In this document: piece after piece, positions 1 to 41,937 of the stretch
How the letters are laid out: every line of letters begins with the position of its first letter
Numbering within the stretch: position 1 is the first letter of the stretch
Source of the DNA: Microbacteriaceae bacterium
Lineage (GTDB): Bacteria; Actinomycetota; Actinomycetes; Actinomycetales; Microbacteriaceae
Direction: 5' to 3'
Length of the DNA: 41,937 nucleotides
Assembly (NCBI GenBank): GCA_025464895.1
Contig: JAODMG010000112.1
Coordinates: 1 to 41,937 of the forward strand
Translations under genes and position numbers: made by a program
Notes under the pieces: model-generated
What the model saw: only the letters and a program-made list of their open reading frames with translations
What the model was told of the DNA's origin: nothing
Database searches by the model: none

Positions 1-365
1 TCATCAGCATCGAGCGGAGCGAACGATTCACGCACGACACGCTCCGTCACCTCGCGTCCCTCGGCAAACACGCGCTCGCCCTCGGGGGTCAGCTCGGGAC
101 GGATCGCGCGTCCCTTCCCGTTTACGCGCCGGATGAGCCCCCGTGCCTCGAGCCGCGCGGCGAGCGTGCCGAACGCCTGGTCGGTCTGAAAGGTCAGCAC
201 GGCGAGCTCGTGCAGCGACGCGCCAGGGTGGGCATGCAGGTGGCGGAGAGCGTCCCACTGCACGAGAGTCACGACGAGCGGCCGCAGCGCCTCGGTCGCT
301 GCGCGGTGGTGCTTGTGCTGGAGGCGTTTCACCGCATGACCCAGCTCCAAGATCGACATCTCCAT
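1..365 (-). CDS. MarR-family transcriptional regulator (3' end cut by window edge)
   Basis: The reading frame starts at an ATG ending at 365 and runs off the left edge after about 121 codons, so the C-terminus is missing. The visible protein has the MarR winged-helix layout: an N-terminal helix (ELGHAVKRLQHKHHRAA), a central recognition helix region (SLHELAVLTFQTDQAFGTLAARLEARGLIRR) and a basic wing ending in LTPEGERVF, the usual end of the MarR DNA-binding domain. MarR proteins are dimeric repressors that often control a divergent gene and respond to small phenolic or oxidative ligands. Here the divergent neighbour is an alpha/beta hydrolase only 62 bases away, so it is the likely target. 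An in-frame ATG at 359 is an alternative start. Family assignment is firm; ligand and target are inference. Confidence -1.
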   Translation of the reverse strand, partial: MEMSILELGHAVKRLQHKHHRAATEALRPLVVTLVQWDALRHLHAHPGASLHELAVLTFQTDQAFGTLAARLEARGLIRRVNGKGRAIRPELTPEGERVFAEGREVTERVVRESFAPLDAD

Positions 366-390
366 ACCCCGATCCTAGCCGAGCGAGACA

Positions 391-419
391 AGTTGTTTAT
401 ATAACTATGTTGATATAGT
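391..419. promoter_or_regulatory. AT-rich divergent promoter/operator between MarR gene and hydrolase
   Basis: This AT-rich island stands out in GC-rich surroundings. It holds nested imperfect inverted repeats, AGTT(391-394)/AACT(403-406) and CTAT(405-408)/ATAG(415-418). A TATAGT hexamer at 414-419 lies 8 bases before the hydrolase ATG at 428, and no Shine-Dalgarno is present, so a leaderless hydrolase mRNA is plausible. A MarR dimer bound here would cover the promoters of both genes. Operator function is inferred from position and symmetry only. Confidence -1.
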
Positions 420-427
420 GTAACCGC

Positions 428-1204
428 ATGAGTACTTCGATCTCCCTCACCATCTCCACCTCATTCGGCGGCGTGCCGCTCAGCGCGGACGAGCGCGGCA
501 GCGGCCGCGCGGTTGTCCTCCTCCATGGCGGCGGCGGACCGGCATCCGTTACCGGCTTTGCCGATCTTCTCGCCGACGCGACCGACACCCGCGTGATCGT
601 GCCGATCCACCCGGGCTTCGGCGGGACCCCGCGCCCCGAGGCGCTCACAACGATCGACGGCCTCGCGGAGGTCTACGCCGGCCTGCTCGACGCGCTCGAG
701 CTGGAGGATGCCACCGTGATCGGCAACTCGATTGGCGGGTGGATCGCGTCGGAGCTGGCGTTGCGGCACCCGTCGCGTCTGGCCCGATTCGCGCTCGTGG
801 ATGCGGTCGGCGTCGAGGTGGAGGGGCACCCCGTCGCCGCCGAGCTCGCGCCAGCCCAACTCGCCGAGTACAGCTGGTACGACCCGTCGAAGGCCCCGAG
901 CCTCGAGCCCGCGACGCTACCACCCGCCGTTCGAGAGATCTTCGCCGGCAACCGCGCGGCGCTCGCCCTGTATGGCCGTTCGATGACCGACCCGACCCTG
1001 CTCGGGCGGCTTGCCGGTATCGATGTGCCTACTCTCGTCCTGTGGGGCGAGGCGGACCGGATCGTCGATGCCGACTACGGTCGCGCCTTCGCGGCAGCGA
1101 TCCCGGGGGCGCGCTTCGAGCTACTGCCGCGGACCGGCCATGTGCCGCAGATGGAAACGCCGGAGGTCCTGCTGAGGGCACTTACCGCGTTCGTCGGCGC
1201 CTAG
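428..1204 (+). CDS. alpha/beta-fold hydrolase
   Basis: A 258-residue serine hydrolase of the alpha/beta-hydrolase fold. Visible family features are the oxyanion-hole segment HGGGG near residues 33-37, the nucleophile elbow GNSIGG with Ser101, an acidic residue in LWGEADRIVD (Asp210 or Asp214) and the C-terminal TGHVPQME with His238. The length is normal for single-domain esterases, C-C bond hydrolases and haloperoxidase-like members. The closest-looking group is the esterase or meta-cleavage-product hydrolase type, but the substrate cannot be read from sequence. No signal peptide is visible, so it is probably cytoplasmic. It is divergent from the MarR-type gene and probably under its control. 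The start at 428 has no good Shine-Dalgarno and may be leaderless. Confidence -1.
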   Translation: MSTSISLTISTSFGGVPLSADERGSGRAVVLLHGGGGPASVTGFADLLADATDTRVIVPIHPGFGGTPRPEALTTIDGLAEVYAGLLDALELEDATVIGNSIGGWIASELALRHPSRLARFALVDAVGVEVEGHPVAAELAPAQLAEYSWYDPSKAPSLEPATLPPAVREIFAGNRAALALYGRSMTDPTLLGRLAGIDVPTLVLWGEADRIVDADYGRAFAAAIPGARFELLPRTGHVPQMETPEVLLRALTAFVGA

Positions 1205-1285
1205 CGCTGCGCGTTCCTGGTGGCGTCGCGGGCGATGTCTTCGCGGGAGCGTTGCCGGATCGCGTAGAACATCTCCGGAAGACAT

Positions 1286-1305
1286 AACAAACGGATGCGT
1301 TTGTT
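1286..1305. promoter_or_regulatory. Perfect palindrome (AACAAACG-N4-CGTTTGTT) upstream of oxidoreductase
   Basis: Two perfect 8-base arms, AACAAACG at 1286-1293 and CGTTTGTT at 1298-1305, flank a 4-base spacer. They end 15 bases before the ATG at 1321. The arms are AT-leaning with no following T-run, so this is not a terminator. Size and position fit an operator for a dimeric repressor of TetR or MarR type. No such repressor gene is adjacent except the MarR-type gene at the left edge, whose own intergenic region has a different sequence. Confidence -1.
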
Positions 1306-1320
1306 GGGTTTACTGGAACC

Positions 1321-2286
1321 ATGACCACAATGCGGGCGATGGTGATCGCCAAGACCGGTGAACCGGACGTTCTCCAGCTTGCCGAGGTTCCGATCCCGAA
1401 GAAGATCAACTCGGAACTCCTGGTGCGGGTCGTCGCCGCCGGGATCAACCCGGTCGACGCGAAGACGCGTGCGGGACGAGCCGTCGCCGATTTCATCCCC
1501 TCCTATCCGGCGATCCTCGGCAACGACTTCAGCGGCATCGTGGTCGAGACCCCGTTCGAGGCATACCCGCTGAAGCCGGGGGACGAGGTGTTCGGCATGG
1601 TCCCGGTTCCGAGATATCCGGGAAGCTACGCCGAGTTCGTCAGCGTTCCGACGATGAGCGTTGCCAGGAAACCCGCCGGTCTCACCCATATCGAGGCAGC
1701 CGGTGTTCCGCTCGCGGCCCTGACCGCGTGGGGAGTGGTGGTCGACGTTGCCAAGGCGAGCGAGGAGCAGCGCATTCTCATCCATGCCGGATCCGTCGGA
1801 GTCTGGCACTTCGCGGTGCAGTTCGCCGCCTGGTGCGGAGCGTACGTGATCGCCACCGGGTCGCCTCGCAACCTCGACTGGCTCCGCGAACTCGGCGCCT
1901 CCGAAGTCATCGACTACACGACGACCCGCTTCGACGAAGTTCTCGACGAGGTCGACACGGTCATCGACCTGATCGGCAACGTGCACGAGGACACCGGAAC
2001 CCGGTCCCTCTCTGTGCTTCGCCCGGGTGGTCTGATCGTGAACGTCCCGACCGGGAGCTGGCCGACCTTCGCCGCGGATGTCGCGGCCGCAGGCATGCGA
2101 GGAACCCAGTTCAGGGTGGCCCCGGACGGCGCGGCACTCGCCGGGATCGCTCGGCTGCTCGACTCCGGCGACATCCGCGTGCACATCGACCAGGTCTTCG
2201 ACCTTGAGCAGGCCGCGGCAGCCCATACGGCACTCGAAAAGGGTCACACTCGCGGGAAGATCGTGCTTGAGGTCGCAAATCCCTAG
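1321..2286 (+). CDS. NADPH-dependent zinc-free alcohol dehydrogenase / quinone oxidoreductase family protein
   Basis: A 321-residue member of the medium-chain dehydrogenase/reductase superfamily, quinone-oxidoreductase branch. Residues 1-125 form the GroES-like domain (GINPVDAKTRAG and GNDFSGIV near residue 65). The Rossmann part begins around residue 155 with HAGSVGVWHFAVQFA, matching the AxxGxxG cofactor motif loosely, and ends with the typical GKIVLEV. No catalytic or structural zinc cysteines are present, so it should act as an NADPH-dependent reductase of quinones, enones or aldehydes; the substrate is unknown. It lies just downstream of a perfect 20-bp palindrome and is probably repressor controlled. 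The ATG at 1321 is chosen because it follows the palindrome and fits the family N-terminus (TTMRAMVI). Confidence -1.
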   Translation: MTTMRAMVIAKTGEPDVLQLAEVPIPKKINSELLVRVVAAGINPVDAKTRAGRAVADFIPSYPAILGNDFSGIVVETPFEAYPLKPGDEVFGMVPVPRYPGSYAEFVSVPTMSVARKPAGLTHIEAAGVPLAALTAWGVVVDVAKASEEQRILIHAGSVGVWHFAVQFAAWCGAYVIATGSPRNLDWLRELGASEVIDYTTTRFDEVLDEVDTVIDLIGNVHEDTGTRSLSVLRPGGLIVNVPTGSWPTFAADVAAAGMRGTQFRVAPDGAALAGIARLLDSGDIRVHIDQVFDLEQAAAAHTALEKGHTRGKIVLEVANP

Positions 2287-2346
2287 TACCGCTATCCAGC
2301 GCGAGCCCTGTCAGGACTCCGCCGCGTGCGCCGTTAGCATTCGAAC

Positions 2347-2955
2347 ATGCGGACCATCTTTGCCCTGTTGAGACTGGCGATCGCCGTGCTCTCCATCATC
2401 GCCATCGTCTCAACTTTCCTGTCGACCGCAGCCAGAACGACAATCAACCCGTTCAATTTTTTCGGCTACTTCACGATGCAGAGCAACATCTTCACCGCGG
2501 TCGTGCTCCTGATAGTCGGGCTCGCCGGGCTCGCGCGACGCCGAAAATCGAAAGGCCTCGAGCTCGCGCACGCCGCAGCGACCACCTACATCGTGATCGT
2601 GGGGGTGGTCTACAACACCCTGCTCGCCGGTCTTCCGGGCGGTGTAGACGACCCGTGGGCGAACACGGTGCTGCATGTGGTCGTGCCGCTGTACGCGGCG
2701 ATCGACTGGCTGCTCTTCGGCGATCGCGGAAAGATCCCGTTCACGCGTCTCGGCCTGATCCTGGCCTATCCGATTCTCTGGATCGTCGTCGTCCTGATTC
2801 GGGGCGCGACCGACGGCTGGGTGCCCTACCCGTTCCTCGACCCGGCAAACGGATACGTGACAGTGGCCGTCTACTGCATCGCGATCGCCGCGGCCTTTGC
2901 CGTGGTCGGCTGGCTGGTGCTCTGGTACAGCCGCATCCGGATCCTCAAGCCATGA
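2347..2955 (+). CDS. Pr6Pr family membrane protein
   Basis: A 202-residue integral membrane protein with about six hydrophobic segments: residues 8-25, 45-63, 78-92, 105-120, 133-150 and 175-196. The motif NPFNFFGYFTMQSN in the first loop and the LHVVVPLYAAIDWLLF and YPFLDP segments are characteristic of the Pr6Pr family found mainly in Actinobacteria. The biochemical role of that family is not established. The gene stands alone, in the same direction as the oxidoreductase 60 bases upstream. TTAGCAT sits about 6 bases before the ATG and no clear Shine-Dalgarno is seen, so a leaderless transcript is possible. It converges on the GNAT gene with 7 bases between stop codons. Confidence -1.
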   Translation: MRTIFALLRLAIAVLSIIAIVSTFLSTAARTTINPFNFFGYFTMQSNIFTAVVLLIVGLAGLARRRKSKGLELAHAAATTYIVIVGVVYNTLLAGLPGGVDDPWANTVLHVVVPLYAAIDWLLFGDRGKIPFTRLGLILAYPILWIVVVLIRGATDGWVPYPFLDPANGYVTVAVYCIAIAAAFAVVGWLVLWYSRIRILKP

Positions 2956-2962
2956 CTGGGAA

Positions 2963-3493
2963 CTAGAAGACGTACTCCCGCACGAAGTCGTCTTCCCAGT
3001 GGCCGCCGACCAGGAATTTCTTGGTGCCGACCGTCGCGAATCCGCTCTTGTCGTAGAAGCGGTTTGCCCGAGCATTGTGTTGGTTGACACCCAGCCAAAC
3101 CCCGGCGACCTTCCGGCCACTCGCGACGTTCAACGACTCGGTCATAAGCGCGCCGGCGACGCCAGCTCCGTGATGGCCCTCGAGTACGTACACCTTGCTG
3201 AGCTCTGCGGTCGGATGCGCGCTGATCACGGCCACGACGTCGGGGTCGCTCGGCTCGGCGAAGACCAGCATGGTGTAGCCGGCCGGCTCGCCATCGGTCT
3301 CGGCAATCAGCACGACGCGGCTGTCATCCCGCAGGTATCCAGAGAAACTGGCCTCGGACAGCGTCGTTCCGATGAAATCATCGATGGCCGCCTGGGTCGT
3401 TCCTGGAGGGCAGGCGAGGCCGAAGGTGGCCGCCGCGAGGCGGTGAAGCGTTGAAGCGTCGCCGATCGATGCGATGCGGACTGTCGTGGTCAT
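2963..3493 (-). CDS. GNAT family N-acetyltransferase
   Basis: A 176-residue acyl-CoA-dependent N-acetyltransferase. Core GNAT motifs are visible: strand 4 plus motif A as ELSKVYVLEGHHGAGVAGAL, with the Q/RxxGxG/A pyrophosphate loop in the variant form HHGAGVAG, then motif B as GVWLGVNQHNARANRFYDKSGF. The C-terminus ends in a hydrophobic REYVF. GNAT enzymes modify small amines, antibiotics or protein N-termini; the acceptor cannot be predicted here. The start at 3493 is preferred over the ATG at 3505 because GGAGA lies at a good distance in front of it. It is convergent with the Pr6Pr gene and lies downstream of, but is separated by a terminator from, rplA. Confidence -1.
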   Translation of the reverse strand: MTTTVRIASIGDASTLHRLAAATFGLACPPGTTQAAIDDFIGTTLSEASFSGYLRDDSRVVLIAETDGEPAGYTMLVFAEPSDPDVVAVISAHPTAELSKVYVLEGHHGAGVAGALMTESLNVASGRKVAGVWLGVNQHNARANRFYDKSGFATVGTKKFLVGGHWEDDFVREYVF

Positions 3494-3534
3494 CCTGTCT
3501 CCCATGGTCGCGGAAACGAGTTGGTTGCGGATGC

Positions 3535-3562
3535 AAAAAGGGGCCCGCCGAAGCGAGCCCCT
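3535..3562 (-). terminator. Intrinsic terminator of the secE-nusG-rplK-rplA operon
   Basis: Read on the minus strand, a ten-pair stem beginning AGGGGC and ending GCCCCT (one G-U wobble) closes a UUCG tetraloop and is followed by five T. It starts 16 bases after the rplA stop. This is a textbook rho-independent terminator and separates rplA from the GNAT gene. Confidence -1.
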
Positions 3563-3577
3563 CCTGCAACGCTGTGG

Positions 3578-4267
3578 TTAGAGTGCGTTGATGTCGAGCG
3601 GGATGCCAGGACCGAAGGTGGTCGTGACGGTGCCCTTCTGCACATAGCGGCCCTTGGAGGAACTCGGCTTCGCGCGCTGGATCTCGTCCAGTGCCGCCTT
3701 GATGTTCTCCTCGAGCTGCTCTGCCGTGAAGGCAGCCTTGCCGACGATGAAGTGCACGTTGGAGTGCTTGTCGACGCGGAACTCGATCTTTCCACCCTTG
3801 ATCTCGGACACGGCCTTCGCGGTGTCCGGGGTCACGGTGCCGGTCTTCGGGTTCGGCATGAGGCCACGTGGGCCGAGCACCTTTCCGAGACGACCGACCT
3901 TGCCCATCAGCTCCGGGGTCGAGACCGCGGAGTCGAATGCGGTGTACCCGGCAGCGACCTTCTCGATGAGCTCGTCGCCACCGACCTCGTCGGCGCCGGC
4001 GGCAAGTGCTGCCTCGGCCGCAGGACCGGTTGCGAACACGATGACGCGCGCGGTCTTGCCGGTTCCGTGGGGCAGGATGACGGTTCCACGAACCATCTGG
4101 TCCGCCTTACGAGGGTCGACGCCGAGCTTCAGCGCGACCTCGATGGTGGAGTTGAAGTTCTTCGATCCGCTCTCGCGGGCGATGCCGACCGCTTCGTTCG
4201 GGGTGTAGAACTTGCCGTCTTCGATCTTCTCGGCGGCGGCGCGGTATGCCTTGGATTTCTGAGCCAT
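3578..4267 (-). CDS. rplA: 50S ribosomal protein L1
   Basis: A 229-residue full-length L1, the protein of the mobile L1 stalk that binds 23S rRNA near the E site and can repress its own operon by binding the leader mRNA. Family landmarks include [36 protein letters not shown], the hinge region GVDELIEK-like [12 protein letters not shown], the signature [16 protein letters not shown] near residues 125-140, and the C-terminal [18 protein letters not shown]. Its ATG shares one base with the rplK stop (TAATG), showing translational coupling. The gene ends the operon, followed by a strong terminator. Confidence -1.
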
Positions 4268-4698
4268 TATGCGTCCACCGTGATTCCCATGGAGCGAGCG
4301 GTGCCCGCGATGATCTTCTCTGCTGCCTCGACGTCGTTGGCGTTGAGGTCAACCATCTTCTGCTCGGCGATGGAGCGCAGCTGCTCCCTGGTGAGCTTCG
4401 CGACCTTGACGGTGTGCGGGGTTCCTGAACCCTTGGCGACCCCGGCGGCCTTCTTGATGAGTTCCGCTGCAGGCGGCGTCTTCAGGATGAACGTGAACGA
4501 GCGGTCCTCGTAGACGGTGATCTCAACCGGGATGACGTTGCCACGCTGGGCCTCGGTGGCCGCGTTGTATGCCTTGCAGAACTCCATGATGTTCACGCCG
4601 TGCTGACCCAGCGCAGGCCCGATGGGCGGTGCGGGGTTGGCGGCGCCGGCCTGGATCTGAAGCTTGATCAGACCCGTGACCTTCTTTTTCGGTGCCAT
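4267..4698 (-). CDS. rplK: 50S ribosomal protein L11
   Basis: A 143-residue full-length L11, which with L10 and the L7/L12 proteins forms the GTPase-associated centre and senses uncharged tRNA with RelA. The N-terminal domain shows the proline-rich [34 protein letters not shown] region (methylation and thiostrepton-binding area), and the C-terminal rRNA-binding domain ends [12 protein letters not shown]. An AAGGA Shine-Dalgarno precedes the start. It is coupled to rplA by a one-base overlap and separated from nusG by 95 bases that fold into two hairpins. Confidence -1.
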
Positions 4699-4717
4699 TT
4701 GTTTTCCTTTTCTGTTC

Positions 4718-4765
4718 GAGCAACCAGTGGTGGATGCTCTCCCGCCTCCCCGGCGATTTCCGGGG
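4718..4765 (-). promoter_or_regulatory. Two hairpins in the nusG-rplK intergenic leader
   Basis: On the minus strand, CCCCGG (4765-4760) pairs with CCGGGG (4753-4748) around a six-base loop. Nearer rplK, GAGC/GCTC plus CCA/TGG (4739-4718) form an interrupted stem with a symmetrical two-base internal loop. L1 is known to repress L11-L1 translation through a leader structure in other bacteria, so this is a candidate L1 target or RNA-processing site. No T-run follows, so it is not a strong terminator. Confidence -1.
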
Positions 4766-4793
4766 CGCGGTAGCTATTTATCGAACCATATAT

Positions 4794-5864
4794 TCAGAGT
4801 TTCGTGACCTGATCGAAGCTGAGCTCGACCGGGGTCTCGCGCTCGAACAGTGATACCAGCACGATGAGCTTGCCACTCTCCGGCTTGATCTCGCTGATCG
4901 AGCCAGGCAGGCCCGCGAAGGAGCCCTCCTTGATCGTAATGGTCTCGCCGATCTCGAAGTCGACCTCTTGCGGGATCGACCGGTTGACGGCCTTGCCGCC
5001 CTTCGCGCCGGCCTTGACCGGCGCTTCGACGATCTGGACGAGGCTCTTCAGCATGTTGAATGCCTCTTCGAAACGCAGCGGCGTCGGGTTGTGCGAGTTG
5101 CCGACGAAGCCGGTAACTCCTGGGGTGTGACGAACGACGGACCAGCTGTCTTCGTTCAGTTCCATCCGGACCAGGACGTAGCCGGGGATGCGCACCCGGT
5201 TGACCAGTTTGCGCTGGCCGTTCTTGATCTCGACGACGTCTTCCATCGGAACCTCGACCTGGTAGACGTAGTCTTCCATCGCCATGCTGACCTTGCGGTT
5301 CTCGATGTTCTGCTTGACGCGCTTCTCGAAACCGGCATAGGAGTGGATGACGTACCACTTGCCGAGAGCGAACCGGAGTTCGTTGCGGAACTCCTCGTAT
5401 GGGTCGACCTCGGCCGGCTCGCCGTTCTCGTCGCTTGCGCCCGCATCCGCGTCGTCGCCCTGCTCGGCCAGTTCGCCGTTCAGCTCGGCTTCGAACTCCT
5501 GCTCGTACGGCGCGACATCCGATTCGCGCTCGGACTCTTCCGCCTCGAACTCTTCTTCTTCGTCGTCTGTCGCTTCGACGGATGCCTCCGCCTCGTCCGC
5601 AGAATCGATGTCGAGAGCGTCGTCGACGACGGAATCCGCCTCGGGATCCGCCGCAGCCTCGACCGCGTCGAGGGCTGCAACCAGGTCGGCCTCGATGTCG
5701 TCCTCGCCGTCGCCCTCCCCCACGACGTGGAGTGCGCTCTGCTCTGCGCCGTTCACCGAGTTCAGATCTGCAGCGAGGGAGTTGCCCTCCTGCGCCTCGT
5801 CCTCCTCGGAGGACTGCTCAGCGGCAGTCGCGAGGTCGATGTCGTCGCGCTCTGTGTCAGACAC
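4794..5864 (-). CDS. nusG: Transcription termination/antitermination protein NusG with long acidic N-terminal extension
   Basis: A 356-residue NusG, about twice the length of the Escherichia coli protein. Residues 1 to about 160 are a low-complexity acidic tail rich in Asp, Glu and Ala. The conserved NGN domain starts at KWYVIHSYAGFEKRVKQNIENR and contains GYVLVRMELNEDSWSVVRHTPGVTGFVG. The C-terminal KOW domain is visible as VDFEIGETITIKEGSFAGLPGSISEI and ends with ELSFDQVTKL. NusG binds RNA polymerase and links it to Rho or to ribosomal S10. Acidic N-terminal extensions of variable length are common in Actinobacteria. The gene lies 90 bases downstream of secE and in front of rplK, the standard bacterial order. 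Confidence -1.
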   Translation of the reverse strand: MSDTERDDIDLATAAEQSSEEDEAQEGNSLAADLNSVNGAEQSALHVVGEGDGEDDIEADLVAALDAVEAAADPEADSVVDDALDIDSADEAEASVEATDDEEEEFEAEESERESDVAPYEQEFEAELNGELAEQGDDADAGASDENGEPAEVDPYEEFRNELRFALGKWYVIHSYAGFEKRVKQNIENRKVSMAMEDYVYQVEVPMEDVVEIKNGQRKLVNRVRIPGYVLVRMELNEDSWSVVRHTPGVTGFVGNSHNPTPLRFEEAFNMLKSLVQIVEAPVKAGAKGGKAVNRSIPQEVDFEIGETITIKEGSFAGLPGSISEIKPESGKLIVLVSLFERETPVELSFDQVTKL

Positions 5865-5954
5865 TAATTCTCTTCCATTTCCTCATGCGTTCCGGATCCC
5901 TCCGGTCAAAATCGATGGCCACGGGTTGTCTGCCGTGTCCCATGTGCTGGATCG

Positions 5955-6239
5955 CTAGCTGCCTGTGCCGTTGCCGAAGACGTTCTGAACGGCAAATCCG
6001 AATGCAACGTCCAGGAGTGACACGAGCACCATCATGATGACCACGAACACGAGGACGACTGCTGTGTAACTGAACAGCTCCTTGCGCGTCGGGGTGATGA
6101 CCTTCCTGAGTTCGGTGATGACCTGTCGCAGAAACAGAATGATGCGGCCAATCGGACCGCGACTTCGCGCACGATCACTCTTGGCGACCGCGACGATGTC
6201 CTCATCAGGCTCGTCGATAAACTTCTTCGCCACTGCCAC
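5955..6239 (-). CDS. secE: Preprotein translocase subunit SecE
   Basis: A 94-residue single-span SecE, the clamp subunit of the SecYEG channel. The amphipathic segment IILFLRQVITELRKVITPTRKELFSYT around residues 31-58 carries the conserved TR-K-PT-E features, and one transmembrane helix follows (VVLVFVVIMMVLVSLLDVAFGFAV). About 30 polar residues precede it, common in high-GC Gram-positives. It lies between tRNA-Trp and nusG, the usual arrangement. The 90-base gap to nusG contains a small CCGGA/TCCGG stem but no clear terminator. Confidence -1.
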   Translation of the reverse strand: MAVAKKFIDEPDEDIVAVAKSDRARSRGPIGRIILFLRQVITELRKVITPTRKELFSYTAVVLVFVVIMMVLVSLLDVAFGFAVQNVFGNGTGS

Positions 6240-6318
6240 TACCTTCCGGACACCGACCGAACGATCCTGAGATCATCCAGCCATTGACTCGTACGTGCAC
6301 GCTGCACGCCTCGAGTTG

Positions 6319-6391
6319 CAGGGCGGACAGGACTTGAACCTGCAACCTGCGGTTTTGGAGACCGCTGCTCTACCAATTGAGCCACCGCCCT
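6319..6391 (-). tRNA. trnW: tRNA-Trp (anticodon CCA)
   Basis: A 73-nucleotide cloverleaf on the minus strand. The acceptor stem AGGGCGG (5') pairs with CCGCCCT (3') and is followed by discriminator G. The anticodon arm is GCGGT-CTCCAAA-ACCGC with anticodon CCA, and the T-loop GTTCAAGTC is present. The 3' CCA is not encoded. Placement immediately upstream of secE-nusG is the normal order in many bacteria, including Mycobacterium. Confidence -1.
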
Positions 6392-6459
6392 TCGAAGCCA
6401 AAACTGCATAGCTTCGCATCCTGATTCTTAGGGGATTTTGCCTAAAAAGGGCATACGAA

Positions 6460-6489
6460 AGTATGGCAGATTTCAACTACCTCGACCAA
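6460..6489 (-). promoter_or_regulatory. Candidate promoter for tRNA-Trp/secE operon
   Basis: On the minus strand TTGGTC (6489-6484) and CATACT (6465-6460) are separated by 18 bases, about 70 bases upstream of the tRNA. The -10 lies in a small palindrome, CATAC-GAAA-GTATG (6452-6465). Matches to the housekeeping consensus are moderate, so confidence is limited. Confidence -1.
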
Positions 6490-6659
6490 GTCTAGGTCAG
6501 TCTTTCTGGGCTGTAAAGCCAGCCCTCCCCTCGAGCGGGCTCGCGGACGAACCTCATCGCTCGTCCGCATCGTGGAAGTACTTCCTTAGCGGTGAACGCG
6601 GCGGCACCCGCGGATTTAGGCTGGGATTCACCAGCGCTTCGCCGGAAGGAAGACCAAGG

Positions 6660-7679
6660 ATGATCCCAGCAACGATGAACGCGAGCACGCTCATGGAGCG
6701 CGGAGTCGTCCGCTTCCACTCGACTCCGGTGCCAACGGTGGACGCCGACCAAGTGCTGGTCGAGGTCGCGGCAGTCGGCGTGTGCGGCTCTGACGTGCAC
6801 TATTTCCGCGAGGGGCGGATCGGGGACTACGTCGTTGAGACGCCGATGATCCTCGGCCACGAGGCATCCGGTGTCATCGTCGCCGTTGGTGCGGATGTCG
6901 ACGCCACGCGCATCGGCCAGCGGGTGGCGATCGAGCCGCAGCGCGCCTGTCGCGTCTGCGAACAGTGCAAGCACGGGCGATACAACCTGTGCCCGTTCAT
7001 CGAGTTCTACGCGACGCCGCCGATCCACGGAGCCTTCGCGCAGTACGCCGTGATCCAGGCCGACTACGCGTTCCCCATTCCGGACTCGATGTCCCTCGAG
7101 GCCGCCGCACTGTGCGAGCCGCTCTCGGTGGGAATCTGGAGCAATCAGAAGGCGGGAACCGGGCCGGGCAGCCGCATCCTGATCGCCGGAGCCGGACCGA
7201 TCGGGATCATCGTCGCACAGGTCGCCAGGGCGTTTGGAGCGAGCGAGATCATCATCTCCGATCTCGCGGCAGAGCGGCGGGAGATCGCGACCAGGTTCGG
7301 CGCGACCAGGGTGATCGACCCGGCACTCGAGGAGGTCGACGGCCTGGAGGTCGACGCCTTCATCGATGCCTCCGGAGCTGCTCCTGCCGTTCGGTCGGGA
7401 ATCATGGCGGTGAAGCCGGCCGGCCGGATCGTGCTGGTCGGAATGGGCACGGATGACGCGGCGCTGCCGGTATCTCGCATCCAGGCACGCGAGCTCACCC
7501 TGACCGGGGTCTTCCGCTACGCGAACACCTGGCCGCTGGCCATCGAGCTCGTCGCGTCCGGCCGGGTCGATCTCGATTCGCTGGTCACCGGTCGTTTCGG
7601 CCTCGAGCAGGTTGAGGATGCGCTGCGCGCCGCCACCGATCCGCGAACACTGAAGGCGCTCGTCCTGCCGAACGGGTAG
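6660..7679 (+). CDS. Zinc-dependent polyol (sorbitol/xylitol-type) dehydrogenase
   Basis: A 339-residue zinc-containing medium-chain dehydrogenase. Catalytic zinc ligands are visible as Cys42 (VCGSDVHYF) and His67-Glu68 (LGHEASG). The structural zinc is bound by four cysteines in ACRVCEQCKHGRYNLCP (97, 100, 103, 111). The Rossmann motif GAGPIGIIVAQVARAFGA begins near residue 176. The HYF after the first cysteine and the FxxYxxTPPxHGAFAQY region resemble sorbitol, xylitol and L-idonate dehydrogenases, which oxidise sugar alcohols with NAD. The exact polyol is not determined. The start at 6660 is chosen because GAAGGAAG stands 7 bases in front; the open frame extends further upstream but lacks support and would overlap the tRNA promoter. 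Confidence -1.
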   Translation: MIPATMNASTLMERGVVRFHSTPVPTVDADQVLVEVAAVGVCGSDVHYFREGRIGDYVVETPMILGHEASGVIVAVGADVDATRIGQRVAIEPQRACRVCEQCKHGRYNLCPFIEFYATPPIHGAFAQYAVIQADYAFPIPDSMSLEAAALCEPLSVGIWSNQKAGTGPGSRILIAGAGPIGIIVAQVARAFGASEIIISDLAAERREIATRFGATRVIDPALEEVDGLEVDAFIDASGAAPAVRSGIMAVKPAGRIVLVGMGTDDAALPVSRIQARELTLTGVFRYANTWPLAIELVASGRVDLDSLVTGRFGLEQVEDALRAATDPRTLKALVLPNG

Positions 7680-7718
7680 CGGGGCCGCACTCGCGCGGCT
7701 GCCGCCCGCTCAGCCATC

Positions 7719-7814
7719 GCTCAAATGCAGGACCGCAGCCGGCTTTGCTCGCAACAGTTGCCGGAATCCGGGGGTCCAGCGGGACTCTCGTAGGCTGCGG
7801 TCCTGCATTTGAGC
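7719..7814. repeat. 96-bp element bounded by a perfect 22-bp inverted repeat
   Basis: The arms at 7719-7740 and 7793-7814 are perfect reverse complements (GCTCAAATGCAGG...CAGCC and its inverse). The 52-base spacer itself holds three small palindromes: GCAAC-A-GTTGC (7751-7761), CCGG-AAT-CCGG (7761-7771) and GTCC-N4-GGAC (7774-7785). There is no open reading frame and no T-run. The layout resembles a REPIN or other non-autonomous intergenic repeat, or a structured RNA. It lies alone between the dehydrogenase and the ABC exporter genes, and only one copy is present in this window. Confidence -1.
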
Positions 7815-7913
7815 TAACCAAGACCGACGGGAGGCGCGGTATGCGGCCGCTCAGACCGGCGTTGGGCCGCCGCTGACGACTGCCCCTGTTGCTCGACCGG
7901 ACGATAGACGAGC

Positions 7914-8813
7914 ATGGGTGGCATGACCGATTCCGACCCGGCCGTGATCGTGCGCGAACTGCGCAAGAGCTACGGAGGCTTCACTGCCGTCGACGGCATC
8001 TCCTTCGAGATCCAGCGGGGCGAGACCTTCGCGCTCCTCGGGCCGAACGGTGCGGGCAAGTCGACCACCATTGAGATCCTCGAGGGATACCGTGACCGGA
8101 GTTCAGGGGAGGCGACCGTGCTCGGCACCGATCCGGAGCGCGGCGGCCTGGCCTGGAAGGCTCGCCTCGGCATCGTGCTGCAGAACACCGGCGAGGCGGG
8201 CAACGTCACCGTGCGGGAGCAACTCAGCCACTTCGCCCGGTTCTATCCGAACCCTCGCCCCGTCGACGAGATCATCGCCGCGGTCGGCCTCGAGGCAAAG
8301 GAGACGACGCTCATCCGCAAGCTTTCCGGCGGCCAGCGTCGACGGGTGGATGTCGCACTCGGCCTCATCGGACGCCCGGAGTTACTCTTCCTGGACGAAC
8401 CGACTACCGGATTCGACCCTGAAGCCAGACGCAGCTTCTGGGAGCTCATCCGCGGGCTGAAGGATGACGGGACCACGATCCTGCTCACCACCCACTACCT
8501 CGACGAGGCCGCGCAACTGGGCGACCGGGCCGGGGTGATCGCGGCCGGGCGGCTCATCGACATCGGCCGGATCGACGAGATCGGCGGCGCGGAAGCGAGG
8601 GTACCGATCGTGCGTTGGCGAACCGGCGGGACGCTGCATGAGGAGCGCACGCACGAACCGGCGACGCTCGTCGCCAGGCTGGTCTCGGAGAGCGGAGGCG
8701 AACCGGATTCGATCGAGATCGTCCGACCCAGCCTCGAAGACGTCTACCTGCGACTGGTGGGCGACGCCGCCGCTGCAGCCACCGCCGACCTGGCTGCGGA
8801 GGCTGCGCGATGA
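7914..8813 (+). CDS. ABC exporter ATP-binding protein (DrrA/CcmA-like)
   Basis: A 299-residue ATPase of the drug-resistance/ABC-2 exporter type. Visible motifs are Walker A GPNGAGKST, the Q-loop region GIVLQNTGE, signature LSGGQRRRVDVALGL, Walker B LLFLDEPTTGFDP and the H-loop LLTTHYLDEA. The C-terminal 80 residues end in PSLEDVYLRLVG, typical of the DrrA-like subgroup. It pairs with the permease that follows with a four-base overlap (ATGA). It would power export of a lipid, antibiotic or other hydrophobic compound; the cargo is unknown. The alternative start at 7923 (MTDSDP) is possible. Neither start has a convincing Shine-Dalgarno. Confidence -1.
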   Translation: MGGMTDSDPAVIVRELRKSYGGFTAVDGISFEIQRGETFALLGPNGAGKSTTIEILEGYRDRSSGEATVLGTDPERGGLAWKARLGIVLQNTGEAGNVTVREQLSHFARFYPNPRPVDEIIAAVGLEAKETTLIRKLSGGQRRRVDVALGLIGRPELLFLDEPTTGFDPEARRSFWELIRGLKDDGTTILLTTHYLDEAAQLGDRAGVIAAGRLIDIGRIDEIGGAEARVPIVRWRTGGTLHEERTHEPATLVARLVSESGGEPDSIEIVRPSLEDVYLRLVGDAAAAATADLAAEAAR

Positions 8814-9667
8814 CGTCCAGCACCTCGGCATCCGCCAACCCGCCGCTGCCTGCCGGACGCACCATCCGTCTCGGTCTCAGCCGAATCGGCTACGAGACCA
8901 AGGCCTACTTCCGCCAGGGCGATTCGGTGTTCTTCACCTTCCTGTTTCCGATCCTGATGCTCTCGGTGTTCGCGGTCGCCTTCAGCACCGCCGACAAGAT
9001 CGGCACCAATCCGGATGGGGGCGGCGGCATCTCCTGGGCGGCGTTCTACCTGCCCGGGATGCTCGCGGCCGGCATGCTGCTGAGCGGTGTGCAGAATCTC
9101 GGGATCGACATCGCCGGAGAAAAGGGCGACGGAACGCTCAAGCGGCTCGGCGGGTCTCCCTTGCCGGTCTTCTCGTACTTCATGGGCAAGATGGGGATGG
9201 TGCTGGCCAGCGCGATCGGCCAGGCGATCCTGCTGCTGCTCGTCGCCAGATTTCTCTTCGACGTGAGCCTCCCGACCGAGCCGGAAAAGTGGATGACCTT
9301 CGCCTGGGTATTCCTGTTCGGCGTCGTGACCAGCTGTGTGCTCGGGATCGCCCTGTCTGCGCTCCCCAGGAGCGGGAAGAGCGCGACGGCCGTCGTCATC
9401 CCGATCGTGCTGCTGCTCCAATTCATCTCGGGCGTCTACCTCAACTTCTCCCAGCTTCCGGGGTGGCTCCAGAACGTCGCCAGCATTTTTCCGCTGAAGT
9501 GGATGGCGCAGGGAATGCGCTCGGTGTTCCTACCGGAGAGCTTCGCCGCGGCGGAACCGAGCGGCGCCTGGGATCTCGGCCTGGTTGCCGCGGTGATGGG
9601 CCTCTGGTTGGTGATCGGCCTGGTGCTCTGCCGCTTCACCTTCCGCTGGATTCGCAAGGACAGCTGA
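8810..9667 (+). CDS. ABC-2 type exporter permease
   Basis: A 285-residue membrane protein with about six hydrophobic segments: near residues 38-58, 75-96, 118-142, 155-180, 186-203 and 252-275. The N-terminal cytoplasmic part is followed by the ABC-2 hallmarks FFTFLFPILML and, in the second half, the motif around FISGVYLNF and PLKWMAQGMRSVFLPE. It forms the transmembrane half of an exporter with the preceding ATPase; two copies of each are expected per transporter. Its stop is 17 bases from the murB stop, so the two genes converge. The substrate is not predictable. Confidence -1.
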   Translation: MTSSTSASANPPLPAGRTIRLGLSRIGYETKAYFRQGDSVFFTFLFPILMLSVFAVAFSTADKIGTNPDGGGGISWAAFYLPGMLAAGMLLSGVQNLGIDIAGEKGDGTLKRLGGSPLPVFSYFMGKMGMVLASAIGQAILLLLVARFLFDVSLPTEPEKWMTFAWVFLFGVVTSCVLGIALSALPRSGKSATAVVIPIVLLLQFISGVYLNFSQLPGWLQNVASIFPLKWMAQGMRSVFLPESFAAAEPSGAWDLGLVAAVMGLWLVIGLVLCRFTFRWIRKDS

Positions 9668-9684
9668 CGCCAGTCGGTCGCCGA

Positions 9685-10845
9685 TCAGAGGTGAACGCCG
9701 ACCAACACCGGCTCCGGCAGCAGGATGACCCCGAACTCGTTCAGCACTCTGCTCTGGATGTAGCGGGCAAGCTCGGCCACCTGGTCGGCGGTCGCTCCGC
9801 CGCGGTTGACGATGGCGAGCGAGTGCTTGCGCGAGACCGACGCACGGGAACCCGGAAGGGAGAATCCACGCTTCACTCCCGCGTTCTCGATCAGCCAGGC
9901 GGCGCTCAACTTGACCTGGTCCGAGTGGACCGTCTCCCCCTCGGTCGACCGCGGCTCGAGATCGCGGGGAGAGAAACTCTCGAGCGGCGTCACCACCGGG
10001 AGCCGTGGATCGTCGTCGATCGGCCAGCGCGGTGAATCCGTCGGCAGGGTCCTGGCGAAACTCTCGCTCACGATCGGGTTGGTGAAAAAGGATCCAGCGC
10101 TCACCGACTCCGGGTCGCTCTCCGACAGCAGCATCCCCTTCGCCGCACGCAGCTCCAGGACGGTCGCCCGAACCTCGGCGAGCGGCACTCGATCGCCGAT
10201 ACCGACCCCGAGCGCGGATGCCAGCTGGGCGTAGGCGATAGGCCGGCTGAGCGCGGTGGCGCCGACGCCGTCCTCATCCGTACCGGCATCCAGTTCCAGC
10301 TCGACGGACACGACGACGCCGAGTCGCCCCTGTTTGAGCGCGGAGGTGCGATAGCCAAGGCCGAGTTCGCCCGCGGGAATTCGGCGAAGCTCACCGCTCA
10401 GGTAGTCGAGGAACTCGATCGCGACGAGACTCGAGGACAGCTCCTGCCCGTATGCACCGATGTTCTGTACCGGGGCGGCACCGCTCGAACCCGGAATCCC
10501 GGACAGCGCCTCGATCCCGGCCCAGCCGTGCTCCACCGTGTAGCGGACGACGTCGTCCCACGATTCTCCTGCCTGCACCCGCAGCAGCACCTTCCCGGAG
10601 CGGTCCGGCTCGACCCGCAGCCGCTCGATACCCCTGGTCGCGACTCGGATGACGATGCCGTCGAATCCGTCATCCGCGACGATCGTGTTGCTACCGCCGC
10701 CGAGCAGCAGCCAGTTCTCGCCGCCTGCCCAGACCTCCAGTGCGGTGTCGATGAGCTGCTTGGCGTGAGTCGCACTGACCATCTCCCTGGCCGTTCCGCC
10801 GACAGCGATGGTGGTCAGCTCCGAAAACTCCGCAGACTGTCGCAT
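9685..10845 (-). CDS. murB: UDP-N-acetylenolpyruvoylglucosamine reductase (MurB)
   Basis: A 386-residue FAD-dependent reductase that makes UDP-N-acetylmuramic acid in peptidoglycan synthesis, in the cytoplasm. Family features are the start FSELTTIAVGG, the FAD-binding segment WLLLGGGSNTIVADDGFDG, the signature LSGIPGSSGAAPVQNIGAYGQE, the catalytic serine in SAGSFFTNPIV and the C-terminal ENAGVKRGFSLPG and SRKHSLAIVN. The reading frame stays open for 14 more codons upstream. The start at 10845 is chosen because it fits the family N-terminus and falls just after the hadB stop. The gene is third in a leftward hadA-hadB-murB operon with a four-base gap to hadB. Its length (about 390) is usual for Actinobacteria. 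Confidence -1.
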   Translation of the reverse strand: MRQSAEFSELTTIAVGGTAREMVSATHAKQLIDTALEVWAGGENWLLLGGGSNTIVADDGFDGIVIRVATRGIERLRVEPDRSGKVLLRVQAGESWDDVVRYTVEHGWAGIEALSGIPGSSGAAPVQNIGAYGQELSSSLVAIEFLDYLSGELRRIPAGELGLGYRTSALKQGRLGVVVSVELELDAGTDEDGVGATALSRPIAYAQLASALGVGIGDRVPLAEVRATVLELRAAKGMLLSESDPESVSAGSFFTNPIVSESFARTLPTDSPRWPIDDDPRLPVVTPLESFSPRDLEPRSTEGETVHSDQVKLSAAWLIENAGVKRGFSLPGSRASVSRKHSLAIVNRGGATADQVAELARYIQSRVLNEFGVILLPEPVLVGVHL

Positions 10846-10849
10846 CGGG

Positions 10850-11290
10850 CTAGGCGACATCGGGCTCGGCAGGGCGCGGCTCGGCAATACTGACGCGGAT
10901 CTGCGCCTTGCCGAGAACGGTCTCGCCTGCCACGGTCACCGTCAGGTCGATTCGAGCGATCTGTGCCTCGGTATCGAGCTGGCCGACCTTGGCGACGACG
11001 ACGACGCGCGCTCCGTCCACGGCATCCACCAGCACCGGCCGGGTGAAGCGGACCTGGTAGTCGAGGATCCTGCCCGGATCCCCCGCCCAGTCGACCACCG
11101 GCTGCACGGCGAGGCCCATTGTGAGCATCCCGTGCGCGAGCACGCCGGGCAGCCCGACGCTCCTTGCGATGTCGTCTCGATAGTGGATGGGGTTGAAGTC
11201 GCCCGATGCCCCCGCGTAGCGCACCAGGGAATCACGGCTGAGCTGGACCTCGGCCTCTGCGACGACATCGCCGACGGTGAGCCCGATCAT
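10850..11290 (-). CDS. hadB: MaoC-like (R)-hydroxyacyl-ACP dehydratase subunit, HadB type
   Basis: A 146-residue single hot-dog-fold protein. The hydratase-2 motif is clear in YAGASGDFNPIHYRDDIARSVGLPGVLAHGM, with the catalytic Asp and His in D-FNPIH. It should pair with the HadA-like subunit encoded just upstream to form a heterodimeric 3-hydroxyacyl dehydratase. In mycobacteria HadAB works in FAS-II chain elongation for mycolic acids. Microbacteriaceae lack mycolates, so the acyl substrate here is uncertain. It overlaps hadA by four bases (ATGA). Confidence -1.
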   Translation of the reverse strand: MIGLTVGDVVAEAEVQLSRDSLVRYAGASGDFNPIHYRDDIARSVGLPGVLAHGMLTMGLAVQPVVDWAGDPGRILDYQVRFTRPVLVDAVDGARVVVVAKVGQLDTEAQIARIDLTVTVAGETVLGKAQIRVSIAEPRPAEPDVA

Positions 11291-11733
11291 TCGTCTCCCC
11301 TGACCACCAGGATGGATGTCGCGGTCACGACGTGGGCGCCGGTGTCATCCACGACGCTGGACTCGGCCGTCACCATCGCGTTTGCGCCGAGAGTCTTGAC
11401 GCTCGCCACCGTCAGTGTCGCCGTCAGCGTGTCGCCGGCCACGATTGGGCGGCTGTGGCTGAAGCGCTGCTCGCCGTGCACCACCCGGCTGAAGTCGATG
11501 CCGGCATCCGGCTCGGCGAGCAGCTGGGCGAGCGTCGCCTCCTGGATCACGATCGCAAAAGTCGGCGGACCGACGACATCCGCATAGCCGGCAGCGCGAG
11601 CCGCGGCGACGTCGTGGTTGATCGGATTGGTCGCGAAGACCGCGCGCGAGAATTCACGGATCTTCTCGCGACCGACGAGGTAGGGCTCTGTGGGCGGAAA
11701 GACACGCCCCTGCAGCTCAGGATTTACAGGCAC
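11287..11733 (-). CDS. hadA: FAS1-like dehydratase subunit, HadA type (UPF0336)
   Basis: A 148-residue hot-dog protein. The N-terminus MPVNPELQGRVFPPTEPY and the segment FATNPINHDVAAARAAGYADVVGPPTFAI are hallmarks of HadA-like proteins, the non-catalytic or stabilising half of the HadAB dehydratase. The start is GTG at 11733, supported by the conserved N-terminus. There is no Shine-Dalgarno, and a TAAGAT hexamer sits about 7 bases before the GTG, so this mRNA is probably leaderless. The start lies only about 17 bases after the terminator of the small CxxC-peptide gene, which makes an independent promoter likely. Confidence -1.
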   Translation of the reverse strand: MPVNPELQGRVFPPTEPYLVGREKIREFSRAVFATNPINHDVAAARAAGYADVVGPPTFAIVIQEATLAQLLAEPDAGIDFSRVVHGEQRFSHSRPIVAGDTLTATLTVASVKTLGANAMVTAESSVVDDTGAHVVTATSILVVRGDE

Positions 11734-11749
11734 AAGCGCAATCTTAACG

Positions 11750-11783
11750 AAAAAACCCCGGTCACCATTGCGGTGAACCGGGG
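11750..11783 (-). terminator. Intrinsic terminator after the small CxxC-peptide gene
   Basis: On the minus strand a CCCCGGTTCACC arm pairs with GGTGACCGGGG (one bulged base) around a five-base loop and is followed by six T. It lies 22 bases after the stop of the 26-residue gene and just before the hadA start. It could end the short transcript or act as an attenuator for hadA-hadB-murB. Confidence -1.
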
Positions 11784-11805
11784 CCTCTGCGCTTGTGGCC
11801 GTTGC

Positions 11806-11886
11806 CTACTGGCAGCTGTCACACTGCAGGTCGTCCATCGGGTCGACGGGTACTGCGTAGCCGCCAACAAAGTCGTCGTTGTCCAT
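11806..11886 (-). CDS. 26-residue peptide with C-terminal CxxC motif
   Basis: A short open frame of 27 codons starts at an ATG ending at 11886, with a near-perfect Shine-Dalgarno AAGGAGGT at the right distance. The peptide is acidic, begins MDNDDFVGGYAVPVD and ends DDLQCDSCQ, with both cysteines at positions 22 and 25. It has its own promoter candidate with a 22-bp palindrome upstream and an intrinsic terminator downstream, so it looks like a real, highly translated mini-gene. It has no signal peptide or membrane segment. I do not recognise the family. Options are a RiPP precursor (no maturation enzyme is adjacent), a metal- or redox-binding micropeptide, or a leader peptide for attenuation of hadA-hadB-murB. 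Confidence -1.
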   Translation of the reverse strand: MDNDDFVGGYAVPVDPMDDLQCDSCQ

Positions 11887-11961
11887 GTGGACCTCCTTCA
11901 AAGTTTTCCAGTTGATTCCCCCCAGTCACCACCAATTAAGGTTGCGCCTGCGTGGTCTCCC

Positions 11962-11994
11962 ACTATATAACCGGAATGACACGATTGTCATTCC
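11962..11994 (-). promoter_or_regulatory. Promoter with palindromic operator for the 26-residue peptide gene
   Basis: A perfect inverted repeat with 9-base arms, GGAATGACA (11973-11981) and TGTCATTCC (11986-11994), and a 4-base spacer covers a possible -35 (ATGACA on the minus strand, 11991-11986). It is followed 18 bases later by TATAGT (11967-11962). The predicted start leaves a leader of about 70 bases before the peptide ATG. A dimeric regulator bound here would block the -35. The region also lies upstream of the divergent NlpC/P60 gene. Confidence -1.
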
Positions 11995-12020
11995 CCTAGA
12001 TGTAGTGTTTTGCCCTTTTT

Positions 12021-12175
12021 TCGTAATTAGCCTAATTGTCGCCACCGACAGCGCTTGTCAACGCCGGGATCGCTCCCGGTCGCGGGCCGGTGGCCAAGCG
12101 GAACCTGTTTATACGGTTAGAATCTCTTAGCCGGTAGAGCAAACTCGGGGACCACCCGAGCAAGGAGGTACTACG
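12021..12175 (+). promoter_or_regulatory. Structured leader region of the NlpC/P60 gene
   Basis: This stretch has no gene. It contains a small palindrome AATTAG-C-CTAATT (12025-12037), a hairpin CCGGGA-TCGC-TCCCGG (12064-12079), a TAGAAT hexamer near 12117 and a hairpin CTCGGG-N5-CCCGAG (12144-12160). The last hairpin ends directly before the Shine-Dalgarno AAGGAGG (12162-12168). GGAACC and TTAGCCGGTAG segments recall parts of the c-di-AMP (ydaO) riboswitch that precedes many actinobacterial wall hydrolases, but the central part of that motif is missing, so I do not call it. Confidence -1.
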
Positions 12176-12179
12176 GCGG

Positions 12180-12797
12180 ATGACCAAATCCATAGGAAAG
12201 CTTGCGGCCATGGCCGCTGCCGTATGCCTGATCGCGACGGTTGCATTGCCCGCATATGCGGCGACAGGACCGACGGCAGTAGTCAAGCAAGCAAAGCCGA
12301 GCTCGGCACAGACCCTGGTTAGCTACGCCAGCGCAGGTAGCGAGACCCCGATCGTGCGAGATGGATACGCCGTCACGATCGCCCCGAAGAAGCCGACGGT
12401 AGCCGCAAACCACTACACACCGGCATCGCTCTCGATTACCCCGCCGGCTCAGGTCTATAGCGGTGCAGCGGTTCTCGCTTACGCCGCGCAGTTCGTCGGC
12501 AAGGTGCCGTATGGCATGGGGAACAGCCCGACCACGAGCTTCTCCTGCGACGGGTTCACCCAGTACGTCTTCGCCGCATTCGGCATCGCCCTCCCCCGCG
12601 GAGCAGACCACCAGGCACGACTCGGAGTGCAGATCTCCAAGGCCGATGCTGTGGCCGGCGACCTGGTGTGGTGGCCCGGCCAGCACGTCGGCATCTACGA
12701 CGGAGCCGGCGGAATGTACAACTCCCCGACCTGGGGCCGGTACGTCGAGCATGTTGGAAGCCTCTGGGGTTCTCCCGTGTTCATCCGCCTGCGCTAG
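12180..12797 (+). CDS. Secreted C40-family (NlpC/P60) peptidoglycan endopeptidase
   Basis: A 205-residue protein with a Sec signal peptide (residues 1-28, ending in PAYA-A) and a linker of about 65 residues. A single C-terminal NlpC/P60 domain starts near residue 94 (AVLAYAAQFVGKVPYGMG). The catalytic Cys123 is in SFSCDGFTQYVF and His169 in WWPGQHVGIYDG. Such enzymes cut D-Glu-diaminopimelate or D-Glu-Lys peptide bonds of the wall. No LysM or SH3 anchor is visible. It is convergent with fliW and sits at the border of the flagellar cluster, which lacks a FlgJ muramidase. A role in wall opening for flagella is possible but unproven; it may be a housekeeping hydrolase. AAGGAGG 11 bases upstream supports the start. 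Confidence -1.
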   Translation: MTKSIGKLAAMAAAVCLIATVALPAYAATGPTAVVKQAKPSSAQTLVSYASAGSETPIVRDGYAVTIAPKKPTVAANHYTPASLSITPPAQVYSGAAVLAYAAQFVGKVPYGMGNSPTTSFSCDGFTQYVFAAFGIALPRGADHQARLGVQISKADAVAGDLVWWPGQHVGIYDGAGGMYNSPTWGRYVEHVGSLWGSPVFIRLR

Positions 12798-12825
12798 CGA
12801 CGGGTCAAGACGATCGGGTTCGGCC

Positions 12826-13209
12826 TCAGACCGCGCTTGGGACCAGTTCCGCGCGGATCGGCCACTTGTCACCGTCGAGGATGAACTGGGCGCATCGTCC
12901 GGTCACCGCGTTGACGACGATCGGCGCCATCAGGTTGATCGTCGTTCGGTCGTCTCCCGGGTTGGCCACGACGAGCACCATGGCCTCCTCGGGGGTCTCG
13001 AGTTGGAGCGACTCGGCCTGCTCGTCCGAGATCTCCGGCGCGTAGTCGGGCAAGAGGATTCCGGCATCCAGGACGAACATCCTGGTGCCGTCGCCGCCGG
13101 TCGACCGCAACGAGTAGAGACCGAGGGCGCCGTCGATGTCGTCGAGGACGAAGTCGACGGCCGGGGCGAACCCGGGAGGCGACGCGATGAAAGTCAGTGC
13201 GGCGCTCAA
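12826..13209 (-). CDS. fliW: Flagellar assembly factor FliW
   Basis: A 127-residue FliW, a beta-barrel protein that binds CsrA and flagellin in turn. Free flagellin titrates FliW away, and released CsrA then blocks flagellin translation. Family features include the central ARMFVLD-like RMFVLDAGILLPDYAPEIS, the strand VLVVANPGDDRTTINLMAPIVVNAVTGRCAQFIL (typical Leu-x-APIVIN pattern) and a short C-terminus. It is the last gene of the leftward flgN-flgK-flgL-fliW operon and overlaps flgL by four bases. The matching csrA is at 40672 at the far end of the cluster, so the complete switch is encoded here. Confidence -1.
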   Translation of the reverse strand: MSAALTFIASPPGFAPAVDFVLDDIDGALGLYSLRSTGGDGTRMFVLDAGILLPDYAPEISDEQAESLQLETPEEAMVLVVANPGDDRTTINLMAPIVVNAVTGRCAQFILDGDKWPIRAELVPSAV

Positions 13210-14087
13210 CGGAGGAAGTCCATCAGGGTCGGCTGCAGAACTTTTGCGGTCAGCGCGAGGGACGCCTGGTAGGTGGTCTGTTGCGACTGGAGATCGAGGA
13301 TGACACTCGCCAGGTCGATGCCCTGGATGGAGGACCGTTGCGTCTCGAGGTCCAGCGCGGAATTCTGGTTGGTCACCTTTGCCCGATCGAGTTGGGTCTC
13401 TGTCGTTCCGATCGTGGCTTGTTGGGCGGTGATGGCGGACATCCTCTGGTCGATCTCGGTTAGTCGTGGGCCGACATTCGTCCCATTCTGAAGGTCGGAC
13501 ACGATGTTGTCGACCAGGGCGAAGACCGAGGTGGCGCCGGTGCCGTAAATCGCCGAACCGTCGGCATCGACCCTGACGGTGGTATTGGCGTCGACCCGGC
13601 GCTGAACCGTGCTGCCATCGCCGTTGTAGCTGAGGTCCGGGTTAAAGGCGGCTCCGGCATCGCTGTTCCCGGCGAAGACGTTGCGCCCCTGGTAGCTCGT
13701 GTTCGCCTGCTTGAGCAGCTCGTCCCTGAGACTCTGCAGCGATGTGACGATCGAGGCCTTGGCGGATGTCGACAGGGAGCCGTCGTTTGCACCCTGCACC
13801 GTGAGGTCACGCACTTGGCGCATCAGGTCGCTGGTGCTGGACAGGGTGGTATCGATCGTGGTCAGCCAGGAGGCGCCATCGTCGATGTTGCGCCCGTACT
13901 GCGTGGTCGCGGCCTGCTGCGAGGCCACCTGGAGCGCCTTGCCGGTGCCGGCCGGATCATCCGATGGAACGGTGATCGCGTTCTTGCTGGTCGCCTTGAC
14001 CTGGAGCTTCGACAGCGCGGCCAACCCGTTCTGGAGGTTGTATTGCGCGCTTCGCGTCATCGACAGGGAGGTGACTCGAGTAAACAT
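13206..14087 (-). CDS. flgL: Flagellar hook-associated protein 3 (FlgL)
   Basis: A 293-residue hook-filament junction protein that joins FlgK to the flagellin filament outside the cell. The N-terminus (MTRSAQYNLQNGLAALSKLQVKATSKNAITVPSDDPAGTGKALQV) is the flagellin-like D0/D1 coiled-coil segment and the C-terminus (SALDLETQRSSIQGIDLASVILDLQSQQTTYQASLALTAKVLQPTLMDFL) the matching return helix. It lies three bases after flgK and overlaps fliW. Length is normal. The first in-frame ATG is used; a start nine codons later (MTRSAQ) would also fit the family. Confidence -1.
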   Translation of the reverse strand: MFTRVTSLSMTRSAQYNLQNGLAALSKLQVKATSKNAITVPSDDPAGTGKALQVASQQAATTQYGRNIDDGASWLTTIDTTLSSTSDLMRQVRDLTVQGANDGSLSTSAKASIVTSLQSLRDELLKQANTSYQGRNVFAGNSDAGAAFNPDLSYNGDGSTVQRRVDANTTVRVDADGSAIYGTGATSVFALVDNIVSDLQNGTNVGPRLTEIDQRMSAITAQQATIGTTETQLDRAKVTNQNSALDLETQRSSIQGIDLASVILDLQSQQTTYQASLALTAKVLQPTLMDFLR

Positions 14088-14090
14088 CGG

Positions 14091-15506
14091 CTACAGCCCT
14101 ACCGTTCCGGTGTGATTGATGAGCGTGTCGAGCATCTGGTCGAGGGTCGTCATAACCCTCGCCGCTCCCTGGTACGCGTGCTGGAACGTGATCATGTTCA
14201 CGTTCTCCTCATCGAGGCTGACGGCGGAGTTGGACAGCTGGGCGTTGGTCGCCGAGGTGGTCGACAGGTCGGACAGCGTCGACTGCTGGGAGGCGACCTG
14301 GGAGGCGGCACCAATTCCGGTGACGATGCCGGACCAGATCGTGTCCGGCGAAGTGCTGCCTGTACCCAACTGGGAGATCGCGTCGGCGACCGATCCGTCG
14401 TATGCGCCGGCCCCGACCGCGCCGTTGGCGATCCCGGTGCTGTCGGTCGGGATCACCGAGAGGCCGAGGGCTGCAGGTTTGCTCGAGTCGATCGCGAAGA
14501 AGTCGTGCCCAGTCGTGCCACCGACGACCCCGGTCTCGTGAACCGCGTTGACCTGGGTGGCCAGCGCTGTCGCGAAGGCGTTGTACGACGCGGCAGCCTC
14601 GGCGATCGGGCCGCCGTCTCCCGTGCTGTTCGCGGCGGCCAGCATCGCGACGCTGCCGCCGATCTCTCCTCCGTCGAGGGCGATGGCGCTGCCCGGGCTG
14701 CTCGACCATTCCAGCTGGACCGGAGCGCCGGATGCCCCGCTCATCAGGTAGCTGCCCGCAAGTTTGACCGTGTTGGCCGTCGTACCGGAGACCAGCTGGT
14801 TGCCGCCGATAAGCACGTCGACCGTTCCGTCGCCACGATCCCGCACCGTGCCACCGGCGAGATTCGCGATCTGGGTGGTCAAGGTATTCCGCTTGTCGAT
14901 GAGCTCGTTCGCCGAGCCCCCGGTCGCAAGCGTCGAACGGATGAGGCCGTTGAGGCCGGCGACCTGGGATGCAGCATCGTTGAGCGCTGCGACCTGGGTG
15001 TCCGCGTTGGAGCGAACACCGCTCCACTGCTGGTCGACCTGCTGGTATCCGCTGGCGATCTGGCCGGTCAGTGATCCGGCCTGGGCCAGGAGCACGGATG
15101 CCGACGCCGGCGTGTCCGCGCTGTTGCTGAAGACCTGCCAGGCGGACCAGAAGTTCTGGAGTCCGGTCGACAGCCCGTTGGTTCCCGGCTCCTGGAGCCC
15201 GGTCTCGAGAGTCGTCATCGCGCTCGAGCGAACGCCCCAGTACCCGGAGGACGCGGTCGCGGTGCGCACCATCGCATCCGCAAAGCTGTTTCCGAGGCGG
15301 GCGATGCCGTCGACGGACACCCCCTGGCCGACCCCGGTGGAAAAACTGGTCGTCGACGGCGGAGCGACGACGGCCGACGTGGTGACCCGTTGGCGGGTGT
15401 AGCCGTCCGTCGTGGCGTTGGCGATGTTCTGGCCGACGACGTTCAGGCCGGTTTGCGCAGCCACCAGTCCCGTGTACGCAGTGTTCAAGCCGCTGAAAGT
15501 ACTCAC
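14091..15506 (-). CDS. flgK: Flagellar hook-associated protein 1 (FlgK)
   Basis: A 471-residue protein that forms the first junction layer between hook and filament. The rod-hook type N-terminus is plain: STFSGLNTAYTGLVAAQ followed by GLNVVGQNIANATTDGYTRQR. The C-terminus (SLDEENVNMITFQHAYQGAARVMTTLDQMLDTLIN) is the usual FlgK end. The middle 300 residues are Ala/Gly/Ser/Thr-rich as in other actinobacterial FlgK. It follows flgN by ten bases in the flgN-flgK-flgL-fliW operon under a sigma-28 type promoter. Confidence -1.
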   Translation of the reverse strand: MSTFSGLNTAYTGLVAAQTGLNVVGQNIANATTDGYTRQRVTTSAVVAPPSTTSFSTGVGQGVSVDGIARLGNSFADAMVRTATASSGYWGVRSSAMTTLETGLQEPGTNGLSTGLQNFWSAWQVFSNSADTPASASVLLAQAGSLTGQIASGYQQVDQQWSGVRSNADTQVAALNDAASQVAGLNGLIRSTLATGGSANELIDKRNTLTTQIANLAGGTVRDRGDGTVDVLIGGNQLVSGTTANTVKLAGSYLMSGASGAPVQLEWSSSPGSAIALDGGEIGGSVAMLAAANSTGDGGPIAEAAASYNAFATALATQVNAVHETGVVGGTTGHDFFAIDSSKPAALGLSVIPTDSTGIANGAVGAGAYDGSVADAISQLGTGSTSPDTIWSGIVTGIGAASQVASQQSTLSDLSTTSATNAQLSNSAVSLDEENVNMITFQHAYQGAARVMTTLDQMLDTLINHTGTVGL

Positions 15507-15516
15507 GTGTGCCGTC

Positions 15517-16002
15517 TCACAGTTTCTTGTCGAAGAGTCGGGCGTTCTGCAATGAAGTATCGGCCAGGCCGTTCGAATCGTAAGTCTTCGCCTCGCGATC
15601 CATGCCGGCGAGCGTCTCCTGGGTCGATCGGACGGCCGCCCTGAGGAACTGCTCGTTGAGGTCCCGGAGCTCGCGGATCTGGTCGGCGAGCTCGGTCATC
15701 GACTTGAGGTGCCCGACGAAGATCTCGGGCCACGGGCCATCCGGGGCGACGGCGACCAACTCGCGGAGCGTCGCATCCGGTGCAGCACCCCACTCCTCGG
15801 CGAGGGTCGCCACCTCGACCGTGCGGGTCAGCCCGGTGGTGCGGAGGCGCTCCATGACCTGTTCCACCTCCCTGGTGGCATGTTGCAACCAGCGGGTCTT
15901 GCCTGCCGTGAGAATCAGCTGCTCCTCCTCGAGCTTGAACAGCAGGAGCTCGAGCAGCTCGCGTTCACGCCAGAGCAACGCCGACACTTCGTTGGCGCTC
16001 AT
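15517..16002 (-). CDS. flgN: FlgN-family flagellar export chaperone
   Basis: A 161-residue mainly helical protein. The N-terminal half (VSALLWRERELLELLLFKLEEEQLILTAGKTRWLQHATREVEQVMERLR) is the FlgN signature helix. FlgN holds FlgK and FlgL in the cytoplasm and delivers them to the export gate, consistent with its place directly upstream of flgK-flgL. The start at 16002 is chosen because GGAGGA stands directly in front; an upstream ATG at 16062 would add 20 residues but lacks a Shine-Dalgarno. Residues 100-161 are a second coiled segment. The assignment rests on helix pattern and position. Confidence -1.
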   Translation of the reverse strand: MSANEVSALLWRERELLELLLFKLEEEQLILTAGKTRWLQHATREVEQVMERLRTTGLTRTVEVATLAEEWGAAPDATLRELVAVAPDGPWPEIFVGHLKSMTELADQIRELRDLNEQFLRAAVRSTQETLAGMDREAKTYDSNGLADTSLQNARLFDKKL

Positions 16003-16083
16003 CTGTCCTCCGGGTTTGTCGAAATGGATGCCGGGACGGTCCATCGCGTCAATCGACGCCATTCGTGTCCTCGCTATGGGGGA

Positions 16084-16110
16084 CTATCGGCACGGGTGGC
16101 AATCGCGTTA
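16084..16110 (-). promoter_or_regulatory. Sigma-28 (FliA) type promoter of flgN-flgK-flgL-fliW
   Basis: On the minus strand TAAC (16110-16107), 15 bases, then GCCGATAG (16091-16084). This matches the sigma-28 consensus TAAA-N15-GCCGATAA in spacing and in seven of eight -10 bases. The predicted leader to flgN is about 75 bases. It is one of five such sites in the window. Confidence -1.
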
Positions 16111-16138
16111 GGGACCACCCGCAAATCGACCATCGCCC

Positions 16139-16230
16139 GATCAGCCTAATTTGATCATCCCCCAGTTCGGGGGAGACGCTCCCCCAAAGAGGTCACACGG
16201 TCACTAAGTATTCACTTATTCGAGTGTACT
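16139..16230. promoter_or_regulatory. Symmetry-rich control region between flgN promoter and sigma gene
   Basis: No gene is visible between 16111 and 16472. The stretch holds GATCA-N8-TGATC (16139-16156) and two overlapping, mutually exclusive stems, CCCCC/GGGGG (16159-16173) and GGGGGAG-ACG-CTCCCCC (16169-16185). It also has GGTCAC at 16191 and again at 16199, TCACT at 16201 and again at 16212 (11 bases apart), and AGTG at 16223. Repeats spaced by a helical turn suggest binding by an activator or response regulator controlling the sigma factor. From 16231 to 16471 I see only a probable long leader with no clear open frame. Confidence -1.
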
Positions 16231-16471
16231 TTCGAGGGTTTGTCGACGATAGAGTCTGCAGCACCGGGGGGAAAACCGGTACTGCACGGGGGAAGAGGGT
16301 ATCGGAGTCTTCATCGATCGAGGTTGTCCATGGGTTCTCCCACGCTGCCCGAATCCTCACCGTCGATTTCTCTGACGCACTATCTGGCGACCCGCGCCGG
16401 ACCAACAGCACCATCGCCGGCACCCGCGCACCGGCTCTCAGGTCCACATTCACAGCACGGGGGTCCGTTCA

Positions 16472-17293
16472 ATGAACCGTTCAGAGCGCAACACACTGGT
16501 CGTAGAGAATCTGCCGCTCGTCGGCTACCTCGTCTCGGAACTGTGCGCACGGGCCAGCCACCTGTCACGCGACGACCTCGCGTCGGTCGGAGCACTCGGA
16601 CTGATCTCCGCTGCCGAATCGTTCAAAGCCGAGCTCGGCGTGCCGTTCGGCGCCTTCGCCCGCCAGCGCATCCTCGGTGCATTCGCGGATGACATGCGCT
16701 CGAGCGACTGGGCCACCCGTTCCGCCCGCCGCCGCATCAAGGAGACCCTCGCCGTCGGGGAGTCGCTGACATCCGCGCTCGGACGCACCCCGACCGTCGA
16801 CGAGATCGCCTCGGCCCTCGGAGTGGAAAGAAGCGTCGCGGTCGAGGCGATCGCGGATGCGTCGCGCACGCTGACGACGCTGGACGACACGACGGCCGAG
16901 CTGCTGATCGCCGATACCGCGCTTCCAGAAGAGACAGTGCTCGAAGCGGAGCGCCTGGCCTACCTGCGCGCCGCGGTCGAATCGCTGCCGGAGAAGATGC
17001 GCCACATCGTGACGAGCATCTACTTCGACGACAGGGCGGTCAAAGACGTGGCGTCGGAGCTCGGCACCACCCACTCCGCCGTGTCCCAGCAGCGCGCAGA
17101 GGCAATCCGCCTCCTAAGGGACGGGCTGCGCACTCACTACTCCGACGATCCGGAGATCGAGCCCGTCCCGGAATCGCGTATCGCGGTCGCCAGTCGCAAC
17201 GCCTACCTGTCGCGCCTCTCCGACCACGCTGCCGTCGCCATGACGAAGCTCGGCTTCGATCAGTCGGCACCGGCGCGCTCCGCGGCCTCTTAG
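16472..17293 (+). CDS. fliA: RNA polymerase sigma factor, FliA/WhiG (sigma-28) family
   Basis: A 273-residue sigma factor. Region 2 is seen in LVGYLVSELCARA through DLASVGALGLISAAESFK and FGAFARQRILGAFADDMRSSDW, the typical FliA 2.2-2.4 pattern. Region 3 contains TPTVDEIASALG and region 4 the helix-turn-helix AVKDVASELGTTHSAVSQQRAEAIRLLRDGL. A 40-residue tail follows. FliA factors read TAAA-N15-GCCGATAA promoters, and five such sites are present around the flagellar genes here. No anti-sigma FlgM gene is recognisable in the window. GGGGG 12-16 bases before the ATG is the only Shine-Dalgarno candidate. Transcription is probably governed by the repeat-rich region upstream. Confidence -1.
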   Translation: MNRSERNTLVVENLPLVGYLVSELCARASHLSRDDLASVGALGLISAAESFKAELGVPFGAFARQRILGAFADDMRSSDWATRSARRRIKETLAVGESLTSALGRTPTVDEIASALGVERSVAVEAIADASRTLTTLDDTTAELLIADTALPEETVLEAERLAYLRAAVESLPEKMRHIVTSIYFDDRAVKDVASELGTTHSAVSQQRAEAIRLLRDGLRTHYSDDPEIEPVPESRIAVASRNAYLSRLSDHAAVAMTKLGFDQSAPARSAAS

Positions 17294-17348
17294 CCCGCGC
17301 TCGGGTCGCAGCAGCAGCAGCCCGCGACAAATCTCCCGGAGAAACGTC

Positions 17349-17375
17349 TAACGCTCGGCATTCGCGTGCCGATAG
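17349..17375 (+). promoter_or_regulatory. Sigma-28 (FliA) type promoter of flagellin
   Basis: TAAC (17349-17352), 15 bases, GCCGATAG (17368-17375). Transcription should start near 17382, leaving a leader of about 56 bases that begins almost directly with the GGA hairpin. Confidence -1.
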
Positions 17376-17384
17376 CTAGAAGCG

Positions 17385-17428
17385 TCAGCCCATGGATGGG
17401 CTGAAGTTACGCACCCAGATCACGGAGG
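17385..17428 (+). promoter_or_regulatory. Candidate CsrA-binding sites in the flagellin mRNA leader
   Basis: TCAGCCCA (17385-17392) pairs perfectly with TGGGCTGA (17397-17404) and leaves the tetraloop UGGA, that is an AUGGAU presented at the hairpin top. A second ANGGA, ACGGA (17422-17426), is fused to the Shine-Dalgarno GGAGG (17424-17428) nine bases before the flagellin ATG. CsrA dimers bind GGA in hairpin loops and bridge two sites, one of them over the ribosome-binding site. FliW and CsrA are both encoded in this cluster, so flagellin translational control is likely. Confidence -1.
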
Positions 17429-17437
17429 AAAAACATC

Positions 17438-18583
17438 ATGGGTATGACCATCAACACCAACATTTCGGCTCTCACCGCATATCGCAACCTGTCTACGACG
17501 CAGAAGGACATGTCGAAGTCCCTGGAGAAGCTCTCCAGTGGTCTCCGCATCAACCGCGCTGCAGACGACGCAGCCGGGCTCGCGATCTCGCAGGGGCTGA
17601 AGTCCCAGGTCGGTGGCCTCACGGTCGCCGCCCGCAACGCGCAGGACGGCATCAGCGTCGCGCAGACCGCAGAAGGTTCGCTCGGCCAGGTGCAGTCCAT
17701 CCTGCAGCGGCTTCGTGACCTCAGTGTTCAGGCCGGTAACGACTCGAACAATGTGGACTCGCGCAAGGCCATCACCACGGAAGCGACCTCGCTCACCCAG
17801 GAGCTCGGCCGCATTTCGACGTCGACCAACTTCAACGGCATCAACCTGCTCGACGGAACGGCCGGAACCGCTGGCAAGCTGACCTTCCAGGTCGGCGCGA
17901 ACGGCTCGAGCGACAACCAGATCACGATCGACCTCTCGAGCGCGAACGTTGGCACCGTCGTAACGGCAATCTCCACCAACGTGGGCGCCGACTTTGCCGT
18001 CACCCCGGGAACCGTTGCTGGAGCACAGACGTTCTCGAGCAAAAGCGCCGACGGATCGACCACGAGCGTCACGACCGGCGCCCTCGCCGGGACGTATGCA
18101 ACGACCGCTGACGTCGTCAACGCGCTCAACTCGGACAGCAAGTTCTCGGGCCACTTTTTGGCGAGCGCGTCGGCCACAGCCGGCAAGATCACCGTCAAGG
18201 CACTCGACGGTGGCACTGTCCAAACTACGGCACCGGGAACCGGTGTTGTCGCCGGTACGGCCAACGCCGCTGGTGCCGGGGGCCTGGACTTCTCCAGTGC
18301 GGCCGGCGCGCAGGCGTCGATCACGATCCTGGACGCTCAGATCACCTCGATCTCGAGCGCTCGGGCCACCCTCGGTGCCAGCCAGAACCGCCTTGAGTAC
18401 ACCATCACCAACCTGAACATCTCCAAGGAGAACCTGACGGCGTCGCAGTCGCAGATCACCGACGTCGACATGGCGTCGGAGATGGTCAACTTCACCCGCG
18501 ACAACATCCTGTCGCAGGCTGGTACGGCAATGCTCGCCCAGGCGAACCAGTCCAACTCCGGAGTCCTGAAGCTCCTGCAGTAG
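17438..18583 (+). CDS. fliC: Flagellin
   Basis: A 381-residue filament protein. The conserved N-terminal D0/D1 region is MTINTNISALTAYRNL through KLSSGLRINRAADDAAGLAISQGLKSQ, and the C-terminal D1/D0 region is LGASQNRLEYTITNLNISKENLTASQSQITDVDMASEMVNFTRDNILSQAGTAMLAQANQSNSGVLKLLQ. Residues about 150-290 are a Thr/Ala/Ser-rich surface domain. There is no signal peptide; export is through the flagellar type III system. It is monocistronic, between a sigma-28 promoter and a long terminator hairpin. The ATG at 17438 is used (GGAGG nine bases upstream); a second ATG two codons later is the more common family start. Confidence -1.
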   Translation: MGMTINTNISALTAYRNLSTTQKDMSKSLEKLSSGLRINRAADDAAGLAISQGLKSQVGGLTVAARNAQDGISVAQTAEGSLGQVQSILQRLRDLSVQAGNDSNNVDSRKAITTEATSLTQELGRISTSTNFNGINLLDGTAGTAGKLTFQVGANGSSDNQITIDLSSANVGTVVTAISTNVGADFAVTPGTVAGAQTFSSKSADGSTTSVTTGALAGTYATTADVVNALNSDSKFSGHFLASASATAGKITVKALDGGTVQTTAPGTGVVAGTANAAGAGGLDFSSAAGAQASITILDAQITSISSARATLGASQNRLEYTITNLNISKENLTASQSQITDVDMASEMVNFTRDNILSQAGTAMLAQANQSNSGVLKLLQ

Positions 18584-18598
18584 GCCGGTAGATAGAAC

Positions 18599-18660
18599 AA
18601 CGCCGGACGGTAGCCGGGGAGGGAACTGGACCTCCCTCACCGGTCACCGCCCGGCGTTTT
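18599..18660 (+). terminator. Flagellin terminator, long hairpin
   Basis: AACGCCGG (18599-18606) pairs with CCGGCGTT (18651-18658), continued by CGGT/ACCG, CCGG/CCGG and GAGGG/CCCTC with small mismatches, around a ten-base loop. It ends in TTTT. It begins 15 bases after the flagellin stop and isolates flagellin from fliD. Confidence -1.
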
Positions 18661-18730
18661 CGGCCAGTTGAATTCCAACAGGCCGGTTGAATACCAGCAG
18701 AACCAGAAGGCAGAAGGAAGGGAGAGGAAC

Positions 18731-20155
18731 ATGACCACCACAACCACGGGCGTCGACGGGCTGATCAGCGGACTGAACACCACCTCCCTGATCGACGCCA
18801 TCATCGCGGCGGACGCACTACCCCAAACACTTCTCAAGAGCCAGCAGACGACTACGACGACGTTCGTCACCGCGCTTCAGGGACTGAATACCCAGATCGC
18901 CAGCCTCACCACCGTCGCGACGTCGACGGCCGCAGCAGGCGCCCTCGACCTCTACACCGCGACCAGCAATTCGACCGCACTGACCGCGACCGCCGCCACC
19001 GGTGCCAGCACGGGAAGCGTCGACCTCGTCGTCGATCAGCTCGCACAATCACAGGTCGGCGTCACCGCCGCCATGGCCGCCTGGCCGGTTACCCCCGCCG
19101 CTCTGACCATCGTGTCGAGCACCGGCGTTTCCACGGACATCACTCCGGCGTCATCCTCGCTCGACGACGTCGTCTCGGCGGTCAACGCCGCCGGCACCGG
19201 TGTCAGCGCCATGAAGGTCGCCTCCGGCTCGGTGAACGGCGTTCCGCAGTACCGGCTCCAGTTCAGCTCATCGGCCACCGGTGCGGCCGCGGCGTTCACC
19301 GTCTATCAGGGCACGAGCGCGGATGTCACAGCCGGGACGGCAACGAATCTCCTGACCCAGCCGGGTTCCGCCGTCATCCATTCGGCCCAGGACGCCCAGA
19401 TCACGCTGTGGTCCGGCACCGCTGCCGCACAGGTGATCAACTCGTCGTCGAACCAGTTCACCGCCCTCCTTCCGGGCGTTGACGTGAACGTCACGGCGGC
19501 ATCCACCACTCCGATCACCCTGACCGTCGCTCATGACGTCACCCAGACCGCGGCAACCGCCTCAACGTTCGTGTCGGCGCTGAACAACGTGTTCGCCGCG
19601 ATCTCGACCCAGTCGGCCGTCGTGAACAGCACCGCGAGCGACGGCACTCCGACGGTCTCCGGCGGTCTCTTCACCGCGGACGGCACCGTGCGGAGCATCA
19701 AGGAGGCCATCCTCTCCGCGGCGAGCGACCCGGTCAACGGGCATTCTCCCTCCGAGATCGGGGTGAGCATCACCAAAGACGGTGCGCTGACATTCGATCA
19801 GACCAAGTTCTCGGCTGCGTACGCGGCCGATCCGGCAAACGTGCAGTCGATCATGGCGACGATCGCGACTCGGGTCGCGGCGGCCGGAACCGCCGCGTCC
19901 GACCAGTACACCGGGTCGCTGACCACCAAGATCACCGGCCAGCAGTCGGTCATCACGACCCTCGGCCAGCAGATCACGGACTGGGACACCCGACTCGCAA
20001 CCCGGCGAGCGGCACTGGAACAGACCTACTCGAACATGGAGGTCCAATTGAGCAACCTGCAGTCCCAGTCGAGCTGGCTCACCTCCCAGCTGGCGAGTCT
20101 CCCGACCACATCGACGAGTTCGTCATCATCATCATCATCGAGCAGCGGCGCATGA
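18731..20155 (+). CDS. fliD: Flagellar filament cap protein FliD (hook-associated protein 2)
   Basis: A 474-residue cap protein that helps flagellin fold at the filament tip. The N-terminus GVDGLISGLNTTSLIDAIIAADALPQTLLKSQQ and the C-terminal half (DGALTFDQTKFSAAYAADPANVQSIM and the late coiled coil ITDWDTRLATRRAALEQTYSNMEVQLSNLQSQSSWLTSQL) are typical FliD. The start at 18731 is chosen for the GGGAGAGGAA Shine-Dalgarno and family N-terminus; the frame is open 21 codons upstream. The extreme C-terminus is a run of ten serines, partly coded by a TCA trinucleotide repeat. The stop overlaps the fliS start by four bases (ATGA). Confidence -1.
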   Translation: MTTTTTGVDGLISGLNTTSLIDAIIAADALPQTLLKSQQTTTTTFVTALQGLNTQIASLTTVATSTAAAGALDLYTATSNSTALTATAATGASTGSVDLVVDQLAQSQVGVTAAMAAWPVTPAALTIVSSTGVSTDITPASSSLDDVVSAVNAAGTGVSAMKVASGSVNGVPQYRLQFSSSATGAAAAFTVYQGTSADVTAGTATNLLTQPGSAVIHSAQDAQITLWSGTAAAQVINSSSNQFTALLPGVDVNVTAASTTPITLTVAHDVTQTAATASTFVSALNNVFAAISTQSAVVNSTASDGTPTVSGGLFTADGTVRSIKEAILSAASDPVNGHSPSEIGVSITKDGALTFDQTKFSAAYAADPANVQSIMATIATRVAAAGTAASDQYTGSLTTKITGQQSVITTLGQQITDWDTRLATRRAALEQTYSNMEVQLSNLQSQSSWLTSQLASLPTTSTSSSSSSSSSSGA

Positions 20156-20586
20156 CCGCACTTGCCGGGGTGAACGCGCGTCGCGCGCAGTACAACAGGG
20201 ACGCCATCCTGTCTGCCACTCCGACCCAGCTCCTCACGATGCTGTACGACCGCGTGCTGCTCGACCTGCACCGCGCGGAGGAGGCGCAGGAGCGCGAGGA
20301 TTGGGAGACCAGTTCGCACAATCTGCTCCACGCCCAAGACATCGTGAGCGAGCTCTCGTCCTCGTTGAAACTCGACGGCTGGGACGGCGCGGATGCCCTC
20401 CTCGGAATCTACAATTTCGTCGCACGCGCACTCATCTACGCGAATACGCACCGCGATGTCGCCAGCACGCGCCTGTGCATCACCCTCCTCGAGCCGTTGC
20501 GACAAAGCTGGCATGACGCGGCAGAGGCGCTGCCATCCGGCTCCCCGGCCGGACCCCAGTCGATAGGCACCCTGGGTGTTGCCTAG
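20152..20586 (+). CDS. fliS: Flagellin export chaperone FliS
   Basis: A 144-residue helical-bundle chaperone that binds the flagellin C-terminus and stops premature polymerisation. The signature is clear: RRAQYNRDAILSATPTQLLTMLYDRVLLDLHRAEEA, then NLLHAQDIVSELSSSLKLD and YNFVARALIYANTHRDV. It follows fliD with an overlapping ATGA and precedes a short unknown ORF, the position held by fliT in other bacteria. In Firmicutes FliS also joins the FliW-flagellin relationship. Confidence -1.
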   Translation: MTALAGVNARRAQYNRDAILSATPTQLLTMLYDRVLLDLHRAEEAQEREDWETSSHNLLHAQDIVSELSSSLKLDGWDGADALLGIYNFVARALIYANTHRDVASTRLCITLLEPLRQSWHDAAEALPSGSPAGPQSIGTLGVA

Positions 20587-20995
20587 CCAACGGCGGGATT
20601 CCGCGAGCTGGAACGAGATCTTCGCCGAGCTGCAGGACGAGCTCCGCCTCGACCGTGCGCCTCGCGACCGTGCCCGCGCCCGTCACGACCGTGCCGCCCT
20701 CGACCCTGCCGCTGGCGACATTGCCACCGCCGACGCAGCCGCCGACGCAGCCATCGACGCGGAACTCGGCGATGCCATGATCGGCCAGCCGGCGCACTGG
20801 CTGCCACCGGTGCTGATGGAACCGATGACCGACGACGAGGCCGAGCAGGCGCGCAGTCTGCTCTCGGCACAGCGCATTGCGATCGAGGCGCTTGAGCGGC
20901 GCAAGAAGGCGACCGGTCGCCACCTCGCCGTCGTGCGCTCGTTGCCGGGCACCAGGGGCACCGCTGGTCCCGCCTACCTCGACATTTCCGGCTGA
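20576..20995 (+). CDS. Unrecognised flagellar-operon protein in the FliT position
   Basis: A 139-residue frame starting at GTG 20576 overlaps the end of fliS by 11 bases, so it is probably translationally coupled. The protein has a charged N-terminus (SWNEIFAELQDEL), an Ala/Asp-rich middle and a helical segment DDEAEQARSLLSAQRIAIEALERRKKATGRHL, and ends LDISG. I do not recognise a domain. By position after fliD-fliS it might serve as FliT, the FliD chaperone, but sequence does not show it. Codon usage and third-position GC look like those of the neighbours. No membrane segment or signal peptide is seen. Confidence -1.
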   Translation: MLPSQRRDSASWNEIFAELQDELRLDRAPRDRARARHDRAALDPAAGDIATADAAADAAIDAELGDAMIGQPAHWLPPVLMEPMTDDEAEQARSLLSAQRIAIEALERRKKATGRHLAVVRSLPGTRGTAGPAYLDISG

Positions 20996-20999
20996 GTGC

Positions 21000-21023
21000 T
21001 GGTTCCCCGCCTACCGGGGACCA
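21000..21023 (+). terminator. Possible weak terminator after fliD-fliS operon
   Basis: TGGTTCCCCG (21000-21009) pairs with CGGGGACCA (21015-21023) with one bulged T and a five-base loop. Only a short TTT follows. It lies four bases after the stop at 20995 and before the flgB promoter, where termination would be expected. Confidence -1.
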
Positions 21024-21040
21024 TCCGTTTGCGAATCGCC

Positions 21041-21067
21041 TAACGCAATCCGAAACCCAGCCGATAG
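21041..21067 (+). promoter_or_regulatory. Sigma-28 (FliA) type promoter of the flgB operon
   Basis: TAAC (21041-21044), 15 bases, GCCGATAG (21060-21067). It should drive the long flgB-flgC-fliE-fliF operon starting at 21142, with a leader of about 68 bases. Confidence -1.
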
Positions 21068-21078
21068 ATAGCAGTGGA

Positions 21079-21093
21079 GAGCATGGATCGCTC
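21079..21093 (+). promoter_or_regulatory. GGA-loop hairpin in the flgB leader
   Basis: GAGC (21079-21082) and GCTC (21090-21093) enclose AUGGAUC, so a CAUGGAU core like that of the flagellin leader is shown in a loop close to the predicted 5' end. The stem is only four pairs. It is a candidate second CsrA target, weaker than the flagellin one. Confidence -1.
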
Positions 21094-21141
21094 ACCTGGA
21101 GGCCACGGATCGGCCGTTGTTTCTAGGAGAACGGAAAATCC

Positions 21142-21483
21142 GTGCTTGATTCGGTCACGACCGTTGCCATGACGAGTGCGTTGGACGGCCTGGCAGCGCG
21201 ACAGCGCGCCATCGCGAACAACATCGCCAACATGAATACACCGGGTTACACGGCCGAGCGCGTCTCATTCGAGGATGCTCTCGCCGCGTCCGTGCAGGCA
21301 GGCAGCGGACAGGTCGTCGCGACGACGGCCAGGTCGCTCGAGCCAACCAACCTGGACGGCAACAACGTCAACCTCGACACCGAGACACTTTCCAACGTCG
21401 ACACCGTGCTCCGCTACCAGTTCGCGAGCCAGGCCGTCGACAACGAGTTCAGCCTGGTCCGGTCCGCGATGAAGACCAGCTGA
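21142..21483 (+). CDS. flgB: Flagellar basal-body rod protein FlgB
   Basis: A 113-residue proximal rod protein. The rod signature AARQRAIANNIANMNTPGYTAERVSFEDAL is at residues 17-46 and the C-terminal helix ends SQAVDNEFSLVRSAMKTS. Length is normal for FlgB. The GTG start at 21142 has AGGAGAACGG in front; an ATG nine codons later also fits. It is the first gene of the basal-body operon and shares one base with flgC (TGATG-type junction). It acts outside the membrane in the axial rod after type III export. Confidence -1.
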   Translation: MLDSVTTVAMTSALDGLAARQRAIANNIANMNTPGYTAERVSFEDALAASVQAGSGQVVATTARSLEPTNLDGNNVNLDTETLSNVDTVLRYQFASQAVDNEFSLVRSAMKTS

Positions 21484-21872
21484 TGACCTTCGACGCCATC
21501 GGAATCGCCGCAACCGGCCTGACCGTAGACCGCCACTGGATGGACGCGATCTCGGACAACATCGCCAACATCAACACGATCAAGCCCACCAGCGGGCCGG
21601 CATTCCAGGCTCGCTACGTCGTCGCCCAGGAGGGCGCGGGAACTTCGGGCGTGTATGTCGCAGGGGCGGCGTACGGGAGCGCGGCCGGCATCCTGACGAA
21701 CGATCCGACCAATCCGCTCGCCGACGCGCAGGGGAACGTGTTGCGCCCAGACATCGACCTCGGCGAGCAGATGTCCCAGTTGATCATGGCCCAGCGCAGC
21801 TACGAGGCCAACGCGAACGTCGTCGACCGCGCCAAAGAGTCCTACCAGGCCGCACTACAGATCGGAAAGTAA
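21483..21872 (+). CDS. flgC: Flagellar basal-body rod protein FlgC
   Basis: A 129-residue proximal rod protein. The N-terminal rod motif is IAATGLTVDRHWMDAISDNIANINT and the C-terminal motif is LGEQMSQLIMAQRSYEANANVVDRAKESYQAALQIGK. Together with FlgB and FliE it builds the rod on the MS ring. No distal rod genes flgF or flgG are present in the window. The stop and the fliE start share one base (TAATG). Confidence -1.
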   Translation: MTFDAIGIAATGLTVDRHWMDAISDNIANINTIKPTSGPAFQARYVVAQEGAGTSGVYVAGAAYGSAAGILTNDPTNPLADAQGNVLRPDIDLGEQMSQLIMAQRSYEANANVVDRAKESYQAALQIGK

Positions 21873-22171
21873 TGTCGATTCCCATTGTCAGCTCGGTCCA
21901 GGGCGTCATGCCGACGACCTTCCCCCCGGCGGTGGCCGCGCCGAGCGGTGGCTCCGGATTCGCCGCATCCCTCACCGGAGCAGTCGACAACCTGCAGCAG
22001 CTGCAGTCGACCTCCGACGCGCTGGCGGTGCAGGCGGTCACCGGCAATCTCACCGACATTCACGATGCGACGATCGCATCGACCCGAGCCCAGGTCACCA
22101 TGGACCTCGTCGCAACCGTTCGGAACAAAGGCGTTGACGCGTTCAACGAGATCATGAGGATGCAGGCCTGA
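21872..22171 (+). CDS. fliE: Flagellar hook-basal body complex protein FliE
   Basis: A 99-residue adapter between the MS ring and the rod. The conserved C-terminal half reads LSDIHDATIAS-like (LTDIHDATIASTRAQVTMDLVATVRNKGVDAFNEIMRMQA), the standard FliE end. The N-terminal 30 residues are variable. It overlaps flgC by one base and fliF by one base, consistent with translational coupling. Confidence -1.
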   Translation: MSIPIVSSVQGVMPTTFPPAVAAPSGGSGFAASLTGAVDNLQQLQSTSDALAVQAVTGNLTDIHDATIASTRAQVTMDLVATVRNKGVDAFNEIMRMQA

Positions 22172-23766
22172 TGCCAGCCCAGGTAACGTCAGCCTTCCGG
22201 CGTCTCTTCTCGGCGATCCGCGAATTCACCATCGCCCAGCGCACCATCGCGCTCATCGGCGTCGCGGTGCTCGTTCTCGGAATCGCCGGGCTCGGAGTCT
22301 GGATGTCGCGGCCGTCGTACACCCCGCTGTTCTCCGGCCTCGCCGCTGCGGACGCGAGCACTATCGTCGACCAGCTGCGCACCGACAACGTTCCGTACCA
22401 GCTCACCGACGGCGGAGCGACGATCCTGGTGCCGGATAGCAATGTGTACGACGAGCGACTGAAGGCCGCGTCCGTCGGGCTGCCGACGACGAGCAACGGC
22501 GGATATGCCCTGCTCGACAAGATGGGCGTTACCTCCTCGGAGTTCCAACAGTCGGTGACCTATAAGCGTGCGATCGAAGGCGAACTGGCCAACACGATCG
22601 GGGCGATGAAAGGCGTGAAGCTCGCGTCGGTCCAACTCGCCATCCCCAAGGACACGGTGTTCGCCTCGGCGACGACCGACCCGACCGCATCCGTCTTCAT
22701 CCAGACCGACAGCGGGGTCACCCTCGACTCCAACCAGGTGCAGGCCATCGTGCACCTCACCTCGGCATCCATCAACGGGATGAAGGCGACCGACGTTTCC
22801 GTGGTCGACTCGAACGGCATCGTGCTTTCCGCCGTCGGCACCGGCACGGCCGGCAGCGCCGACCAGCAGTCCTCCGACTACGAACAGCACACCCGCGACG
22901 CGGTGCAGGCGATGCTCGATCGCGTCGTCGGTCCGGGTAACGCGAGCGTCGTCGTCTCGGCCGACCTGAGCCAGCAATCCGCCCAGCGGGTCGAAGACAC
23001 CTATTCGACGCCGACCGGTGCGCCGGTACTGAACCAGTCGTCATCCGTCCAGAGCGGCGGGAGCGTGACCGGCGGCGGAGCACCCGGCATCCTCGGCCCG
23101 GACAACATCGCCGTCCCGAATCCCACCGCCACCGCCACCGCCAGCGGCGGAACTGCCGCGGGGGCTGCGGCGACGGTCAAGAACAACGCAATCAACCACG
23201 TGACAGAGACCCGGCAGATTCCCGCCGGAGCGATCACCCGCCAGACCGTCTCCGTCGCGCTGAACTCCGGTGCGATGAAGGGGCTCAAGACCGCTGACAT
23301 CACCGCACTGGTCTCGGCAGCCGCCGGGATCGACACACAGCGCGGCGACACCGTCAGCGTCAAGACAGTGTCATTCAACCAAGCCGGTGCCGCGACGGCA
23401 TCCAAGGCGCTGGCAGCCGCAGCGGCAGCCGGGACCGCGGACAGCGTCAGGAGCATCATCACCACCGGCATCATCACCGCCGGGATCGTGCTGCCGATCG
23501 TCATGCTGCTCCTGATGCTCCGTCGCCGCTCTCGCCGCCGCGATGACGAGGACGGCGAACTGCTGTCCGAGATTCTCAGCGCCCAGACCGTACCGATGCA
23601 GCTGCCGGGATTCGCGCAGCCATCGCAGTTGAGCGCGACCGCGAATCCGTACACCCCGGGGGATGCCGACCAGAAGCGGGCAGACATCGAGGCGTTCGCC
23701 GAGCGCGACCCGCAGAGGACCGCCGAATACCTCCGCAGCCTCATGGATGACAGGCAATCGGTATGA
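22171..23766 (+). CDS. fliF: Flagellar MS-ring protein FliF
   Basis: A 531-residue membrane protein. The first transmembrane helix is at residues 25-46 (IALIGVAVLVLGIAGLGVWM). The ring-building motifs follow: SGLAAADASTIVDQL, DGGATILVPDSNVYDERLKAA, QSVTYKRAIEGELANTIGAMKGVKLASVQLAIP and ASVVVSADLS. The second helix is near residues 428-455, and the C-terminal FliG-binding tail ends DPQRTAEYLRSLMDD. FliF forms the ring that houses the export gate. The region between ring-building motifs (residues 290-335) is Gly/Ala-rich low complexity. It overlaps fliG by four bases. Confidence -1.
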   Translation: MPAQVTSAFRRLFSAIREFTIAQRTIALIGVAVLVLGIAGLGVWMSRPSYTPLFSGLAAADASTIVDQLRTDNVPYQLTDGGATILVPDSNVYDERLKAASVGLPTTSNGGYALLDKMGVTSSEFQQSVTYKRAIEGELANTIGAMKGVKLASVQLAIPKDTVFASATTDPTASVFIQTDSGVTLDSNQVQAIVHLTSASINGMKATDVSVVDSNGIVLSAVGTGTAGSADQQSSDYEQHTRDAVQAMLDRVVGPGNASVVVSADLSQQSAQRVEDTYSTPTGAPVLNQSSSVQSGGSVTGGGAPGILGPDNIAVPNPTATATASGGTAAGAAATVKNNAINHVTETRQIPAGAITRQTVSVALNSGAMKGLKTADITALVSAAAGIDTQRGDTVSVKTVSFNQAGAATASKALAAAAAAGTADSVRSIITTGIITAGIVLPIVMLLLMLRRRSRRRDDEDGELLSEILSAQTVPMQLPGFAQPSQLSATANPYTPGDADQKRADIEAFAERDPQRTAEYLRSLMDDRQSV

Positions 23767-24788
23767 GCGACGTCAAGCCGGATGGACTGAACGGCACCCA
23801 GAAGGTCGCCGTCGTGCTGATGAACATGGACAGCCACAAGGCTGCCGGTGTCCTGAAGGAGTTCAGCGAAACCGAGGCGGAAGAGATCGTCGCCGAGATC
23901 GTGCGTCTGCGCCGGGTCGATTCCCTCGTTGCGGACACGACCCTGTCCGAATTCCACGAGCTGGCCATGCGGGGCGGATCGAACGCGCGAGGCGGCCGAG
24001 ACATCGCGGTCGGGCTGCTCGAGGCATCGTTCGGCGCAGAGCGCGCCGCCGGCCTGATGAACCGGGTCGCATCGTCGATGGGAGGCAAGGCCTTCGAATT
24101 CCTCGAGGTGGCAGAACCTCGCCAGGTGCTCACTCTTCTCGACGGCGAACTCCCCCAGACCATCGCACTGGTCCTCGCTCACCTTCGACCGGAATACGCG
24201 TCGCCGATCATGGCCGGCCTCGACGAATCGCTTCGGACGGATGTCGCCCAGTGCATCGCCACGATGGGCACCGCGACGCCGGAGGCCGTGCGTATTGTCA
24301 CCGATACCCTCCGGGTTCGTGCTGGAGCCGTCGTCTCCTCTGCTGACGCGGTCGAGGTGGTGGGAGGCATCCAGCCGCTGGTCGACATCATCAACCGCTC
24401 GGATGTCGCGACGGAGAGAGCACTGCTCGACTCGCTCGAGTCCCGCGATCCGGACCTCGCTGAGGAGGTGCGTTCTCGCATGCTCACCTTCGCCGACATC
24501 GTCAAACTCGAGAAGCGTGATGTGCAACAGGTGCTTCGCGGCATCGACGCGGGCATCCTCGCGGTGGCCATGAAGGGCTCGCCGGACAGCGTCATCGAGG
24601 TCATCCGCTCCAACCTGTCCGAACGTAACCGCGAGATCCTCGACGACGAGACCGGCATCCTCGGGCCGGTGCGCGTGTCGCAGGTTGAGGAGGCGCGCGC
24701 AGACATCGTCCGCGCGATCCGCGATCTCGAGTCGCAGGGCAGCATCACGGTGCAGCGCAGCGGCGACGAGGAGGAATATGTCTATTGA
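23763..24788 (+). CDS. fliG: Flagellar motor switch protein FliG
   Basis: A 341-residue rotor protein that links the FliF ring to FliM and contacts MotA. Landmarks are the N-terminal GTQKVAVVLMNMDSHKAAGVLKEFSETEAEEIVAEI, the middle ALVLAHLRPEYASPIMAGLDESLRTDVAQCIATM with an EHPQ-like degenerate region, and the C-terminal SRMLTFADIVKLEKRDVQQVLRGIDAGILAVAMKGS. The torque helix carries charges in SDVIEVIRSNLSERNREILDDE-like sequence. It is full length. The start overlaps the fliF stop (ATGA). Confidence -1.
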   Translation: MSDVKPDGLNGTQKVAVVLMNMDSHKAAGVLKEFSETEAEEIVAEIVRLRRVDSLVADTTLSEFHELAMRGGSNARGGRDIAVGLLEASFGAERAAGLMNRVASSMGGKAFEFLEVAEPRQVLTLLDGELPQTIALVLAHLRPEYASPIMAGLDESLRTDVAQCIATMGTATPEAVRIVTDTLRVRAGAVVSSADAVEVVGGIQPLVDIINRSDVATERALLDSLESRDPDLAEEVRSRMLTFADIVKLEKRDVQQVLRGIDAGILAVAMKGSPDSVIEVIRSNLSERNREILDDETGILGPVRVSQVEEARADIVRAIRDLESQGSITVQRSGDEEEYVY

Positions 24789-25386
24789 CGTCACCTTCTC
24801 GCCGGCGAGCTTTCCGGCGCTCCGCGACGCAGAACAGCTGCGGGCGGAGACCGATGCCCAGAATCGCGGCCAGTCCATCGGCTACGCGATCGGGCTCCGC
24901 ACCGCCGCGCTCGAGTTGACCGCACAGCGGGCGGCACTCGATGCGGAGCACCGGGCCATGATGCACGAAGGCCAGGAGCGAATCGATGAGGCAGTCGCGT
25001 TGCTCGCGGTGGCCGCGCGGGCACTCAACGACCGGGCGATTCCGCTGCAGGAGCAGGCGCAGGACACCCTGGTCTCCAGCGCGCTGGAGCTCGCGGAGGC
25101 CGTGCTCGAATACGAGCTGAGAGATGGTCACAATTCGGCGCGCACGGCCCTGGCCAGGGTGCTCGGCCACGTGGATCCGGCAACCGTGGTGACCGTGAGG
25201 ATGAACCCCTCCGACCTGGTGATGCTCGACCGCGCGAGCCTCGACGGAGCCAACGTCGAGCTGACCCCGGACCCCCGCCTCCAGCGCGGTGACGCGATCG
25301 CGGACTTCGCGGAGGGCTACCTCGACGCGCGGATCGGCAGCGCGCTCGACCGCGCTCGGGCCGCACTCCTCCCGGAGCCGTCATGA
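24778..25386 (+). CDS. fliH: Flagellar assembly protein FliH
   Basis: A 202-residue regulator that binds the FliI ATPase and ties it to the C ring. The N-terminal half is a coiled-coil helix (LRDAEQLRAETDAQNRGQSIGYAIG and the Ala-rich AALDAEHRAMMHEGQERIDEAVALLAVAARAL), and the C-terminal half has the V-ATPase E-subunit-like fold ending QRGDAIADFAEGYLDARIGSALDRARAALL. The start is ATG 24778, with GGAGGA inside the end of fliG just upstream. The first 93 bases of the longer frame overlap fliG and are rejected. It overlaps fliI by four bases. Confidence -1.
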   Translation: MSIDVTFSPASFPALRDAEQLRAETDAQNRGQSIGYAIGLRTAALELTAQRAALDAEHRAMMHEGQERIDEAVALLAVAARALNDRAIPLQEQAQDTLVSSALELAEAVLEYELRDGHNSARTALARVLGHVDPATVVTVRMNPSDLVMLDRASLDGANVELTPDPRLQRGDAIADFAEGYLDARIGSALDRARAALLPEPS

Positions 25387-26708
25387 CGAACGGCTGGCGC
25401 CCTCGCGCCGAACAATTCGGCTACGCGATCGCCGCGGCGGCACCCCAGCGCGTCGGGGTGGTCTCATCGATCATCGGGCTCGGCATCGAGCTGAGCGGGC
25501 TGGACTGCGCGATCGGCGAACTCGTCGTGATCGGCACCGACCCCGGCATCGAGGCCGAGGTGGTCGCCGCCACCCGGGACGGTGTGCGGTGCATGCCGCT
25601 CGGCAAGATGGTCGGGATCAACGCGGGAGCGCCGGCACGCTCGAAGCGCCAGCCCGTGCTCGTCCCCACCGGATCGGGGCTGCTCGGGCGGGTCCTCGAC
25701 GGGCTCGGCCGTCCCATCGATGGCAAAGGCCCACTGCAGACGGACGCTTACGTCCCCCTCGACAATGCCACCCCATCCGCCATGCATCGGGCACGGATCG
25801 ACACCCCGCTGCCGCTGGGCGTCCGGGTGCTTGACACCCTGACCACGGTGGGGAAGGGCCAGCGTCTCGGCCTGTTCGCCGGCTCCGGAGTGGGCAAATC
25901 GTCGCTGCTGTCGATGATCGCCAGGGGAACGGCAGCCGAGGTTTCGGTGATCGCCCTGGTCGGGGAGCGCGGCCGAGAGGTGCGCGAATTCCTCGAGGAC
26001 GACCTCGGCGCCGAGGGCCTCGCCCGGTCGATCGTGGTGGTGTCCACCTCGGATGAACCGGCGCTGATGCGCCTGCGCGCCGCATTCGTGGCCACCAGGA
26101 TCGCCGAATCCTTCCGTGACAATGGCTCCGACGTGATGCTCATGATGGACTCGCTCACCAGGGTCGCGATGGCCCAGCGGGAGATCGGCCTCTCGGTCGG
26201 AGAACCCCCGGCGACGAGGGGCTATCCGCCTTCGACGTTCTCCGTCCTCGCCCAGCTCCTGGAACGCGCGGGAACGGCAGAGCGCGGTTCTGTCACCGGT
26301 ATCTACACCGTCCTGGTCGACGGAGACGACCACAACGAGCCGATCGCCGATGCGGCCCGCTCCATCCTCGATGGCCACGTCGTGCTCGATCGCAAACTCG
26401 CCGTCCTCGGCCACTTCCCCGCCGTCGACCCGCTCGCATCCATCTCGCGGGTGGCGAGCAGGGTCAATTCGCGTGAGAACACCCAGGCGGCCACGGTGCT
26501 CCGCCGAGCTCTCGCCGCGCGCAAATCCGCACAGGACCTTCTCGATGTCGGGGCATACTCCCCCGGCAGCAACCCGCTCGTGGACGCCGCCGTACAGAAT
26601 GAGGACGCCATCGCCGATTTCCTGCAGCAGAGCATGGACGAGCGGATGAGCGCGACCGAGGCCTGGCAGCGCCTCGGGCATCTCACCGGATTGTTGGGGG
26701 CCGCCTGA
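25383..26708 (+). CDS. fliI: Flagellum-specific ATP synthase FliI
   Basis: A 441-residue hexameric export ATPase, homologous to F1-beta. Walker A is AGSGVGKS at residues 166-173, preceded by GVRVLDTLTTVGKGQRLGLF. The catalytic region has ALVGERGREVREFLEDDL, Walker B is DVMLMMDSLTRVAMAQREIGLSVGEPPATRGYPPS, and the C-terminal DGHVVLDRKLA and HFPAVDPLASISR follow. All motifs needed for activity are intact. It is flanked by fliH (4-base overlap) and fliJ (1-base overlap). Confidence -1.
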   Translation: MTNGWRPRAEQFGYAIAAAAPQRVGVVSSIIGLGIELSGLDCAIGELVVIGTDPGIEAEVVAATRDGVRCMPLGKMVGINAGAPARSKRQPVLVPTGSGLLGRVLDGLGRPIDGKGPLQTDAYVPLDNATPSAMHRARIDTPLPLGVRVLDTLTTVGKGQRLGLFAGSGVGKSSLLSMIARGTAAEVSVIALVGERGREVREFLEDDLGAEGLARSIVVVSTSDEPALMRLRAAFVATRIAESFRDNGSDVMLMMDSLTRVAMAQREIGLSVGEPPATRGYPPSTFSVLAQLLERAGTAERGSVTGIYTVLVDGDDHNEPIADAARSILDGHVVLDRKLAVLGHFPAVDPLASISRVASRVNSRENTQAATVLRRALAARKSAQDLLDVGAYSPGSNPLVDAAVQNEDAIADFLQQSMDERMSATEAWQRLGHLTGLLGAA

Positions 26709-27142
26709 TGGCACGACTCTTTCCGCTCGCGGGGCTCCTCCGCCTCCGTCACCTCCAACAGGATGAAGCGGCCGGCGCCCTCGCCTCGGCCAACGCGCGG
26801 CTCGACGGTACCTCCGTTCAGCAGAACCGGGCCCGCTCTGCTCTTGGTGCGACCCGAACGGATGTCTCGACCACCGAGTCCCTCTACGCGCTGGCCGCCG
26901 GCCGCGCGTCGATGCGAAGCACCCTGGCCGACCTGGAAGCACTCAGCCAGCAGCAGCGGACGGAAGCGGACCGGGCGACCGACGCATACAGCGCGGCCAA
27001 ATCGCAGGCCGTGCGAATCGAGAAGTTGGAAGCCAAACACTCCGACTTCACCACGACCGAAGACCTGCGCGCCGAGCAGTCCGTCATCGACGAACTCGCG
27101 TCCACCGCCTGGTACCGCGAGCGCGAAGGGACAGCAGGATGA
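26708..27142 (+). CDS. fliJ: Flagellar export protein FliJ
   Basis: A 144-residue long coiled-coil protein, the stalk of the export ATPase. It begins PLAGLLRLRHLQQDEAAGALASANARLD and continues as an almost unbroken alpha-helical heptad pattern to residue 120, with a C-terminal ELASTAWYRERE. Sequence identity to characterised FliJ is low, as usual for this family. The call rests on size, coiled-coil character and position between fliI and fliK. Confidence -1.
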   Translation: MARLFPLAGLLRLRHLQQDEAAGALASANARLDGTSVQQNRARSALGATRTDVSTTESLYALAAGRASMRSTLADLEALSQQQRTEADRATDAYSAAKSQAVRIEKLEAKHSDFTTTEDLRAEQSVIDELASTAWYREREGTAG

Positions 27143-28887
27143 CGATCATCGGCCTTGCACCATCCACGAGCGCACAAAAGATGCCACGCTCGTCATCCGC
27201 AGGCGACGCACGCGACTCCGGCAGCTCGTTCGGGAACGCCCTCCAGGACGCGCTGGGCAGCCTGTCGTCATCGACCGTGCTGAACAATGCCGGCGGCCGC
27301 GGCCACGGCGACCCGAGCGTCAAGAACAGTACCGACGGGAGCCAGGCCGCGAAAGATCCGGTTGCGAAGAACCCGGTGGATAAGAACCCGGCGCGCGAGG
27401 ACACGATCGGCAAGAGCACCGGCACGAATCCCCCCGCCAAGGGCACCAATGGGAAGGGTTCGAGAGGCGATTCGAACGGCGACGATCCGGCCGGCACCGC
27501 CACAGCTACGGCTGACTCGACCGCGCAGGTGGCAGCACCGGCGACCGCAGCGACCGCAGCACCGAGCGTCCAGACTCTCGCGGCCGTCCTCGGCGCCGCA
27601 GCCGCGCAGCCGACCAGCCTGACCGCGACCGCGGCTTCCGAGATATCGGCCGCGGCGCCGCTCTCATCGACTGCGGCGTTCGTCGACCCGGCGGGTCCTT
27701 CATCAAGCCGGGCCCCGGCAGTGGATGCCGCCGCAGCTGGCCCCGCTGCCGCGGATGCCACATCCCTAAATTCCGCCTCCACTGCCGCGAATGCCACGCT
27801 GGCAAATGGGACAGCGACGAACGCGACCTCCGCGAACCCCGCATCCCCAAGCACCGAATCCCCAAGCGCCGCGGCGCTGTCGAGCACAACTGCTTTGTCG
27901 AGCACGGTGGCCGCGGCCGGAGCGGCGATGGAGCACGGCGAAGCGAAACGGCTCACTGGTCAGTCTGTCGGCGCGGACTCTGCACCGCGCGCCCAGGCCG
28001 GCGCGACCCGGGGTTCGTCGCAACCACTATCGTCGGCGGTGAGCGCGATGCCGGACCAGACGCAGGCCGACGCCGCTTCGGCGAACGCGAATCCGGCCGC
28101 GAACGCCACTCCGTCCGCCGTCACGGCGGCACAGGCGGCCGGCGTCGCCGCGAGCGGTACCGTAGCTCCGCCGCCCAGCAGGACCACCACGTCCACAACC
28201 GCGGCACTGTCACTATCAGCAGCCGCCCCGGACGCCGCTCCGACAATCAGTGCGGCCTCCGAGGTCAGGCCCAGAACGACAGAGCCGGTGCGGGACATCA
28301 CCGCCCAGACCGCCCAATTGCAAGCGACACCCGCGGCACCGGTCGGCTCGGCCGCACCGCTCGCCACCTCCTCCGCATCCGCTCCCACTGCCGTGGCAGC
28401 GCCGCCAGCACCGGCCTTCAGCGAGCAGATCGCCCGCCCCATCTTCGCGCTGGCCTCCGCCGGCAACGGCGAGCACACTGTGACCGTCAGCGTGACTCCG
28501 GACAACCTGGGGCCGGTGATCGTGCGTGCCCAGGTGAGCCCAAGCGGAATCCGGGTGGAGCTGTTCGCCCCGAACGACGCCGGTCGGGAGGCGCTGCGCT
28601 CCATCCTTCCCGAGCTAAGAAGGGACCTTGCCGGGTCGGGCCTGAACTCCAACCTGAACCTGTCGTCCGACAGCCGCCCGAGCGGAAACGGCGCAGGCAC
28701 CGCTACCGGAAACGGCAACGGCACACCGGGGGACCCGAGCGGATGGACCAGGGGCAACGCCTCCGGGAATGCCACCGGGTCCGGCCGAACCGCGACGGAA
28801 GCCGCAGAACCGGCACCGGCGACAACCGTCGGTGCATCCCACAATGCTTCTGCCAACACCGCTTCTGCCATCGACGTGATGGTCTGA
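27139..28887 (+). CDS. fliK: Flagellar hook-length control protein FliK
   Basis: A 582-residue secreted ruler protein. Residues 1 to about 430 are a disordered Ala/Thr/Ser/Pro-rich spacer, the measuring part. The C-terminal Flg_hook domain is visible in EHTVTVSVTPDNLGPVIVRAQ and ELFAPNDAGREALRSILPELRRDLAGSG, which switches export specificity through FlhB. The last 80 residues are Gly/Asn/Ser/Thr-rich. Length is at the upper end for the family. Repetitive Ala-Thr-Asn codons between 27780 and 27900 suggest repeat expansion within the spacer. It overlaps fliJ by four bases. Confidence -1.
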   Translation: MTIIGLAPSTSAQKMPRSSSAGDARDSGSSFGNALQDALGSLSSSTVLNNAGGRGHGDPSVKNSTDGSQAAKDPVAKNPVDKNPAREDTIGKSTGTNPPAKGTNGKGSRGDSNGDDPAGTATATADSTAQVAAPATAATAAPSVQTLAAVLGAAAAQPTSLTATAASEISAAAPLSSTAAFVDPAGPSSSRAPAVDAAAAGPAAADATSLNSASTAANATLANGTATNATSANPASPSTESPSAAALSSTTALSSTVAAAGAAMEHGEAKRLTGQSVGADSAPRAQAGATRGSSQPLSSAVSAMPDQTQADAASANANPAANATPSAVTAAQAAGVAASGTVAPPPSRTTTSTTAALSLSAAAPDAAPTISAASEVRPRTTEPVRDITAQTAQLQATPAAPVGSAAPLATSSASAPTAVAAPPAPAFSEQIARPIFALASAGNGEHTVTVSVTPDNLGPVIVRAQVSPSGIRVELFAPNDAGREALRSILPELRRDLAGSGLNSNLNLSSDSRPSGNGAGTATGNGNGTPGDPSGWTRGNASGNATGSGRTATEAAEPAPATTVGASHNASANTASAIDVMV

Positions 28888-28902
28888 GAACGAGGAGAAC
28901 AC

Positions 28903-29334
28903 GTGACAATCAATCCAGTTGCGAGCACCACCGCACCGAGCATGTATGCAACAACGTCGACCAGGACTCCATCACAGACCCTCGACAGCACCGCATTCAT
29001 GAACCTCCTGGTCACCCAGCTGAAAAACCAGGATCCCAGCTCTCCGATGGACACCAACGCGATGATCGGGCAGACGACGCAACTCGCCATGATGGAGCAG
29101 CTCACCAACATGAACACGACCGGAACCGAGAGTTTCGCGCTGCAGATGCGCATCGCCGCGTCGTCCATGATCGGCCAACAGGTCGGATACACCGACCCGA
29201 ACGGTAAGCCGGTGACCGGCACGGCCAGCTCCGTGTCATTCTCCGGTTCGGTGCCGACCGTCACCATCAACGGTGTCGAGGTCGCCCTCGACACCATCAC
29301 CGGAGTGACCGCAACGGGAGCAACGACTCCCTGA
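28903..29334 (+). CDS. flgD: Flagellar hook assembly scaffold FlgD
   Basis: A 143-residue hook cap needed for FlgE polymerisation. The FlgD signature is plain: LDSTAFMNLLVTQLKNQDPSSPMDTNAMIGQTTQLAMMEQLTNMN at residues 27-72. After it come AASSMIGQQVGYTDPNGKPVTGTASSVSFSGSVPTVTINGVEVALDTITGV, a short form lacking the FlgD Ig-like domain of proteobacteria. The GTG start at 28903 has GAGGAG seven bases upstream. It lies directly upstream of flgE. Confidence -1.
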   Translation: MTINPVASTTAPSMYATTSTRTPSQTLDSTAFMNLLVTQLKNQDPSSPMDTNAMIGQTTQLAMMEQLTNMNTTGTESFALQMRIAASSMIGQQVGYTDPNGKPVTGTASSVSFSGSVPTVTINGVEVALDTITGVTATGATTP

Positions 29335-29389
29335 CCCCACAATCGCCTCAACCGCTCATCGCAGAATCATTCACCGAAAGGCAAGAATC

Positions 29390-30559
29390 ATGCTTCGTTC
29401 CCTGTACTCCGGTATTTCCGGTCTTCGTTCGCACCAGACCATGCTCGACGTCACCGCAAACAACATCGCCAACGTCAACACCGTCGCATTCAAGTCATCC
29501 GCGACCCAGTTCCAGGACACCCTGTCCCAGCTGGTGAAGGGGTCGAACAGCCCGCAGGCCACCGTCGGTGGTACTAACCCGGCCCAGATCGGACTCGGCG
29601 TTCAGGTCGCCGGCATCTCGACGAACTTCTCGCAGGGTTCGACAGAATCGACCGGTCGATCGACCGACATCATGATCTCCGGTGACGGGTTCTTCATCAC
29701 CAGCGCCGGCGGACAGACCCAGTACACCCGCGCCGGATCGTTCGACCCGGATGGACTCGGCCACCTGGTGGCACCGGATGGCGCGATCGTCCAGGGCTGG
29801 AGCGCGGTGAACGGCGTGATCCAGGCTGGAAGTGCCATCGGCGACATCACCCTTCCGAACCAGGCCGTGTCCCCGGCGGAAGCGACCACGAAGGCAACCA
29901 TCACGGGAAACCTGCCGATCGACGCCGCAACCGGAACCGTGCTCTCCCGCGACGCCACCGCGTACGACGCGAACGGCAACACGCGCAAGCTGACCGTGAC
30001 TTTCACTCGCACGGCCTCAGGATGGGACGCCTCGGCGGACGACGGAAGCGCGACCCCCGGCACCAGCTCGCTGGCCTACACCAACGGCGTCCTCAGCTCG
30101 GGTGGCAACATCACGGTGAACGGAATCGCCGTCGACATGACAGCGACCACCGGATTCGCCGGACTGACGACGGTCGCCGCCACGAGCGACGGCCGCGCGG
30201 CCGGCACGCTCCAGAGCTTCACCATGTCGCCGGACGGTACCCTCATCGGCTCATTCAGCAACGGGGCATCCCAGTCCATCGGTCGTATCGCGCTTGCCAC
30301 CTTCGTGAACCCCGGTGGCCTGGCGAAGGCGGGATCGTCCTCTTATACCTCCACCTTCAACTCGGGCGCCGCGCAGCTCGGAACCGCGGGCCAGGCCGGA
30401 TACGGGACGCTGACCAGTGGCGCCCTGGAGATGTCGAACGTCGACCTGTCCCAGGAATTCACCAACCTGATCGTCGCGCAGCGTGGTTTCCAGGCCAACG
30501 CGAGAATCATCACCACCTCCGACCAGGTACTCCAGGAGCTCACCAACCTCAAGCAGTAA
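29390..30559 (+). CDS. flgE: Flagellar hook protein FlgE
   Basis: A 389-residue hook subunit. The N-terminal rod-hook motif is MLRSLYSGISGLRSHQTMLDVTANNIANVNTVAFKSS. FlgE-type features follow: QGSTESTGRSTDIMISGDGFFIT and YTRAGSFDPDGLGHLVAPDGAIVQGW. The C-terminus has GALEMSNVDLSQEFTNLIVAQRGFQANARIITTSDQVLQELTNL. It is the only hook or distal-rod type gene in the window. Length is normal. The 55-base gap before it holds a GAAAGG Shine-Dalgarno but no visible promoter. Confidence -1.
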   Translation: MLRSLYSGISGLRSHQTMLDVTANNIANVNTVAFKSSATQFQDTLSQLVKGSNSPQATVGGTNPAQIGLGVQVAGISTNFSQGSTESTGRSTDIMISGDGFFITSAGGQTQYTRAGSFDPDGLGHLVAPDGAIVQGWSAVNGVIQAGSAIGDITLPNQAVSPAEATTKATITGNLPIDAATGTVLSRDATAYDANGNTRKLTVTFTRTASGWDASADDGSATPGTSSLAYTNGVLSSGGNITVNGIAVDMTATTGFAGLTTVAATSDGRAAGTLQSFTMSPDGTLIGSFSNGASQSIGRIALATFVNPGGLAKAGSSSYTSTFNSGAAQLGTAGQAGYGTLTSGALEMSNVDLSQEFTNLIVAQRGFQANARIITTSDQVLQELTNLKQ

Positions 30560-30594
30560 TGGGAAGTGCTGCTCCCGACGGCCGTCCCCGCGCC

Positions 30595-30621
30595 TAACGA
30601 ATTCGCAGGGGCGGCCGATAG
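30595..30621 (+). promoter_or_regulatory. Sigma-28 (FliA) type promoter of flbD-motA-motB
   Basis: TAAC (30595-30598), 15 bases, GCCGATAG (30614-30621). It stands in the 115-base gap between flgE and flbD and should give a leader of about 47 bases, so stator genes can be expressed separately from the basal-body operon. Confidence -1.
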
Positions 30622-30634
30622 TCGTGGTTGGACA

Positions 30635-30647
30635 GCTCAGGATGAGC
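30635..30647 (+). promoter_or_regulatory. GGA-loop hairpin in the flbD leader
   Basis: GCTC (30635-30638) and GAGC (30644-30647) enclose AGGAU. The stem is short, but it shows the GGA core of CsrA sites a few bases after the predicted start of the sigma-28 transcript, as in the flagellin and flgB leaders. Function is inference. Confidence -1.
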
Positions 30648-30674
30648 AGGTCTTCAACCACCAGGGATGGGCTC

Positions 30675-30986
30675 ATGATTGTTGTCACGCGGCTGAACGA
30701 CACCCAGTTCGCCGTCAACCCCGACCTCATCGAGCGCATCCACGCCAATCCGGACACCACCCTGGTCATGGTCGACGGCGCCAAGTACATCGTCACCGAA
30801 TCCCTGAGCGAGATCATCGAGCGCATCGCCCAATACCGGGCCCGCGTTGTCGCCCTCGCCCAGACCCTCTCCGCGTCGAACCTGCCCCAGCCCGGCTGGC
30901 AGCTCGGCCTGCTCACCCCATCCGATCCTGCCGACAACCCGAACGGCGAACCAGGCATCACCCTGCCGCTGCGCCCGAGGAAATAG
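30675..30986 (+). CDS. flbD: Flagellar FlbD family protein
   Basis: A 103-residue protein whose first 60 residues (MIVVTRLNDTQFAVNPDLIERI, then NPDTTLVMVDGAKYIVTESLSEIIERI) match the FlbD/SwrD family. In Bacillus the SwrD homologue increases motor power by acting on the stators, which fits its place just before motA. The C-terminal 30 residues are Pro/Asn-rich and family specific. The start at ATG 30675 is chosen because it matches the family N-terminus; the longer upstream frame overlaps flgE. It ends three bases before motA. Confidence -1.
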   Translation: MIVVTRLNDTQFAVNPDLIERIHANPDTTLVMVDGAKYIVTESLSEIIERIAQYRARVVALAQTLSASNLPQPGWQLGLLTPSDPADNPNGEPGITLPLRPRK

Positions 30987-30989
30987 ACA

Positions 30990-31754
30990 ATGGATCCCGC
31001 AACACTCATTGGAATCGTGGTCGCTTTCGGCGCCCTGATAGCGATGCTGACGATCGAGGGCAGCAACGTCACCGCGATCCTGCTCCCCGCACCGATGGTC
31101 CTGGTCTTCTTCGCCACCATCGCCGTCGGGATCGCAGGCGGAACGATCAAAGACCTCATCATGGCCCTCAAGGCGATCCCAGGCGCGTTCAAGGGCAAGA
31201 CGACCCATCCGCAGGAGATCATCGACCGGGTGGTATCCCTCGCCGAGAAGGCGAGAAGCGAGGGACTCCTCTCGCTCGAGCAGGAGGCGGATGACGTGGA
31301 GGACCCGTTCCTGCGACGGGCGCTGCAGAACATCGCGGACGGCACGGACGGCGAAGATCTGCGAATTCTGCTCGAAGACGAGATCGAGACGAGCGCCAAG
31401 TCTGGACGCACGGCCGCGAGGTTCTTCACCAGCATGGGTGGGTACGCCCCGACCATCGGCATCATCGGCACGGTCGTCTCGCTGACCCACGTACTCGAAA
31501 ACCTCAGCACTCCCGCGACTCTCGGACCGATGATCGCCAGTGCGTTCGTCGCCACCCTCTGGGGCCTCCTCTCCGCAAACTTTCTCTGGCTGCCGATCGG
31601 CGCCCGGCTCAAACGCCTGACCGACCTGGAAGTCGAAAGGATGAGCCTCCTGATGGAGGGCGTCCTGGCCGTCCAGGCCGGCAGCCAGCCCCGTCTGCTG
31701 GGCGAGCGTTTGCGTGCCATGGTGCCCGCGAGCGCTCTCTCGGCAGCGGCATGA
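30990..31754 (+). CDS. motA: Flagellar motor stator protein MotA
   Basis: A 254-residue membrane protein with four transmembrane helices, near residues 4-22, 28-47, 147-168 and 180-202. The large cytoplasmic loop with FKGKTTHPQEIIDRVVSLAEKARSEGLLSLEQEADDVEDPFLRRALQNIADG carries the charged residues that contact FliG. The third helix region (GGYAPTIGIIGTVVSLTHVLENLSTPATLGPMIASAFVATLWGLLSANFLWLPI) has the conserved prolines. It forms the proton channel with MotB, which overlaps by four bases. Confidence -1.
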   Translation: MDPATLIGIVVAFGALIAMLTIEGSNVTAILLPAPMVLVFFATIAVGIAGGTIKDLIMALKAIPGAFKGKTTHPQEIIDRVVSLAEKARSEGLLSLEQEADDVEDPFLRRALQNIADGTDGEDLRILLEDEIETSAKSGRTAARFFTSMGGYAPTIGIIGTVVSLTHVLENLSTPATLGPMIASAFVATLWGLLSANFLWLPIGARLKRLTDLEVERMSLLMEGVLAVQAGSQPRLLGERLRAMVPASALSAAA

Positions 31755-32575
31755 GTCTCCGGCCGCGCCGACGCCGCAAGGGAGGCGAAGAGGAGGAGCC
31801 GCACAACGAGGAGCGTTGGATGGCGTCGTACATGGACATGGTGACCGTCCTCATGTGCATGTTCATCGTCCTGTTTGCGATGTCCTCGGTCGACGTGAAC
31901 AAGTTCAACCAGCTGCGCGCCTCGCTCGCCACCGGCTTCAGGACCACGACGACACAGACCACCGACGGCGACACCGGAAAGGGTACCGGTGCGGCCTCGC
32001 CGACGCCGACGGCCAGTTCGAAACCGACGGCACTGCAGCAGGCGACCACCGAAGTCCAGGATCTCATCGCTCTCCGCGAGAAGATGAAATTGAGCCTGCA
32101 GGCCTCCGGGCTCCAGAGCACTGTCAGCTTCAACCTGGATGCCCGCGGACTCACGGTGCGCCTGGTCGGTTCTGAGACCTTCTTCGCCTCCAACCGCACC
32201 GAGCTGACCTCGGTCGCGCTCGCGGTGCTGAATGCCATCGGTCCAGTCCTCGCAGGGGCCCCGTATTCTGTGTCGGTCGAGGGCCATGCCGACTCCCGCC
32301 AGGCCGTGTATCCCTATCCGACGAACTGGGAACTCTCATCCGGCCGCGCAACCACAGTGCTCCGCTACCTGGTCGAGACCAGCGGTTTCGCGCAGGACAA
32401 GATCGAGGCAGTCGGATTCGGGTCGGCCAGGCCGTTGACCCCAGGGACCGACCCAGCCTCCCTCTCCCTCAACCGGCGGGTGGACATTGTCGTCCTTTCC
32501 GACAAGGAAGACGCGGTGCGCGCACTCATTCCGCAGGCCGACCGCGCAATCGAAGGAGCCGCAGGCACCAACTGA
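31751..32575 (+). CDS. motB: Flagellar motor stator protein MotB
   Basis: A 274-residue protein with a short basic cytoplasmic N-terminus, one membrane helix (WMASYMDMVTVLMCMFIVLFAMSS) with the proton-carrying Asp29, a linker and a C-terminal OmpA-like peptidoglycan-binding domain (YSVSVEGHADSRQAVYPYPTNWELSSGRATTVLRYLVE and LSLNRRVDIVVLS). An aspartate with no Na-type signature suggests proton drive. FliL, which usually follows MotB in actinobacterial clusters, is absent; the next gene is fliM with its own promoter. Confidence -1.
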   Translation: MSLRPRRRRKGGEEEEPHNEERWMASYMDMVTVLMCMFIVLFAMSSVDVNKFNQLRASLATGFRTTTTQTTDGDTGKGTGAASPTPTASSKPTALQQATTEVQDLIALREKMKLSLQASGLQSTVSFNLDARGLTVRLVGSETFFASNRTELTSVALAVLNAIGPVLAGAPYSVSVEGHADSRQAVYPYPTNWELSSGRATTVLRYLVETSGFAQDKIEAVGFGSARPLTPGTDPASLSLNRRVDIVVLSDKEDAVRALIPQADRAIEGAAGTN

Positions 32576-32589
32576 TCCGGGGACTCCCC

Positions 32590-32616
32590 TTACCTTTGCT
32601 ATGCGCCAGCCGATAG
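32590..32616 (+). promoter_or_regulatory. Sigma-28 (FliA) type promoter of fliM
   Basis: TTAC (32590-32593), 15 bases, GCCGATAG (32609-32616). The -35 departs by one base from the other four sites. The -10 ends nine bases before the GTG at 32625, so transcription from it would give a leaderless or very short-leader fliM mRNA and rules out starts further upstream. Confidence -1.
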
Positions 32617-32624
32617 TGGCTGGT

Positions 32625-33524
32625 GTGACGGTCCAGGAACAAGTGGTTATAGGCGTGCCCGCAAAGTCGGTCAGGTCGGTGGATGTCTATGACTTCCGCC
32701 GCCCGACCACCCTTGCGCGCGAGCACTCCAGGGTGCTTGAGCTCGCCTTCGAGACGTTCGCCCGCCAGTGGGGCACCCAGCTGACCGCGAAGGTTCGGGT
32801 CGTCTCCCAGGTCACCTGCGAGCAAGTCCTCATGGTGACCTACGACGAGTACGCGTCGTCGCTGCCGTCGTCGACCGCGATGGTGCTCTGCCGACTGGAG
32901 AGCTTTGCGGCGAAGGCCGTGCTCCAGCTGCCAATCTCCACCGCGCTCGGTTGGATCAGTTACATGCTCGGCGGACACGGCGGCGTACCCGAGACCGACC
33001 GCAAATTCACCCACGTCGAGCAGGCACTCGTCCGTCGGATCATGGATGACGCGCTCGAAGACCTGCGCTACTCCCTCGGCACGCTTCTCGTCAGCCCGAT
33101 CAAGGTCGACACCTTCCAGTACAACTCCCAATTCGCCCAAGCCGCCGCGACCACCGACCTGATGATCGTCGCCACCTTCGAGATTCGGATCGGGGAGTGG
33201 GCGTCGGAGGCGACCGTCGCAATCCCGGCCGAGGCCCTGCTCCCGCAGATGGGCGACTCGAACCCGACGGCGACCGCGGCCGGCGCGAGGGGCCTGATGG
33301 AGGCACAGCTCAGCTGGGCACCGGTCGAGCTGGCCCTGCGGCTGGCCACCACGACCGTGAAGCCGAATGCCGTGCTGAATCTCGCGGTCGGTGACGTCCT
33401 GTCCATCCCCCATTCCCAGCACAAACCGCTCGAACTGGCGATCGATGGCCAGCTCATGGGACACGCCGCGGTGGGCGCCAACGGTGCCCGCCTCGCCTGC
33501 GTCGTAGTCAGCACAGAGTCCTAA
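32625..33524 (+). CDS. fliM: Flagellar motor switch protein FliM
   Basis: A 299-residue C-ring protein. The family core starts at VYDFRRPTTLAREHSRVLELAFETFARQWGTQL, continues through ISTALGWISYMLGGHGG and RRIMDDALEDLRYSL (CheC-like middle domain), and ends in a SpoA domain (VLNLAVGDVLSIPHSQHKPLELAIDGQLMGHAAVGANGARLACVV). The N-terminal CheY-binding helix (LSQxEIDALL type) is missing: only about 20 residues precede the core. GTG 32625 (MTVQEQ) is preferred; GTG 32643 is possible and has AGGA in front. A 17-base tandem repeat spans its stop. Confidence -1.
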   Translation: MTVQEQVVIGVPAKSVRSVDVYDFRRPTTLAREHSRVLELAFETFARQWGTQLTAKVRVVSQVTCEQVLMVTYDEYASSLPSSTAMVLCRLESFAAKAVLQLPISTALGWISYMLGGHGGVPETDRKFTHVEQALVRRIMDDALEDLRYSLGTLLVSPIKVDTFQYNSQFAQAAATTDLMIVATFEIRIGEWASEATVAIPAEALLPQMGDSNPTATAAGARGLMEAQLSWAPVELALRLATTTVKPNAVLNLAVGDVLSIPHSQHKPLELAIDGQLMGHAAVGANGARLACVVVSTES

Positions 33525-33545
33525 GCAACACAGAGTCCTCAGCAC
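33512..33545. repeat. 17-bp tandem duplication across the fliM stop
   Basis: CACAGAGTCCTAAGCAA (33512-33528) is followed directly by CACAGAGTCCTCAGCAC (33529-33545), 15 of 17 bases identical. The first copy contains the fliM TAA. It looks like a recent slippage or unequal-crossover event that lengthened the fliM-fliN spacer. Confidence -1.
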
Positions 33546-33591
33546 AACCCCTCAAACCACACAGTCCAGCACCGGCCACAAGGAGCACCCA

Positions 33592-34299
33592 GTGAACAAG
33601 TCAACAACAGCCCAGCAGGCCGAGGCCGCCGAAGCGCTGGCCCTCCACCTGCCGAGCTCTGGCATCCTGGTCGCCACCCTGCGACCCGGCGCCGGCGTTC
33701 CGATCGCTGCCGCACCGGCTGTCGCCGCATCCTTCGTCGGCGTGACCGCCGCCGACGTCGCCGTGATCCTGAACGACGCTGCCGAGCTGGCGAAAGCTGC
33801 CGGGACCGACACGTCCATCCTCTCCGTCATCGACCTGCTCAGGCCTGCACTGGAGGCAGCGACCGCCGTCCTCGGTGTCGGCGTCCTCGGTGACGCCCAC
33901 CTGGAGGAGTCCGCATCGCTCTTCTCGGCCGATGACGCGGCAGTTTTCGAACTCACCTCCGATGGCGCCCCGGCCGGATGGTTCGCCATCCGCCTGCGCG
34001 ACGGCGGAACGGTTGGGCACGTGACGCACATCAGCGACCGGACGGTCGCGGGGAAACTCGGTCGGATCAACAATGTCGAAATGGCGCTGACGGTCGAGAT
34101 CGGTCGCACCAGGATGTCGGTTCGGGATGTGCTCAGCCTCGAGCCTGGCGCTGTCATCGAACTCGACCGCTCGGCGGGGGCCCCGGCCGACGTGCTGCTG
34201 AACGGTCGCCTCATCGCGCACGGTGAAATCGTCGTCGTCGACCAGGACTACGCGGTCCGCATCACCCAGATCCTCGATGTTGCCGAGGGTCTGAACTAG
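33592..34299 (+). CDS. fliN: Flagellar motor switch protein FliN with CheC/FliY-like N-terminal extension
   Basis: A 235-residue protein. The C-terminal 85 residues (INNVEMALTVEIGRTRMSVRDVLSLEPGAVIELDRSAGAPADVLLNGRLIAHGEIVVVDQDYAVRITQIL) are the SpoA domain of FliN. The first 145 residues are an extension longer than in plain FliN and similar in layout to FliY, whose N-terminus is a CheC-like phosphatase. The phosphatase residues (E-x2-N) are not clear here: DLLRPALEAATAVLG has EAAT. So catalytic activity is doubtful. The GTG start at 33592 has AAGGAG in front. It abuts fliO. Confidence -1.
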   Translation: MNKSTTAQQAEAAEALALHLPSSGILVATLRPGAGVPIAAAPAVAASFVGVTAADVAVILNDAAELAKAAGTDTSILSVIDLLRPALEAATAVLGVGVLGDAHLEESASLFSADDAAVFELTSDGAPAGWFAIRLRDGGTVGHVTHISDRTVAGKLGRINNVEMALTVEIGRTRMSVRDVLSLEPGAVIELDRSAGAPADVLLNGRLIAHGEIVVVDQDYAVRITQILDVAEGLN

Positions 34300-34746
34300 A
34301 TGGATACGGTCATCACCGCGATCCGGGTCATCGTCTCCCTTGGCGTGGTGCTCGGACTCCTCTGGTTTCTCCAGCGTCGTCTCACCCGTGGCGCGAAGGC
34401 CAAGTCGTCGGGCAGCCCGGTCACGATCGTGGCCAAGCAGGCGATATCGCCGAAGGCATCCGTCGTGGTCATCGATGTCGAGGGGATGCGGCTGCTGCTC
34501 GGTGTCACCGAGCACGCGGTGAGCGTGCTGCAGTCCGGCGAAGCACCGCAGAAGCCCGCGAGCGCCGAGGTATTCGCCGACTCCCTCACGAAGGCCGCGA
34601 ACGGCCAGCCTGCGACGGCCAGGAGCGCCGGCCTGCTCACCGACTTCGGGCTCGGCGGCAAGACCGGCCGTGGTGCTCTCGCCGGATCCATCCTCTCCCC
34701 CGACACCTGGAAACAGATGGCGTCAGCGTTCCGGCAGGGCCGGTGA
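34300..34746 (+). CDS. fliO: Flagellar biosynthesis protein FliO
   Basis: A 148-residue single-span membrane protein. One helix lies at residues 6-24 (ITAIRVIVSLGVVLGLLWFLQRRL), followed by the FliO core VTIVAKQAISPKASVVVIDVEGMRLLLGVTEHAVSVLQ. FliO assists assembly of the FliP ring. Its ATG follows the fliN stop directly (TAGATG), and its end overlaps the fliP GTG by four bases. The C-terminal half is variable. Confidence -1.
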   Translation: MDTVITAIRVIVSLGVVLGLLWFLQRRLTRGAKAKSSGSPVTIVAKQAISPKASVVVIDVEGMRLLLGVTEHAVSVLQSGEAPQKPASAEVFADSLTKAANGQPATARSAGLLTDFGLGGKTGRGALAGSILSPDTWKQMASAFRQGR

Positions 34747-35594
34747 CCACGCTCGAGATCCGGTCGCACCACAGGGAGACCGTCCTGCGCTGGATCATCG
34801 CCATCGGCGTGTTCCTGGTCGCGACCGCCTTCCTGGTGCTGTACAACGCGCATTCCGCCCAGGCGGCTCCAAACCCTCCAACGCCGCCGGTCGCGCCGAC
34901 TCCCCCCGCGGACATTCTCGGCGGCGGCGGCGTCAACCTCTCCATCAACGGGCCGAACGGCGCTCCGTCGAGCTCGATCATCACCCTCATCGGCATCACT
35001 CTGCTGTCGGTCGCGCCGGCCCTGCTGCTGATGATGACATCGTTCACCAAGATCTTCGTCGTGCTCGCGATGACCAGGAATGCGCTGTCGCTCCCCTCGA
35101 TCCCGCCGAACCAGGTGCTTGCGGGACTCGCCCTGTTCCTGACCCTCTTCATCATGGGCCCGGTGTTCGTCGAGATGAACAACCACGGCATCCAGCCCTA
35201 CCTGCACGGCACGATCTCCTTCGACGACGCCGTCACCGCCGTCTCCGCGCCGCTTCGCACCTTCATGGTCGCCCACACCAGGCAGGAAGACCTGGCGCTG
35301 ATGACCAGGGCAGCGGACAAAGCCAATCCGGCCAGCCCCGACTCCGTTCCGATGCTGACGCTCATCCCGGCGTTCATGATCTCTGAACTGCGGGCGGCGT
35401 TCATCATCGGATTCGTCATCTTCATCCCGTTCCTGGTGATCGACCTGGTCGTCTCGGCTGCGCTCATGTCCATGGGCATGATGATGCTTCCGCCGGTGAT
35501 GATCTCGCTCCCGTTCAAGATCCTGCTGTTCATCCTGGTGGACGGATGGGGACTCATCATCACCTCGCTGGTCAACAGTTATCGAGGTGGCTGA
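34743..35594 (+). CDS. fliP: Flagellar export gate protein FliP
   Basis: A 283-residue gate subunit. The N-terminus has a cleavable signal sequence (WIIAIGVFLVATAFLVLYNAHSAQAA) and a Pro-rich periplasmic stretch. The core follows: LLSVAPALLLMMTSFTKIFVVLAMTRNALSLPSIPPNQVLAGLALFLTLFIMGPVF and, at the C-terminus, LTLIPAFMISELRAAFIIGFVIFIPFLVIDLVVSAALMSMGMMMLPPVMISLPFKILLFILVDGW. Five FliP with FliQ and FliR form the export pore. Start is GTG. Confidence -1.
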   Translation: MTTLEIRSHHRETVLRWIIAIGVFLVATAFLVLYNAHSAQAAPNPPTPPVAPTPPADILGGGGVNLSINGPNGAPSSSIITLIGITLLSVAPALLLMMTSFTKIFVVLAMTRNALSLPSIPPNQVLAGLALFLTLFIMGPVFVEMNNHGIQPYLHGTISFDDAVTAVSAPLRTFMVAHTRQEDLALMTRAADKANPASPDSVPMLTLIPAFMISELRAAFIIGFVIFIPFLVIDLVVSAALMSMGMMMLPPVMISLPFKILLFILVDGWGLIITSLVNSYRGG

Positions 35595-35869
35595 TGAACT
35601 CCAGTGCCGTTCTCGACATCGCTATGCGCGGGGTTCTCATCGCGGCAGAACTCGCCGCACCCATCCTGATCACCTCCCTCGTCGTGGGATTCGCGATCTC
35701 GCTCCTGCAGTCGATCACGCAGATCCAGGAGGTGACGCTCTCCTTCGTGCCGAAGGCCATTGCCGTCAGCATCGCGCTGATCGTCTGTGGCAACTGGATG
35801 ATCTCCGAAATGGTCTCGTTCACTCAGAGCCTGTTCGCGATGATCCCATCCCTCTTGACTGGGGGCTGA
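35594..35869 (+). CDS. fliQ: Flagellar export gate protein FliQ
   Basis: A 91-residue two-helix membrane protein. Helix 1 is LIAAELAAPILITSLVVGFAISLLQSITQIQEVTLSFVPKAIAV (the conserved QIQEVTLSFVPK loop is plain) and helix 2 IALIVCGNWMISEMVSF. Start at 35594 overlaps the fliP stop by one base (TGATG). Length is standard. Confidence -1.
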   Translation: MNSSAVLDIAMRGVLIAAELAAPILITSLVVGFAISLLQSITQIQEVTLSFVPKAIAVSIALIVCGNWMISEMVSFTQSLFAMIPSLLTGG

Positions 35870-35871
35870 TC

Positions 35872-36630
35872 GTGAATATCCCCATCGACCTGAACTGGAT
35901 CGAAGCGGTCATGCTGGCGAGCGTTCGCTTCACGACGTTCATCTTCATCGCCCCTCCGTTCTCCTACAACGCGATTCCGGCCCAGATCAAGGTGATGCTG
36001 TCGATCGGGCTCGCCATCGCCGTCTCCCCGCGGATCACGCAGAACTACCATTCCCTTGACACCGCCGGCTTCCTCGGTGCGCTCGTCCTCGAAATCCTGG
36101 TCGGCGCCGCCCTCGGTTTCCTCGTGATGGTGGTCTTCTCGGCGATGCAGTCCGCGGGAAATCTCATTGATATGTTCGGCGGTTTCCAGTTGGCGCAAGC
36201 CTTCGACCCGCAGGCGATGGTCAACGGCGCCCAGTTCACCCGGCTGTTCCAGATGGTCACCGTCGCGCTGATGTTCACCTCCGGCGCCTACCAGCTCGTG
36301 CTCGGCGGGCTCACCCGCAGCTTCACCGCACTTCCCATCGGCGGTGGCCTCGACCTGGCCGCGCCCGCGGATGCGATGATCAAGGCGACCACCCAGATGT
36401 TCCTGGCGTCTGTGCAGATCGCCGGCCCACTGATCGTCGTGCTGTTCCTCGCCGACGCTGGACTCGGCCTGCTCACGAGAGTCGCCCCCGCGCTCCAGGC
36501 CTTCTCGATGGGCTTTCCGCTCAAGATCCTGCTGACGCTGACCCTTGTCGTCGTCGTCTTCGTCGCGCTCCCGCAGATCGTGGAATCGCTCACGAGCCAG
36601 GCCGTCAGCCTGCTGATCGGGGTGAGCTAG
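35872..36630 (+). CDS. fliR: Flagellar export gate protein FliR
   Basis: A 252-residue membrane protein with about six helices. FliR features are RFTTFIFIAPPFSYNAIPAQIKVMLSIGLAIAVSPRI, GALVLEILVGAALGFLVMVVFSAMQSAGNLIDMFGGFQLAQAFDPQ and GPLIVVLFLADAGLGLLTRVAPALQAFSMGFPLKILLTL. The start is GTG 35872, two bases after the fliQ stop; the longer frame overlapping fliQ is not used. flhB begins with the next base after its stop. Confidence -1.
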   Translation: MNIPIDLNWIEAVMLASVRFTTFIFIAPPFSYNAIPAQIKVMLSIGLAIAVSPRITQNYHSLDTAGFLGALVLEILVGAALGFLVMVVFSAMQSAGNLIDMFGGFQLAQAFDPQAMVNGAQFTRLFQMVTVALMFTSGAYQLVLGGLTRSFTALPIGGGLDLAAPADAMIKATTQMFLASVQIAGPLIVVLFLADAGLGLLTRVAPALQAFSMGFPLKILLTLTLVVVVFVALPQIVESLTSQAVSLLIGVS

Positions 36631-37755
36631 TTGTCCGATTCGCAGGAGCGCACAGAGCGCGCGACCCCCAAGCGCATGAAAGAGGTGCGATCGAAGGGCC
36701 AGCTGGCGAAGTCGCAGGATGTGACCGCCTGGCTGGGTGTCGGCGCCGCGGCCATGATGATTCCCGCCACGATCGCCGCCGGAACGCAGGCCGCGACCAG
36801 CCAGCTGATGAGCGTCGGGGCGGCCATCGCCAATCCGAGCGCGCAGAACGCGCAGCAGATGCTCGGCGAGGGAATGGCGTCGATTCTCGCGACCGCCGGA
36901 CCGATGCTCGGCGTTGTCGCCGTCGTCATCCTGGTCGGAGCGGCGGCCCAGGGCGGCATCCATTTCAAACAACTGGCACCGAAATTCGAGCAGTTCAACC
37001 TGCTGAACGGTGTGAAGAACACCTTCGGAACGCAGGCGCTCTGGGGTGGGGTCAAGGCTCTCACCAAGACGCTCGTGGTCGGAATCGTGCTGTTCATGGT
37101 GGTCAAGGGCATGATGCCGACCCTCATGGAGGCCGGCGGTCTTCCCATCTCGTCGCTGCTCACAGCGGCCGGAGGAGGCGCGACGGCGCTGCTGCAATAC
37201 GCGGTCGTCGCGGGCCTCGGCCTCGCGGCCCTCGACGTCTTCGTCGTGATGCGCAGGAACCTCAAGAAGACCAGGATGAGCAAGAAAGAGGTCAGGGACG
37301 AAGCGAAGAGCTCCGAGGGCGACCCGCTGATCCGTTCCCAACGCCGTTCCCGGCAGCTCGCGATGAGCCGCAATCGGATGATGAGCGCGGTGGCGACAGC
37401 GGACGTCGTGATGGTGAACCCCATCCATGTCGCGGTCGCACTGAAGTACGAGCCGGGTAAGTCCGCTCCCCGCGTCGTCGCGAAGGGCCAGGGAACCGTC
37501 GCAGCGCGCATTCGCGAGCGGGCGGAAGCGGAGGGTGTCCCGATGGTGCGCGACGTGCCGTTGGCTCGCGCGCTCCACGCCGCCTGTGAACTCGGCCAGG
37601 AGATTCCGACCGAGCTGTACGACGCGGTCGCCAAAGTGCTCGCCTTCGTGATGGCCCTGAACGCCAGGGGCGCAGCCAAGGGGATGCACACCATCCTGCC
37701 GACGCCGCCGGCTCGTGCCGCGTCATCCACACCATCAACATCATCAGCCGCGTGA
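36631..37755 (+). CDS. flhB: Flagellar export switch protein FlhB (variant NPIH cleavage site)
   Basis: A 374-residue protein with four membrane helices in residues 30-215 and a cytoplasmic C-domain. The N-terminus SDSQERTERATPKRMKEVRSKGQLAKSQDV is typical. The cytoplasmic part has KMSKKEVRDEAKSSEGDPLIRSQRRSRQL-type sequence and the self-cleavage region VVMVNPIHVAVALKYEPGKSAPRVVAKGQG. The usual NPTH is NPIH here, with Asn and Pro kept. FlhB switches export from hook to filament proteins on command from FliK. The start is TTG at 36631. The C-terminal tail is Pro/Ser/Ala-rich. Confidence -1.
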   Translation: MSDSQERTERATPKRMKEVRSKGQLAKSQDVTAWLGVGAAAMMIPATIAAGTQAATSQLMSVGAAIANPSAQNAQQMLGEGMASILATAGPMLGVVAVVILVGAAAQGGIHFKQLAPKFEQFNLLNGVKNTFGTQALWGGVKALTKTLVVGIVLFMVVKGMMPTLMEAGGLPISSLLTAAGGGATALLQYAVVAGLGLAALDVFVVMRRNLKKTRMSKKEVRDEAKSSEGDPLIRSQRRSRQLAMSRNRMMSAVATADVVMVNPIHVAVALKYEPGKSAPRVVAKGQGTVAARIRERAEAEGVPMVRDVPLARALHAACELGQEIPTELYDAVAKVLAFVMALNARGAAKGMHTILPTPPARAASSTPSTSSAA

Positions 37756-37771
37756 ATCCTGGAGATCAGAA

Positions 37772-39817
37772 ATGAAACGCAATCTAACCCTGCTCGCGGT
37801 GCCGGTCGGCGTCGTCGGCATCATCCTGCTGCTGGTCGTGCCCATCCCGGCCTGGCTGCTGGACTTCCTGATCATCATCAACATCCTGTTCGCCCTCACC
37901 ATCCTGCTCACCAGCATGTTCGTGAGGAAGCCGCTGGACTTCTCGGTCTTCCCGTCGCTTCTGCTGGTCGCGACGCTGTTCCGGCTCGGGCTCAACGTTG
38001 CATCCACCCGACTGGTGCTCGGTGACGGCTACGCGGGAGACGTCATCGCTGCGTTCGGAAACGTCGCCGTCGGCGGTTCGCTCATCATCGGCGCTGTCAT
38101 CTTCCTGATTCTCGTCGTCATCCAATTCGTCGTCGTCACGAAGGGTGCCGAGCGGGTCGCAGAGGTCGGCGCACGATTCACCCTCGACGCGATGCCCGGC
38201 AAGCAGATGGCGATCGACGCGGACCTGAACTCCGGCCTGATCACCGACATGGAGGCGCGCAAGCGGCGGGCGGATGTCTCGGCCGAGGCCGACTTCTACG
38301 GCGCAATGGACGGTGCGTCGAAGTTCGTCAAGGGTGACGCGATCGCCGGCATGGTCATCATCATCATCAATATCGTCGGCGGGATCGCGGTCGGGATGTT
38401 ACAGCGAGGGCTGAGCATCACCGATGCGCTCAGCCACTACACGCTGCTGACCATCGGCGACGGCCTGGTAACGCAGATCCCGGCACTGCTGATGGCGGTC
38501 TCCACCGGCATGATCGTCACGAGGTCCAGCGTCGAATCCGACCTCGGCTCGACCGCGGCACAGCAGCTGACCCAGTCCAGGGTCGCGCTCATGATCGCCG
38601 GCGGCGCCGCCATCGTGATGGCACTGATCCCCGGGATGCCGAAGATTCCGTTCATCCTGGTCGGTGCCGCCCTCATCTTCTCGTCCCAACGGATCAAGGG
38701 CAGGGAGAAGGCGAAGCTCATCGCAGACGAACTGGCCGCGGCGGCGGAGAAGCCGGTGGTATCCGAGTCGACGGACGAACTGATCGAGGAGATGCGGGTG
38801 CACGCGCTCGAGATCCAGCTGGCACCCGACCTCGTCGACATCGTCTCGGGGTCATCGGACGACCTGCTGGCCAGGGTCCGGGCGCTGCGGCGCAAGATCG
38901 CCATGGAACTCGGCATCGTCGTGCCACCCGTTCGCACCAGGGACAGCGTCGATCTGCCGTCGAGCACCTATGTCATCCGGATTGCCGGGGTCGAGGCCGG
39001 CCGAGGTCTCGCACCGAGCGGCAAGGTGCTCGCCCTCGGCGACGGACTGGACGGATTGCCAGGCGTCGCCACCGTCGAGCCGGTGTTCGGCCTGGCCGGA
39101 AAATGGGTGCCGACGGAGATGCGCCACAGCGCGGAGCTCACCGGAGCGACCGTCATCGACCGGGTATCCGTCCTCGTCACCCACCTCTCGTCCCTCATCT
39201 CCAGCAATGCCGCCCGGCTGCTCACCCGCGAGGATGTGCGGGTCCTGACCGAGGGGGTCAAGCAGGTCAACCCGGCCGCCGTCGACGAACTGGTCCCGAA
39301 CCTGCTCAGCCTCGCGGATGTGCAGCGGGTGCTGCAGGGGCTGCTGGCCGAGCAGGTTTCGATCAACGACCTCCCCCGCATCTACGAGGCGCTGTCGCTT
39401 CGGGCGAAGATATCGAGCGACCCTGAGGGGCTGATCGAGGCCGCGCGTCTCGCCCTCGGCCCCGCAGTCACCGCCAAGTACATCGATGGAACCGTGCTGC
39501 GGGTCATCATGATCGACCCGATGGTCGAGCAGTCGATGCTCGAGGGCATGCGGCCGTCCGAGGTCGGCAGCCAGATCCTCCTCGACCAGAACACCATCGA
39601 GGCCCTACTCGCCTCCGTGAAGGAATCGGTTTCCGCTATCGAGGCGACCGGGCGGGCAGCCGTGCTGGTTTGCGCGCCGGCGTTGCGTCCGGCCATCCAT
39701 CGCCTGGTGTCCGCCCAGTCCAGCGGCCTGCCCGTGTTGTCGTACCAGGAAGTGACGGCGGGCAACGCCGATATCGAGACCGTGGGAGTGGTTCGTGCCG
39801 CGATTACTGCAGCTTGA
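37772..39817 (+). CDS. flhA: Flagellar export gate protein FlhA
   Basis: A 681-residue nine-subunit export gate protein. Eight membrane helices occupy residues 1-310, and the FHIPEP region shows VRKPLDFSVFPSLLLVATLFRLGLNVASTRLVL. The loop VVTKGAERVAEVGARFTLDAMPGKQMAIDADLNSGLI and RKRRADVSAEADFYGAMDGASKFVKGDAIAG is highly conserved. The cytoplasmic nonameric domain (residues 340-681) docks chaperone-substrate complexes. The start at 37772 has GGAGA in front; the frame extends upstream into flhB but is not supported. It overlaps the next gene by 23 bases. Confidence -1.
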   Translation: MKRNLTLLAVPVGVVGIILLLVVPIPAWLLDFLIIINILFALTILLTSMFVRKPLDFSVFPSLLLVATLFRLGLNVASTRLVLGDGYAGDVIAAFGNVAVGGSLIIGAVIFLILVVIQFVVVTKGAERVAEVGARFTLDAMPGKQMAIDADLNSGLITDMEARKRRADVSAEADFYGAMDGASKFVKGDAIAGMVIIIINIVGGIAVGMLQRGLSITDALSHYTLLTIGDGLVTQIPALLMAVSTGMIVTRSSVESDLGSTAAQQLTQSRVALMIAGGAAIVMALIPGMPKIPFILVGAALIFSSQRIKGREKAKLIADELAAAAEKPVVSESTDELIEEMRVHALEIQLAPDLVDIVSGSSDDLLARVRALRRKIAMELGIVVPPVRTRDSVDLPSSTYVIRIAGVEAGRGLAPSGKVLALGDGLDGLPGVATVEPVFGLAGKWVPTEMRHSAELTGATVIDRVSVLVTHLSSLISSNAARLLTREDVRVLTEGVKQVNPAAVDELVPNLLSLADVQRVLQGLLAEQVSINDLPRIYEALSLRAKISSDPEGLIEAARLALGPAVTAKYIDGTVLRVIMIDPMVEQSMLEGMRPSEVGSQILLDQNTIEALLASVKESVSAIEATGRAAVLVCAPALRPAIHRLVSAQSSGLPVLSYQEVTAGNADIETVGVVRAAITAA

Positions 39818-40658
39818 CGGAACATCGCTCGAGGAGTTGAAGGCGAGAGTTCTCGCCGAACACGGCTCCCGGGCCAGGGTCATCTCGGTGGAGACGGTCA
39901 CGAGGGGCGGCATCGGCGGCTTCTTCGGCAGCCGCCACTACGAGGTGACCGTGGAGCTCCCCGACCTTCCGTCACCGACCCAATTGCGGGACGCCCATCA
40001 CCTCGACGTCCCGACCAGGATCGGCATCGCCTCCCTCCTTGAGGACGCGGACGTCCAGGAGGCGATCGTCTACAACCAGGTGAGCAGCGGATTCCCGGTC
40101 TCCACATCGTCGCGCGAGTTCGCCAACATCATGGACCAGCTGGAATCCGCCACCATCCCCACCCCGGTCGGTGCACGGCCACCTCTGCCGAGCCCCCCGC
40201 TGTTGTCCGCGCCGGGAGACCTGGTCGCGATCGTCGGTATCGGCGACGGACCGCTCACCGTCGCGACCACCATGGCCTCGATCGCCGGGATGGCAGAGGT
40301 CACCGTCGCTGGTTCGCTCGGCGCCCCCGGCCTGTCCAGAGTCGACAGCAGACGAGCCGCAATGGTTACCAGGGCGCACGGCGTGGAGCGCGGGGAGCCG
40401 GTGTTCCTCGCGTTCGGACTCACCGGCGTCGGTGAGGATGCCGCTACGGAGGCCTACGAGCTGGCCGCGTTGCATCCGGATCAGGTCTGGGCGGTGGTCG
40501 ACGCCACCCGCAAGCCGGAGGACACCGCACACTGGGTCGAGGAGCTCGCCGCGGTTGTGGCACTCGACGCCGTGGCCGGCACGAACCACGACAACACCCT
40601 GTCGCCCGAGACCATCAACGAGCTCGGCCTGCCCGCGACCTGGGCATACAACGGTTAG
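39795..40658 (+). CDS. FlhF-like protein with degenerate GTPase domain
   Basis: A 287-residue protein in the flhF position after flhA. The N-terminal 55 residues match the FlhF start in pattern: LDGTSLEELKARVLAEHGSRARVISVETVTRGGIGGFFGSRHYEVTVEL. The C-terminal 140 residues look like an SRP-type G domain (VAIVGIGDGPLTVATTMASIAGMAEVTVAG), ending LSPETINELGLPATWAYNG. The P-loop Lys-Thr/Ser of GxxGxGKT is gone and the DTAG and TKxD motifs are not recognisable, so GTP hydrolysis is unlikely. FlhF normally sets flagellar number and placement. GTG 39795 has GGGAG upstream. Assignment is by position and N-terminal similarity. Confidence -1.
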   Translation: MPRLLQLDGTSLEELKARVLAEHGSRARVISVETVTRGGIGGFFGSRHYEVTVELPDLPSPTQLRDAHHLDVPTRIGIASLLEDADVQEAIVYNQVSSGFPVSTSSREFANIMDQLESATIPTPVGARPPLPSPPLLSAPGDLVAIVGIGDGPLTVATTMASIAGMAEVTVAGSLGAPGLSRVDSRRAAMVTRAHGVERGEPVFLAFGLTGVGEDAATEAYELAALHPDQVWAVVDATRKPEDTAHWVEELAAVVALDAVAGTNHDNTLSPETINELGLPATWAYNG

Positions 40659-40671
40659 GTAGGCTGGCGAG

Positions 40672-40938
40672 ATGTTGGTATTGACGCGGAGGGCCGGGGA
40701 GCGGGTGCTCATCGGGGACGACATCGTCATCACAATCCTCGACACGAAGGGAGATGGCATCCGTATCGGCATCGAAGCCCCGCGCGGTGTGAACATCCAG
40801 CGGGACGAGATCGTGCGCGCCGTCAGCGAGGCGAATGTCGCGGCGACGCAGGCGAATCCCGACGCGGAGAACCGCATCAAGGCCGCGCTCGGGCTGGTTC
40901 CACCGACTGCTCCGGCCGCTGTTCCTGCCGCGGACTAG
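40672..40938 (+). CDS. csrA: Translational regulator CsrA
   Basis: An 88-residue CsrA. The N-terminal strands MLVLTRRAGERVLIGDDIVITIL carry the RNA-binding Leu4 and Arg6, and the fifth strand NIQRDEIVRAV contains the conserved arginine. The C-terminus is about 15 residues longer than in Escherichia coli (PPTAPAAVPAAD). CsrA dimers bind GGA motifs near ribosome-binding sites; FliW antagonises it in Gram-positives. A fitting target is the flagellin leader at 17385-17428. It is the last gene of the flagellar cluster, and its TAG shares the palindrome CTAG with the stop of the convergent SRAP gene. Confidence -1.
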   Translation: MLVLTRRAGERVLIGDDIVITILDTKGDGIRIGIEAPRGVNIQRDEIVRAVSEANVAATQANPDAENRIKAALGLVPPTAPAAVPAAD

Positions 40939-41627
40939 ATCGGTTCTACGAGCTCCGCCCCGTTGTTCTTGACGCTGTTGACGGCCTTGGACACCGGAAA
41001 GAACTCCAGGTCATTCGCGACCTCGAGCGATGAGCGATCCACCAGGGCCAGCAACTCGTCCGTGTCGAGGTGGCCGCCGAGCCAGTCGTCGAAGTTGTCG
41101 GGGGCGAGCATCGCCGGCATCCGATCATGCACCTCGCCCGGCGCGACGTGCGCATCGAGGGTGATGATTGCCATCGACAGCCGCCAGCGATGCGGATCGT
41201 CCCGGTCTTTGGTCTTGTCCGCCCATGGACGGATGATGCCGGCCATCGCCAGGTCGGCGCCCGGATTGCGGATGAAATAGGGCTGCTTGGCGCCATCCTG
41301 CAGCTGCCATTCGTAATAGCCGAGGGCCGGAACGATGCACCGGTGCGACTCGAACGGCCCGCGGAACAGCCCGTTGGTCACGACCGTCTCGATGCGGGCG
41401 TTGATGATCGGCTTGCCGCCGCCGAAGGTCGGGGACGACGGAGGGACAGCACCCCAGCGCACCGTGATCAGCTCGCGGCGGCCGTCGTGTTCGCGCACTA
41501 CAGGCACCTGGTCGGTCGGGGCGACGTTCCAGGACGGGGTCCAGTCTTCTGCATCCTGCCCGGTGACCGCCATGAACTCGACGATCAGGTCGTCTGTCTC
41601 CTTGTCCATCGCGAAGCGTCCGCACAT
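40935..41627 (-). CDS. SRAP family DNA-protein crosslink protein (YedK/HMCES)
   Basis: A 230-residue abasic-site processing protein. The start at 41627 is fixed by the invariant MCGRFAM: after removal of Met the Cys becomes the catalytic N-terminal residue that forms a thiazolidine crosslink with abasic DNA. Other family marks are WNVAPTDQVPVV, the Asn-Arg-Glu element NARIETVVTNGLFRGPFESHRCIVPALGYYEWQ, and the active-site HDRMPAML. An upstream in-frame ATG at 41738 would bury the cysteine and is rejected. No SOS box is recognised upstream. It is convergent with csrA and shares four bases with it. Confidence -1.
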   Translation of the reverse strand: MCGRFAMDKETDDLIVEFMAVTGQDAEDWTPSWNVAPTDQVPVVREHDGRRELITVRWGAVPPSSPTFGGGKPIINARIETVVTNGLFRGPFESHRCIVPALGYYEWQLQDGAKQPYFIRNPGADLAMAGIIRPWADKTKDRDDPHRWRLSMAIITLDAHVAPGEVHDRMPAMLAPDNFDDWLGGHLDTDELLALVDRSSLEVANDLEFFPVSKAVNSVKNNGAELVEPI

Positions 41628-41778
41628 GCCATCAGGGTACGCGCGACCGGCGATAGCGTCGATCGTCAGGCGTCGCTCGGCCAGATCAATGTGCGTTGAG
41701 TCCGGTCCTGAGATCGCCATACAGACAACCGCTGGCACATAGGGCGATTCCCTTGTCCGCGCAACCTCGATCAGATAC

Positions 41779-41803
41779 CGTTTATCAATAACATTGATAA
41801 ACG
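41779..41803. promoter_or_regulatory. 25-bp perfect palindrome, probable TetR-type operator
   Basis: Arms CGTTTATCAAT (41779-41789) and ATTGATAAACG (41793-41803) are perfect reverse complements around a three-base spacer, ending 12 bases before the ATG at 41816. It is AT-rich and of the length and symmetry bound by TetR-family dimers. The repressor gene is probably beyond the right edge. Confidence -1.
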
Positions 41804-41815
41804 ATATGGGGAGTC

Positions 41816-41937
41816 ATGACCATCGTGGAAACAGCGCCAAAGCAAGGACGGTTGGCACGCGCGTCCGCAGTTCTCATAGCGGTGATCGCCGTTCTGGTTG
41901 CGCTCGACGACCTGGTACACGGGATCACCGTGTCTAC
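41816..41937 (+). CDS. N-terminus of a membrane protein (cut by window edge)
   Basis: The frame opens at ATG 41816 with GGGGAG just upstream and runs to the window end. It gives about 40 residues: a basic N-terminus (MTIVETAPKQGRLARAS) followed by a hydrophobic helix (AVLIAVIAVLVALDDLVHGITV). Only one transmembrane segment is visible, so the family cannot be named. It is under a perfect 25-bp palindrome and is probably repressor controlled. Confidence -1.
   Translation, partial: MTIVETAPKQGRLARASAVLIAVIAVLVALDDLVHGITVS

Follow-up and report, generated by a model that had tools for sequence, protein, structure and literature searches.

Background

Experiments in Firmicutes and in Campylobacter have established how CsrA and its antagonist FliW control flagellin. 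The hag leader of Bacillus subtilis carries two CsrA sites (BS1 and BS2), one of them over the Shine-Dalgarno (SD) sequence, and FliW antagonises CsrA; a CsrA dimer can bridge sites that are 10-63 nt apart (PMC7652899). In Campylobacter jejuni, the sigma-28 leader of the flaA mRNA is 45 nt long and forms two stem-loops that each contain ANGGA, the second lying over the ribosome-binding site; coIP, gel shift, footprinting and mutants have established the CsrA sites, FliW is the CsrA antagonist, and the flaA mRNA itself acts as an antagonist of CsrA (PMC4894983). AYGGAY loops are also found in TwoAYGGAY RNA (RF01731), a proposed CsrA binder (PMC4333381).

For Actinobacteria, a BS2-like CsrA site over the flagellin SD sequence was proposed in 2008 for Kineococcus radiotolerans (PMC2587704), and a study of actinobacterial flagella from 2023 had CsrA and FliW on its list of genes to look for, with leaders unmentioned (PMC10746217). 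No CsrA-FliW experiments in Actinobacteria, CsrA biochemistry included, were found in the open-licence literature, and no earlier description of the upstream hairpin reported here, or of its conservation; one may exist elsewhere.

Sequence data and analysis

The window is the whole stretch of 41,937 nucleotides of a Microbacteriaceae genome that was analysed; all coordinates refer to it. For comparison, 78 named flagellin loci were taken from a genome collection (Microbacteriaceae, Cellulomonadaceae, Micrococcaceae, Geodermatophilaceae, Micromonosporaceae and others), and further leaders were obtained by whole-genome searches at order, class and phylum level, giving a total of 172 distinct leaders. 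A leader was counted as carrying the hairpin when it had an ANGGAN loop and a stem score of at least 4; dinucleotide-preserving shuffles served as the control. The covariance model comprised the upstream hairpin (P1) and the rest of the leader, and was built from 42 training rows that include the window itself. Co-occurrence of genes was evaluated in a sample of 297 genomes spread over the phylum.

Flagellin locus and gene content

The flagellin gene (fliC/hag homologue; 17438-18583, forward strand; Pfam Flagellin_N and Flagellin_C) encodes 381 aa from a start codon read from the sequence at 17438-17440, and its relatives reach up to 72% identity. Directly upstream of the flagellin promoter lies a gene of the sigma-70 family (16472-17293, forward strand; Pfam Sigma70_r2 and Sigma70_r4), a putative sigma-28/FliA gene by its position; FliD and FliS are encoded downstream of flagellin (Pfam). 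A tRNA gene (6319-6391, reverse strand; Rfam RF00005) is located to the left of the flagellar genes.

The first-pass annotation had placed both csrA and fliW in the flagellin cluster, and Pfam confirms both. The csrA gene (40672-40938, forward strand; Pfam CsrA, 77.9 bits) is the sole CsrA gene of the draft genome and encodes 88 aa with a C-terminal extension; the protein has L4, R6 and R44, which are RNA-contact residues. The fliW gene (12826-13209, reverse strand; Pfam FliW, 78.6 bits) encodes a product that matches the FliW chain of the FliW-CsrA complex 5dmb. Residues 2-71 of the host CsrA align with the CsrA of this complex (5dmb_D), and an interaction of the host CsrA with FliW is predicted.

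Promoter and upstream hairpin

The flagellin gene is preceded by a sigma-28-like promoter consisting of TAAC (17349-17352), a 15-nt spacer and GCCGATAG (17368-17375), from which, by the usual spacing, the transcript would start at about 17381-17383 and have a leader of about 56 nt. The 5'-proximal hairpin P1, an upstream CsrA-type site identified by sequence, folding and comparison, reads UCAGCCCA-UGGA-UGGGCUGA (17385-17404, forward strand). Direct reading of the sequence bears out the perfect stem of 8 bp and the UGGA loop that had been described before; the innermost pair of the stem, A17392-U17397, may alternatively be counted to a hexaloop AUGGAU, and the upstream ANGGA of the leader is at 17392-17396. 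The six central pairs have pair probabilities of about 1. Three ANGGAN hairpins with a stem score of at least 6 are present on both strands of the window together; P1 is the strongest of these and the only one that precedes an identified gene start. The stability of the single-sequence fold of the leader did not exceed that of shuffles (z -1.13), which is uninformative, and the Rfam search of the leader yielded no match at gathering score, merely a sub-threshold, chance-level match to an unrelated family.

An ORF (17392-17718) that starts at the AUG inside P1 was rejected because conservation of this AUG is lacking, with ACG in its place in many relatives, and P1 was ruled out as an intrinsic terminator because no U run follows.

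P1 had been proposed to lie at the extreme 5' end of the transcript, and the comparison favours this position for the inferred transcript start. A CCGAT-like -10 box was found for 127 of the 147 unique P1 hairpins; its distance to the P1 loop is 23 nt in 73 of these and 22-24 nt in 95. The stem starts about 10 nt past the -10 box, and therefore would lie a few nt inside the transcript.

Downstream site and second hairpin

The downstream CsrA-type site is an ACGGA (17422-17426) fused to the SD sequence GGAGGA (17424-17429); the combined element, ACGGAGGA (17422-17429, forward strand), agrees with the earlier reading of a second ANGGA merged with the SD sequence. In the leader alignment, (U)CANGGAGGA at the SD position is nearly invariant. 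The distance from the GGA of the P1 loop to the GGA of the SD site is 30 nt, which is inside the 10-63 nt bridging range of a CsrA dimer (PMC7652899).

A second hairpin, P2, absent from the first-pass annotation, is predicted between ACCCA (17413-17417, forward strand) and the complementary UGGGU (17439-17443, forward strand), which takes in codon 2 and the last two letters (UG) of the start codon; the loop of P2 holds the SD site. The pairing probability of P2 ranges overall from 0.44 to 0.999, depending on the length of coding sequence included: it is at least 0.9 when the leader is folded as far as codon 3, and 0.44-0.68 with more coding sequence. Complementarity of the leader to its own start (score of at least 4.5) was found in 77 of 135 leaders versus 26 in shuffles. 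In some relatives, a change of codon 2 from Gly to Ser or Ala goes along with a matching change in the P2 box. Nocardioides-like leaders of the same class (family f24) have AGU as codon 2 and a GACUCA box that pairs with UGAGUC, and one leader with GGU as codon 2 (L164) retains GACUCA, with U-G wobble pairing possible; compensatory pairing is also seen in Cellulomonas (GAGCCA/UGGCUC; L012) and in a Cryobacterium paralogue (GCCCA/UGGGC; L043). Among the 135 leaders, pairing is not restored in the lineages with AUGGCA, AUGGCC or AUGUCG, and P2 is not universal. As a predicted hairpin, it probably exists in the host genome.

Conservation and covariation of P1

An ANGGAN hairpin is present in 148 of the 172 actinobacterial flagellin leaders, versus 1.4 expected after shuffling, and in every leader that could be obtained from the 78 closest named loci (weakest stem, L059). 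The loop is of the CsrA type, AYGGAY, in 122 of the 147 unique hairpins. Since ANGGA was the search criterion, the invariance of the loop is by itself partly circular; the unfiltered list of close leaders has the same A-N-GGA loop. Conservation of the loop GGA in relatives had been set in advance as a point on which the interpretation could fall; the GGA is kept, and the interpretation survived. The covariation search that had been suggested alongside was also run, and the stem co-varies.

The arms of P1 vary by lineage, for example CAGCCC/GGGCUG, CCGGACC/GGGCCGG (one mismatch) and, in Geodermatophilus-type leaders, cccgcagc-ACGGAU-gcagcggg. Pairing at stem positions 1 to 8 amounts to 100, 100, 78, 98, 67, 76, 75 and 62%, respectively, of the 147 unique hairpins, and none of 500 permutations of the 3' arms reached the observed value at any of the eight positions. 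The RNAalifold consensus on a MAFFT alignment predicted only two P1 pairs, probably because position 3 or 5 of the stem is mispaired in many leaders; by itself it would not identify P1, and pairs were therefore counted explicitly. Two-sided changes occur in 29 cells of 42 aligned leaders, versus 7.7 when shuffled and 0-10 in slid registers, and parsimony over 133 leaders placed on a flagellin tree gives approximately 81 pair-keeping two-sided changes versus 8-22 in slid registers, with no pairing breaks at stem positions 1, 2 and 4. On this comparative evidence, P1 is a real, selected RNA element.

Four leaders from other classes (L138, L179, L181 and L184) are without a GGA hairpin and belong to genomes that carry csrA and fliW, so P1 can be dispensed with in part of the phylum; at the SD position, the same four retain ACGGAGG or AUGGAGG. 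A different upstream hairpin, GGC-AAGGA(A/U)-GCC, precedes flagellin in seven further leaders of other classes (L122, L127, L131, L133, L123, L125 and L190), which suggests an older or convergent CsrA site. Where flagellin paralogues are close neighbours (L010, L011, L150, L152 and L156), the leader hairpin is repeated in front of each.

Specificity of the leader model and co-occurrence of genes

Searched against the host genome, the covariance model scored 71.5 bits at flagellin, and the next match (17.5 bits) was near chance; a scan of the window with filters off was also run. Matches at E <= 0.01 were obtained in 107 of 297 genomes of the order. Of 30 strong loci inspected with a script, 29 had a flagellin start after the match. 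The model misses simpler CsrA targets, so flagellin is not established as the one target of CsrA. A CsrB homologue was not found in the draft host genome, and TwoAYGGAY (RF01731) had no match there, in a search whose positive controls were likewise silent.

In the phylum sample of 297 genomes, flagellin was detected in 49, csrA in 59 and fliW in 48; csrA and fliW are both present in 46 of the 49 flagellin-bearing genomes. Among 59 genomes picked for flagellin-type matches, 56 have csrA. Twelve of 59 csrA-bearing Actinomycetota genomes are without a detected flagellin gene, and CsrA may have another role in these. No clean csrA-less flagellated genome, as a natural control, was available among the genomes examined, because the apparent exceptions (G250, G316, G368, G374 and G576) are doubtful, being drafts or having partial genes or unclear matches, and because one of them (G368, an 80% complete genome) still retains the P1 hairpin.

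Proposed function and alternatives

The flagellin leader is, with high probability, a CsrA-operated translational switch that is relieved by FliW. Observed are the two sites and their conservation, the covariation of P1, the spacing from the promoter, and genes for both CsrA and FliW. The sigma-28 transcript would begin a few nt upstream of P1, whose loop, A(C/U)GGA(U/C), CsrA would bind with high affinity; from this anchor the CsrA dimer could extend to the ANGGA that follows 30 nt further on and, bound within the SD sequence, would block ribosome binding and repress translation. The weaker P2 probably shows the SD site in its loop and keeps the start codon closed. Export of flagellin would free FliW, which would bind CsrA and lift the repression, and the outcome would be a flagellin homeostasis loop as in Bacillus and Campylobacter.

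Two of the features of P1 would also suit a generic stabilising stem-loop that protects the 5' end against 5'-end-dependent decay, as in Escherichia coli ompA, with an incidental GGA: its place at the inferred 5' end and its almost fixed distance (23 nt) to the -10 box, which a purely translational site would not need. A stabiliser, however, requires neither a second ANGGA in the SD sequence nor the co-occurrence of csrA and fliW, and the retention of the A-N-GGA loop across lineages while the stem is free to change, in the unfiltered close set too, makes this explanation very unlikely. P1 could also be read as a DNA palindrome, i.e. an operator for a transcription factor just past the promoter, for which the inverted repeat at approximately +4 to +23 of the inferred transcript would be well placed; a DNA-binding protein would not favour arms that differ while their complementarity is kept, G-U pairs included, and the ANGGAN centre is asymmetric; the operator is the least probable of the alternatives considered.

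The CsrA sites could, furthermore, make the abundant flagellin mRNA mainly a sponge for CsrA rather than serve the control of flagellin, for which the antagonism of CsrA by C. jejuni flaA mRNA is a precedent (PMC4894983) and with which the failure to find a CsrB homologue in the draft genome is compatible. CsrA bound at the ANGGA within the SD sequence should affect initiation, which counts against a sponge, as does the result that the leader-sized model found no second target in the genome, a search that simpler CsrA targets would escape; we consider a sponge slightly less improbable than the operator and somewhat more improbable than the stabiliser.

The translational switch is thus the preferred reading, very probably as the form that the CsrA-FliW flagellin switch takes in actinobacteria. 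Because the hairpin is common to most of the flagellated actinobacteria examined, flagellin output in these is probably limited as in Bacillus and Campylobacter. A wider proposal is tentative, and we rate it as rather doubtful: that the 5'-end P1 and the start-codon hairpin form one module, an undescribed leader family on the flagellin mRNAs of most flagellated Actinomycetota, with CsrA as essentially a single-mRNA regulator that also controls transcript stability.

With a hairpin that co-varies across the phylum, the predicted RNA half of the circuit is conserved alongside csrA and fliW, and the conservation of P1 supports flagellin control as an old role of CsrA. The comparison also pinpoints sites that can be tested in genera that grow in culture (Curtobacterium, Cellulomonas, Cryobacterium), and the covariance model is a means of finding flagellin leaders in high-GC genomes.

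Comparison with known systems

The host leader shares the AYGGAY loop with TwoAYGGAY RNA, which, unlike it, is a candidate sRNA of other bacteria. The proposal for K. radiotolerans, in the passage concerned, is about the SD site in one genome only, and includes no upstream hairpin, comparison or FliW.

As in B. subtilis hag, the host leader has two predicted CsrA sites, the downstream one overlapping the SD sequence; in contrast to hag, its upstream site is presented by a strong hairpin at the predicted 5' end, and about 27 kb separate csrA from fliW in the cluster. The logic of B. subtilis, to which the first-pass annotation had likened the leader, is recovered in the two sites, the SD overlap and the presence of csrA and fliW, but the layout of C. 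jejuni flaA is even closer. With flaA it has in common a short leader, here from a predicted sigma-28 promoter, two ANGGA sites, the upstream one in a stem-loop and the one at the ribosome-binding site probably in another, pairs backed by compensatory changes, and the presence of fliW and csrA. It differs from flaA in its sequences and phylum, in being known from sequence comparison alone, and in its second helix, which is weaker and pairs with the start codon region. On the features tested, the host leader belongs with the hag and flaA leaders, as a predicted target of CsrA binding.
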